From the NCBI RefSeq assembly GCF_029962835.1, contig NC_080581.1, forward strand, positions 22,892,001-22,956,000: a DNA stretch of 64,000 nucleotides, read 5' to 3'. Shown piece after piece: positions 1-64,000 of the stretch. The position numbers and the translations under genes are program-made. How positions within the stretch are numbered: position 1 is the stretch's first letter; each line of letters opens with the position of its first letter. A model generated the notes under the pieces. That model was not told where the DNA came from and ran no database searches. It saw only the letters and a list, made by a program, of their open reading frames with translations. The DNA is from Magnolia sinica (Eukaryota; Streptophyta; Magnoliopsida; Magnoliales; Magnoliaceae).

Positions 1-560
1 CCACTATAACTAGTGTGAAACCATGATCGTCGAATTCCACCAAGGCTCGAATGAAACTCCTATGTGGCTAAAGATACACCTCAAACACACTCATTGGAAC
101 AGATTAGCTACCTCCATAACACACAAGAAGGTGGACCTATCAATGTGCATGGCCCATCTGTCACAGCAAAACACAAGAACAATTTCCGTCACCCCTAATT
201 TTTGTGAAACCATTTCAAAATTAGGTAAAGGTTTTGCAAGAATAGGCATGTGAGAATCAGCCACTCTATAGCCAGTTCTACGCATAACTTGTCACCCCAT
301 GGCTAGTTTTGCACATAGCTAGACACAGTGGCCGGTTCTTGGTCATGCAGCACTATTCCACTTCAATCACGATAATTGGCAATAATTTTTTGCTTATCAA
401 TATGAGATGGAGGTCTTAGTCATGCAGAACTGTTCCACTTCAATCACGATAATTGGCAATCATTTATCGCTTATCAATATGAGACGGAGGTCCTTTGTTG
501 ATCCACACGTACTGAAGGAGAGATAAGATGTGCCACTAGGCTCCCTCCCAAGGGCTATTT
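1..560. other. Old LTR-like remnant, left part (non-coding)
   Basis: I see no gene in this stretch. It ends at a TATTTAAA-like box that is cut by the R1 insertion; the other half resumes at 5468. A 77 bp tandem duplication lies about 70-220 bp before the box. A duplicated block upstream of a TATA-like box, followed beyond R1 by transcribed-looking sequence with an AATAAA signal, fits the U3 part of an old LTR. No domain or start of the element is visible inside the window, so the class is inference. Confidence 0.35.
343..493. repeat. 77 bp tandem duplication
   Basis: Two copies lie head to tail (about 343-415 and 420-493, offset 77). They share CATGCAG, TTCCACTTCAATCACGATAA and TTATCAATATGAGA with a few substitutions. 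The position upstream of a TATA-like box suggests an enhancer-type repeat of an LTR U3; this is inference. Confidence 0.8.
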
Positions 561-1575
561 TGTAAGACCCATATCCTAGCCCATACTATTCCGTAGGCTT
601 CCGCGGTCCTCCCGGTCAAATTCGGTATATCAGAGTCGTAGACCTGCGACGTGTAGACAGCAGTTGCGCGTGATCCTGAGTTGTGTCTCATATATCAGAG
701 TCGGCTCGGCTTGACACTTGTACCATTATGACCGCACCATCGCCGCGGTTCCAATGCCGCGACTCGCGGACCGATCCGATACCCTGGCAGGGAAATGTGG
801 ACCCGCGTTCAGTTCAGGGAAAAATACCACGTGTTACAAATCCCAAGAGAATCTCTACATCATGTCCCATCAATCAATCAATCAACCCATGCTTTCTTTC
901 TCCACAAGTCAAGCAACCACCAAGTCAACTCTCTCTCACCCTCTCTCTTACACACCCATACATGTCAAGTACAACATCACCTCACCCATCACTCACATCC
1001 ATCACTCTCTCCTTACATCCCATCTCTCTCTCTCTCTTTTCTCTACACAATTTCCAAGCAACCAAAGAGAGGAAAAAGAAAATATGGACGTCCATGGTCT
1101 TTCATGAGAGAAAAGAGTGTTGTGTGGCCCACTTTCCTATTTCAAATCCTTCATTCTAACCCTTAATTCCTCATCATCCACCATCAAAGTGGAGCACAAG
1201 GAGATCGGCTTTCCAACAGACCAAGAAGATCAAACGGTGGGTGCTCTATTAAGGCTAGATTTTCTTTTTTTGATGAAGGGCCAAGTGAGGCCTACCGATT
1301 GATGGTATGGATCTCACTTTGGACCCTAGGTGTGGCCGATGGCCCACCTTGATGCTCATGATCGCTCCATGATGGGGCCATTCTCCATGGACCCCATCAT
1401 GATATTTATTTTTTCCTTGCATGTCAAGAGGTCATCTAGACCATCCATTTTGGGTGGAGAATGGATCTCCACCATTGATCCTTGATTTGGTAGGCCCACA
1501 TGTATTGGGACCCACTTGATGTATGATTTCTTGCAAGGGAGGGCTCATAGTGGCGGAGCCCTCCATCACACGCAT

Positions 1576-1579
<4 letters not shown>

Positions 1580-1639
<60 letters not shown>
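1580..1639. repeat. (CT)n microsatellite in R1
   Basis: About 30 CT units run without interruption. Apparent reading frames through it (Ser-Leu or Arg-Glu repeats) are artefacts. Confidence 0.97.
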
Positions 1640-1644
<5 letters not shown>

Positions 1645-1775
1645 TTTTTGTGATGATATGGTTGTGTGGCCCACTTGGATGGACCCCACCTTATATATGT
1701 GTTGTATCTACACCATCTACCATTTGGTGGCCCACCTAAGCAAGGCCCACCTCAATGCATTGCCCTGCCCAAACC

Positions 1776-1799
1776 GTTCAGCGTCTGGGGACGCTGGAC
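1776..1799. repeat. Conserved GC hairpin in R1
   Basis: The inverted repeat GTTCAGCGTC..GGACGCTGGAC has near-complementary arms and a short loop. Counterparts occur in R2 (8701-8725, arms of 11 bp fully complementary) and R3 (26070-26093). Confidence 0.7.
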
Positions 1800-2643
1800 G
1801 TGAGTTAAAACACAAATATGAGCTTGTTTCAAGCTCTTGGGAAGGGTCACTTGTATAGGCCCCACCTTGATGCATGTTGTTATCCATGTCGTCCATTTCA
1901 TTCCTCAGATCGTTTTGAGCATTGAGCCGAAAAATGAAGTCCATCCGATCTTCTAGCGGGCCATAGTACATAAAACAGTGGTTTCTACCATTGAAAAACC
2001 ATCCTGCCGTTTTTATACACCAAAAAATATCAGATATTGGGCTTAATGGATGCGTTATGGACTGCAGATTCCACTGGCTAGGGTGGATTCACTTGAAGCG
2101 GGCCCCATGTATGTAAAACCGTGATAAAATATGATTTCAAAAAAAAACATGCAGCAGCTGACGCTGCTGCTGTCAAAGACGCAGGCAGCGCCAGCGTTGC
2201 ATTGGCGGGCGAACGGGCAGGACCATGAGTCCCCTGCCGTGGGCCCCACTATGATGTATGTGCAATATCCACACCGTCCATCTTGTTGGCCCTTAGGGCA
2301 GTGGGCCCCAAACCAAAAATCAGCCGTATACACAGCTCAGGTGGCCCACATCAGAGGAAACAGTGGGATTGTACGTCTGCCCTTGAAACCCTTTTATGGG
2401 CCAGAGAAGTTTTGGGTCAAGATGAAATTTGTTTTTCCTCAGCGTCCAAGTCTGCGTGACCTCATGGACGGATTGGATGGCATACAAACATTATGGTGGG
2501 CCCCACGTGGGACCCACAGTGATGTATGTGTTTCATTCACCATCCACTGACCAGGATGGTGGAATCCACCATGATTTATGTGTTCTATCAGCACCGTCCA
2601 CAGTGGACAGTGGGACCCACCCCCACGTGTGGGACGGTGTGTG

Positions 2644-2650
<7 letters not shown>

Positions 2651-2685
<35 letters not shown>

Positions 2686-2818
2686 TATATCAGATATAAT
2701 ATTGTATTATATTATATATAATATTGTATATATTATATACATTATCTGTAGATTATATATTATGTTATATATAATATATAGTTGATGATAGGCCTCCACC
2801 CCCCCCCCCCCCCCCCCC
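2651..2818. repeat. (GT)n, AT-rich and poly-C runs in R1
   Basis: A (GT)n run at 2651-2683 is followed by an ATATAAT-rich stretch to about 2782. A run of 20 C residues follows at 2799-2818. Confidence 0.95.
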
Positions 2819-3029
2819 ATGATGAATGTGATGCATCCAAGCCATCCAGCCCCTTTGAAAGCTCATTTGATGGCATGAGCTAAAGACTGAGTCAGATCCA
2901 TAGTTCTTGTGAACCCCACCCTTAATGCATGTGTTGCATCCAAAACGTCCAACCATTTGGCAAGCTTGTCTTAACAGGCTTGAGACTAAAAATAAGATAG
3001 ATATATAGTTCAAGTGGACCCCACCTTAA

Positions 3030-3570
3030 TATATGTATGGGGCCATCTTGATTTATTTGTGGCCGCCCATTAAGGCCCACCTTGGTATATGTATGAGGCC
3101 CATTTTGATTTATTTATGCACGTCCATTGAGGCCCACCTTGGTATATGTATGGGGGCCATTTTTATTTATTTATGGCTGTCCATTGAGGCCCACCTTGGT
3201 ATGTGTATGAGGCCCATCTTGATTTATTTATGGCCTTCCATTGAGGCCTATATGATATGCATATGGCCCATGTGATTAGGCCCATTTTGACGTATTCTAA
3301 GGCCCATCTTGATGTAGTTATGGCCCATCCATTGGGGCCCACCTTTGATATGTTTATGTCCCGTTGTTGAGGCCCACTTGATGTATATGAGGCCCATATG
3401 ATGTGACCCATATGATGTATTTGGAGCCCATGGGTTGAGGCCCATTGTGATGTATTAAGGCCCATGGGTTGAGGCCCATTGTGATGTATTAGGGCCCATT
3501 GGTTAAGGCCCATTGCGATGTATTAGGGCCCATGGTTGAAGCCCATGGGTTGAGGCCCAATGGGATGTAT
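3030..3570. repeat. GGCCCA minisatellite in R1
   Basis: Units of about 60 bp (GAGGCCCACCTTGGTATATG plus CTTGATTTATTTATGGCC) repeat from 3040 to about 3250. Shorter units built on GAGGCCCATTGTGATGTATT follow to about 3570. The same motif set is expanded separately in R2 (about 7270-7450) and R3 (about 27950-28700 and 29110-29360). Confidence 0.85.
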
Positions 3571-5467
3571 ACAAGATCTATTGCATTGTGTGATTCCACC
3601 ATGGGTTATGTAATGACATTTATGGCGGGCCATGCCCTGAGAGTAATGTTGGTTTGACGTCCATATTGTAAGAATATTGTTGGTTAAATGTCCACATTAT
3701 AACTCTCCCTAGGGCCCATTGATAGGCCCATACTTGTTGTGTGTAGGCCATCAAGGCCCATCTTCGTTGTGAGGATAGTTCATCACCATATAAAATGCTT
3801 AGTATAACTCCATGATTTATGCCCATATGCATCATATGTATGCCTGATATGAGGAATATTTGATCATAGCATATGCCATTGGGTAGACTATTTACGGGAC
3901 TCCTTATGAGACAGAGTGCCCACATTATCACGCCACATGTGCAGGATTGTTGCATGATTAGATAGTGTGACTCATGCATCTCACATATATGTGACTCGAT
4001 CATAGTACGCCCTAGCGACATCAGGGCCGTGGCCTCCACAGACACATCGTGGATGGTCAGATGGGACACCAGAAATGCTTGGTTCTAGCACTGTGGGCAC
4101 GTAGGATGTCCTTGGGTGAAAATTCCAGAACCTCCTTGGTACCTAGAGATGCTCCAACATCTAGACCAAGTGGAATATGAGCGCCGGTATCCATACCATG
4201 AGGTCGTGTCTCCCACTATGTCGTGATCGGTTGAAAGGGGGTGTGGCCTTATCCGCCCAAGTGAGGGGGCTATAAGCTAGGCTGAGTATGAGTAGCTCGT
4301 AAATGGGTCCGCTATTGATAAGCTGGGCCCGATATTGGCAGGCAGATAGTGAGGTCTCTTCCACTCACTAGGCTGTGCAGCTAGGGAGGAGGCAATCGAA
4401 GTGGAGTGTAATACCCCAGTGATTTTCCCAGAGAGCAACCGTACTGATATGTGGACTTATTGAGCAGGAATTGCATATCCATTCATTCATTCATTCACTA
4501 TCCACTCGGGCTGGTGGTGCATAACTATTTGTCATGTGTACCTTCGCATGGCCAGGATTTCGGTTGGGCGCGCAACTAACCTGAGATCAGGAGTTTACCA
4601 CATTGAGTCGAACTTTCCAAATTTAGGTATGAGACTGATTTGGATAGAAGTCCCTTGTGGTGAACCCCGTAGCCTGCGATACTACGTATTATCATCCCGA
4701 CTTCACATTCCAGCATGGTCATTTCATTCGCACCGCATATTACATTACATCTGCAGTACTTATCATTTTTAGTTACTATGTTTTTGCACTTATATAGCCT
4801 AGATGAGGTTGATGGTATTCATGGCTTGTCAGGATTTGCATATTGCATTGCATCCTCAGCATCTATAATTGTCTTTTTACACATCGCATGACCTTGGTAT
4901 GGCTAATAACATCCATGCCTTGCATCACATAGCTTTGGTACAACTGATAGTATTCATGGACTTGCCGCATATTTCCCCATTACTCTGATATTGTATGATT
5001 CATGATCTTGTCAGTATTTCCGCTTATTCTGATGGTGTATGATTTATGGGCATTATTACATACTTGGCACATACCTTACACACACTTTCACCACCCTCTA
5101 AGGTTTCTATAAGCTTATGCATGATAAATGCGTGCAGGTGGCGTTAGGTTGCAGCAACGTTGAGCTTGGAGCATGCAGCAGTCTTCTGGAGTTTTGACTT
5201 TCAACATATGTATTTCCTTTTCAACATTGTATTCAAATATTTATATTAGTGGATATGTGATGATGATGTTGCCTTTGTGATTTGGGTAAACTTGTGGTTA
5301 TGCTCCATATAAAAAAATCATACTAAAAATCCTCCTTGTAGGATCCTAGGATCGGAATCTGGCGCATGCGCGCTGGAAGCCGAAAATGGGGTACTATAGA
5401 GGCTGTCAGCACCGAATTCGACGATCGGGAATTTTATGAGCCCAGTTTCCAAGTTTGGGGCGTGACA

Positions 5468-5821
5468 TATTTAAAGGGGTCTACGTAGAGAAAAAGGGAG
5501 AGAGGGTGAGAAAGCCAGAGATAGAGTTAGTGACTGAAGTTACCTTGGCTCTTGCAGTAGGAGGAAAAGCTTGAAAGTTCTGCAAAATTCTCTACAGACT
5601 TCCTGACATCCCTTTTCAACAAGTTTTCTTGTCTCCTCATTCATCTTTATTATGCTCTATCACTTTCAATTGAGAAGTTAAAAGCCATAATCAAGCCAAG
5701 TAGGGTTGGGACTCGGGATGTCTGACCAGTCCTATATTAATAAAAGGGTGTCTGATTTCCCTGGTTCTCTCCCACATCTCTGATCAAACCCCACTTCACT
5801 CTGCACATACCCTACACACCT
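5468..5821. other. Old LTR-like remnant, middle part
   Basis: No coding sequence is visible. It starts with the R1 target duplicate inside TATTTAAAGG and contains AATAAAAG near 5738. It ends at the R2 insertion. Read with 1-560 and 9824 onward, it resembles the transcribed part of an LTR; this is inference. Confidence 0.35.
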
Positions 5822-8700
5822 TGTCACGCCCCGAACTCGGAAACCAGGCTCACAAAATTCCTGATCACCGAATCCGGCGCCAACAGCCTCCGTAGAACCC
5901 CATTTTCGGATCCTGGCACCCATTCACCAGGTTCCGATCCTGGGATACTACAAGGAGGATTTCAAGTCATCAGTCTGATTCATAATGAGTATAACAAAAG
6001 CATAACCTACAAACAATAACCACAAGAACACCACCACAAAATCCACTATAATCAAAAACTTTTGAGTACAATGCGATAGAAAGGGAAAATACAATGTAAC
6101 AAATGAAAAAAAACTCCAGAAGCTCGACTGCACGCTCCAACTACAGCGAGACTATGGCTGCGACTGCGTCCTGGCGTCACCTGCACGCATCAATCGTGCA
6201 TAAGCTTATAGAAAGCTTAGAGGGTGGTGTGAGTATGTGCGCAATATAAGCGTGCTCAAAATGTAAGGTCAGAGTAATGCGGAATCATGGTGATGAGCAC
6301 ATGAATGCAATCAGTCATACCAAGGTTATGCGGTGCAAGATATGAATGCTATCAGCCATAACACAGCCATGCGATGCGAGATGCAACTCAAGCATGTCAA
6401 TCCTCATCATGTATCAGTACAGTTCTCATTCTGGATAATCACCGGGGTTCAATACACTCCAAATGGCACTGTCGCTCTCCTAGCCGCACAGTCCAAGTGA
6501 GCATAAGAAACCTCACTATCCGCCTGGCCAATAGTCTACCAATACCTATCCGGCACGTCGATAGCGGACCCATTCGCGAGCTGGTCAAACTCAGCCTAGT
6601 ATTGCCCCCTACCCTCGGGCGAGTAAGGCCACACTCCTTTCCAACCGACCACGACACAGTGGGAGACGAGGCCTCCTGGTATTCGGCCCTCGTGCGTTCA
6701 TATATCCACTCGGTCTTGACGTTGGAGTCATCCTCTGGTACCATCGGGTTTAGAGATTTTCACCCAAGGACATCTATGGTGCCCGTATGCTAGAACCAAA
6801 CATTTCCGGTATCTAACTCAGCCTCCCACGATGTGTCTGTGGAGGCTATGGCCCTGATGTTGCTAGGGCATATAATAATCATGATCACACAGATGCAAGT
6901 GCATGAATCACACTACCAAACATGCAACAATCCCGCGCGTACCGAGCGCTCATGTGGGGCGACTCCGCCTATCAGGGAGCCCATAACGATCTGCCCAAAG
7001 GCATATGCTATGATCAGTCACTTCTCATATCAGGCATACATATGATGCGTATGTTCATGAATCATGGATCTATGTTATACATGTTATGTGGTGATGGGCT
7101 CTGATCAACATGAAGATGGGCCTAGACGGCCTATATACTATAGACATGGGCCTATTAATGGGCCTTAGGAAGAGTCGTAATGCGGTCATTTAACCAACAT
7201 TAACCTTACAATGTGGACATCAAACCATCATTGCTCCCAAGGCACTGCCGTTATAAGGGTCAACACATAAATCATGGTATGGGCCTCATGCACATCCCAT
7301 TGGGCCTCTAATACATCAAATGGGCCTCATGCATGGGTCTCGTATACATATATCAAGGTAGGCTTCAATGACGGGCCACCAATGCATCCACGTGGGCCTA
7401 GTCACATGGGCCTTGCATACATCACAATGGGCCTCATAAAATGGGCCTTAAATTATCTCCAAAATGGTTGGATAGTCGGATGAAGCACATGCATCATGAT
7501 GGAGCCCACTCTAATGGAGGGTATGGTTTACAACACATACATAAGTGGGTCCCATGTGGGGCCTACCATAATGTTTATTTCCCATCTAACCCATTGATAA
7601 GATCATTCAGACCAGGGCCCCCCAGAAATGTTTATTTTCCAAGCAACCTAGGGCCCAAAATAATGTTTATTTTCCAACCAACTGTCCATAAGGCCATGTG
7701 GACCAGGGTAGAGCCCACTATAATATTTATTTATCATCTAATCTATTCATAAGGTCACTTGGACTAGAGGAGGGCCCACTGGACTGGGGCCCACTGCACA
7801 TTTATTTACCATTCGATTGTTCACGAGGTCACGTGGACCTGGGTAGGGCCCACCGTGATAGCTACCTGTCAGCGTTGCAAGGTCTCGTGGACCAGGCCCC
7901 ACAGAAATGTTTATTTGCCATTTAACGTTGATGAGGCCACCCAAACTTAGGGCCCACCGTGATGTGGTCCACAGATCCAGCCCACCCATTTTGTGTGTCC
8001 CACTGGACTAACGGTCCAGACCAAATTTCAGTAACATCCAAGAATCAGGTAGGCCCCACCAAGTGATGTTATATGTTTTGGCATGTCTTCATATGATTTT
8101 AAATGGTATGGCCCACCTAAGTTCTGTATAAGGCTGATTTTCGGGGTGGACGGCTAGTCCGTAGGGACCCATCAAATACACGGTGCTGATGGTCAAACGC
8201 ATCAAAGTGGGGCCCACAGCTGGGGCCGTGAGCCCCAGTTTGTCCATCCGTCAGCGGTCAGCAGGCAGTGGCAGCAGCAGCGTCAGCGCTGCTGCCTCCC
8301 TTGTCTACTATTTTATTTTTTTTTGGAAAAATAGTTTTTCTGCGGATTTTCTATGGTAGGGCCCGCTTCAGTCCGATCCGTCCCAGCCATAGGATTCTAC
8401 GACTCATGATCGACGAAATGAGACCAATATGCAATGTGTTGTTGGCGAATGGAAGGGTTAAAGTGGGTTTCAATGGTGATACGTCTATTTCTTACGGTAT
8501 GGCCCGCTCGAGAACCATATTGGTTCCAAAATTTTGCTCAACGCCTAAAATAATCCAAGAAAGAGGATAGACGGCTTGGATTAAATACCTGAATCAAGGT
8601 GGGGCTTGCATGAGAGGCTCACCATTTCTTTCCCTCTCTCCTTTATTTTTATCTTTTTCCTTAAAGTACCCACCCTTGCCCTTACACTTCACTTGCCAAC

Positions 8701-8725
8701 GTCCAGCGTCCCCTGGACGCTGGAC
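8701..8725. repeat. Conserved GC hairpin in R2
   Basis: Arms GTCCAGCGTCC and GGACGCTGGAC are fully complementary around a 3-base loop. The same element occurs in R1 and R3. Confidence 0.8.
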
Positions 8726-8783
8726 GACATATCTGATCACATTGCTATGGTGGGTCCCATGTAGATGTGGCCCACCATCATAT

Positions 8784-8871
8784 GGGCATATAATATATAT
8801 TATATTATATATATTATATATATTATATAAAATATAACATATATATATATATATTTATTTTTTAAAAAAAA
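8784..8871. repeat. AT-rich run in R2
   Basis: An ATATTATAT-type run is followed by a poly-A stretch. It corresponds in position to the AT-rich run of R1. Confidence 0.9.
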
Positions 8872-9823
8872 AAAGCATTGGGCCACCCAAACAATGGATG
8901 GTGTGGATCATCACCTGCAATAGAGTGGGCCACACCGTCTGATGTAGATGGACGGGATAGATGTAACACATATTGGTGGGATCCACACCATTACAAAGGA
9001 AGAGAGAGAGATAGAGAGAGATATACGGTGAGATAGAGGGACCCCGCCACTATGGGCCCTCTTGATTAAATCACATACATCCAAATGGGTCCCACCAACA
9101 AGTGGCCCTAAAATTTAAAAATGATGATAAATCACCCACCTTATCTTCCTTCTTCTTGGTCCCTTAGACTCCAATGCTCCTTAGGTTTAACTTTGATGGA
9201 GGTTGATGGACTTTTGATGGTGGGGATGAGAGATGAGAGGGTGTAGATGGAAGATGGAAGGTGGGCCACACTTGAGAGGGAGAGGAAGCTTGGACGTTTG
9301 AGGCTTGGGGTTGCTTGGAGATTTTAAAAAATGAGGGAGAGAAAGAAGATATGGATGGGTGAGGTGAGGTGATGGAGTGATGGGTTGGGTTGAAAAATTG
9401 TAAAAGGTGTATGGTTGTTGTTGAAATTTGGAAAAGAGGAGTGGTGAGGTGGAAAGAAGGTGGACTTTTGAAAAAAAGAGGGAATGGGTTGATATACTTA
9501 AGGTAAGGCTTACATTAATGGTTGATTGATGAGACTTATAGTAGAGATTCCCTCGAAATCCGTAACGCGCGGTGTTTCTTCGGAATAAACGTAGATCGGC
9601 ATCTTCTTGCCTGGGCATCGGTTCGGTGCGCAAGTCACGGAGTTGGAACCGCGGCGACGACGCGGTCGCTATGATACAACTTTCGGATCAAGCCGACGTC
9701 GGTGCGTGGGACCTAACTTAGAATCGTGCATAAACACCGGATATAGTGCGAAGGTTGCCAGAATTTAACCGGAAGGACCGCGGAAGCCAAAGGAACAGTA
9801 CGGACTGGGACACGGGTCTTACA

Positions 9824-10489
9824 CACCTGCACCCACATGCACTTGTATTTATTTCACTTTTATTTACTTACATGCGCCTTTATTAACGGGATCTGTTTTG
9901 ACAATATGATAAGTATATTTACATAGTCGCCCCCTTTAGAAATCTTTTGTATCAGAAAACGTGGTTTAAAGGGGACAATTGAAAATTTTGTACTTAGCTT
10001 TAACTTACTTTTACTTATTCATTTATCCTGCTTTATTTGTTTAAATTTTATGTCTTGTTTAGGCCCTATAGGCCAACATAGTATTATTTAATTATGTAAG
10101 TTATTAGAAGTCACATGAATCCTCTTTAAAAATGTACAACCTAGTAAAGTAGAGATCGTGCGTTGCACAGGCGGAAAAGAGTACATAACCCCTTCCTTTT
10201 CCATAACCAAACTCCTTACCTAGAACCCATGATGCAGATTAACTCGTGAGTTGCTTGAGTCAAGAATTCACTGGACAGTTGTCACTCTTTAAGAGACTCA
10301 ACCATGGATTCTGAAGCCTTATAGTTTGGTCAGTGACAACTCCAAAATGATCGGAACATTTAAATGTACCGTACCATCAACCTTGAGAAAGGTATTACAA
10401 AGCCAATAAAATCAAGCAAGTCTGAACAAATCCATTTTCCCACCATAAAAAACTGGGTGTTCGGTGCCCCTAGTGACCAACATGTTACA
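9824..10489. other. Old LTR-element remnant, right part (non-coding)
   Basis: No gene is visible. The segment near 10150-10230 (CGTGCGTTGCACAGGCGG, then CATAACCCCTTCC) resembles a conserved non-coding stretch I associate with Tat-type Ty3/Gypsy elements; this recollection is uncertain. The stretch would continue the element split by R1 and R2. Confidence 0.3.
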
Positions 10490-13224
10490 GTAAGGATGGA
10501 CGTGGATTGCCTACTGTGGAGGCTACTGACGGTGCTCTGTTGGCCCCACCATAATTTATGTGTCCTATCCACGCTATTCATCCATTTTTCCAGACTATTT
10601 TATAACATGAGCCAAAAAATGAGGTAGATACAAATCTCATATGGACCACACCACATGAAAGAGGGGTGATGGAACACTCATCATTAAAAACTTCTTAAAA
10701 GCCATAAAAGTTTTGGATTAAGCTGATATTCGTGTGTGTGTGACCTAATCAACAGGTTCGATGACAAATAAACATTACAGTGAACCTTAGGAAGTTTTTA
10801 AGGGTGGGAATTCAATCGCCACTGTTTTCTCGTGGTGTGGTCCACTCGAGATTTGGAACTCCTTATTTTTGGGTTCATGCTCTATAATGACCTGGAAAAA
10901 TACAGGACAGCTAAAACACATATATATCATACGGGCCCACAGAGCATTGTCAGTAGTATAACACCCTGGTTCTCATAACCCGAGGATATTCACTCAAGTA
11001 TGAGAACCCGGGGGTTACGTCATAAAATGAAGCAATCATTCAAACACATTTCTTAGCACAAAAATATAACTTCTATATATATGCCCTCAAAAAGAGTCCA
11101 ACGTATGTGAAATGGAAGCAAGTTATAAAGTGAGATCCCACAGTAGGGGATTTAATTACAAACTCAAAGACAAACAAATATAACGTCTGTCATATAACGA
11201 AAGCAGTAAATCCTAAGCATTTAGTAGAGATCCAGCAGCTCGACTACATCATCGTACAGGCCCTCCTCTCTGTAACCCTCCTCAGCAGCACCAAGAGTCC
11301 TATCATACGCACCATCCTCAGCCATCACACTTGTATCTATTTGGTGCAACTGTATGATTGGGTGAGTGAAAACTCAGTGGAAATTTCCCAGAACGATTCA
11401 TGCATATCAAATCCTTCCAAAATAATTTAAACCAATGTAGTGAATTATAACAAGGAAAATATGAATTCTCATGTATATGTAAGGATGTATAAATGTATGC
11501 TCAAGTCACAGATCTGGGAATGCACATCCAACTGTCAAAATAAAAGGGTCACCCGCGGTAGGTGTAATACCCGGAAAAGACCATGAAAGCGAGCGCATCC
11601 AAGGATATCCTAACTCCTGGAAAAATACACGGGGTATGCCTGAGGAGTACCTAAACCCCAGAAAAGCCTCATGTAAATAGAAAGCAATCAAATTAGCGCA
11701 ATTGCACATATTCTGTGAATCCACTGAAGGGATAGAACCTTCAATAAATCGTACAGGGTGTGACTTCCATTGAGCACTCGGAAAAGCTCATATGTCATGC
11801 GTGGATGTCATGCACCATGATACTCACGTACACTTCATGGCATTAACAAAATCACTTTCATAAATATGGCCAAGCTTATGGTCTTTATAATAGGATGTCA
11901 GACATTCTAATGTGAGTTCAATATAATTCCATATACCTTTTCCAGGACCAATGAGGGCCCATAAATGTGACATATGGAATATAGTTGAGGAACTCATCCT
12001 ACATTCCTCATGAAAGGTAACTGAAAAGGCCAAGCTATATGTCCTAGAGGGGGGGTGAATAGGACAATGCCAAATAAAAACTTATAACAGCGGAATAATA
12101 AAGAAAATGATAGCCAAATTAAATAACAATGCAGGAAAGTAAAACAACCTCAAAATTCAGATCTTGAGAGGTTGATACAAATGTTATTCTAAGGACAACC
12201 TTACACCAAAAACAGAGTTTATGGTAGGACAACCTTATTTCTAGAAAGGTCTTTGTATCAAGTCTCAAATCGAAGAGGAATACAGAATTAAATACAAACT
12301 GAAATGAAATAACTTGTAATTAAAAATGTATTGTTCTAGGGACAGCCATACACCATAAAAATGGCAGGGCAACCTTGCTGGAACAACTTTCAAATGAAAT
12401 TGAAAAACAAGCTTATAAAGGAATAGCAGAAAGTAAATTCTAAGCTATTACAACATTCTCACAAAGCTTGAAATAATTACAACATTCACCACCATACATA
12501 CATCCCACAAAAAGAATAAAAAATTAGAAAAATAAAACAATCAACCACAACTCAAGGGATTATAGTGGTTCGCCTGTGTGTTCACCAACTGTTATACAAC
12601 AGCCACACAAAAAGCTACTCCACTCCTAATATCCTCACACAGGGGATATTAGCGTTCACTAAAGATAGGTTTTCCCAGGTTCTCAAAAAAACCTTACAAT
12701 TGTGTCTTTGTATGTTGGCTTACACAATTAAAAAACCCCACTTCTGAGTTTTCCTGGCTTTCCTCAGATAACCAAAATAACAAGATTTTTCTGGCAAATC
12801 TTGAAAGAAACCAAAATAATAGAAAGGAATTTACAATATGTAAAATACCTGAATATCTTCTTCGTTGTAGCAGCCCGGTAGAACCAAATCAAAGTAGATG
12901 ATTGAATGTCCAAGTTCAATGTCCAGTACTCGATTACAATGGTTCTAGTTCTAATAGATTTTAAATTAAACCAAATAGGGCTTGCCTTAATTGATTTTGA
13001 TTCCAAAGAAAGGGAATAATAATTCCTCTTTATCAAATCAGATTGGAATATAAGAAACAAAATCAATTAAAATAAAGCTAAGGAAAGAAGATATTAAATA
13101 AGCACACTTAGCTTAGATGGAGCACAGAATTATCTCTCAGAAGTTCGACGAAGATTGGCTTGAATACTTTTATTAAATCGATGATTTCTTCTGAGATTCG
13201 TGCACTATTTATAAGTGAGAAGAT

Positions 13225-13620
13225 CGGGTCTTCGACTGGTCTAGAGTGCTCTTCGACTAGTCGAAGCTCTAACAGATATTTGAGAAATTCGGCGGGATAT
13301 GCTCAGACCGTTCTACGACTGGTCGTAGCTCTCCTACGACTGGTCGTAGGTCACCTACGACTGGTCGTAGGTTTCCTTCGACTGGTCGTAGGTCCTGAAT
13401 ATCTTCGCTGGACTTCGAGTCGAAGAATGTACGACTGGTCGAAGATGCAGAAACACTGTTCCTACGACTGGTCGAACAGATTCCAGGACTAGTCGAAGGC
13501 TAACAGATTTTATCCGGAATTTGTAACAAACTTACGACTGGTCGAGGAATTTCTTAGACTGGTCGAAGCAAGTCTAGGACTAGTCGAAGAAGGCCTAGGA
13601 CTAGTCGAAGAACAGACCAA
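13225..13620. repeat. Array of CGACTGGTCG palindrome-like motifs in C1 LTR
   Basis: About a dozen copies of TACGACTGGTCGTA, TTCGACTGGTCGAA or GGACTAGTCGAAG variants lie at irregular 15-45 bp spacing. Each unit is itself nearly palindromic. More copies lie at 14330-14402, just inside the polypurine tract. There are no conserved spacers, so this is not a CRISPR array. Confidence 0.85.
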
Positions 13621-13800
13621 TCACATGTAAAATAACATTCGGCTTATGTATCCGAAATGACCTACTTCTAAGGTCAACCTATGGTCAAACAAACCTCAAT
13701 CATGAAGTATGGACATTGAAGCATTAGGAACAAGTGACCTTGAAGTATCAGTCTTGAAGTCTTGATGTAGTTGAACTCTTCATGTAACTCAATCTTGAAA

Positions 13801-13936
13801 GTGGCTTGAGTTTCAGCTTGAGTCTTGAGTTCAGCTTGAGTTTCAACTTGAGTCTTGAGATCAGCTTGAGTTTCAGCTTGAGTCTTGATTTCAGCTTGAC
13901 TTTCAACTTGAGTCTTGAGTTCAGCTTGAATCTTGC
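13801..13936. repeat. 30 bp minisatellite in C1 LTR
   Basis: About 4.5 units of 30 bp on the theme TCAGCTTGAGTTTCAACTTG AGTCTTGAG repeat with few changes. Because 30 is a multiple of three, all frames stay open and give spurious Leu/Lys-rich reading frames. Confidence 0.9.
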
Positions 13937-14131
13937 CTTGTACTTTCTTTTTCTTTTCAACTTGAGTCTTGTGAGCAGTTCTTTCATTCAAGATCTTGAG
14001 CTTTGCTTGTTGTGAGCTTAGGTTGTCTATAAGAGAGCTTCACTTATGCAAGTTATATATAACAGAGTATAATAGTGATTTTGGCACTACAAATTTGACA
14101 ACAAACAGGGATAGAAACTATAGCACTTACA

Positions 14132-14148
14132 ATCTCCCCCTTTGTCAA
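14132..14148 (-). other. C1 polypurine tract
   Basis: On the - strand, GACAAAGGGGGAGAT lies directly before the 3' LTR start TGTAAGTGC. This is the expected plus-strand primer position. Confidence 0.85.
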
Positions 14149-14329
14149 ATTAGTGACAAAACACATAACCATGATAAAAAGTAAAACAACTGGTTAATAC
14201 CTGCAAATGGAATGTCACTATGACCAGGATGGAGACGAAACTGAAGAATAAAATGACAGATTAAGGAAGGCAAACAAATCTGAGTACCATTTGAGATAGC
14301 ATAGATACCATTTGAAGTGAAACCCGTGC

Positions 14330-14402
14330 TCCACGACTGGTCGTGGGTATCTACGACCGGTCGTAGTACGACTGGTCGTGTATACTCACGACTAGTCGTA
14401 TA
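14330..14402. repeat. Second CGACTGGTCG cluster beside C1 polypurine tract
   Basis: Four motif variants (CCACGACTGGTCGTGG, CTACGACCGGTCGTAG, GTACGACTGGTCGTG, CACGACTAGTCGTA) lie between RNase H and the polypurine tract. Confidence 0.85.
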
Positions 14403-14494
14403 AACCCCAAAAATTCAATTTACTTGCAAATTTTACAAAAATTAAAATACAATCTAGCAAATATATACAATATTATACAAGAAGGCATAAATTA

Positions 14495-17400
14495 TCAATT
14501 TAAAATGCACATGCCAAGATCAAATTTTATCTTTTTGAACTTGCTTTTATCAAGAGGTTTTGTGAAAATATCAGCACGTTGATCTTCAGTAGGAATATAT
14601 TCTAGAGATATAACTTTTTCTTCTACTAATTCCCTTATATAATGAAATCTAATGTCAATATGCTTAGTATGAGAATGCTGAATAGGATTTTTTGAAATAT
14701 TTATCGCACTGGAATTATCACAATGTAATAATATAGAATCCTGTTTAATTCCATAATCACTTAGCATTCTTTGCATCCAAACAAGCTGTGTACATGCATT
14801 ACCAGCTGCAATATACTCAGCTTCAGCTGTTGAAAGTGAAATAGAATTTTGTTTCTTACTAAACCAGGAAACTAGACAATTTCCAATGAAAAAACAACCA
14901 CCACTGGTTGATTTTCTATCATCTAAATTACCAGCCCAGTCAGCATCCGAGTATCCAGCTAATTGAACATTGGTTTCATGAGGATACCAGAGACCGAGAT
15001 TTACAGTACTTGCGACATATCTAATAATTCGCTTGACAGCAATCAAGTGAGATTCTTTTGGATCAGATTGATATCTTGCGCAAATACCAACACTTAGAGA
15101 AATATCAGGTCTACTAGCAGTTAAATATAACAAACTACCAATCATACTCCGATAAAGTTTTGAGTCAACATTTTTACCATTAGAGTCTTTTGATAGTTTC
15201 AGGGTAGTACTCATAGGAGTATCGAAATTCTTGCCATTCTCAAATCCAAATCTTTTGATTAGATTCAAGGCATACTTAGATTGAGAAATGAATATTCCTT
15301 CAGGTTGTTGCTTTACTTGCAATCCAAGGAAATAAGTCAATTCCCCAACCATGCTCATTTCGAATTGTGATTTCATCAAATCTGCAAACTCAGTAGTCAA
15401 GTTAGTACAAGTTGATCCATAAATGATATCATCAACATAAATCTGTACCATCAGGATATGATCATTATGTTTCTTAACAAACAGAGTTTTATCAAGATCC
15501 CATTTGAAAATTATGAGTTAAAAGAAATTTTGTTAGTTTCTCATACCATGCCCTAGGTGCTTGTTTTAATCCATAAAGTGCCTTTTAAGCCGATATACAT
15601 GATCAGTATTTTTGGAATCTTCAAATCCCATTGGGTGTTCAACATAGACTTCTTCATGTAAATCGCCATTTAGAAAAGCACTTTTCACATCCATCCGATA
15701 GATCTTTATCTTTCTAAAACATGCAATGGATATAAATAGTCCGATAGATTCAAGACGTGCTATTGGTGCAAAGGTTTCATCGAAATCAATCCCTTCAATT
15801 TGAGTATAACCTTGTACCACCGGTCTAGCCTTGTTTCTAATTATATTTCCACATTCATCCGACTTATTTTTGAAAATCCATTTTGTTCCAATGATGTGTT
15901 TATCTTTAGGTCTTGGTACGAGATACCAAACATCATTTCTTATGAATTGGTTGAGTTCATCTTGCATCGCAACAATCCGGTTCTCATCATGAGCTTCTTT
16001 TACGTTAGATGGTTCAATTTGGGATGTAAAACATACATAATTACATATATCCTCAAGTTGTCTACGGGTGCGAACACCGGTGAGAGGGTTTCCAAGAATT
16101 TGAGTGGGAGGATGATCTTTAAAAGTCCTCAACTCAGAATCAATCCGATTCGATGAAGTATCGGGTTTATCAATGATTAGTACTTCATCATTATCTGAAT
16201 TAGAGATTGGTGTGTTTAAGTGATCATCAATGACAACATTAATGGATTCTTGAATCACACCAGTCCTTTTGTTCAGAACTCTATAAGCTCGACTGTTTAA
16301 AGAGTATCCTAGAAAAATACCTTCATCACTCTTCGTATCGAACTTTCCCAAATTTTCACGATCACGTAAAATATAGCACTTGCTGCCAAAAACTCGAAAG
16401 TATTTAACAGTAGGCTTTTTATTGAACCACAATTCGTAAGCCGTTTTATTATTATCTTTTCTAGTGTAGACTCGGTTAATAATATAGCAAGCTGTGTTGA
16501 CTGCTTCAGCCCAAAGATTTTTAGAGAGCTTCATGTTATTCAACATGACGTTAGCCATTTCTTGAAGCACCATATTCTTTCTTTCTACAATTCCATTTTG
16601 TTGTGGAGTTTTGGGAGCAGAGAATGCATGTAATATTCCTTGGTCGGTACAGAACTTCTCAAAATTGCTATTCTCAAATTCAGATCCATGATCACTACGA
16701 ATTTTACTGATTTGAGAAGATTTTTCAGTTTGAATCCTTTTGAGAACTTTTCTTACTTCTTCAAGGGTTTCAGATTTATCCCTTAAGAAGACTACCCAAG
16801 TGAATCTGGTAAAGTCATCAACTATTACCAAGATATACTTTCTCCCACCACGACTTTCCGTTCTGGTAGGTCCTATCAGGTCCATGTGGAGAAGTTCGAG
16901 TGGTCTTGATGTGGTATTTGAATTCACCTTTTTGTGTGAGTTCTTTGTTTGTTTGCCTATCTGGCACTCACCACATATTTTATCTAATTTCTGAAGTTTG
17001 GGTAAACCTCTTACAAGTTCTCGTTTGCTCAATCGATATAGCTTTCGATAATGTACATGTCCAAGACGTTTGTGCCATAAGTCAGTCTCGTCTGTATGGA
17101 CCATGTAACATGTTTGATTAGATGAGCTGGATTCACTAATAATATAGCAATTTTCAGACGTTCTATGTCCAGTTAATATTACAGAACCCTTATTGTTTAG
17201 TATTTCACAGCTTTGATTAGAAAACCGAACATTATGATTATTATCACATATTTGTGATATACTAAGCAAGTTGTGCTTTAGGCCTTCAACGTATAAAACA
17301 TTTTTAAACACCGGAAGATTAAAAATTTGAACCGTACCTTGGCCTATAATCTTGCAGTTGCTACCATCACCAAATGTGACTGAACCATCAGTCATATCTT

Positions 17401-17506
17401 TAAGATCGGTGAATAAGGCTTTGTCACCTGTCATATGCCTGGAGCATCCACTGTCTAGGTACCACTTTGAATGACTTGTTGCTTTGAAAGCAGTGTGAGC
17501 AACCAA
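14495..17506 (-). pseudogene. C1 pol region (fossil)
   Basis: Domains in - strand order are as follows. The protease (near 17460) has [12 protein letters not shown]. The integrase has the zinc-binding [14 protein letters not shown] region (about 17090-16950), then [17 protein letters not shown] and NGIVERKN of the catalytic core (about 16890-16580). RT (about 16000-15200) includes the YVDDIIYG motif. RNase H (about 14980-14500) has LSTAEAEY and ADIFTKPL. The order protease-integrase-RT-RNase H is Copia. In an active element this polyprotein would process RNA to cDNA and insert it. Here it is not one open frame, so it is treated as a fossil. Confidence 0.92.
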
Positions 17507-17569
17507 GCAGGTGACTTTAGGAACCCATTTTATAACTGTTTTGGGTTTAGGAACATAGTTGGTCTTCTT

Positions 17570-19246
17570 TTATGTATACTTGTAGGAATGACCTATAGAG
17601 TTAGATTTTAATAGCTCCTTGAGTAAATCAACTATCTTTTCAGCTAGTGGATTTCGATTCTGATTAAAGTTGACATGGCTGTTTCTAGGCTTTTGAAAAG
17701 TTTTTGAATTTTTAGAAAAATCTTGATAAGTACTTTTCCCTTTTGAGTTTGAGGACTCTCCTTTAACAAACATAGGAGGAGTATACTTTTGTTTAGGAGA
17801 TAAATTTTTATCATAGCCCAACCCGGATCGATCACCACATTTTCTTGATCCGGATAACAGTTTTTCTAACTTTGGATCACCTTGGGCATATTTCCATGTG
17901 TCCTTTAAACTCAGAAGAGAAGATACTTCAGTTTTAAGATTCTCAATTTCAGATTTTAAATCAACAATTAGTGAGTTTTTGAATTCCAAATCACATTTTG
18001 ATTTTTCAAAACTATCTGAAATTTGTGATTTTTCTAAGACAAGTGAATCAAAACAATTTTTGAGTTTAGAAAACTTTTCTTTTTGAAGTTTAAGTTTGAT
18101 AGCAATTTTACAACTTTCCTTATATAGGGCATTGTAAGCATCTTGAAGATCATCTTTATTTTCACATTCACTATTCAGATTTTCTTCACTTGTAGAGTCA
18201 TTATCTGAAAATGTGAATTTGGCTAGAGTCATAAGAGCTTTGACCTCATTGCCCGACTCAGTTTTAGAATCTTCTGATTTAGAAGAACCTTTAGAATCAG
18301 ATGATTCATCCCATGTAGCCAACATACCCTTCTTCTTGGGTTTGTCCCTTTTAGGACATCTATTTGCTAAGTGCCCATATTCTAGACAGTTGTAACATTG
18401 ACTATCTTTCAAGGTTTTTCGAGATTTGGGTCTAAACTTCTTTTTGTCATTTGATTTTTGAAAATCAACCCTTTTCTTGCTTTTGAAAATCTTATAAAAT
18501 TTTTTAGCTAAAATAGCCATATCATCTTCTGAATCAGAATTTTCTTCTGAATTACATTTAGAAGATTTTAGTGCGATAGATTTTCCTTTAGGAGCTTTAA
18601 AGTTTAACTCGTAGGTTTGTAGTGAACCAACTAGTTCTTCTACCCTCATATTATCCGTATCACGAAGTTCCTGGATTGCAGTTACTTTAGAATTGAACCA
18701 TTCAGGAAGTGAGCGTAGTATTTTTGCACACACTTTACTTTCTGGGATTTTATCACCAAGACCCCACATTAAGTTTACAATGTCATTCAATCTAGTGTAG
18801 AAGTCTCTAAACATTTCATTTTCCTCCATATGAATTTCTTCAAATCTGGTTATGAGGAGTTGGACTTTAGATTTTTTGACAATTGTAGTACCCTCGTGTG
18901 TCATTTCTAATATATCACAAGCTTGCTTTGCAGTATCACAAGAAATGATTCTTTTGAACTCATCCGGTGATAGTGCGCAAGTAATTGCATTTAGTGCTTT
19001 AGCATTTGCACTACTCTCACTTTTCTAAAGGGTGGTCCATTGGTAATATGGTGTGGTTTTCATAGATTTTGAACCATCAACCCCAGTAACTTCTATGATA
19101 GGAGGATTCCATTCAGTCACTGTGGCTTGCCACACATTTTCATCCATTGATTTGAGGAAGATCCTCATTCTGGCTTTCCAATAAGCATAGTTGGAGCCAT
19201 CAAAGGGTGGAGGCCTAGTGACTGAAAGGCTATCAAAATTTGACAT
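17570..19246 (-). pseudogene. C1 gag region (fossil)
   Basis: The N-terminal part near 19240 carries the Copia gag start (FDGSNYAYWKARMRIFLKSM). The middle shows the UBN2-type region (LPEWFNSKVTAIQELRD). A CCHC zinc knuckle CYNCLEYGHLANRCP lies near 18390, followed by a long charged coiled-coil-like stretch rich in Ser, Lys and Glu. Gag would form the particle around element RNA. It is broken here. Confidence 0.9.
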
Positions 19247-19303
19247 CTTAAATAGCTTAAATCGTTAGCTCAGGAATTAAATCCAAAAAAAAAAACGAGC
19301 TAT

Positions 19304-19317
19304 TAGGCTCTGATACC
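19304..19317 (-). other. C1 primer binding site (initiator tRNA-Met)
   Basis: On the - strand, TGGTATCAGAGCC follows the 5' LTR end by a few bases. TGGTATCAGAGC is the standard complement of the plant initiator tRNA-Met 3' end. Confidence 0.9.
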
Positions 19318-19320
19318 ACT

Positions 19321-20309
19321 TGAAAAGGCCAAGCTATATGTCCTAGAGGGGGGGTGAATAGGACAATGCCAAATAAAAACTTATAACAGCGGAATAATAA
19401 AGAAAATGATAGTCAAATTAAATAACAATGCAGGAAAGTAAAACAACCTCAAAATTCAGATCTTGAGAGGTTGATACAAATGTTATTCTAAGGACAACCT
19501 TACACCAAAAACAGAGTTTATGGTAGGACAACCTTATTTCTACAAAGGTCTTTGTATCAAGTCTCAAATCGAAGAGGAATACAGAATTAAATACAAACTG
19601 AAATGAAATAACTTGTAATTAAAAATGTATTGTTCTAGGGACAGCCATACACCATAAAAATGGCAGGGCAACCTTGCTGGAACAACTTTCAAATGAAATT
19701 GAAAAACAAGCTTATAAAGGAATAGCAGAAAGTAAATTCTAAGCTATTACAACATTCTCACAAAGCTTGAAATAATTACAACATTCACCACCATACATAC
19801 ATCCCACAAAAAGAATAAAAAATTAGAAAAATAAAATAATTAACCACAACTCAAGGGATTATAGTGGTTCGCCTGTGTGTTCACCAACTGTTATACAACA
19901 GCCACACAAAAAGCTACTCCACTCCTAATATCCTCACACAGGGGATATTAGCGTTCACTAAAGATAGGTTTTCCCAGGTTCACCCAAAACCCTTACAATT
20001 GTGTCTTTGTATGTGGGCTTACACAATTAAAAAAACCCCCACTTCTGAGTTTTCCTGGCTCTCCTCAGATAACCAATACAACAAGATTTTTCTGGCAAAT
20101 CTTGAAAGAAACCAAAATAATAGAAAGGAATTTACAATATGTAAAATACCTGAATATCTTCTTCGTTGTAGCAACCCAGTAGAACCAAATCAAAGTAGAT
20201 GATTGAATGTCCAAGTTCAATGTCCAGTACTCGATTACAATGGTTCATAATAGTGATTTTGGCACTACAAATTTGACAACAAACAGGGATAGAAACTATA
20301 GCACTTACA
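19321..20309 (-). repeat. C1 5' LTR (short version)
   Basis: This 989 bp copy is nearly identical to the outer parts of 12022-14131. It has the same termini, TGAAAAGGCC and GCACTTACA. Confidence 0.9.
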
Positions 20310-23300
20310 GTAACATCATACATAATCTCATCTAGTGAAATGAAATACCATGATTCTTATCATCACTAGTAGTACTATACCCAAAGCCAAGCAATTTCTA
20401 AAATACTATGTAAAACAGAAGGCTAAGTCTAGATCTTATAGATATAGGATCTGTCAAATAGAAAAGGAAGTATTGACTCATGTTTATCACAGAAAATAGA
20501 AATAGAAGAAATAATTCACTATACATATTGTTCTAAATTTTAGAACACATCAGATTCAACTGAGAATGAGTCTAGCATATGTAAGGTGTAATGGGGAAAT
20601 TCTATTATTTATAATATGGTTGGGAATAAGATCTCTTACCTCATGCTTAACAAATAGAAATGTAAATGTAACTATGTAATCTTAAACATGTCTTATGGAA
20701 TACGATACAAGTCCTTAAATGAACTAGAGTAACAATTATAGGCATTCACTCATAGTTGATCAATGAACAAAGGAATGAAATCACAACTTTAATGTCCCTA
20801 CAAGTTAGGCTCAAAACTAGCTTAGAGTTCAATTAAATGAATGAAGCAATGTGGGACATTCCTCACCTTAGATGAGTCTCTTCCTTGCTTTGGTGCCCTT
20901 ATAGGGTGGATTTACGAGATCCTAATTCACAATGATGAATCAAATTCTCATTCTAATCAGTGTATGGAATTCATGTGTTAGGAGTTTATCCTTAGTGGCT
21001 TGTTTCACAATTATTTGAGGGGATGGTTGTTCCTCCAAGAGAGTTGCTGTAAGTGATACCTAGACAAGCCATGTCGAGGTTTAGTGAGTCGTCACTAAGC
21101 CACTCGGAGAACAGGACGAGTTAACTTGGTGCCGAGTGGAATGTAGTAACCACCTTAAACAGTTAGGACAGATTTTATGTTACCTGATGGGATAAAGAGG
21201 CTGGGACAGATTGTCTTCCCAGATGATCTGAGTCAGGTCTTTTCCTGAAACAGAGACGAGTTTACAATTTAGTAATGACTCGACTCAGTCGATTCTTTCA
21301 ATGAGTCGGGTGTGATACCATAACAACAGTTAAAATCGGGTTGTGATTATCGATGGTATGGCCATGGTGAGTCAAACTAATCACCCTCTCTGATCTAAAT
21401 CAGGATTTTCATCCTAATGCATAGATCTGATTAGTGCTCGATTGAGATGGAGATGGGTGTGGATGTGAAGAAAGTTAGTCGAGTTGGGTGTGGTACCTGA
21501 TCAGGGACTGTTTTCAGACGTGGTAAGAGTCCAGGCGGGGTGTGCTCTGTTCCGAGTTTGACAGGAGATCAGGGATCGACTCGATCATGGTCACCATTTC
21601 GGGACGAAACGACTTAAGATGAGGCTGGGGCTTGATATGAGAGAAGCTGGGCCTACAGCGAGACTTTAGACAGCCTGCTGGAAACTTGTTCCAGCGGCTG
21701 ACATTCCCAAACACCCACCTTCTACTCTAACTATCACTTCCTTCCCTCACGGCTATGGACGAGCCAGACCTGGTTGACTCCTTATCTAGTATGATGCGGT
21801 TAAGTTGTAACCGAAAATAACTCTCACTAGAAGTCGATCCATGCACCCATCCAATCTCTATATTTCTCCTTATTCTCACTCTCTGTAAAATAATGGGTCA
21901 GGCCAATGCCGACTCGCTTGTTAGAAAGGCCGAGACGAGTTGCTACAGAGCATGCAACCGGATCAAATGGCCACTTTCTCTCTCTCCTAATCTCTTTCTA
22001 TTTCTTTCTCTAGCTTTCTCTTAGGATTCACCCTAAAATCTGTAGATTTATAGTCGTGGTTATTTCTAGGTCCTTCCATAGTTAATCCTAAGGATTAGTG
22101 TACAGTTAACATAAAACAGTCGAGAAACCCATCATCAGAGTCCCATAAAATCAATGATCGTATACATGGGCCCAGGTAACATTCTCTGATAAGTTTTAGG
22201 TGAGATGGGCTACATGATAGATGTCTTGGATTGGATAAAGGATCATTCTATCAAGATCCGTTGCTAACAGTCAGTTCGGGGAAGATGACCCGGTGATCAT
22301 GGTAATTTTGCAAAGGTCGACTGATGTACAAATCTGGTACGTCCAAACGGTTTGGATGATGCCTAGGAGGCATGTATGGCCCACCCAACAGTGAGCAAGG
22401 ACCGTTGGTTACAACACTAATCTAGGAGAGGCGGTGACTCGCCAATGCAGCATCTCGCCAAAATCTCAGTTCTGTTATGAGATTTTCACATCGCCCTAGC
22501 TTCAACGCTAAAGATTCATCCGAGAGAAGCTTCCAGAGGCCAACGATCGGACGAGATGAGTCGTTACTATAAGAAGAAAGATTCCTTCCACTTTTCGGCG
22601 TGTGGGGGTCCATTTTTGAAAATCGGTAAGGCTGACTAGGATTTCCCTGCACACGTGGCCTCCGTCCGACAACTCCCAACGGTTGGATTAGTCAGATGAG
22701 AGGCGGACGTGGATATTTCATCTCGATCAGCATCATCCTCTCACGTTGCTCGCTGGTTTGAGGACAGAGGCGGCACGTACGGTTTTCAATTTGGAGTCTC
22801 CTCATGTTTGCAGTCGGTGGGACCCTATCTATCATGTGGACGGTCCAGATCTGGTTCTCTTATTCGAAAAATGTTTGTTTGCACCGTCGAATGGATGGTT
22901 TTGTTGAAAGGACGCTAGATGGGAGGGAAATTTTTGAATTTCCTTCCCCATTTACAAAATTCATCGGGTCAAAGCTTCTTTGACCCGATGACTTGATCTC
23001 GTACATAACATGTGAACGTTCTTTGTGTACATGCTCGGAACAGATGTGTGATCCACGACATGATCCAACTCAATCCATGTCGTTCATAGGTTTTAGAGGT
23101 TCTCCTAGTATCTACGGCTTAAAGGTTGGTAGGTGCCAATGATGGTTTCCCTGTCTTTCAAAGGTTTGTAGTTGGTAAGTGATAATTTATTGTGGTTTCT
23201 GATTACCCGTGATTAATCTGAGCCATCAATTTTCTTAGAGAGCTGTTTAAATAAATTTTGGCCGTTAATTTTGTAACATAGGTGGCTGATCTTAATTGCA

Positions 23301-23370
23301 ATGATGTATGGGGAGTTTAGTGATTTTAAATTTCTATTTAGGTACTTGGGTTAAGGCGTGATTTGTTACA

Positions 23371-23392
23371 ATCACCCCCCCCTAAAAAACAA
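23371..23392 (-). other. G1 polypurine tract
   Basis: On the - strand, TTTTTTAGGGGGGGGTGAT abuts the 3' LTR start TGTAACAAATC. It is preceded by TTTTGAGGACAATTG, the usual Gypsy 3' leader. Confidence 0.85.
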
Positions 23393-23429
23393 TTGTCCTC
23401 AAAATTGTACCTGAGTGGGGTTGTCGAAA

Positions 23430-25235
23430 AGGTGTGGATACTTTTCTTCTATCTTAGCTTGGCGCTCCCGTGTTGCTTCCTCGACTCCGCGACGGGATCA
23501 AAGAACCTTCACTAATGGAATGGTTTTGGTGCACAGGATTTGCTCCTTGTGATCCAATATGTGAACTAGGGCTTCGATGTAGCTAGCATCGTCGTTCAGC
23601 TCGATCTCTTCCTAGCTGATGATATGAGACGTATCCGGTTCATATTTCTTCAACGTAGATATGTTAAAAACATTATGAACATTGGTAAACTTTGGTGGAA
23701 GAGCTAGGCGGTAGGCAACGGCTCCCACCCTATCCATGATTTCGAAAGGCCTAATGAATCGAGGGGAGAGCTTTCCTTTCTTCCCGAATCGCACGATGCC
23801 CCTTATAGGGGAGATCTTCCAGAATACGTGATCACTGGCAGTAAATTCCAGATCTTGCCTACGATTGTCTTCATAAATCTTCTATCATCTCTAGGCCGTA
23901 GTAGGCGTGTACGGATTATGTCAATCTTTTCTGTAGTCTCCTGGACAAGTTCTGGTCCCAGTAAAATCTTCTCTCTGACTTCAGCCCAGCAATGCGGTGC
24001 TTGACAAGGTCGTCTGTATAGAGCTTTGAACTATGCCATGCCAATCCTGGTTTGAAAGTTTTTGTTATAAGCGAATTCTGCGAGATGGATATGTTCATCC
24101 CAACTGCCCTTGAAGTCTAGTACGTAGGCTCTCAACATGTCTTCTAGCACTTGGTTCACTCTTTTAGTCTGACCGTCTATCTAGGGGTGAAATGTCATGC
24201 TAAATTTTCACTCCATACCCAATTCTTCTTGCAGCCTTTTCCAGAAGGTGGAGGTGAACCTGGTGTCGCGATCTGACACAATCTCCCGTGGGATACCATA
24301 TGCACGATCTCCCGAATATATAGCTTAGCGAAGTCATCAACTAAATTACTTATATGTATAGGGAGGAAGCGGGCTGACTTGGTAAGTCTGTCAACTATCA
24401 CCCAGATGGAGTCATGGTTCCCACATGTCTTTGGGAGTCCTAAGATGAAGTCCATGCTGATACAGTCTCACTTCCATTCGGCGAGGGGCAATGGTTGTAA
24501 AAGGCCTGGCAGCTTGCGGTGTTCTGCCTTTACTTGTTGACAGGTGAGACATTTTGAAACGTATTCTGTAACATCCCGCTTCATATTTTCCCACTAGTAT
24601 TGACACCTGACGTCCCGGTATATTTTTGTACTCCTAGGATGAACGGTCAGACGAGACTTGTGCGCTTCGCTCAATATTGCCTATTTCAATTCCGCCACTG
24701 TCGATACCAGATATGACCTCAATATCTCAGGCCACCGTCTGAACTGACATACCAGTCCGGCATTCCTTCACTTTCACACCTCAACATCAACTTCTTTAGT
24801 GTTTCGTCCTGGTCTTGAGATTCGATGATATGGCGGATCAAGGCTGGTTCTATAACCAACGAAGCAACTAGGATACTCGGTCCTTTGAAAGAAAAGTGTG
24901 CATCATAGTCCTGGATGAAATCCAACATCTCTCCTTCTCTTATCATGAGACCAGCCATAACTTCGTGATTCCTCTTTCGACTCAAGGCATCAGCTACAAG
25001 GTTCGCCTTGCCAGGATGATAGGATACTTCAAATTCGAAGTCTTTTAATGTTTCCATCCATCATCGTTGCCGCATGTTCAGATCTTTGAGTGAAGATATA
25101 CTTCAAACTCTTGTGATCGTAGAATAATTCAAACTCTTCCCCATATAAGTAGTGCCTCCAAATCTTCAAGACGAAAACCACTGCGGCGAGTTCCAGATCA
25201 TGGGTAGGATAATTTTCTTCATCTTCTTCAACTGT
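23430..25235 (-). pseudogene. G1 RNase H end, integrase and chromodomain-like tail (fossil)
   Basis: This is the part of G1 pol downstream of the R3 insertion. It holds the end of RNase H (EVSYHPGKANLVADALSRK near 25000), the integrase core (MDFILGLPKTCGNHDSIWVIVDR begins near 24455), and a C-terminal part LSPRFIRPFEIMDRVGAVAY with VHNVFNISTLKKY. The tail resembles the chromodomain of Tekay-type chromoviruses. The reading is clearly decayed. Confidence 0.88.
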
Positions 25236-26069
25236 TGTAAGACCTGTATTCTAACCCGTACCGCTCCATAGGCTTCCGTAGTTCTCTCGGTCAAATTTTG
25301 GCAACCTGCGACCTATAATCGGCATTTACACGCAACCCTGAGTTGCATCCTGTCGATCTGAGTCGACTCGGCCTAAGACTTGTATCATTGCGTCGCACCG
25401 TCGTCGAGGTTCTAATGTCGCGTCTCATGCGCCAAGACGATACCCGAGCCAGGAGATGTAGTCCCGCGTTCAGTTCAAGGAAAAACGCCATGCGTTGCAA
25501 TTCCGTAGAGAATCCATCATGTCAATCACTTCACTTGTCAAAGTACACCCATCAAGTCAAGTACCTTATCCCATCCCCCAAGTACACTACACTATCCCCA
25601 AAGTCAACCTTTCCATCCCATCTTTTACACACCCCATCACTCCTCTCCCATCATCTCTCTCTCATTTTTCCTTCCAAGCAACCCACGTCCAAGCTCCCCA
25701 TGAGAGAGCTAGTGTGGCCCACCTTCCTACCTCCTATCTCCACCATTCAAAGTTCATCTCAACCGTCAGAATCGTTTCCTTGGAGCTCTAAAGACTATAG
25801 GTGGATGAAGGAAGAGAAGATCAAAGGTGGGTGCTTCTCTCTCTCTTTCTCATTTTTGTGTGATGTGTGGCCCACTCGGATGGACCCCACCTTGATGTAT
25901 GTCTTATCCAAACCGTCCAAGTCATGTGGACCCTACCTTATGGTGGTGGAAAAATACAAGTATCTGATGAATTTAAATCAGGTGGCCCACATTGATGTGG
26001 GACCCACCTTGATGAAATGTGGGCCACATCCATGTGGGACCCACTATGATGCCCGTGTATATCCATGCC

Positions 26070-26093
26070 GTCCAGCGTCCCTAGACACTGGAC
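26070..26093. repeat. Conserved GC hairpin in R3
   Basis: The sequence GTCCAGCGTCC..GACACTGGAC pairs less perfectly than in R2 because of CpG-type changes. Confidence 0.65.
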
Positions 26094-26859
26094 GTGCAGC
26101 AGGGAGCAACTAACATGGAGTGCGTGTACTGACATGGGCGGGTACAAACAGCTAACAAAAAAGAAAAAGAAATTCTTTTAAAGTTTAGGGTGGGCCGCTC
26201 ATGTAGGCCCCACCTTGATGTATGTAGATAATCCACGCCATCTATTCCGTTGCTCAGCTCATTTTTGGCGTTGAGCTAAAAAATGAGTCCAATCCGATAA
26301 TTGAGAGGGCCATACCATAGGAAATATTGGTATTATCGTTAAAACCCACATTGATTCTTCTATTCGTCAAAAATAAATTGCATATTGGTCTCATTTGGTC
26401 GATCAGGGGCCGAAGAATCCAATGGACGGGTTGGATTTTTTAGATGCGAGCCCTATACGTGAAAAACCATGGAATTTAATATATATATATATATAAATAC
26501 AGCAGCCGACGTTGCTGCTGTCAGAAGCGCAGGCAGTGCCTGCTGCGTGTGACGGGCAGACGAACGGGCAGCGGCCCAGCCGTGGACCCCACTATGATGT
26601 GGTTTTAAGATCCACACCATGCATTTGGTAGGCCCCCTTAGGGCAGAGGGCCACCCAAAAAATTAGCCTAATCTGAAGCTCAGGTGGCCCACACGGCAGG
26701 AAACAGTGGGATTGAGTGGCTGCCATTGAAACCCTTTTAGCTATCACTGAAGTTTTGAATCATTAAGAAAATTGTTTTTCCTATTCATCTGGGTCCTTAT
26801 GACCTTATTAACGGGTTGGATTACAGGTAAACATTATGGTGGGCCCCATGTGGGACCCA

Positions 26860-27420
26860 ATGATACATGTGTTTCATTCGCACCGTCCACAGCAGTGGAC
26901 GGTGGAACCCACCACGGTGTATGTGTTCTCCCCACACCGCCCACACCCCTGGACGGTGGGACCCACCGTGATGTATGTGTTCTATCCACTCCATCCAGCC
27001 ATTGATCAAGTGGCCACGTCACAGGAAATAGTGTTGATGAACTGTCTGCCATTGAAACCCTTTCCATGTAAGGCTTGGGTCAATATGAAAATTTGTTTTT
27101 CCTTTCATCCAGGTTCATGTGACCTTATCAATAGGTTGGGTGGAAAATAAGCATTTGGGTGGGCCCAGGTCCGTGTGACCTTATTAACAGTTTGGATGTC
27201 AGATAAACATTCTGGTGGGCCCCATGTGGAACCCACAATGGGTTATGTGTTTTATTCACACCATCCACAACAGTGGACGGTGGGACCCAACAGTGATGTA
27301 TGTGTTTTTCGCACCATCCACAGTAGTGGACGGTGGAACCCACCATGATTTATGTGTTTTATCCACACCGTCCACACCTGGACGGTGGGACCCACCATGA
27401 TGCTTATGTTGCATCCAATC
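26860..27420. repeat. GGACGGTGGGACCCACC minisatellite in R3
   Basis: At least five units of about 55-70 bp carry CACACCGTCCAC, GGACGGTGGGACCCACC and GTGATGTATGTGTT, in two clusters. A sequence of the duplicated unit type (CATTGAAACCC, GTTTTTCC, GACCTTATTAACAG) separates them. Confidence 0.8.
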
Positions 27421-28859
27421 CGTCCACCCATTTTGAAAGCTCATTTTATGACATGAGATAAAGAATGAGTCAAATCCATAGTTCATGTGGACCCCCACCA
27501 TGATGCATGTGTTGCAACCAAACCATCCACCATTTGGCAAGCTTGTCTTACAAGCTTGAGACTAAAAATGAGACAGATCCAGTTGTCAGGTGGACCACAC
27601 TATAGAAAATAGTGGAGTGAATGCCTACCATTGAAACCCCCTTTAGGTTACAAAAGCTTTGGGTCAATATGATATTTGTTTCTCCCTAGGCCCTTGTGAC
27701 CATGAGAATAGTTTGGATGGAAATTAAATGTTGTGGTGGGCCCACTGGGATTTGAAAGTGGGAAATTAATATCACCACTGTTAGTTGTAGTATGGTCTAG
27801 ATGATCTTTGGATATGATTCATTTTATTTATTTATTTATTCATTTATTTAATGTTCTATAATGATCTCTATTGATGGATGATTGGTGCAGCCCATTCGAT
27901 CGGCCAATTGATTCAGCCCATTCAAGTCGACCCACTTGATTCGGCCTATTCGACTAGGCCTATTCAACTCGGCCCATTCGACTTGGCCTAGTTGATTTAA
28001 CCCATTGTTGTATCCCATTTGATGTACATATGGCCCATGTGAATAAGCCCACTTTCATGTATTTCATGGCCCATTTTTCGGGCCCACTTGATGTATTTTG
28101 TGGCCCATTTTTCAGGCCCACTTTGATGTACTTTGTGGCCCATCCGTCAAGCCCACTTTGATGTATTTTGTGGTCCATTCGAGGTGCCCACCTTGATATA
28201 CTTGTGACTCATCTGTGAGACCTACCTTAATTATTTATGGGGCTCATTAGTACGACCCAATGATGTGGCTCACTTGTTATACATGAGGCCCATTGGTGCG
28301 GCCTATTAACACGGCCCAACTTGATATGATGAGGCCCATGTGTAGAGCTCACCTGCTTGAATATGAGGCCTATGGGCAAGGCCCATTGTGATATGTATTA
28401 GGCCCATTAGTGTGGCCCATGGATGCAGCCCAATCAATGTATATAAAGCCCATTGGTGCGGCCCATGGACGCGGTCTACTTGATGTATATGAGGCCCACT
28501 GGTGCGGCCCATGTGATATGGCCAACTTGATATATATGAGGCCCATTGGTGCGGCCCTTGGATGCGATCCACTTAATGTATTTGATGGCCCATGGGTTGA
28601 GGCCCAATGTGATGTATATAAGGGCCACGAGTGAGGCCTAATGAGATATAGGTGGGGCCTTTGTATAGGGCCGAATGTGATATATATGAGGTCCATTGCG
28701 ATGTGTGATTACTCCATAATGTATGTAATGATGATTATGGTGGGTCATACCTTGGGAGCAATGATGGTTTAATGTCCACATTGATGGGCAATGATGGTTG
28801 GATGTCTACATTATGACCTTCCATTAGGCCTTGTTAGGCCCATTCTTACCAATTATGAT

Positions 28860-29110
28860 TGTCATGGCCATTTGGCCGATTATCAATCGAGGCCGATTAT
28901 TGTAGCCGATTACCGACAAGGATTGTCATGACCGATTGACCGATTATCGATCGATCGAGGCCAATTATCGTGGCCGATTATGATTGTCATGGTCGATTGA
29001 CCAATTATCAATTGAGGCCGATTATCGTGGCCGATTGCCAATTATGATTGTCGTGGTCGATTGGCCGATTATCGATCGAAGCCAATCATCGTGACCGATT
29101 GTGGATTCCG
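28860..29110. repeat. GGCCGATTATCGATCG minisatellite, private to R3
   Basis: About four units of 60-85 bp repeat GATTGTCATGGCCGATTGAC CGATTATCGATCGAGGCC with changes. R1 and R2 have no equivalent at this place. Confidence 0.8.
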
Positions 29111-31322
29111 ATTGTGATATATATTTTGCCCGTGTTTAAGGCCCAATGTGATATATATGTGGCTCATATTTGAGGCCTATTATGATGTGTATTCTGCCCG
29201 TATTTAAGGCCCAATGTGATGTATATGAGGCCTATGTGATGAGGCCCATTGTGATGCATTTGAGGGCCAAGCGATGGAGCCCATTGTTATGTATTTAGGC
29301 CCATGTGAGAGGCCCATCGTGACGTATATTAAACTCTTGAGTGAGGCCCATGGTGTTGTATATTTGGCCCTTGTGGGAGATCATGGGTCCACTATATGTT
29401 AGGATTCATGAGGGCCATTCCTTGGGGGCAATGTTGGTTAAATGTCCACATTGTTGAGGTCGATTGTCGATGCCGGTTGTCGACACCAATTATGAGTATG
29501 TGACAACATAGCATCATGATACACTCATACGCATCATCTGCATGTTTGTTATGAGATGTGGTTGATCATTGCATAAGTCATTAAGCATGTTGTTATGAGA
29601 CTCCCTGATAGGCAGAGGTTCTCTCACATGAGCGCACGGTATGCATAGGATTGATGCATGACTGGATTGTATGACTCATGCATCTCGCATTATGATTATT
29701 GTACGCCCTAGCGACATCAGGGCCATAGCCTCCACAGGCATATCGTAGATGGCCAAATGGGACACCAAAAATTTGTTCTAACATTGGGCTGCCATAGATA
29801 GCCCTGGGTAAAAATCTCTAAACCCTCTTGGTACCAGATGATGCCCCAACGTCGAGACCGAGTGGATACTTGAGCGCCCGAGTGTCGAATAACAGGAGGT
29901 CGTGTCTCCCACTGTGTCATGGTCAGTTGGGAGGGGGTATGGCCTTACCCGCCCGAGCGTAGGAGGCATTACTAGGCTGAGTTTGACCAGCTCATGAATG
30001 GGTCCGCTATCGACGTGCCGGATAGGTATTGACAAACTATTGGACAGGCGGATAGTGAGGTTTCTTACGCTCACTTGGACTGTGCTGCTTGGAGAGGGAC
30101 AGTGCCATTTGGAGTGTACGAAACCCCAGTGATGATCCCAAAGAGGAACCATACTGATATATGGACTTATTGAGCAGGAGTTGCATACTCATTCATTCAT
30201 TCATTCACTATCCACTCGAGCTGGTGGTGCGCAACTATTTGTTACACGTACCTTCGCAATGGCAAGGATTTCAGTTAGGGCGCGCGACTAAGCTGAGATC
30301 AGGAGTTTACCACATTGGGTCTGACTATCCAAATTTAAGTATGGGACTGGTTTAGATAGAAGTCCCTTGTGATGGATCACATAGCCTACAATACTACGTA
30401 CTATCATCCCGACTTCACACTCCAGTAGGGTCATTACATTCGTATCGCATATCGCATTACATCTACAGCATATGACAGTTTGGGTTGCTATGTTTCTAAA
30501 TTTATACGGCCTAGATACGACTGACAGTATTCGTGGACTCATCAGGATTTGCATATTGCATTTGCATCATCGGCGTTTGATATTTGGCTTGTTGGCTCTG
30601 CATTGCATAGCTGATCTGCATTGCTTCATCAGTATATGATATTTTTTTTATTTTACTTCTGCATCGCATAGCCTGGATAAGGCTGATGGTTTTTATGGGC
30701 CTATCAGTATATTTTTGCATTACTCTGATATCGTATGATTCATGATCTTGTTAATATTTCTGCATACTCTGATATCGTATGATTCATGATCTTGTTAATA
30801 TTTTTTCTTACTCTGATATCGTATGATTCATGATCTTGTCAGTATTTTCGCTTATTTCCGACATCGTATGATTATGGCATTGCATTGAAGACTTGGCACT
30901 TATCTTGTGCACACACTTACACCACCCTCTAAGCTTTCTATAAGCTTATGCACAATAGATGCGTGCAGGTGACGTTAGGTTGCAGTAGCGTTGAGCTTGG
31001 AGCATGCATCGGACCTCTAGAGCTTTGATTTTCGATATATATTTCCCTTTCAGCATTGTATTCAAATGATTATATTAGTGGATATATGATGATGATGATG
31101 CCTTTATGATTTAGGTATACTTGTGGTTATGCTTATTACAAGATAAATGTACAAAAAAAAAATTCTCCTTGTAGGATCCCAGGACTGGAATCTGGCGTAT
31201 GGACGTTAGGAGCCGATTATGAGGTACTACGGAGGCTGTCAACACCAGATCGGCAATCGGGATTCCTGTGAATCCGATCTCCGGGTTTGGGGCGTGACAA
31301 CTGCCTAGAGGCATAAGCAATC

Positions 31323-32314
31323 TGTCATGCCCCAAACTCGAAAATCGGGCTCACAAAATTCTAGATAGCCGAATCCGGTGCTGACAGCCTCCATAGTACC
31401 CCATTTTCGGCTCCCAGCACCCATATGCTAGATTTCAATCCTGGGATCCTACAAGGAGGAATTTCCAACGTACATTTGAGCCATAAAAAGCATAACACAA
31501 GTATACCTAAATCACAAAGACAACATCATCAAAAGAGAGTGAGAGAGAAGGAGAGAAACGTGAAGGGGAGGGACCCCGCCACTATTGGGCCCTCCTATCC
31601 AATGCATACATTAAGATGGGTCCCACCAAATGTGGGCCCTCAAATCATCAAAATAAACAAATTAATGCTATGAACACCCACCTTAGATCTTGGACGACTC
31701 CTTCCACCGATGCGATCTAGAGCTCCAAGGGAACGATTTTAACAGTCGAGATGATCTTTGGATGGTGGAGATGGGAGATAGAAAGTGAGCCACACAAACT
31801 CTACCCATGGAGCTTGGACGATTGCTCACATGGGGTTGCTTGCGAAAATGGAGTGAAGAGAGAGAGAATGAGGAGTGATGTAAGGGAGAGAGATGGGTGA
31901 TGGATGGAGTGATGGATGATGGGTGATGGGTGGTATGGGTTGTGTAAGAGAGAGTTGACTTGGGGAAAGGCTTGTGTACTTGGGGATGGGATGGAGTGAT
32001 GGGTTGTACTTTAATTAATTAATGGGATTGATTTGATATTTGGTAGAGATTCTCTTACGTGGCATTTTTCCTCGAACTGAACACGGGCTCACATCTCCTA
32101 GCCTCAGTATTGCCTCGACACGAGAGACGCGGCGTCGAAACTGCTGCAACGGCGCGATCATTAGGGTACAAGTCTCGGGTCGAGCCAACTTCGGTATGCA
32201 GGACTTGGCTTAGGATCACGTGCAAATGTCGGATGCAAGTTGAGGGTCGCTAGAATTCGACCGGAGGACCGCGGAAGCCTATGGAATGGTACGGTTTAGG
32301 ATACGGGCCTCACA
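31323..32314 (-). repeat. 3' LTR of the small element (992 bp)
   Basis: On the + strand it runs TGTCATGCCCC to GGGCCTCACA. It lacks the 3-5 kb middle part of the long R LTRs. A GA-rich stretch and TGGATGGAGTGATGG units match the leader of R2. Confidence 0.88.
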
Positions 32315-32708
32315 GCTCTCCCCACCTAATAAAAATTTCGTCCTCGAAATTTACAGAACAGAAAAGGGAAGAGAAAACATCATCAAGTATATATGTCAAG
32401 GCATAATCAATCTACAAAAGGATGATGATAGCGCTCTCTAATCACAACCTCGCCCTCCTAAGACGCATCATCAACACTATGGTAACCCTACTAATCTTCG
32501 AATCCTAGATCAGAGAGAATCGAAACTGAAATACTATGCAGCCTCACAATCTCAACGGTAGGGAGCTATATCAGAAAATCTCTAAGTTATTCGAAATCAG
32601 GGATCTAACCATTCTAAGTCCTCAATAATCATAGAGTGCAGGGTAGCTATCAGCAGATATGTGATGTTATCTTCAGGTATTTCTAAGTTATGCTCTGATA
32701 CCATCTTC
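32315..32708 (-). other. Internal region of the small element: polypurine tract and primer site
   Basis: On the - strand, TGGTATCAGAGCA (32691-32703) is the initiator tRNA-Met primer site, five bases after the 5' LTR. AATTTCGAGGACGAAATTTT then ATTAGGTGGGGAGAGC (32315-32355) is the Gypsy-type polypurine tract with its usual leader. Nothing coding lies between them. Confidence 0.88.
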
Positions 32709-33690
32709 TGTCACGACCCAAACTCGGAAACCGGGCTCACAAAATTTCTGATCACCGAATCCAGTGCCGACAGCATCCGTAGTACCCCATTTTTGGCTCC
32801 CAGCACCCATACGCTAGATTCCAATCATGAGATCCTACAAGGAGGATTTTCCAACGTACATTTGTCCCATAAGAAGCATAACACAAGTATACCCAAATCA
32901 CAAAGACAACATCATCAAAAGAGAGGGATAGAGAAGGAGAGAAACATGAAGAGGAGGGACCTCGCCACTATTGGGCCCTCCCTATCCAATGTATACATCA
33001 AGATGGGTCCCACCAAATGTGGGCCCTCAAATCATCAAAATAAACAAATTAATGCTATGAACACCCACCTTAGATCTTAGACTCCTTTCACCGATGCGAT
33101 CTAGAGCTCCAAGGGAATGATTTCAATGGTCAAGATGATCTTTGGATGGTGGAGACGGGAGATAGAAAGTGGGCCACACAAACTCTATCCATAGAGCTTG
33201 GACGATTGCTCACATGGGGTTGCTTGAGAAAATGGAGTGAAGAGAGAGAGAAAGAGGAGTGATGTAAGGGAGATAGATGGGTGATGGATGGAGTGATGGA
33301 TGATGGATGATGGGTGGTATGGGTTGTGTAAGAGAGAGTTGACTTGGGAAATGGCTTGTGTACTTGGGGATGGGATGGAGTGATGAGTTGTACTTTGATT
33401 GATTGATGAGATTGATTTAACATTTGGTAGAGATTCTCTTGCGTGGCATTTTTCCTATAACTGAATGCGTGCCCACATCTCTTAGCCCGAGTATCGCCTC
33501 GGCGCACGAGATATGGCATCGGAACTGCGGCGACGGCGCAGTCGCTAGGGTACAAGTCTTGGGTCAAGCTGACTTTGGTATGCAGGACTCGGCTTAGGAT
33601 CGCACGTAAACATCAGATACAGGTCGAGGGTTATCAAAATTCGACTGTGGAAGCCTACGGAACGGTACAGTCTAGGATACGGGCCTCACA
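32709..33690 (-). repeat. 5' LTR of the small element (982 bp)
   Basis: It runs TGTCACGACCC to GGGCCTCACA on the + strand. Against the 3' LTR the central part is close to identical while both outer parts differ at roughly one base in ten or more by eye. Confidence 0.88.
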
Positions 33691-33695
33691 CAATC

Positions 33696-34623
33696 ACCTT
33701 CTCATTCTGCATAATCATGCATCCTAGTCCAATCTATGATGCGTCGCTATAGACCACATACTTAGCCCCTTCTTCTGGAAGTGTGAGCACGAGGGCCGTG
33801 GTGAGTCTTTTCTTGAATTCCTGAAAAAACGTCTCTACTTTAGCGTTCCAACTGAATTTCACATTCTTCTTAGTCAATTGAGTTTGGGGTCGAGCGATAC
33901 GAGAAAATTCCTTTATGAATTGCCGATAATATCCAACCATCCCCAAAAAGCTCCTGACTTCGGTGCTGTATCAAGTTGTTCCCACTTCACTACAGCCTCG
34001 ACTTTGGTTGGATCAACCGCAATACCTTCCTTCTTCACAACGTGACCCAAAAATTTTACTTCTTTCCTCCAGAAGTCACATTTTAATAACTTTACATACA
34101 GCTGCCTTTCCTGGAGGGTCTTCAAGACAGTTCTCAAGTGCGCCCCATGCTCTTCACGACTCTTGGAATAAACCAGGATGTCATCAATGAAGACTATGAC
34201 AAATCAGTCTAGGTATGGCAGAAAGACCCGATTCATCAAGTCTATGAATACTGCAGGTGCATTAGTGAGCCCGAATGGCATCACCAAGATTTCATAATGC
34301 CCATATCTGGTGCGGAACGCTGTCTTGGGAATGTCTTCTTCTCTGACTCTCAACTGATGATAGCCCGACCTGAGATCGATTTTCAAGAAATATTTAGCAC
34401 CCTTAAGCTGATCGAATAAGTCGTCGATACGTTGTAAAGGATACTTATTCTTCACTGTAGCCTGATTCAATCTCCTGTAGTCGATACAAAGGCGCCGTGA
34501 CCCGTCTTTCTTTTTCACAAATAACACTGGTGCACCCCATGGATATACACTAGAGCGGATGAATCCCTGCCCCAATAATTCATTGATCTGCACCTGCAAT
34601 TCTTCCATCTCACATGGCGGCAT
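33696..34623 (-). pseudogene. G1 reverse transcriptase and start of RNase H (fossil)
   Basis: RT motifs on the - strand are [54 protein letters not shown] and a VFIDD catalytic box near 34190. FLGHVVKKEGIAVDPTKV and the RNase H start (KYVVYSDAS near 33740) follow. These match Ty3/Gypsy chromovirus pol. The region is broken and ends at the small element insertion. Confidence 0.9.
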
Positions 34624-34629
34624 TCTATA

Positions 34630-35225
34630 TTAAGTCATGGATATCTGGGTGGTACCGGGTAGGAAGTCAATGGTAAAATCTACCTCTGTCCTTGGTGGCA
34701 ATCCTAGTATGTCTCGAAACACTTCTGGGAACTCACCCACCACCGGTATATGGTCAATGATGATCTCTGCTGATTCTGCCTCTTCTAGAGCCCGTAGACC
34801 TTCATAGGTCTCAAATTGACGCCTTCCTTGTATAGTGAAGGGTGACTGCCTAAGTAACGTTACCGTAATCGTCCAGGCATGGCAATCCAATATCGCATGA
34901 GCCTGGGTAAGCCAGTCCATACCAATAATGATATCGAATTGTTTCATTTTCATTACAACTAGTTCATACGAGTCTCATGGCCTTCCCATACAACCAGGCA
35001 TGTAGGACAAAATCTCACAGTTTCTACAAATCCTCCCATTGGAGATGCTATGACTAAGGGTCGTTCAAGGCAGTTCAATTCTAAATTTAATTCTTTAGCT
35101 GCAGATGAACTAACAAGAGATATAGTAGAACCTGAATCAAACAGAACAAATACTGGAATATTCTGAAGATAAGTCGTACCTTGGACAACTCGTGGAGTGT
35201 CCCCATCCCGTTCTTTTGCGTACAT
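34630..35225 (-). pseudogene. G1 protease region (fossil)
   Basis: The retropepsin active-site stretch VFVLFDSGSTISLVS lies near 35140. IIIGMDWLTQAHAILDC follows near 34920, the standard link to RT. The aspartic protease would cut the Gag-Pol product. It is a fossil. Confidence 0.88.
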
Positions 35226-36429
35226 AGCAAATACCCGAGCTGTGGGGGCTCTATTCTATAGCGGAGCTGCCGGTCTCTGAAATGGAGGTCGGCTACTAAT
35301 AGGTGGCCTAGCCACAGACTGCGGTGGATGGGGCTAAATTGCTAGTGGCTTAGGCTTGTCACCCTCATCACGTGCCCTCCTGAAGTAAAACTTGGCGGTA
35401 TGCCCCGGCTTCCCACAATAATTGCACGGCATACCCGGATACGAAGAAGTCCTGGTTCACTTATCGACCATAGCGAGGCTAGAAGGCAGAGGCGCAAGCC
35501 TAACTCGACTACTCGAATCCCTGAATGGAGTTCAAGCTTTCAACATCTGGTCTACGTCCTTCTCCACCCTAGTGGCCTTGTCCACCACTTACGCATATTG
35601 GGAAAAGTTGAAGCAGAACAATTTCAACCCAATTCCTGCCCATAATCCATCTCTGAATTTTCTCAGTCTAACCCTCTCTTCACTACCGATAGTCATCGCT
35701 ACCGAGAGAGTTTGGCAAAGCGGGCCTCATATTGCGCAATTGTCATATTCCCCTGCTTGAGTTTGAAAAATTGTGACACCTTCTCGTCATGGAATGACTC
35801 TGGAAAATATTTCTCGTTGAACTTGGTCTGGAACCTCTCCCACGTCCATAGATAACCTGCTGCAGTGAGCCTACGCATAGAATCCCACCATTCATCGGCT
35901 TCCCCTTCTAGTGCGAAGGTGGCGAGGGTTACCTTCTATGTATCTGAACACCTCAATGGCTTCATAAGTTTCAGCATGCGTTTTAGCCAATGTTCGGCTA
36001 CTATGGGATCGGTCGTCCCAGAAAAAGTCAGAGGTCGCAGCTTCTGGAATCTTTCAAATACATCGGTATCATTCCCCACAACTGGCCGTGATGCTGATAT
36101 GGGCGGTCTCTGATATAATGCCTCGATCGCGGCCACCATGGTGGCCTGCTGTTCCCTCATGAAGGCCTGCTGCTGGCTGAGCAAGGCAACCACTTGCTCC
36201 CAAGCGTTTGGTGTTGGGACCCTTGACTGTGCCTCAAATGATGAAGTCCTCTCTACAGGAGTTGGGTGAGGCGTCGGGACGGCCCTTGCTCTTGACTCCG
36301 AGTCAGATTCCTCAGATTGCGCTAGAAGTGCCGGGTGTATATAGGACTCTCCTCCCTTTTAGTCCTCCCTGTTTCTTGCGGCATTGCTAGAGATGCCTGT
36401 ACTTGTTGGGATCGCGTCTTTGGAGGCAT
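35226..36429 (-). pseudogene. G1 gag region (fossil)
   Basis: The start MPPKTRSQQVQ lies near 36429. VFERFQKLRPLTFSGTTDP (near 36050) is the retrotransposon gag core and a CCHC knuckle CNYCGKPGH lies near 35420. These are typical of Tekay-type gag. The frame is not continuous. Confidence 0.82.
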
Positions 36430-37838
36430 CATATCCTGTAGTTTAGGATCGCAATGTCAGGGTGCAGCATTCTATATTTATTGCACCATAAGACAGTTTT
36501 GTTATAAAAACTTTACAATCCAAGGGATCCTACGTCCTCTATGCTTCTAAGTTAACAGTTTCTTCCTAACTAAGTGAATTTTCTAGAGGGAACTACCATT
36601 CTAGTTCCTGAATCTAGGTTCACGATAGTTAAAATGAGGGCCTAAGTTTTGTTTCTATGTTCAGGCAATGACTGCATACAGAGTGGGGAGCATGCAATAA
36701 TTAACAATGAGACTAGTGTTAGGAGGCTATAATAAGGTGACTGTAGTTCTAACTTCCAATTTCCACATCAAGGTTAAAAGGCTCATAGAAATAGTTGAGA
36801 TACTATCTACGTTAAAAACTCTTATGCCATGTGCAATGATGAATTTAAGCAGGGTGATTTGTGGTAGCAGCTAGATAGCATTAAATGAGCATAAGATTGA
36901 AAGGAAAAGCAGGAAAATTAAACAAGGTTAAAGCCTACTCATGTTTAATAATCACAGTTTCATAAATCATAGATTACTAACATCTTATAAAATTTGCAAT
37001 GCTATCATGAATAAAGATAATTGATGGTTTAAAGAATAAGCTGTTTACAACTGCATGTGATTTGAAATGAGTGAGTGTCCACATTACTTTATCCTCTACT
37101 CATACATTCACGTATACAGGGGCTTTCTAACTCAATCACAAGGATATAGTTGCTTGCATGTGGGTCCATTAGGCAGTTAATGTTAGATAGCCCATCAGCA
37201 TGAATCAGCTTCAAACGTCTTAATATTATATTGTTGTCTGCTACATAGACCTATGTCATGTGTTATTCAAAACGTGCACAATGGTTCCTACTTCAAATGG
37301 TACATAAAACGGTGACTTGACTAAAATGAATCACCTACTTGTTAGCTAAACTAAGGGAATGATCTTCATGAATACGAAACTTGATAGTTTTATGTCTAAT
37401 ACTTACAACTTCATAGTTTAAATGTTTCAACCATACACTCAATGAAAATTTTAGTTAATTTTACTTGAGAAATATATTATAACAGAGTTCAAATCGTGTA
37501 ACAATATGGAATCTATGTACTTACCTGATTTGGAAGTCAAGCCTTAGTAATGCTATCATAGATGGAAATATTTGATAGTTAGAAAACAAGTAGTTCATAG
37601 TTGAGTGCAGTCGAAATAAGGGCATTGACATGAGTAAGTGTATATGCCTGAAACCTAATGTAATTATGGAATTCAATAATGGGGACCTAAATTTGGGTCT
37701 CTATGTTCATAAAATAACCTAAGCCCGGTGGAAAATTTTCCTATGTTCAACTTTCTAATTTAAGGGGACACCTATGAAATTCTAAACGTAAGATGTATAA
37801 AGTTTGTACAAACTCCTTCCCAAAGGCAAGGTTTGTCT

Positions 37839-37901
<63 letters not shown>
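36430..37901 (-). other. G1 untranslated leader (1.5 kb, no gene)
   Basis: AT-rich sequence lies between the primer site and gag with no coding signal on either strand. It contains the (CT)n run described separately. Confidence 0.75.

Positions 37902-37905
<4 letters not shown>
37842..37905. repeat. (CT)n run directly beside the G1 primer site
   Basis: About 32 CT units merge without a gap into CTCTGATACCA, the complement of the primer site. Confidence 0.95.
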
Positions 37906-37909
<4 letters not shown>

Positions 37910-37912
37910 CCA
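37902..37912 (-). other. G1 primer binding site (initiator tRNA-Met)
   Basis: On the - strand, TGGTATCAGAG begins three bases after the 5' LTR end GGGTGTTATA. It fits initiator tRNA-Met. Confidence 0.88.
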
Positions 37913-37915
37913 ACT

Positions 37916-40900
37916 TATAACACCCTAGTTCTCATAACCCGAGGATATTCGCTTGAGTATGAGAACCTGAGGGTTACGTCATAAAATGAAGCAATCATTC
38001 TAACACATTTCTTAGCACAGAAATATAACTTCTATATATATGCCCTCAAAATGAGTCCAATGTATGTGAAATGGAAGCAAGTGGTAAAGTGAGATCCCAC
38101 AATAAGGGATTTAATTACAAACTCAAAGACAAACAAATATAATGTATGTCATATAACAAAACTAGTAAATCCTAAGCATTTAGTGGAGCTTCAGCGGCTA
38201 GACTACATCGTCGTACGGGCCCTCCTCGCCATACCCCTCCTCAGCAGCACCAAGAGTCCCATCATATGCACCATCCTCGGCCATCACACCTGTATCTATT
38301 CGATGCAACCGTACGATTGGGTGAGTGAAAACTCAGTGAAAATTTCCCGCAAAGATTCATGCATATCAAATCCTTTCAAAATAATTAAAACCAATGTAGT
38401 GAATTATAACAAGGAAAATAGGAATTCGTATGTATATGTAAGGATGTATAAATGTAAGCAGAAGTCATAGATCTGGGGATGCACATCCAGCTATCAAAAT
38501 AAAAGGGTCACCCGAGGTAGGTGTACTACCTGGAAAAGACCATGAAAGCGAGCGTGCCCAAGAATATCCTAACTCCTAGAAAAATACGCGGGGTATGCAT
38601 GAGGAGTACCTAAATCCCGAAAAAGACTCATGTAAATAGAGAGCACACAAAGTGGCACAATTACACATATTCTGTGAGTCCACTGAAGGGATAGAACCTT
38701 CAGTAAATCGTATAGGGTGTGGCTTACATTGAGCACTCGAAAAAGCTCATATGTCATGCGTGGATGTCATGCACCATGATACTCACGTACACTTCGTGGC
38801 ATTAACAAAATCACTTTCATAAATATGGGCAAGCTTATGGTCTTATAATAGGATGTCAGACATTCTAATGTGAGTTCAATATAATTCCATATACCTTTTC
38901 CAAGACCAATGAGGGCCCATAAATGTGACATGTGGAATGTAGTTAAGGAACTCATCCTACATTCCTCATGAAAGGTAACATCATACATAATCTCATCTAG
39001 TGAATTGAAATACCATGATTCTTATCATCACTAGTAGTACTATACCTAGAGCCAAGCAATTTCTAAAATACTATGTAAAACACAAGGCTAAGTCTAGATC
39101 TTATAGATATAGGATCTGTGAAATAGAAAAGGAAGTATTGACTCATGTTCATCATAGAAAATAGAAATAGAAGAAATAATTCACTATACATATTGTTCCA
39201 AATTTTAGAACACATCAGATTCAATTGAGAATGAGTCTAGCATATGTAAGGTGTAATGGGGAAATTCTACTATTTATAATATGATTGGGAATAAGATCTC
39301 TTGCCTCATGCATAACAGATAGAAATGTATATGTAACTATGCAATCTCAAACATGTCTTATGGAATATGATACAAGTCCTTAAATGAACTAGAGTAACAA
39401 TTCTAGGCATTCACTCATAGTGGATCAATGAACAAAGGAATGAAATCACAACTTTAATGTCCCTACACGTTAGGCTCAAAACTAGCTTAGAGTTTAATGA
39501 AATGAATGAAGCAATGTGGGACATTCCTCACCTCAGATGAGTCTCTTCCTTGCTTTGGTGCCCTTATAGGGTGGATTTACGAGATCCTAATTCACAATGA
39601 TGAATCAAATTCTCATTCTAATCAGTGTATGGAATTCATGTGTTAGGAGTTTATCCTTACTGGCTTGTTTCACAATTATTTGAAGGGATGGTTGTTCCTC
39701 CAGGAGAGTTGCTGTAAGTGATACCTAGACAAGCCATGTTGAGGTTTAGTGAGTCGTCACTGAGCCACTCGGAGAACAGGACGAGTTAACTCGGTGCCGA
39801 GTGGAATGTAGTGACCACCTTAAACAGTTAAGATAGATTTTATGTTACCTAATGGGATAAAGAGGCTGGGACGGACTGTCTTCCTAGATGATCTGAGTCA
39901 GGGCTTTTCCTGAAACAGAGATGAGTTTACAATTCAGTAATGACTCGACTCAGTGGATTCTATCGACGAGTCGGGTGTGATACCATAATAACGGTTGAAA
40001 TTAGGTTGTGATGCTCGATGGTGCGACCATGATGAGTCAAACTGATCACCCTCTCTAATATAAATCAAGATTTTCATCCTGATGCATAGATCTGAGCAAT
40101 GCCCGATTGAGACCGAGATGGGAGTGGATGTGAGGAACATTAGTCGAGTTGGGTGCAGTACCTGATCAGGGACTATTTTTGGATGCAGTAAGAGTCCAGG
40201 CGAGGTGTGCACTGCTTTGGGTTTGATGGGAGATCAAGGATCAACTCGATCCTGATCACCGTTTTGGGACGAAACAGCCTGAGATGAGGCTGGGGCTTGA
40301 GCTGCGAGAAGCTGGGCCTGCAGCGAGACTTTAGACGGCCGTCTGGAAACTTGTTCCAGCGGCAGACATTCTCAAACACCCACGTTCTTCTACTCTAACT
40401 ATCACTTCCTTCCCTCACAGCTATGGACGAGCCACACCTGGTTGACTCATTATCTGGTATGGCGTGGTCAAGTTGCAACCGAAAATGTAACTCTCACCAG
40501 AAGCCGATCCAAGCACCCACCCAATCTCTATCTTTCTCCTTATTCTCACTCTTTGTAAAAGAACAGGTCAGGCCAATGTCAACTCGCTTGTTAGAAAGGC
40601 CGAGACGAGTTGCTATAGAGCATGCAACCCGATCAAACGGCCACTTTCTCTCTCTCCTAATCTCTTTCTATTTCTTTCTCTAGCTTTCTCTTGGGAGTCA
40701 CCCTAAAATTTGGAGATTTGTAGTCGTGGTTATTTCTAGGTCCTTCCACAGTTAATCCCAAGGATTAGTGTACAGTTAACATAAAACGGTCGAGAAACCC
40801 ATCATTAGGGTCCAACACAATCACTAATCCTATGCATGGGCCCAGGCAACTTTCTTTGATAAGTTTTAAGTGAGATGGGCCACATGATAGACATCTTGGA

Positions 40901-42041
40901 TTGGAGAAAGGATCATCCTATCAAGATCCATTGCTGACAGTCAGTTCGGAAAAGATGACCCGATGATCATGGTAATTTTGCAATGGTCGACTGATCTGCG
41001 GATCTAGTATCTCCAAACGGTTTGAATGACGCCCAGGAAGCATGTATAGCCCACCCAACAGTAAGCAAGGACCATTGGTTATAACATTAATCCAGGAGAG
41101 GCGGTAACTTGTCGATGCAGCATCTCACCAAAATCTAGGTTCTGCTATGAGATTTTCATGCCGCCCTAGCTTCAATGCTCGGGATTCATCCGAGAGAAGC
41201 TTCCAGAGGCCAACGATCGGACGAGGTGAGTCGTTACTATAAGTAGAAAGATTCCTTCCACTTTCCGGCATGTAGGGGTCCATTTTTGGAAACCGATAGG
41301 GCTGACTGGGATTTCCCTGCGCACGTGGCCTCCATCCGATGACTCCCAATGGTTGGATTGGTCAGAGAAGAGGCAGACGTGGATATTTCGTCCCAATCAG
41401 CGTCATCCTCTCACGTTGCTCACTGGTTTGAGGACAGAGGCGGCACGGACGGTTTTCAATTTGGAGTCTCCTCATGTTTGGGGTCGGTGGGACCCTATCT
41501 GTCATGTGGATGGTCCAGATCTGGCTCTCTTATTCGAAAAATGTTCGTTTGCACTGTCAAATGGATAGTTCTATTGAAACGACGCTGGGCGAGAGGGAAA
41601 TTTTTGAATTTCCTTCCCCATTTGCGAAATTCATCAGGTCAAAGCTTCTTTGACCCGATGACTTGATCTCGTGCATAGCGTGTGAACGCTATTTGTGTAT
41701 ACTCTCGGAACAGATGTGTGGTCCACGACATGATCCAACTCGATCCATGCCAATCATAGGTCATAGAGGTTCTCCTAGTATCTACGGCTTAAAGGTTGGT
41801 AGGTGTCAATGATGGTTTCCCTGTCTTTCAAAGGTTTGTAGTTGGTAAGTGATAATTTATTATGGTTTCTGATTACCCGTGATTAATATGAGCCATCAAT
41901 TTTCTTAGAGAGCTGTTTAAATAAAGTTTGGCCGTTAATTTTGCAACATTAGGTGGCTGATCTTAATTGCAACGGCGTGTGGAGAGTTTAGTTATTTTAA
42001 ATTTCTATTTAGGTTCTTGGGTTAAGGCCTGACTTGTTACA
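37916..42041 (-). repeat. G1 5' LTR (4126 bp)
   Basis: It matches the 3' LTR throughout and shows the empty target of C1 (AAAGGTAACATCATACA near 38975). The short frames seen in it are also present in the other LTR and carry no known domain. Confidence 0.92.
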
Positions 42042-42092
42042 GTTGCCACCTCGCTCTCAAGCTGTCAGCACGCAATCCGCATCATGTAAGGA

Positions 42093-42589
42093 CAGTACGC
42101 AGTGGTATATGGGGCGGTGCCTACCGCTAACTCAATGCCACATGGGGTACATGCATAAGATCCAACCCCTCCATTTGGTGGGCTGCCTAGTATTCGCTCT
42201 GGTATCCAAAAATCTGGACGATCCAGAATATAGGTATAGCCCATACCACAGGTAACGGTTGGGATGCCGATGCGCAGTTATGAGTGGGACCATTGTGGTG
42301 TTTATATGACATCCACTCCATTGAATGGACGTACCTAATGAGGATGTAGGATTCGCTAACATTCATGTTATTCGAAAACTCATATGGGCCACACCAAACT
42401 AAAACAAAGGTTTTAAGCGTGATTTTACATTGTTCTCATGGTGTTTACCACGTGAGCTTCTGATTAGCCTGATTTTTGGTATCAAGACCAAGCAGAGTGT
42501 GTCTCACCCGATGGATGGATGGATCTAATATACATAAAGCCATTCCCCTACATTACTTGTAGGCACGCTGCAGGGATGAACACGATGAG
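42093..42589. other. Dispersed repeats, no gene
   Basis: GGGCCACACC and CATCCACTCC type blocks resemble the MITE and R-LTR modules but are strongly diverged. I see no coding sequence or clear ends. Confidence 0.4.
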
Positions 42590-43260
42590 CTCGATCAGTC
42601 TTTCTCAAGCACAGCTACTCTCCTCACGGATACTTCTCGAATCCACAAGAAAAATAAATAAAAATAATTCTAAACTATTTAAAATAAATTTGTTGATGAT
42701 TGATAAACGAGTCTACAACCCTTTAAATAGAGATATGAAGAATTGGAAGAAGTTTAGGAATTAAACTATAACTAAAACTCTCTAAAATTTATAACTTACC
42801 ATAAATAGTAGATTTTTTGTTTATAGTAAGTGTCCTATGTGACTTAACCATGTTGTTCTCCTAATTCTTCTAAACACTTTTTTATGTTAGGCACGACTCT
42901 AAAGCCCAACGGATAATGTTGGACACAACTCTTAAAGCCCAATGGATGAAGAGTTATAGTCAAACCAAATCTTACTAAAAATAGTAAAAATGGAAACAAA
43001 AATGGAATTCGACCATCGACATGATGGAATCTCGAAATTCAGCATGGGCAACCTGGCATTGCCTGATTGGTTGGCTAAAGTAGCTCGTCCTACCCCAAAA
43101 TCATATATGGTACGTTGAGTAACTCATTCTAGTTTGCAATATATGCTGTTTTAATGTTCTGACGGTCTTGATGACTTATGCCTCTAATCGGGCCTTCTCT
43201 GATCTACCTTGGACATGAAAGTGTCCACAACCCGCTCTATATCAGCAAGTCACCCAATGG
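42590..43260 (-). repeat. Unclassified repeat, copy 1 (inverted relative to copy 2)
   Basis: The reverse complement of this stretch matches 43880-44670. Shared parts include GAGCTACTTTAGC, GAGATTCCAT, GGAGAACAACATGGTTA, GGACACTTACTAT and the CTATTTAAGGG region. Low coding potential and an internal TATTTAA box suggest a solo LTR, but TG..CA ends were not fixed. Confidence 0.65.
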
Positions 43261-43879
43261 GTTCAGCAATACAGCAATACAGACGTAAGAAGAAGAAAAA
43301 ACTGTTATGAGAATCAGAATAGTAAGATCTTTTTGGATGGACAATCGTGATTTGAACTGGGATTTAAGCAATCACATCAACTGTCTTATGTTCAATAGAA
43401 TCATGTTGCATACATGTTGGAGTTAGAAGACTTGAAAGGAATGCTAGGATACATCATTATTTGTCATTTCTTCTTGAACAAACTGAATTTTCACGATTCC
43501 ATTCAGTTGTGAATCCAAACGCGGCCTAAAGGAAGCAACTAATCATGAGAGGAATCAAGTGTCATGATATTTGTATGAGCGATTATGGGCCTAATGCTGC
43601 TCATGTAACAATCGAGTCCATGATTACAGCAAACCTTAGTCACACGTGTTGGAACCTGTGGGCTGTGTCAGGCCCACCCGTGATGTGTATGTGGAATCTA
43701 AACCGTCAAGCGGTGTGCCTCCTCATGATAACTGTGCATCCGAAGAATCATCCCTAGCACGAATCAGGTGCCATAGAGAACAGTGTACAGTCACTCCTAA
43801 AATCTATTAATTCACTTCGTTCGGTGGGGTCTACCTGATGACGGGTTTGGATTTACATGTAAACAACACTCTCGATCCA
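43261..43879. other. Spacer between inverted repeats, no gene
   Basis: It contains a diverged GGCCCACCCGTGATGTGTATG block at 43670-43700 and otherwise unassigned sequence. Confidence 0.4.
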
Positions 43880-43995
43880 CATTCTTATGCCCAGTTAGGT
43901 AATTTATGTAGAGTGCGTAACGGACAATTTCATGGCCAAGATAGACCAAAGAAGGCCCGATCGGAGGCGGAAGTGATCTAGACCGTCAAAACTTA

Positions 43996-43997
<2 letters not shown>

Positions 43998-44055
<58 letters not shown>
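43998..44055. repeat. (TA)n microsatellite
   Basis: About 29 uninterrupted TA units. Confidence 0.97.
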
Positions 44056-44057
<2 letters not shown>

Positions 44058-44067
44058 AAATATATAA

Positions 44068-44103
44068 ATTATATATGGTATGTCGAATAACTTATTCCGG
44101 TTT

Positions 44104-44159
<56 letters not shown>

Positions 44160-44196
44160 AAACTGGAATAAGTTATTCGACATACCATATATAATT
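44068..44196. repeat. Large AT-centred palindrome
   Basis: The arms AATTATATATGGTATGTCGA and beyond, through GGTTTGAGATAT, are complementary to the right arm through ATATATCTCAAACTGG, with one mismatch. A (TA)n core of about 50 bp sits between them. It could form a long hairpin or cruciform. Confidence 0.9.
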
Positions 44197-44670
44197 TTGG
44201 ATAGCAGAAGCTACTTTAGCTAACCAACTTGCTATGTCGGGTTGCCCCCGCTGAATTTGCGAGATTCCATTATAGCGACAGTTGAAAATCCATTTTATTT
44301 TTATTTTTTCTTTTAGCTTTATTAGTTGTTTCCAACATGAAAAAGGCCTAGAAAATTTAGGAGAACAACATGGTTAGGCCAATTAGGACACTTACTATTT
44401 TTGGCCGATAACCAAGAAGTCCAAAGGAAATCATGACCGTCTATAAATAGTAAGTTTACTATTTATAGTAAGTCATGATTTTAGGGAGTTTGAGTTATAG
44501 TTTGATTATGAAACTTTGGTTCATATTACTATTTAAGGGACTGTAAACTCTCTTTTTTTATTATTATCCATCAATTTATTTTGAATTCTATTAGAATTTA
44601 TTTATATTTTCTATCTCTCCTCATGGATTTAAGGAATATATGTGAGGAGTCTAGAGAAGCTTTATGGATT

Positions 44671-45163
44671 CGGAGTAATTATCCCCTGAGGAAGACAATG
44701 CTGGATGTGTGTTGCAACTAGAAGCTGATAAAAAATGGGCGTTTGGAATTCTCACAGGACCGTCCAAACACAGTGCAACGAGCAGCTTAGTCGATGTAAT
44801 CGTTGCTGCGGCGGTTTTTGTGTAGATGATTGTATGTGCCAGAGATGGTACATATCAAGAGAAAGTGACCATCTTGGGTGGGCCATCTTTCATTTGTAGA
44901 GAACGGGCCACAGTACTCTGCCCAGGATGGGCCACATATGCAATGATACTCATCCATCCAATTACTAAAATTATGCATCTAAATCCATTTCGTTGAGTTG
45001 GGGTCAGCCAATTTATTTAGTAGTATTGAAAAATCAAGCACTGAGGCCGTCTTATTCTACCAAAGCCCAACTTGAAGTGGATAGCAAAAAGGCGACTCGG
45101 CCCACAGAGTCCATATTCATACATGTTCCTCAGTCCTTGACATATTATGCAGATACTACGCAA

Positions 45164-45210
<47 letters not shown>

Positions 45211-45794
45211 GTAACTGGCAGTGGTCCGAAATTGCCGTGAACAAATGATCTTAATCACTATAGGACTGTCTATGGGCCTAATCAGCCACGACGACGGGAT
45301 CAGAAGAAGCCCACAACCTTCCTTTTTTTCTTGTATAAAATCTTAGACCCTGGTCCAGCCCTCATACAGAAAAAGTGGGCCAAAAGCCCTGTCACAATAG
45401 CCATAAAAAATGTTAGATTTTCCCTATTCGAGCACAAAATGGTGTTATGAATAGGCTAGGCCAGCCCGCTTATTTGTTATGTTTGGCTCTCAATTCACAA
45501 TTGGGGAAACAATGGTCCCTTTCCATAAACGATCTTCCTAGTTATAATTGACCAACATTTGCTATTGCCTCCCCCTTAATTTCAATTAGTAGGATTTAAT
45601 TTAGATTTAGGTGTCATTGGATCAATTGAAAAGTAAGTTTAGAAATTTAATTTAATTGCTGAAACTTGAAGTGCTGATTTGCATTTTTGCAATAATTTTA
45701 GGGATATTTTAGTTAAAAGTGAAAAGAAATTTCAATGCACCGTCACTTTGAGCATTAATTGAAGGAAGAAGACCCGTATTTTCGGAGTAAATTA
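44671..45794. other. Intergenic, no gene seen
   Basis: No domain is recognisable on either strand. Besides a (CT)n run at 45167-45208 the stretch is unassigned. Confidence 0.4.
45167..45208. repeat. (CT)n microsatellite
   Basis: About 21 uninterrupted CT units. Confidence 0.97.
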
Positions 45795-46135
45795 TACCTC
45801 CGATGTGGGTTGTCCATCGTGCGCGACCTGCCTTGGATATGGCCAGTGCTCATCATTAGGCCGACCTTTGAAGTAGATTGTCCATCATGTGGGGCCTACC
45901 TTGATGTGGATCATCCATCATGTGAGGCCCACCATTATTAATTACCCATCATGTGCAGCCCACCTTTGAAGTGGGTTCCCATCATGTGGGCCCCACCTTC
46001 ATTAATGTGGGTTGTCCATCATGCGCAGCCCACCTTGGATGTGGGTCATTCATCATTAGAGGGGAAACATTTGTTGTGATTTGTCCATTATGTGGGGCCA
46101 CCTTGATGTGTCATCATCATGTGGGGCCCACTAGA
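45795..46135. repeat. GTCCATCATGTGGGGCCCACC minisatellite
   Basis: About eight degenerate units of 30-50 bp contain TTGTCCATCATGTG, GGGCCCACC and TTGATGTGG. The frames at 45759-46228 run through the repeat and are spurious. Confidence 0.8.
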
Positions 46136-46239
46136 TCATTTACTCAGTCATTGGATGATTTTTCCAATCTCATGATCTTAGATCTTAGAAGGCATTCATG
46201 GCCACCGAGAGCATACTTCCTTAAATAATTTCCTAAGTT

Positions 46240-47600
46240 GCTTTTGTTGGGAATCAGCAGAAGCAAACCGTGAATCTGGATCAAACAAGATTAAGCAAAT
46301 GAAATCAAGCAATCACAAAGCACACATGATTTTATGTGAAATCTCTTACTCTTGTCCTACACAAACAAATTGAGAATCAATAAGCAACGCATTGATGTGA
46401 AAACTCTGTTCATCGGTACCATCTAGTAGAGGCATTGTATTATCAAGGGTTGACAACTCAGATGGTGGCCGTAACTGGATGGTTTTAATTCCCAGAGTCA
46501 TATCGAGCAATTCGTCCATCTCCCGAATCATATCATCATTCAATTCAAGAGAGTGGTCCAAACATGCATCACAAAGGTTGGAAGGTTTAAGTGAAAGTGG
46601 TTCATCCTCCACGTTTAAATTGGTCATGTCAGATAGGTGGAGTAGATCACTATGGTTGACAACTTCCTAAACCTCTTGATCATTGATATGAGCCAAACTT
46701 GAAATTGAATCTCAACACTCACCATCGTCCAATTTAGTGCAGTATACACTTAGGATGGGATCACATTCCTCACATTCTATTCTTAGATTGGGTTGAGGTT
46801 CGAATAAACTAATGTCTTCTTCATCATCAATTGTGTCATATGAGTGAGGTGTGTCAGAATTATTATATTTGAAAGACACCTACGTCTCTTGATCATTCCT
46901 TTGGATCGTCATCGAAATCGACTCTTCGAAAAATTGAACCAAACGCTTATCAACACAATCCAACTCTTCATTCCAAATTCCAGAATTCTCCACAAGCGAG
47001 TTTGGATTACTTTCCTCGCATTGTGTTTCTGGATTGGATTGTGGTTAGAATGAACGAGCCGCCACTATCTTATTGATGAGTAAATTAAGCGCTTCTAATG
47101 TTTTTCTAATTTCCGCAAGACAATCCACGTTATGCTGAAATGAATCCTCTTGGATCGTTTCTGGTTGGATCTCAAAGCTAGGGGATCCAAGAGAATAATC
47201 ATTATAACATGTTGTTGGTTCATCTTCTCAATTTTGATGTTTACACTGGTTATCGTCATATGGATCATAGGTGGGAGAGTATGATGGTTATTGAATATAA
47301 TCTCTCATTGTTTTCTTCTTGTTTGATGGTTGATTATAATTCTCACTCCCACAAGTCTGACAACCCCAATATTCACACATTGTTTCCTTAATCCTTAGGG
47401 TGTAATTATTCTCCCTTATATGATCACGTAAGGACTTCTTAACCGGTGGAACATTATATTCTGATCGGTTCTCGATGATGGTTTTAGAAAAGTTTTGAGA
47501 CATAGGCTGTTTTCTAACATAATCATCATACATCCCTTCCCAAGATCCCTTAACTATCTCAACATACTTATGTGCCCACTCTTTCATATACATGGTGAAA
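46240..47600 (-). pseudogene. gag-like region of a non-autonomous LTR element (fossil)
   Basis: On the - strand a start at 47593 gives MYMKEWAHKYVEIVKGSWEG and then an acidic, Glu/Asn-rich protein with no pol domain. Further open pieces (for example IREMDELLDMTLGIKTIQL near 46480) continue to about 46346. A T-rich leader with repeated TTTCTAATTTTG units precedes it (47600-48140). The layout leader - short gag-like frame - no pol fits non-autonomous plant LTR elements such as LARD or TR-GAG types; the assignment is inference. The region is broken and I find no 3' LTR below it. Confidence 0.45.
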
Positions 47601-48140
47601 CCCTAACTCTAAATCATAAGCCTAAAGGAAAATTCCTACAGCAATATAGAAAGTTAGTGGATGAGAAGTTAGAAGGAAATTACCAAATTAGAAGTTCCTA
47701 TGCTAGATCCTGCAAAACAAACAACAACAACCAAAAAAAAAGTCAGTTCTAAGAATAGAAGGTCTAAAAATAGAAAATTCCTAAAATAGAAATAGAAATT
47801 AAACTAGTTTCTAAAAAGGAAAAATTTCTAAAAACCGTAAATAGAAAGTTTCTAAACTAGTTAGGAAAGCTCTAAACCTAAAATAGAAATTAAGTTTCTA
47901 ATAAAAGAAATCTTGGAATAGAAAGTTTCTATAAATAGAAAATAAAACCTACAAAATTAGAAAACTAGAAAGAGATTACCAAATTAGAAAACTTAAAAAT
48001 AGAAAAATAGAAAAATTAGAAAGAGATTACCAAATTAGAAAGTATATGTCAAGATCCTACAAAACAAGAAAGTTAAGTTAGTTTTTAAAAATCAACAGAA
48101 AAACCTAGTCCTAAAACTAGAAAACTAGAAAAACCATAAT

Positions 48141-48240
48141 CACTACACCACAAACGTCATTTAGGAATGGTTTTAAGCCGTTCCTAAAAGAGGCATCGCA
48201 AAAAATCTGAGACGGTTCAATACCGTATCAAGTACCGTTT
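48141..48240 (+). repeat. CACTA left terminus with subterminal inverted motif
   Basis: CACTACACCACAAACGTCAT is followed by TAGGAATGGTTTTAAGCCGTTCCTA, an almost perfect inverted repeat centred near 48178. More GACGGTTC/ACCGTTTC motifs follow. CACTA transposases bind such short subterminal repeats. Confidence 0.85.
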
Positions 48241-49206
48241 CAAAATTGTTCTTAATGTTACCAACGGTCAAACTGCAAATATTCGGAACGGTATTTTTCA
48301 TTATTTACACACGGCCAATAAAAGTTGTACATTTGTTTTTATATTTAAAAACCATAGAATATTATATACAATTAAAAATTAATATTGAACAAATATGGTG
48401 CAACTTTATAATAAAAATTATATATATTTACAACAATAAGTTTACAATTGCATGAATACAATAAAAATAAATAAATAAAATCTTCCATGACGTGCTCCAC
48501 TCCTAGAGAAAACACAAGGTCCCACCATTCCTTAGGATGACCTTAACCAATCCCAATCCTCTCATTGCCGCTCTCATAAGGCTTTTGAATCAATTTTTGC
48601 CACCTTGAAAGAAAGAAAATGTAAGGAACAGAATAAAAGACAACAATGAATGAGAATTAGCAAATGTGTCTATTGTTTGATCTTCACATACATGTTACCA
48701 CTTCTCACATGAGAGGTGGTCCACATGCAAGCATGTGGGTGCGCCTATTTCTTATTTAGAAAAACTTACGCTCTTGGTAACCAATGCTTAATCATAAAAG
48801 GGAACTTCACATGAAAGTAACTCAGGCTCTTTGGTTTGTGTTTTCTAGTTGATAAAATTGCATATGTATGCATTTCACAATCCAAATTTGAGGAATCATT
48901 ACCACTCATCGGATTCCATAAGAGTTAAAAATGTATCCATACTAAACCTAGGTGAAAGCTTTGATTTCAGCACAATCATTTAGCTTAGAATCTAGAATCT
49001 TTTCAACATATGATTACTCAGGAAATGAGGTGGGTAATTCATCTATTGGGAATGTGGAGGCATTTTGGGTAATGCCGCAACGGATATTCAAATTAAAAAT
49101 GAAATGGAAATCTACGTTTCTGTTTTTCAACAAGAAAAGAATGAACATGCTGAAAATCAGTAACGGAGCAAATGTTTTCTACATTAATGATGATAAAAAG
49201 AAATAC
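48241..49206. other. CACTA interior, no recognised gene
   Basis: AT-rich sequence. Nothing on either strand matches a family I know. Confidence 0.4.
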
Positions 49207-49738
49207 CTGACGTTCCAGATTTTGCTATGGTTCCTAGGTTCTTGATCAGATCTTCCTTTGTCATCCCAATACCTCGGTCACAAATAGAAAGAATTTTCTT
49301 CTCCTCGTCCAATTTCATCTGCATTATACGACAAATACAGCAAACTAAAATGTTAAAAAGAGAAACTAACCCACTTCTCAGAATGTTAATATCAAACATC
49401 ATTCTTATGGTGCGATGTGATGCACCAGCAACTTGAATGCACGTATTGGTCTAATAAAGTGGAAACAACCAAACTTTAAAATCCTTCTCCACAGCTTGCT
49501 TATATTGATGGCCTATAAATCACTTTCAAGTTGGAATTGAAAAACACAGCTTTACTTCCTCATTATAAATATTAGGAAACATCATTGTTCTTTGTCATTT
49601 CCAATATCACCTTCACCCAAAATAATTAGTATACTAAAAAATGAGCCATCACTAACCAGGATCTCAAGCTTTGCAGTATCGCCTTTCACCCAAAATATCC
49701 TTATCCGTAAGCGAAAGAAATCTGATCTTATCCAATGC
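49207..49738 (-). pseudogene. Captured HSP90-7 / GRP94 (endoplasmin) fragment, two exons
   Basis: Exon one (49738-49657) reads ALDKIRFLSLTDKDILGE, then shifts frame by one extra base before the rest of the exon. Exon two (49318-49207) reads [19 protein letters not shown] then [18 protein letters not shown]. This is the ATP-binding N-terminal domain of the ER-resident HSP90; the DRGIGMT loop contacts nucleotide. Both exons keep AG at their 5' and GT at their 3' border, with an intron of 338 bp between them, so genomic DNA was captured. The family protein is about 800 residues; only about 65 are represented. R is replaced by C before DRGIGM. It is a non-functional piece, but its identity is clear. 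Confidence 0.92.
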
Positions 49739-50271
49739 CTGCCAAACAAACGGAACGTGTCACATTAAAACCACCTGCTATGTCAATTAAAGAGACAGGG
49801 CCAAATTTTTTTGTATTTATTTATCTTTTATCTTCTTCTTCTACATTTATGTTGTTTTGGTTTGAGAGAAGTTCAAACATACTCTTAAGTTGGTAGTGTT
49901 GTTTCATGCACATACCAGGCCCAGTTGCACCATGGCTAGACGTGTAAGAAGCACAAAAGGCTGTAGAGGTCTTCCATATTATTCTGTAACCATTTCAAAA
50001 CAGGCATTTTAATGGCTATTGTAATTTATTTAAGACCCACCAGCTAAAATGATAAAAAAAATCAGATCTGGAACCCAGTAATGCTAATATTGAGAAAGGG
50101 AAAGGTGTCATGCCATGTGGATAGGCCAGCCACTTCATTGACTCAATTCTAAGCTGAATCACTTGGCTTTGCCAGAAACCAAGCACTGCACAGCTTTTTC
50201 ATCCATAAACTTTGTTTTTTTTTTCTTTATAAAAAATAAATAATAAATAAAATAAAAAGAAAAATGCTAAC
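49739..50271. other. CACTA interior, no recognised exon
   Basis: Non-coding AT-rich sequence that may include intron of the captured HSP90 piece. Confidence 0.4.
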
Positions 50272-50346
50272 CTCAAATGTTGATTCCTCAATATCCTCGT
50301 CATTATAATCCAGGAGCGCATCCAATGAGAGTGAAATTGAGCGAAG
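50272..50346 (-). pseudogene. Captured exon, tentatively SHORT ROOT IN SALT MEDIUM 1-like
   Basis: A 75 bp stretch bounded by GCAG and GTTAGC reads LRSISLSLDALLDYNDEDIEESTFE without a stop. Exact splice borders around an open phase-0 block make it a convincing exon. The acidic motif LDALLDYNDEDIEESTFE resembles, from memory, the C-terminal part of plant CCAR1/RSA1-type nuclear proteins. The assignment is weak; that it is exonic is much surer. Confidence 0.4.
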
Positions 50347-51967
50347 CTGCAGGATACAACTGTACAGTGAGATAAATATGAATAACATGTTATACCCATT
50401 GGGTATAACATTGTGTCTCCCCACCACATGTTACGATACATGCATGCACTTCATCTGACTCAAAATACACCTTTTGGCTAAGCAAGTAACGTTTATATGA
50501 TGTTTCAGGGTTTCCAACTAGATGCATGTTGGGATAAACAACACCTTTTGGCGAGGCCCGGCACGTTGAAAGTGTGTCCGTCTTCGGCTACTCTTGTGAA
50601 CAACAATCTATGAAACAAGGAAATGAAAATAAGTAAATTGATTGTAATTGTTAACAGCACAACCTTTTGAAACATCATGTGCATCAAGACTGAAAAGGAC
50701 AAAAATGTAAATGGATCTACAATCATAGAGAGATAAAAAAGAACCATGAAGTGCCCACCTTTTGAGAACAGTATCATCCACATTAACGAAGTACTGCCTG
50801 GAAGGACAATTATTTTAGTGAATCATTCAAACATGATCATTGAAAAGATTTATGCAAATTGCTGTGGAAAAGCCGGGCTTTACACCCATAAATAAATAAA
50901 TAAAAGCCCATGAAAATGTTCAATTCTATAATTTTGATGCTTATTCAAACTTAAAGATCTCGTCAAAATCTGGTATGAAAGGAGAACTTACAAGGCAATT
51001 AGCATACAGGTCGATGTTTGAGCAAGGCCTGAAATTTATGGATCTAATGAGCATAGAGATAATGTTTGCATTGATAGCTATTGAGTTTGTCCTCGCTAAT
51101 AACTGTGGAATTTTCAATCATGTTGCTAAGACAAATCTTTTTTTTTTAAGGTCTAAGACAAATCTAAGAAACTAAGAAACACGATTCTGACAATTCCTCA
51201 CAATCATTAATGACCAATAAAGCAAACATTCAGATTAAGGATTACCAGGTCTTGAAATAAGATGGATTTTGGAGCAGGGCCCGGCAAACTTCCAGCTGAC
51301 TTCATCCAAAGACTTCACCTCCTTATGAGGCAATAAAAATATAAATTAACCAAGACTGTAGTAAGCACACAATTATACCTGATTCAACAGGTTCTTATCT
51401 ACAACAAGAGAAGTGGACTTCTAACAAATATGCTAATATTCCCGAAACAAAACAAGCACCATTTTTCAATTCAACTTATATCAAAACAAAACATATATAT
51501 GGTTCATTTGATTAAAAAGAGGCATTTAACATTCTATAAAAGTATTTGATGCACCACATAATCTATTGCAATTCCATATATCTGGATTGAATTTGCATGG
51601 GACCAAATGCAATTCCATACCACCTAATACCATACTTGTCTCTATCTAAAGGTGCTAATTGTCTCTATCCCATTAGGCCCCAAATTGCAATCTTTACTTC
51701 AATGTTGGATTTCCTCGCTATGAATACTAGGAAAACTCTTTCATTTTATGTTTTTTTTTTCCCTTATTTCTTGATCTTTTCTTTCGTTTTGTTTTCTTTC
51801 TTTCTTTTCTTTTCTTTTCTTTTTTTTTATTTTTTTTTATTTTTTTTTTTTTTTAAATTTCCTACTAAAAGAACATTCAGACACAACAATTGTATGCATA
51901 GCTAAAATGAAATGAACCAATGTAATGGAGTTGTCAGACAATTCTTGCTGAATTGTGTGGGACATAC
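50347..51967. other. CACTA interior, mostly unassigned
   Basis: There are possible short exon-like pieces on the - strand near 50505-50610 ([12 protein letters not shown]) and 51250-51310 that I cannot place. A T-rich run fills 51750-51855. Confidence 0.35.
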
Positions 51968-52512
51968 CTCCAGCATGACCCATGAGGCGAGCGGTGCAGA
52001 AAGACCAGCAGTAAATGCAACAATAGGCTTTTCTCAGCTCAGCATAACTCTAATAATAGCATCAAAGCTAAACAACATTTTTTTATAAAGATGTAAAAAC
52101 GTGTGCCCATTCAAATAAGCACTAATTTGTCTAATCATGTCTCTGATTGTCTTTTCTCTTAAACAACTCAACTTGTATATTTTCAACTAACACGAAAAAA
52201 AAAAAAAAAGATACTTCCGTCCATGGATTTTGCTTACCACTCTGCAAAACATGGAACGATGCACTATGGAACCTTTTGGGGACTAATGCTTGCTTAATCA
52301 TGAACATTTGATGCAGAAGCACTAAAACTAAAGCTTGGGTAAATGTATTTCTATTATTTTTTATTTGCCAAACATTCCTTATCATGAAAAATCCATATCA
52401 TTGAAGTGATTGGCCTTATACTTAATTGAATCTATCCCGATCTTCAATGCCTTGATTAAGGCTGCAGCATCCTCTTCTGCAGTCCCTCCAATCTCTCCGA
52501 TAAGAATAATAC
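51968..52512 (-). pseudogene. Captured succinyl-CoA ligase alpha subunit fragment, two exons
   Basis: The first exon (from 52512, preceded by TTCAG) reads GIILIGEIGGTAEEDAAALIK. The second (52032-51968, bounded by AG and GTATGT) reads KPIVAFTAGLSAP, then shifts frame into MGHAGG. These are consecutive blocks of the mitochondrial TCA-cycle enzyme that makes succinyl-CoA from succinate, around the conserved GEIGGTAEEDAA and MGHAGA motifs near the catalytic histidine. The intron between them is about 400 bp. Only about 45 of some 330 residues are present. Confidence 0.9.
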
Positions 52513-52769
52513 CTGAAATGTAAATAGCACTAGCACCATCAGATACATCTAACCATTAGTTCATATGGTATGTTTGTGAATGATTTAAATCAAAATAAGG
52601 AAACTATAAATGCAATCAGTGTCTTTTAATCAGGGTATACAATCATCAACTGCAAACCCCATACCAAAAGACAAGTCTGTATGTGATGATCTGGTTGACG
52701 TGATGGGTCATGATAGAATGTGGTGATCTGATTGATTCGATGGACCATCATGTAGATCTGATTGATTCA

Positions 52770-52840
52770 ATCAGAAACGGCTTAGAGCCGTTTCTGAACC
52801 AAAATCCTGGACGTTCCACATCTGCAATTTTGGTGTAGTG
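52770..52840 (-). repeat. Internal CACTA terminus
   Basis: Read inward from 52840 the sequence is CACTACACCAAAATTGCAGA, and further in it carries AGAAACGGCTCTAAGCCGTTTCT, a perfect inverted repeat apart from its centre. It has the same plan as the two outer ends. The following three bases are TGA, which do not match AAT, so it does not pair with 48141 as a separately inserted element. Confidence 0.85.
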
Positions 52841-52904
52841 TGAAATCTCTGGTTTTTTGTTGAGTAACCATTGGATTGACGAGTTCAATGTATTTGGTTT
52901 TTGT

Positions 52905-53340
52905 GCTTTAAAGGTTCTAATTGAGCCAAAGCAATGGGATTATCTTGTTGGGCAATTCAAGCAGGAGTTTTGCAGGCTGTATGGCATGACCCTTGAGCCC
53001 TTGTTGAATATTTATCTGCAAGCAGGGCTGTTTGGCTCTCAAGACTCCGTATCCACATTTATTCATTGACTACTACTTCCACAGAATGCTTAGCTATCTG
53101 CTATCCTTGTTTCTTGATTATATGCCTAATAAAGTTAGTGTCATCAACTGATACTTTCTTCTATTTTTACCTTGACCACACTAAGATTCTGTTACAATGA
53201 TGATTGCACCGAAGAAGACCCTCTCTCACAGGAGAGCTTCTGCAACCTGGCCTTGCCATTGCAATTCTCAAAGCAGCAATATTCAAAGCTTGTGTGCTAT
53301 GTCCCTAAAGAACTGATGGATTTCGATAATCCAAACTGAC
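52905..53340 (+). pseudogene. Captured MAEA/GID9 (CTLH E3 ligase subunit) fragment
   Basis: One exon (about 52911-53045, after TTTAAAG) reads VLIEPKQWDYLVGQFKQEF then CRLYGMTLEPLLNIYLQAGL and then loses frame. A second (about 53185-53336) reads NDDCTEEDPLSQESF, then NLALPLQFSKQQYSKLVCY and PKELMD. These match the region between the CRA domain and RING-like domain of macrophage erythroblast attacher, a subunit of the CTLH/GID ubiquitin ligase. This is the only captured fragment on the + strand, and it starts about 70 bp from the internal CACTA end at 52840. Confidence 0.9.
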
Positions 53341-54205
53341 AGCAGCCCAGTGACTATTCCATAGTCCATAACAACAATAGGACTTGTAAGAAACAATGCG
53401 TGGCACAATTATATGCTTTAGATAAGCAAGGAGTAGAATTCTTAGAAGCCCAAAACGAAATCAACCAACTGCAAGCACTAAGATAAGCAAGAACTCAGGT
53501 TATGTCAGCCCAAATATATTCATGACAGATGCACCAACAGATTTACATCCCAGGATACGAATATACTCAGGCTATGTCAGCCCAAATATACTCTGGCTAT
53601 GTCAGCCCAAGTATACTCAGCCATAGAAAAGTTTTCATAAATGCTACAAGCTTGAATCAAGAACTGCTTACCGAGATCCAAAACTACAAACCCAATGTAT
53701 GGAACAATGGACTTTGGTATGATTAACGTTGTATGTCTAGCATGTGCCATCAACAAGGGCAGTGCTTTTATATTCCTGACGAACTTGAATGGAATTCTAC
53801 CACTTATGGTATTATTTTGTAATTCAATTTGATCTGTTTCCGCTTTCCATTTTTCTATCCAGTTTGGTTTCTTTGCTTCTGAGGCTAGAGTTCAGAGTAC
53901 AATTTATGATTGTCATCCAGTACCTTTTTCATTTACCAGAACTTTTTCTCCTTAACATAGTTGCTATTAGGCAATCTATTAGTGTTGATGAACAAATGTA
54001 AATGAATAACAAAACAAGTCACCTTACCAAAAACAGAGCACCAAATCAGCATTCAGGTAAGAATAACTGTGCACTTCATGTACCTGACCATGAGAAACCT
54101 TCACCCATGAAGCTTGATGTTTGAAGCATCCCAAGGTTTTATTGTGACCAACCAAAAAAAAATATACTCCATGAAAGATATTGACATAAAAATCAACCAA
54201 AAACA

Positions 54206-54258
<53 letters not shown>

Positions 54259-54895
54259 AGCCTTGCATCTGAAAACAGCGTCGAGGGAAATCCAGTCGAA
54301 GAATTTGTCCCTCTCAATCTTCTTGGTGGCCTTCTCATCACCTTTTTCACAGTTGTTGAATGGGACAGCCAGATTCTACAGCCAGATTCTACAATACTCT
54401 GTAACCATCAATCTCAGAGTTAGAAGCATATAAGAAATTTATCTTTTCTAAATACAATAGTGAAGAATGCCAGGAGAATATGGATACAGTGAAAAAATTA
54501 CCCCAAAATACAATAGTGAGATGTTTTTAGTGGAAAATTTTGCCTTGAAGATATCAATAGATAAGATAGCTGAATTAGAGAACCAATATAAAGAGATGCT
54601 GAAATGCGGCATATGCTAATTGGATTGCACCGAGCCCACTCAAAGCAACCACAACAGATGACATTACAGATATGCCCGCTGTACTTGATTGATAATTGGC
54701 CTGTGCTTAATTGTGCAGCCCAAATCCCTATATAGACTCTACAGATGCCAACCCAAAGTAAATGAAACAGCTGACATTACACAAATAGGCCTGCTGCACA
54801 GTGTAAATCAATGATCAGCAAATGCTTCAGTGTGCAGCACAAAAATAAAACATGTTTAAAGACTTGCTAGGAACACACTTGAGTTTGAGACATAC
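53341..54895. other. CACTA interior with short repeats, no firm gene
   Basis: Three GGCTATGTCAGCCCAAATATA copies lie at 53493-53625. A (GA)n run lies at 54212-54255. On the - strand just above it, 54256-54365 can be read as NNCEKGDEKATKKIERDKFF, an exon-like piece I cannot place. A diverged duplication (period about 118 bp) covers about 54653-54845. Confidence 0.4.
54212..54255. repeat. (GA)n microsatellite
   Basis: About 22 GA units. Confidence 0.97.
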
Positions 54896-54961
54896 AATTC
54901 AGACAGTGGGAGATTAGCCAGGAAGATAACCGATCCAGTGAATTGGTTGTTCTGTAAGTGA
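54896..54961 (-). pseudogene. Captured STRUBBELIG-family LRR kinase exon
   Basis: A 66 bp exon with an AACAG acceptor and a GTATGT donor reads HLQNNQFTGSVIFLANLPLS. Plant STRUBBELIG-receptor family proteins have LQNNQFTG followed by LANLPL in their extracellular leucine-rich repeats, and one-repeat exons of about 70 bp are usual there. Only a single repeat is present. It lies between the unassigned block and the callose synthase piece. Confidence 0.8.
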
Positions 54962-55341
54962 CTGTTGGAGAAAAGTGCCAAGTGTCAACAGCCTACATTT
55001 TCAGTGGAGACAAGGCCACAGAAAGAATGTTCAGTTTATGATTAGTGGAGTATTTTCCATCAACAATAGAAACATCATATTTTATTACAGTTACATGCAA
55101 AATTTGGACAGCATAAATAGGATTCCTATAGTGAACTAGGATAGTTCTCCTTTCTTAAAAAAGAAAAATAAGAGAAAAAAAAAAAAAGCCAGTCCTAGTA
55201 TAGAGAAAAATCAAAGCAATCCAGAGAATGAAAATCAGCCACATTGAAGTTTTGAGTACCCATTGGCCAGCAACACCAAGGAGCATCTCTGCTTGAAAAA
55301 ACTGTCATAAAGCCATGTGTTTGAAATAACCACATCATCAC

Positions 55342-55603
55342 CTGGTGAATCTCAGCAATATGATGACCACCAGTGTCATAAGGCAGATGACAAACAATTT
55401 AACTGCCCGGTAGTAAATGTGCTCCTTCGCAGCGTACTTGTCATGAGCATGCATGATTACCGGATAAATAGCAACAGCCACAACCATATAGATCCAAGAC
55501 AGCAAATAGACGGAAATGCTGGTGCTTTTATTGGCAATGCCAAGCTGGTATACGATCCCATACTGGAAGAAAAGAAAGCGGAGATCTAGAATTATCTCCA
55601 AAT
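55342..55603 (-). pseudogene. Captured callose synthase (GSL) C-terminal fragment
   Basis: The - strand frame reads LEIILDLRFLFFQYGIVYQL, then a membrane segment YLLSWIYMVVAVAIYPVIM, then HDKYAAKEHIYYRAVKLFV and another hydrophobic run. It ends at a GTGATG donor. DKYAAKEHIYYR between two membrane helices is the hallmark of the C-terminal part of plant 1,3-beta-glucan synthase, closest in my memory to GSL8/GSL10 types. The enzyme normally has about 1900 residues in the plasma membrane; here about 85 survive, without a stop. Confidence 0.93.
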
Positions 55604-55673
55604 CAAATGATTCAAGTCTACAAAGAGTAGATTATGCATTTTTACAGAAACAGAGAAGTAATTGAGCATGAAC

Positions 55674-55773
55674 CTGTATCATGTCAGCCGGACCATAAGT
55701 TTCTGTCCGTATAATTACAAGACGGTCTAACAGGCCAACATGTATGCCATGTGGACTGCTCATATCAGTTCCC
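55674..55773 (-). pseudogene. Captured RuvB-like 1 (RVB1/RIN1) exon
   Basis: A 100 bp exon with AG acceptor and GTTCAT donor reads GTDMSSPHGIHVGLLDRLVI then IRTETYGPADMIQ. This is the AAA+ ATPase segment of RuvB-like 1 (TIP49a) after sensor 1; the family has SPHGIPVDLLDRLVIIRTE, so P to H and D to G changes are present. The protein acts in INO80/SWR1 and R2TP complexes. Only one exon is held, in frame and without a stop. Confidence 0.93.
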
Positions 55774-56058
55774 CTACATCATATGCATTGAAGAAAAAAA
55801 AATAACATAACCTTGCAGGAAGATATTGCAGATTAATGCTAAAAAAGGCATGTAAAGATTTCTAGGAAAAACAAAATTCAGAAAAGTGCCACGGGATAAT
55901 ATTTAGCAAATGGCTAATTATCATCTTCTAACAATACACTTTTTTCAATGGATCTCCTAGCAATATATTTCAAGCTCCTAAACTGGTAACGTGCTGACAT
56001 CACTGTAGCTAGGAAGAAAGATGATTTGTGAACATAAGGGAGGCAAGTTTCTTGACCT

Positions 56059-56130
56059 TTCAACAACAACAACAATAAAAAATCGTCATCATCATAGCTT
56101 TGTCCCAGCTGTTTGGAGTCAGCTAATACA
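56059..56130 (-). mobile_element. Au-like SINE 3' end fragment
   Basis: The + strand CAACAACAACAACAATAA.. followed by AGCTTTGTCCCAGCTGTTTGGAGTCAGCT resembles the complement of the plant Au SINE 3' end (GACCCCAAATAGTTGGGATA AAGGCTTTGTTG). The rest of the element is not recognisable. Confidence 0.45.
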
Positions 56131-56173
56131 ACCAAACAAGTACCAAAAAAAGAGCACTGCGATTAAAGCTCAC

Positions 56174-56765
56174 CATCCCAGCCAAACGGGGCAGGATCCT
56201 TATCCCATTTTTTATATTTTGACTATGCTGTCTCCCATGTATCAAGCATGTATGCCTTACTCATATCCAACCCATTTGCATCAAGAAGTTTTCGAATTTT
56301 CTTTTTCTTCTCTTCAATCCATTTCTGTTTGGAAACGCCTATTGACTCAGGAGGAGCTTCTATTCGTTTTTCTCTGCCAGCATTGCAATTTGGTTGGTCT
56401 TTCTTGCCTCATTCTGCAAGTAGAGAACCATGGCGAGAAATAGTCATATTAAACTTCACATAGTGATACTACTATTTTAAGGTAAAAGGAAATGACAAAG
56501 TCATGTTAACTTCACATAATGATACTACTATTTTTATGGGTTGGAAGAGAGTTGCCATCTTCAGCGTCAATTCAAACAGTTTCTTCTGTCTCCCAGTAAG
56601 ATTCGAGTAGTCTACTTCGACATTTTCCTCAACAGGCTGTCCATTATTACCATCAACATGTTCTTCACCATCAGTGTTTTCTGCTACACCTCATTTTTGT
56701 TCTTCATTTTGATCAGAGCCATCTAAGAAGGATAGGCCTCCAACACTCCCCTTTTTAGTTTCTAT
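56174..56765 (-). pseudogene. Captured SYF2 pre-mRNA splicing factor fragment, two exons
   Basis: The first exon (about 56765-56550) reads an acidic part with one stop, then ENVEVDYSNLTGRQKKLFEL. The second (56413-56174, GCAG acceptor and GTGAGC donor) reads NEARKTNQIAMLAEK, then after a frameshift EAPPESIGVSKQKWIEEKKK, LLDANGLDMSKAYMLDT and, after a stop, KYKKWDKDPAPFGWD. These are consecutive conserved blocks of SYF2 (GCIP-interacting protein family) of the spliceosomal NTC complex. It is the most complete captured piece, covering roughly half of the protein family length. Confidence 0.92.
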
Positions 56766-57780
56766 AACAATATGTAAAACAGTCAAAATTGAGAAAGAAT
56801 TAAATGATTGAAATGGATGAATCATTACAATACTAGAATATAATATCATCATGTCTTCATGAGGCAATTGCGAGTTGTTTGATGCAATAAAATCCAATGA
56901 AGGAATTGCAGATTTTATTTATTTTTTGAAAGATGACAACTTTATTAAAAATGGCAAAGCCGAAAGAAAAAGAACAACAAACAACAAAAAAGACAAAGAA
57001 AGAGGAAGCACAAAAATTACAAGAGCTGCAGCCCAACCCAAAGAACTACATTGGCAAGGGCCAAAGAGAAAACACTTCTAGAAGAACCACATTTATCTCG
57101 GAAACATCTCTCATAAGCATTTTATCGAACAGTATGTGTGCATCATTAATCTAACCACATTTTACATACATATCAATCAAAGAGGTCCCAACATACAGAT
57201 CAAACATGGGTTATCAAGTATGTGAAAGAAAAAACTCACAAAGGTGAGGAACTCAATCTAGCAGATGTAAATGTGTCTATGAAATCAACTAATCTAGATC
57301 AAGAACTGATAGAACAAACTATCATAAAACTAAAAAGAAAAAACTAAAGGAAAAATATACTCCAAAAAATCCACATGGAAGAAGCATCAGCTAATAATTC
57401 CAGATATATACCATTTTGTAACTTAAAAAATAAGAAAAAATATCCTTAAATGGTCTGGAAAAATGTATGGACGGCGTGGATATACAACACATCATCAAAG
57501 TGGGCTCCACGGTAAGGGTAACACCACTAAGGTGTGTAACCCAAGTAACACCTAATCCACTCCTGTTACTGTCCTTAGAAAAATTTAAAAAGCTAGTTCA
57601 TGTTTTTGCAAACTCAGTTCAACATCAAACATGTCAACATTGCTCGGTCCATTTTTAAAACACAGAACAAACAGCTTACATGCAAGCCATCCATTAGGTG
57701 AGTCCAGTCTTAAATATGTTATGACCCAGCAATAAGATCAAACCTACAATCTTTGCCTTTTGTCTCTGTCTTCGATTAAC
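56766..57780. other. CACTA interior, no recognised gene
   Basis: There is a diverged GTGGATATACAACACATCAT module at about 57460-57500, related to the dispersed family of the window. Otherwise unassigned AT-rich sequence. Confidence 0.4.
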
Positions 57781-57784
57781 CAAA

Positions 57785-58048
57785 AAGACGGACAAAAATC
57801 AAGAAAAGAATATCTGAAAACTTAACAGTGGTAGTTGTGTTAGTTAATGGAGGAGCCGGTGTTGTGCCCAAGTCCTCATAGAACTTGTACGTCTCATACC
57901 TCAAATTGCAAATTGGTCCAACAACTCTCCCACCTTGTTTTCCATTACAGCACGTAGGAATCCGACCCACAGCATCTTCTAAACACGCACCGCAATCTCT
58001 CCTCGGCAAATCGTTTGTGCACTGCATAAGCCCATATGGTTTACCTTT
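57785..58048 (-). pseudogene. Captured DUF26 (cysteine-rich receptor-like kinase) fragment
   Basis: The - strand frame reads KPYGLMQCTNDLPRRDCGAC then LEDAVGRIPTCCNGKQGGRV and CNLRYETYKFYEDLGTTPAP. It shows the DUF26/Gnk2 signature C-x8-C-x2-C followed by CCxGKxGGR and CNxRYExYxFY. The Thr/Pro-rich stretch after it is the usual linker towards the membrane segment. DUF26 proteins are secreted or plasma-membrane receptors in plants. An internal methionine at 58027 opens an 83-codon frame. It is the fragment nearest the right end, just below a CT-rich stretch (on the - strand) that looks like a promoter or 5' untranslated region. Confidence 0.9.
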
Positions 58049-58440
58049 GTAGATCTATCGGTAAACAAAGAAGATGATGAAGATCGACGGTGTCGGAGGG
58101 GAGCATTGCCAGATCGGAAGGTTTCATATGCAAAATCGATGGGTTTCGATCAGGGGTTTAGGGTTTTCAAAGGGTCTAGGTGCGGACGATGATGGGGGTT
58201 TTGATAGGGATGAGTTTGAGGTTTTGGAAGGAGATGGGAAGGAGATGGGGGTTTTGAAAGGGGCTAGGTAGGAGGCTGGCGGACCTTGGCCGGAAGAAAT
58301 GAGAAGAAAAACGAGAGAGGAAATCGATTTCTAACCAAATGAGAAGAAAAAAAAGATAGAGGAAGAGAACAGGGCATGGAAGGGGAGTTTTTAATCAGAA
58401 AATGGCCGTACAGTGTTTGGCTTCGTTGGAATTATATTTT
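58049..58440 (-). promoter_or_regulatory. Possible promoter / 5' untranslated stretch at CACTA right end
   Basis: On the - strand this is C/T-rich with CCCTAAACC near 58155 (telo-box like) and pyrimidine runs, as in many plant 5' leaders. It lies between the right terminus and the DUF26 piece. Transcription from here would run through all - strand fragments. This is inference from composition. Confidence 0.3.
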
Positions 58441-58556
58441 ATCTTTATTTTTTTTCCCTGTAGTGGTACGGTTCTAACTTTGAAATGGCTTAAAACGTTA
58501 AGCCGTTCCAGAACCAAAATCTAGTTTCGTTCGAGAATTGATATTTTGGTTTAGTG
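58441..58556 (-). repeat. CACTA right terminus with subterminal inverted motif
   Basis: Read inward: CACTAAACCAAAATATC, then GGTTCTGGAACGGCTTAACG and TTTTAAGCCATTTC, an imperfect inverted repeat like those at the other two ends. Confidence 0.85.
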
Positions 58557-58603
58557 AATCTTAACCTAATTTTAAAACTAGTTAATCTCAAAAAAATGTA
58601 ACC

Positions 58604-58627
58604 ATCAATCCTCGACAACGACGCTAA
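58604..58627 (-). other. Primer site of the older LTR element
   Basis: On the - strand, TTTTTAGCGTCGTTGTCGAGG resembles TTTTTGGCGCCGTTGCCGGGG, the primer site (tRNA-Asp-like) of Athila/Tat-type Ty3/Gypsy elements, with CpG-type decay. Confidence 0.6.
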
Positions 58628-60750
58628 AAACTTATTTACCACACCAAGTATGGGGTTGCGATGTAGTAATAAACTCGGTAAGACTGAGGTCGATCCACAG
58701 GGACTGAACCTTGTGCGTAATCTAAAAGTAACTCGAACTCGAACTAGGTGAAGATATAAACTAAATCAAGAAAAATTAAAAGAATAATGATGAACTATTA
58801 AACTAAAACTTGTAAAATTCAAAAGTGGGAAACTAGGGTTTCCAAGAATCCACTTGTAGATATCAGGGAGATTTATGCTTGATTCATAAACACAACTGGA
58901 TTTAAAGTCTCATCTTCATCCAGTTGGAAGATATAACCTTAAAAACCAAATCTAAAATTTCTTTGATCCAGTTTTCAAGAAATGAGAGGTATGAGAATTA
59001 GACTTAATTTCATCACAAAACCATGCCCATGAGACAAAGCAAACAACAGAGTTTAACCAATCCACATCCAATCTAAGGGAGTTATGAATGTTAAGAAGGG
59101 TCCCGTCATCCAACCATGTCCATGAGACGATGGTGAACAACAGGGCTCCCACGTTCATAATCCCTATAATGAACAGAACATGCTCATTCCATCGCAGATC
59201 CATTGTAATTTAAGTCACAATAAACTATTAAAGACTAAAAACATTCCATATAATCAAACTATAATCAAAGAGAGTTCATAAACATAAATCAAAACCGTAG
59301 AAAACTCCCCATCACACTACAAGCTTCACCTCTTAACCCTAGCTAAGAGGTATAGCTTAACATAATCATGTTAAAACCTGGAAAAACATGAAAGGGAATA
59401 TAAGAAAAACAAAGAATGAAGGAAGAAGGAAGAAACCGACGTCTCCACACTTTCTCTCTCCTTTGCTCCCACATCCCAAAAGATGCTCTCTCTCTCTCCT
59501 CTTCTCCTTTTTATAGCCAAGGGATGTCGGTGAAGTCGGTGGAATCTCGTGTTTACACAGCAAGGACGGACTACACAAGAAACACGGAAGTAGCTGCGTT
59601 TGGCACGGATTTTCAGGACAGTGAACGTCCAAAGTCAGAATCTGACTTCTTGGCTAGGGTCGTGGACCCCTTCTTTATCTTTTGGACGGTCCAGATCATC
59701 GAAACGATCGTTTCCAAGCTCATATAATGGCCCACGGAGGTCGAGTGTGTCCGGACGTCCGATTTTAGAAAGTTCTTGCGCTGAGATACTCGGTAGGCCC
59801 TAAGTGATGTTTTCAGAGAGATCCACCCTGTTCATTGGATTCTTGGCGCGATTTCAGTCGAAAATGAGTGGTTTTGGTCGAGTTTGGTGCGGCCCAATGT
59901 ATCAAATCTTCTCACTGTTCATCCTGCGTTTTACGAAGATCCACGTGTACACACGTGCATGGGGCCAAAAGCTCAACATGGTACAGTCGGCCCCATGTTC
60001 TGGATCGAGTGGTCAGTCCAGATCCTTCATATGGGCCCCTATGGTGGGCCACAACATCCCTCAAGTAGACCAGCGTATGCACGCTGGTCTTTGTGCAAGA
60101 GAAGAGTCGGATCAGCCCGTCTTTGACCGGGCTGACCATCCGGTGTGTTGCAGCTGCGAACATGCTATGTATACGCACGTCACCTGTAGGGTCCACTATG
60201 ATGTTTATTAGAAATCCACTTCGTCCATCCATTTTACTGCCTCATTTAATGAGTTGAGACCAAAATTGAAGCATATCCAGATATCAGGTGGGCCCTAGAT
60301 TAGTGTTTTATGGGTTGATTTGTCCATTGGGCCACTTTTACAAGGATCCAATGGATGAAATTCGACTTGTACAGTTAATTTAGGATCCTCAGGCCATATA
60401 TAAAGTTTCGAGCCAAACGGATGGTGGGAACCCGGTGATCTTGCATTCTGGATGATTTCCAGGTCTCTTTAGCGTGAATTGCTTGATTTTCTCGAATCTT
60501 TGGCATGTGAATTTTTTCGATCTCGGTCCCCTAAGATCCGTCCCTTACCTTGGTGATTTTTGAGTGTTAAATTCATGCTTTTAATACCTTTTTTCAGTCC
60601 AGGCTCCTAAATTCACCTTGCAATAAAAACATGATTAAAATAGGACGTTAAACATTATCATGAACATAAAACCAAGTAATAACTGGGGTATAATATATAA
60701 TATTTAACCCTCAATAATGGAATTACTTACAATAATCTAAAAACCTTCAT
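58628..60750 (-). repeat. 5' LTR (U3-R-U5-like) of the older LTR element (fossil)
   Basis: The block ends at the primer site with CACACCAAGTATGGGG / TCGATCCACAGGGACT (as + strand), a string common in plant LTR U5 regions. A TATA box GCTATAAAAAGG on the - strand (59503-59516) is followed by CT-rich and then leader sequence. The U3 start is not fixed; the upper limit is approximate. Frames in 59366-60232 have no recognisable domain. It carries the 3' partner of the CACTA target duplicate. Confidence 0.5.
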
Positions 60751-61249
60751 TTTCTCCTTCCCCAAGCCCCAAAAAAATATTTAGCCCTCATTAGAATAAC
60801 TTATGAATGCTTGGCTTAACTTTAATCCCACAATTACACCCATTTATAGTATCGCACCCGGAATAGGAAATAATTTCTCACAATTCCACAATGCGCACTT
60901 CTATCGATGGGATCAACAATCATTGAAGGCCCTTCGATAGGATCATATTGATTTGGACCCAAAATTAGTCCAATAAGCAATTGGAATAAATTGAGATTTT
61001 CTCGATGAGATCAAGTGGGTTGTCGATAGGATCGACAACTGCTTGATGGGATCGAGTGATCTGTTGATGCTATCGACAAACCTAGTTATAGACAAATTTA
61101 AGACATCTGATAACAATCTTTACCATATCTTCAATTGCCATGAACCACAGCTCCAAGCTTCATCTCTAATCTCCTCCATCATAGCTTCACCATCACTATC
61201 AATTCTCGTACACACTCCATCTTCATCGACCTTTTAACAGACCTAGAAA
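60751..61249 (-). repeat. Probable 3' LTR/untranslated part of Copia element C2
   Basis: Non-coding sequence holds at least six variants of TCGATGGGATCGA / TCGATAGGATCGAC at 60900-61080. It lies directly 3' (on the - strand) of the C2 RNase H, where the 3' end of the element is expected. Confidence 0.5.
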
Positions 61250-64000
61250 AGTTGAATATAATTGGAGCATCTTTGTGGGAACCGCATTTGTCAAGATATC
61301 TGTCGAATTCATGCTCGTGTGGATCTTCTCTAGAATAACATTGTCTTCCTCAAGCACATGTCAGATAAAATAGTAATGAACATCAATATGTTTAGTTGTA
61401 GAATGGTAAAATTAATTCTTTGTCAAATTAATTGCGCTTTTACTATGACATTTAACTAACACAGCCTCATGCTGAAGCTCGAGTTCATTCATCATTCCAT
61501 GTAACCAAAAACCTTCCTTAAATACCTCTATAACTGTCATATACTTAGTTTCTGTTGTGTAAAGAGAAACCATATACTGGTGCTTCGACATCCAACTAAC
61601 TGCTCTACTCGCTAATACAAACGAGTAACCGAAAGTCGATTTTATGTTGTCCACATTCTCTACATATATGAATCAACATAACCTACAAGCTTTCCCTCTA
61701 ATTTCTAAAATATTAAGACGTAGTCCGCTATAAATAATGAAGTATCCATTTCACTACCTCTCAATATTGACTGTCGGGGTTTGACATATATTCGCTCACA
61801 AAACTAATTGCATGTGAAATATCCAGTCTCATAAAGACCACGGCATACATCAAACTGCCGACTACACTCGAATGAGGCGCACGAGACATAACCTACTTTT
61901 CTTCATTTATAATGTGTCAATGCACTGAACAAAGTTTGAAGTGAAAAGCATGGGGTGTGTTAATTAGTTTAGCCTTATCCGTCATAAATTTCACTAATAC
62001 ATTCTCAAGGCACTCTGCCTAAGATGATTGTAATCTACTCATGTCTGTTTCTATGCACGTCTATGCTAAGAATCTTCTTTGCAACCCCCAGATCTTTCAT
62101 TTTAAATGTCCTTGACAAGTGAGTTTTCAATATATTGATCTTAAACATAATACATTGTGAAGGTACTCTACCTAAAATGATTGTAATCTACTCATGTCTG
62201 TTTCTATGTATGTTTATGCCAAAAATCTTCTTTGCAACCCCCAAATCTTTCATTTCGAATGTCCCCGACAAGTGAGTCTTCAATATATTGATTTTAAACA
62301 TGCTTTGATTAGCGATAAGTGTGTCATCAACATATAGTGCTAATAGAATTAATAATCCATCACTTAGTAGCTTAAAGTAGACTCAGTGTTCATATTCACT
62401 CCTGATAAACCGTTGACTCACGATGAAAGTATCAAACTTCTTATATCACTGCCTAGGCAACTATTTCAGGCCATACAACAACTTCATCAACTTGCAAACC
62501 TTATTCTCTAACCCATTTTCTTCGAACCCCTTTGGTTGCTTAATGTATATTTGTTCTTCCAATTTCCATAAGGAAAGAAGTCTTTACATCCATTTATTCC
62601 AGGTCAAGGTTGTATTGGGCAACTAATGCAATATAAACCTAATAGATACATGCTTAACAATCAGCATGAATACCTTACTGAAGTCGATACTTTCTTTCTG
62701 AGCACACATCTTCGTTACTAACATTGTCTTGTATTTGTCATGTTTCTTCTTATAAATTTACATTGACCTGATCGCTTTATGCCCAAGGAAAAGCTTTATC
62801 AGCTCCCACGGCTTACTTTTATGCAGAGAGTTCATCCCTTCTTGCATCGCCACCATACAACTCTCAGCATATGGGTCATCCAATGCTTCTTAAAAGGTGG
62901 ACAGATCTCCCTCATCTATAATAAGGGCGAATGTAATGCTCAAATCATCCCTATATCCCACTAGTAATCTGCAATCTCTAGGTTGATTTCTCCGTATAGG
63001 TGACCACTCCACCTAATCTGTACTTCTTGTTACTGTGCAGCTTCAACCCGCGTTGCATCCTTGTCAATTTTAATGTCCATCACTGTTGATTTTCTTGATT
63101 TCCTTATGACCTTCCTTACAGAACAAAGAATCATCATTAAACCTGGCATCACGACTATTTATGATCTTCCATGTGACCGATCATACAACTTATATCCCTT
63201 CACACCATCACCATAACTGATAAATATACAGTTCTTAGCCCTTTGCTCTAGCTTATCTCTCTCAACTGACGGTACAAGAGAGTAAGTCGCAACTAAAAAC
63301 TAACATCCCCAAGTAATCAACATCATGATCACTCCACACTTCTGAAATTTTACAATCAATTGGTGTAAATGGGGATCGATTCACTAAGTAGCAGGTTGTG
63401 TTAGTAGCTTCAATCCATAGCTCCTTGCCTAATCTAGTGTTCCTTAACATACTTCGAACTCTCTTAAATATAGTTTGAATCATCCATTCTTCTACACCAT
63501 TTTGCTCTGGTGTAGGCCTAACTATGTTATGTCGTACGATCTATTCGTCTTTACAAAACTAGTTGAATTCATTAGAAGTGAACTCACCTCCATTATTTGT
63601 CCTCGAAACTTTCAACTTCCGCCCTAACTATTTTTCCACCACCACATTTCACACTTTGAAAGTGGCAAAAATGTTTGACTTATACTTCATAAATACACAA
63701 ATACCTTTCTAGAACAGTCATATATGAATGATACAAAGAATGATGACCCTCCTCTACAAATAATGGGCGAAGGCCCCCATACATCATAATGCACATAATT
63801 TAAACAACCCTTACTAACATGTTTTCTCAAATTAAAAGATAATGTTAATTGTTTACGAAATATACAATGCTTACATATATTCAAGTCAATGCTTTTAAAT
63901 GCAGGAATTAAGAAACAGTTAAAAAATAAATTCATGCAATGCTTACTCATGTGGCAAAAACATGTATGCCACAAACGTTCCAACATAGACTCCTCTATAC
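61250..64000 (-). mobile_element. C2: decayed Ty1/Copia element (Tork-like), cut by window edge
   Basis: On the - strand the order is integrase zinc-binding and core start (63986-63687, with DVWGPSPI and DCSRKVFVYL), integrase C-part (63483-63262, MLRNTRLGKELWIEATNTTCY), RT (about 63000-61760) and RNase H (61654-61412, STFGYSFVLASRAVSWMSKH then SAINLTKN). Domain order and DVWGP style indicate Copia, Tork lineage. It is heavily broken with many breaks, far older than C1. Gag, protease and the 5' LTR lie beyond the window. Confidence 0.85.
61996..62301. repeat. 153 bp tandem duplication in C2
   Basis: Two copies at 61996-62148 and 62149-62301 share TGATTGTAATCTACTCATGT, CTTCTTTGCAACCCCC and CAATATATTGAT. 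They are diverged, so the duplication is old. Confidence 0.85.

Follow-up and report, generated by a model that had tools for sequence, protein, structure and literature searches.

The 64,000-nucleotide stretch of Magnolia sinica DNA that we analyzed (the window) contains a 10.4 kb element at 48141-58556, which begins with CACTACACCACAAACG directly after one AAT and ends with GATATTTTGGTTTAGTG directly before another. Its left (L) and right (R) termini form an inverted repeat at 9 of the 10 terminal bases and are flanked by a 3-bp target site duplication (TSD), both as in the CACTA superfamily. The initial annotation had described CACTA ends and an AAT duplication here, and a scan of the window under relaxed end patterns gave 6 starts and 5 ends, among which, at spacings of 0.1-25 kb, no pair but these exact ends had a matching 3-bp TSD. 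At any one site, such a match would arise by chance with a probability of 2.7%, the share of AAT among the triplets of the window, and we judge a chance origin unlikely because a 19,808 bp element on C7 with L-type and R-type ends also has a TSD (TCA/TCA); the terminal bases of that element are mutated to CACGA on the left and TTGTG on the right. ACGG forms clustered subterminal repeats, with 7 copies in the first 200 bp (35/kb) and 15/kb in the last 200 bp, whereas the left and right flanks have 3.4/kb and 3.0/kb. Helitrons have no TSD and Pack-MULEs have one of 8-11 bp with long TIRs, and both identities are ruled out by the 3-bp TSD and the CACTA ends. A six-frame Pfam scan of 48400-58299 (everything but the outer ~260 bp at each end) found nothing that matches a transposase family (E threshold 0.1), in agreement with what had been claimed, and the captured host gene fragments together with the undetected transposase in that interval are as in Pack-CACTAs. 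Rfam and tRNA scans gave nothing informative.

The cargo consists of pieces of about eleven unrelated plant genes (Table 1). Eight gene names had been proposed initially, seven of which are backed by tool matches, and to these we add a RAD5B-like SNF2 piece, a LAIKA-domain exon, which we take to be CCAR-like (family name CCAR), and a PPR piece. The eighth name, SYF2, is weakly supported, while the piece itself is a real gene piece. Its best PDB match is chain 8xi2_M, labelled as a cyclophilin-type PPIase; Pfam found no SYF2 match in it, and human SYF2 is collinear at an E of only 1.5, so that the name is presumptive. The succinyl-CoA ligase piece reaches only E 0.05 against Pfam Ligase_CoA. 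The PPR piece matches a synthetic PPR protein at E 1.8e-27 when read through one stop, and several of the cargo pieces have frameshifts or stops. A PDB search with the unexplained peptides and the LAIKA and SNF2 peptides gave chance-like matches only.

Table 1. Features of the element and its borders; A and B are the two putative parent elements
Feature	Position	Strand	Basis
TSD AAT, left	48138..48140		identical to 58557-58559
Left CACTA terminus (L) with subterminal ACGG-type repeats	48141..48390	+	genome matches, motif enrichment
RAD5B-like block b (exon 48530-48602 and intron)	48530..48796	-	94.8% to native gene at C14:75.757 Mb; tblastn of P0122
Extra segment within RAD5B intron	48797..49168		present in L009, L010, L011
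HSP90-7/endoplasmin block, nested within captured RAD5B intron	49169..49773	-	native-gene match
RAD5B-like block a (exon 49912-49989)	49774..50059	-	94.1% to native C14 gene; SNF2 E 4.5e-4
Deletion in window copy, TCAG microhomology	50060..50062		comparison with L011, L009
LAIKA-domain exon	50272..50346	-	Pfam PF19256 E 2.6e-6; splice sites by eye
Succinyl-CoA ligase alpha block	51673..52590	-	PDB E 4e-6 (typed query, joined exons)
Internal right CACTA terminus (I), putative right end of element A	52766..52840	-	similar ends in relatives
MAEA/GID9 block, two exons and introns	52843..53334	+	E 3.9e-37; two bases past internal terminus
Start of element B cargo	53331..53547		97.7% to L024; joined to MAEA via CCAA microhomology
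STRUBBELIG-family LRR exon	54877..54961	-	SRF6 chain 28wb_A E 1.2e-5
Callose synthase 12 exon	55342..55617	-	90% to Magnolia sinica callose synthase 12-like, E 1.4e-38
RuvB-like 1 exon	55674..55773	-	PDB E 4e-9; splice sites by eye
SYF2-like block	56058..57108	-	91% over 1063 bp to C6:105.31 Mb locus
PPR repeat piece, in-frame stop	57109..57219	-	PDB PPR proteins
DUF26 (stress-antifung) block	57440..58037	-	Pfam E 1.1e-8
Right CACTA terminus (R), variant of I	58307..58556	-	similarity to I; C7 element
TSD AAT, right	58557..58559		identical to left copy

As the initial annotation had suggested checking, we located donor genes in the same genome. For six pieces, probable donors or paralogues with 91-96% identity, introns included, lie scattered on C4 (three places), C14, C6 and C1. 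The donor DNA was compared directly for MAEA, SYF2-like, RAD5B and HSP90, while succinyl-CoA ligase and DUF26 were traced through the hit list only; no donor was located by DNA for the callose synthase, RuvBL1, STRUBBELIG, LAIKA and PPR pieces. The HSP90/endoplasmin piece (E 8e-10) is 96.2% identical over 607 bp to the native gene at C4:100.62 Mb, introns included, and the DUF26 block is 91-94% identical to C1:7.85 and 7.99 Mb. The MAEA block is 94.9% identical to C4:116.03 Mb (L031) and 92.1% to C13:56.12 Mb (L032), both of which extend onward into the MAEA gene, with a stop within an L032 exon. By eye, GT/AG borders are present at most exon edges of the RAD5B, MAEA, HSP90, callose synthase, RuvBL1, SYF2-like and LAIKA pieces, while the succinyl-CoA ligase piece has one GC donor site and has lost its second acceptor to a deletion. 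Because the intron borders are present, genomic DNA was captured, as initially claimed, and processed (mRNA) capture is ruled out. Apart from the large number of pieces, nothing hints at unrelated insertions in different backgrounds or at a host gene cluster, and this explanation, which the first reading had named as its own possible refutation, is hardly credible: one end pair with one TSD encloses all of the pieces, the donors are dispersed over separate loci of different chromosomes, and several pieces recur in the same order and orientation in a sister element on C4 (L011) and in copies of a second CACTA family described below. We reject both a host gene cluster and independent insertions.

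Matches to the L terminus occur in at least 40 places, the window included (40 of 417 candidates were scored), and the relatives found through these ends carry varied cargo, so the earlier suggestion of a gene-shuffling element that may belong to a family holds, and we regard the element as a Pack-CACTA gene shuffler. Two relatives with A parts, L009 and L010, lack the HSP90 piece, as does the native RAD5B intron, and because HSP90 lies within the RAD5B intron in the window, capture appears to have been serial and nested, with HSP90 placed inside an already captured intron. The extra segment beside it (48797..49168) had no match in the native RAD5B intron. Deletions also distinguish the copies. 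At 50060..50062, L011 has 822 extra bases, RAD5B exon DNA among them, and L009 has 833, and, compared with L011, the succinyl-CoA ligase block has lost 527 bp at 52031; in the hit list, C4:29.08 Mb matches this block at 94% and 82%, and the match is interrupted there by a gap of about 530 bp.

We noted a third CACTA terminus at 52840, which is a complete right end in the correct orientation and has a subterminal hairpin that resembles the one in R. R and I are 75% identical over 56 bp, and none of 1000 shuffles attained their alignment score. The similarity of L and I outside the TIR is short (26 bp); with the first 10 bases removed, 16 of 1000 shuffles scored as high. Seven of the 20 L-end relatives fetched have an I-type right end. 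L and I are a working pair, because three of these seven relatives have exact 3-bp TSDs (L019, 9582 bp; L020, 7843 bp; L024, 5884 bp); no matching TSD was found in the other four, and Pfam gave nothing informative on L020. L024 has its own L and I ends, its TSD and part of the B cargo, and it ends in I and not in R.

Based on these ends, we believe that the element is probably a non-autonomous Pack-CACTA of Magnolia sinica that was made by fusing two smaller Pack-CACTAs, A and B. The initial annotation had read it as a single Pack-CACTA with many host genes, the core of which stands, but it overlooked the probable fusion and the surviving internal terminus. In the available part of PMC8903248, two neighboring elements are mobilized through the outer ends of the pair, while the ends that lie between them are deleted or mutated, and this feature of tandem fusion (Catoni/Gisby) can be seen here, where I is kept at 52840 in the window and deleted in the C4 sister. 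In this sister (L011, at C4:62.36 Mb), the A and B parts are present with 93-97% identity, and 52629-53164 (536 bp, the internal terminus included) is missing, with a 5-bp microhomology, TTTTA, at the deletion; the sister's flanks are AGT on the left and TGT on the right, and thus not a 3-bp duplication. It is unlikely that a single Pack-CACTA captured its pieces one by one between the original L and R, with the internal terminus as a captured scrap of transposon. The outer ends do have a common TSD, serial capture is supported for HSP90, and no free element A was found among the L-end relatives, all of which would suit such a history; however, the internal end is complete and correctly oriented, L and I pairs with TSDs exist, one of them (L024) holding part of the B cargo, and the MAEA piece sits beside the internal end, at the place where intervening DNA is expected under tandem fusion. 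The left terminus of B is absent from both the window element and L011, and within the 10 kb fetched, L009 and L010 had neither the B cargo nor a right end that we could find. The two bases that separate the MAEA block from the internal terminus, TG, match neither MAEA locus, and a clean insertion of A into MAEA therefore lacks support.

In the fusion history that we propose, element A, running from L to I, would have gathered RAD5B and later HSP90 inside the RAD5B intron, as well as the LAIKA and succinyl-CoA ligase pieces, and element B, once a separate element, would have held STRUBBELIG, callose synthase, RuvBL1, the SYF2-like piece, PPR and DUF26 and lost its left end. A and B would then have been joined across the MAEA piece, in the order that we favor for most of these events, and a transposase from another CACTA element, presumably supplied in trans, would have acted on the outermost ends, L and R, so that the composite moved as a single unit and produced the AAT duplication at the window site. 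Judging from the junctions, the single captures are probably due to microhomology-guided repair, in which genomic DNA was copied into breaks.

Blocks of the array recur, with all or most of 56400-58306, at at least 16 further places among the matches listed. The first 6-9.5 kb fetched at this repeat contained no CACTA pair, and two of the 16 places, fetched whole, proved to be 16.7 kb members of a second CACTA family with CACTACG ends and exact TSDs; these ends are different from L, I and R and only weakly similar to them. The central 9.4 kb of the two copies are 98.6% alike. This, and the many more places at which the blocks occur, would fit an array that was first built in the CACTACG family and later acquired by L/R elements, which we nonetheless consider improbable. 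The CACTACG copies examined lack 345 bp of the SYF2-like piece that are present in the C6 locus, the window and L011 (a deletion with TTTCTTG microhomology), so that part cannot derive from them, and they also lack the sequence past 58336 and most of the RAD5B-STRUBBELIG stretch. We lean, by a little, toward the gene-fragment arrays being transferable modules, with the fusion-built L/I/R array taken over, trimmed and amplified by the CACTACG family.

Cargo of "one to a few loci", which the initial annotation gave as usual, understates the precedent. The available part of PMC1947982 describes five host gene fragments in 5.7 kb in soybean Tgm-Express1, a CACTA element of the wp allele, and that of PMC8903248 describes maize Pack-CACTAs that often hold several loci. 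Like Tgm-Express1, the window element combines CACTA ends with intron-containing pieces of several host genes that are unrelated, but it has about eleven donors in 10.4 kb and a visible fusion history, and it is known from sequence alone. Pack-CACTA and Pack-TYPE elements of Arabidopsis, maize and rice, as far as the available parts of PMC8903248 and PMC13317346 describe them, are likewise transposase-free, with multi-locus cargo and proposed growth by fusion of neighboring insertions; compared with what is given there, one copy here retains the internal terminus that a sister has lost, comparison with the native gene reveals nested capture, and blocks are common to a second CACTA family. Maize Helitrons also combine gene pieces from different loci (available parts of PMC13317346 and PMC1947982), whereas the window element has CACTA ends and a 3-bp TSD. 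A CACTA transposase is reported for Magnolia ashei in the available part of PMC8978399, and the titles and abstract openings listed from an open-licence library contained nothing on Magnolia Pack-CACTAs or on cargo common to CACTA families.

What is new here is the surviving intermediate and the cross-family cargo. The growth of Pack elements has so far been inferred from observed local insertions and comparison of clusters. In this genome, a composite that retains its internal end exists alongside a sister without it and a third element that shares the end types and has a TSD. Together with relatives that lack the nested capture, and with native donors for reference, these make it possible to test base by base in what order the events took place and which signatures the repair left. 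If the arrays are indeed transferable modules, cargo evolves partly independently of the carrier transposon, and an array common to two CACTA families would have its copy number freed from the limits of its family of origin.

The element under study begins with CACTACACCA at window position 48141 and finishes with TGGTTTAGTG at 58556, and AAT on either side forms a 3-bp target-site duplication (TSD). Among the six loose CACTA starts and five loose ends in the 64-kb window, no other pair at a spacing of 0.1-25 kb has a matching 3-bp TSD. Pfam scans in six frames, covering 48400-58299, detected no transposase, in agreement with the initial annotation, which had described CACTA ends, the AAT duplication and no transposase. 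The intron borders that it had called intact were so at most of the exons we read by eye. It had also named eight gene pieces, and Pfam, PDB or plant protein matches support seven (HSP90-7, succinyl-CoA ligase, MAEA, STRUBBELIG, callose synthase, RuvBL1 and DUF26). The eighth is a real gene piece for which SYF2 is a tentative name: in the PDB it is closest to a chain labelled as a cyclophilin-type PPIase, the match to human SYF2 reaches E 1.5 only, and a Pfam search named no family. We found three additional pieces, a RAD5B-like SNF2, a LAIKA-domain exon and a PPR piece. Elsewhere in the window, a Ty1-copia-like polyprotein lies at 14495-19024 on the minus strand in three long reading frames, with gag, integrase and reverse transcriptase/RNase H judged by eye.

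Inside the element, at 52840, is a complete right-type CACTA terminus (I) oriented as a right end. It is 75% identical over 56 bp to the right terminus (R); none of 1000 shuffles reached the alignment score, with or without the first 10 bases. The left terminus (L) matches at least 40 places including the window (40 of 417 candidates scored), and we fetched 10 kb for each of 20 relatives from this match list. An I-type right end lies inside the fetched stretch in seven of the 20; exact TSDs flank three of the seven (L019, CCA; L020, GTG; L024, CCA), and the remaining four have no exact TSD. Those three elements make L and I a working pair, and 48141-52840 has the look of a complete element (A). 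A short block at 51325-51635, with 85-94% identity at many genome places among the matches listed, is possibly a MITE captured by or inserted in A. The end search also turned up the sister elements with other cargo that had been proposed: cysteinyl-type tRNA synthetase and RabGAP-TBC pieces occur in L019 (Pfam; on one strand, none on the other) and an amine oxidase piece in L024 (Pfam, five of six frames). L020 had no Pfam match in six frames, and no transposase was among the Pfam matches of the three.

The MAEA block (52843-53334), alone among the identified gene pieces in lying on the plus strand, begins two bases past the internal terminus and meets the cargo toward R (B) at a CCAA microhomology. 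B segments 53331-53547 and 54485-55347 also lie inside L024, within its own L/I element, which is missing 53548-54484 (junction TACA). An I end, the MAEA block and then L024-shared cargo is the layout expected under the tandem-fusion model of Pack-CACTA growth (PMC8903248, section 9). The two bases TG that separate the internal end from the MAEA block match neither MAEA locus and do not fit cleanly. The B cargo at 53548-54484 contains short direct repeats that begin upstream (53482-53618), a GA microsatellite near 54209-54255 and, on the minus strand, a candidate exon (54260-54375).

A sister at C4:62.36 Mb (L011) has the A and B parts at 93-97%. It lacks 52629-53164, a stretch that includes the internal terminus and first MAEA exon, with TTTTA microhomology, and its flanks are unequal (AGT vs TGT), which does not fit cleanly. 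The sister in turn has 822 bp next to RAD5B and 527 bp within the ligase piece that are missing from the window copy; in the hit list, the ligase locus has a gap of ~530 bp at the same place as the 527-bp loss. A third element (C7:36756749-36776556, 19.8 kb) is L-type at its left end and R-type at its right, with a TCA/TCA TSD and mutated terminal bases. Against the window it shows a ~13-kb gap near 56237-56240, probably a later insertion.

The native RAD5B gene has 40 bp between the two blocks that match the element. In the relatives L009 and L010, the RAD5B blocks are separated by an extra segment reaching 49181 plus another 54 or 56 bases, with no HSP90 between them. In the window and L011, an HSP90 block (49169-49773) replaces those 54/56 bases. 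A short similar stretch (TTT-CTA) is common to the relatives and the HSP90 gene at the left junction, and there is little or no similarity at the right one. Most simply, RAD5B came first, the extra segment next and HSP90 last.

We searched 1,838,573,281 bases in 127 contigs for donors; the published Magnolia sinica assembly has 1.84 Gb and 19 chromosomes (PMC10999834), and no word beginning with "CACTA" or "transposon" occurs in the main text of that paper. The proposed comparison of cargo with donors was made on DNA read at five places, giving 91-96.2% identity for four genes. The captured MAEA block matches C4:116.03 Mb at 94.9% over 492 bp and C13:56.12 Mb, which has a stop in an exon, at 92.1%, and gene sequence extends past the block at both loci. 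The other three are a SYF2-like gene at C6:105.31 Mb (91% over 1063 bp), RAD5B at C14:75.757 Mb (94-95%, exons unbroken to either side) and HSP90-7 at C4:100.62 Mb (96.2% over 607 bp). The hit list adds C1:0.21 Mb for the SYF2-like piece (also 91%), C4:29.08 Mb for succinyl-CoA ligase and C1:7.85 and 7.99 Mb for DUF26. DNA searches located no donor for callose synthase, RuvBL1, STRUBBELIG, LAIKA or PPR; the closest callose synthase protein match is probably on C5.

Blocks 54710-55798, 55880-56054 and 56400-58306 recur in the genome with some 96% identity. The matches listed put all or most of 56400-58306 at 16 places besides the window, C4 sister and C7 element (incomplete in three), with the RAD5B piece nearby in at least 12 of the 16 (40 candidates scored, so that the remaining four do not show it to be absent). 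Two of these places, fetched with both flanks, are full elements of a second CACTA family with CACTACG ends.

Full-length CACTACG-family elements carrying parts of the gene-fragment array
Copy	Location	Length	Ends	TSD
C5 copy	C5:30714836-30731538	16,703 bp	CACTACG	ATA
C3 copy	C3:101990847-102007417	16,571 bp	CACTACG	AAG

The two copies are 98.6% identical in the central 9.4 kb, 94.8% in the left part with minisatellite and 96.3% at the right end; a third (C15, 6 kb) shares 98.8% identity with the C3 copy. In the C5 copy, a six-frame scan of 9.5 kb detected SNF2, TIP49 and DUF26 pieces and gave no transposase hit; the other ~7 kb, outside that scan, is largely TTTAGGT-type minisatellite and subterminal repeats. 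The minisatellite is telomere-like and spans ~4.2 kb (5442-9655 of L035, the C5 copy). Apart from CACTA and ACGG-type motifs, the CACTACG ends have little in common with L, I and R. Since some end pairs exceed shuffles, the families may be distant relatives: L020's L end vs the CACTACG right end gave a score reached by 0/1000 shuffles, and window L and R vs the CACTACG left end scores reached by 1/1000 and 691/1000. A 345-bp part of the SYF2-like piece is missing from the CACTACG copies, with TTTCTTG microhomology, and in the RAD5B part these copies align to L011, whose version is fuller; for these reasons, the CACTACG array is best read, for these blocks, as derived from an L011/window-like array.

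Pack-CACTA elements with multi-locus cargo are already known (PMC8903248, section 10), and with fusion as a growth route (section 9) this kind of element is a known one. In the literature searched, we found no precedent for an internal end beside a sister without that end, nested capture compared against native genes, this donor count within one CACTA, or one array in two CACTA families. In soybean, host transcripts take up gene pieces of this kind from Tgm-Express1 by splicing (PMC1947982). Our confidence in the fusion mechanism is slightly reduced by the mutated C7 termini and by the lack of a free-standing element A among the relatives examined. With no detectable transposase of its own, the element would have been moved in trans by a CACTA transposase, and the microhomologies suggest growth by repeated repair-driven capture; two neighbours would have fused, their outermost ends then being used together. 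Taken as a whole, we consider it quite likely that this is a trans-mobilised element grown by repeated repair-driven capture and fusion of two neighbours.
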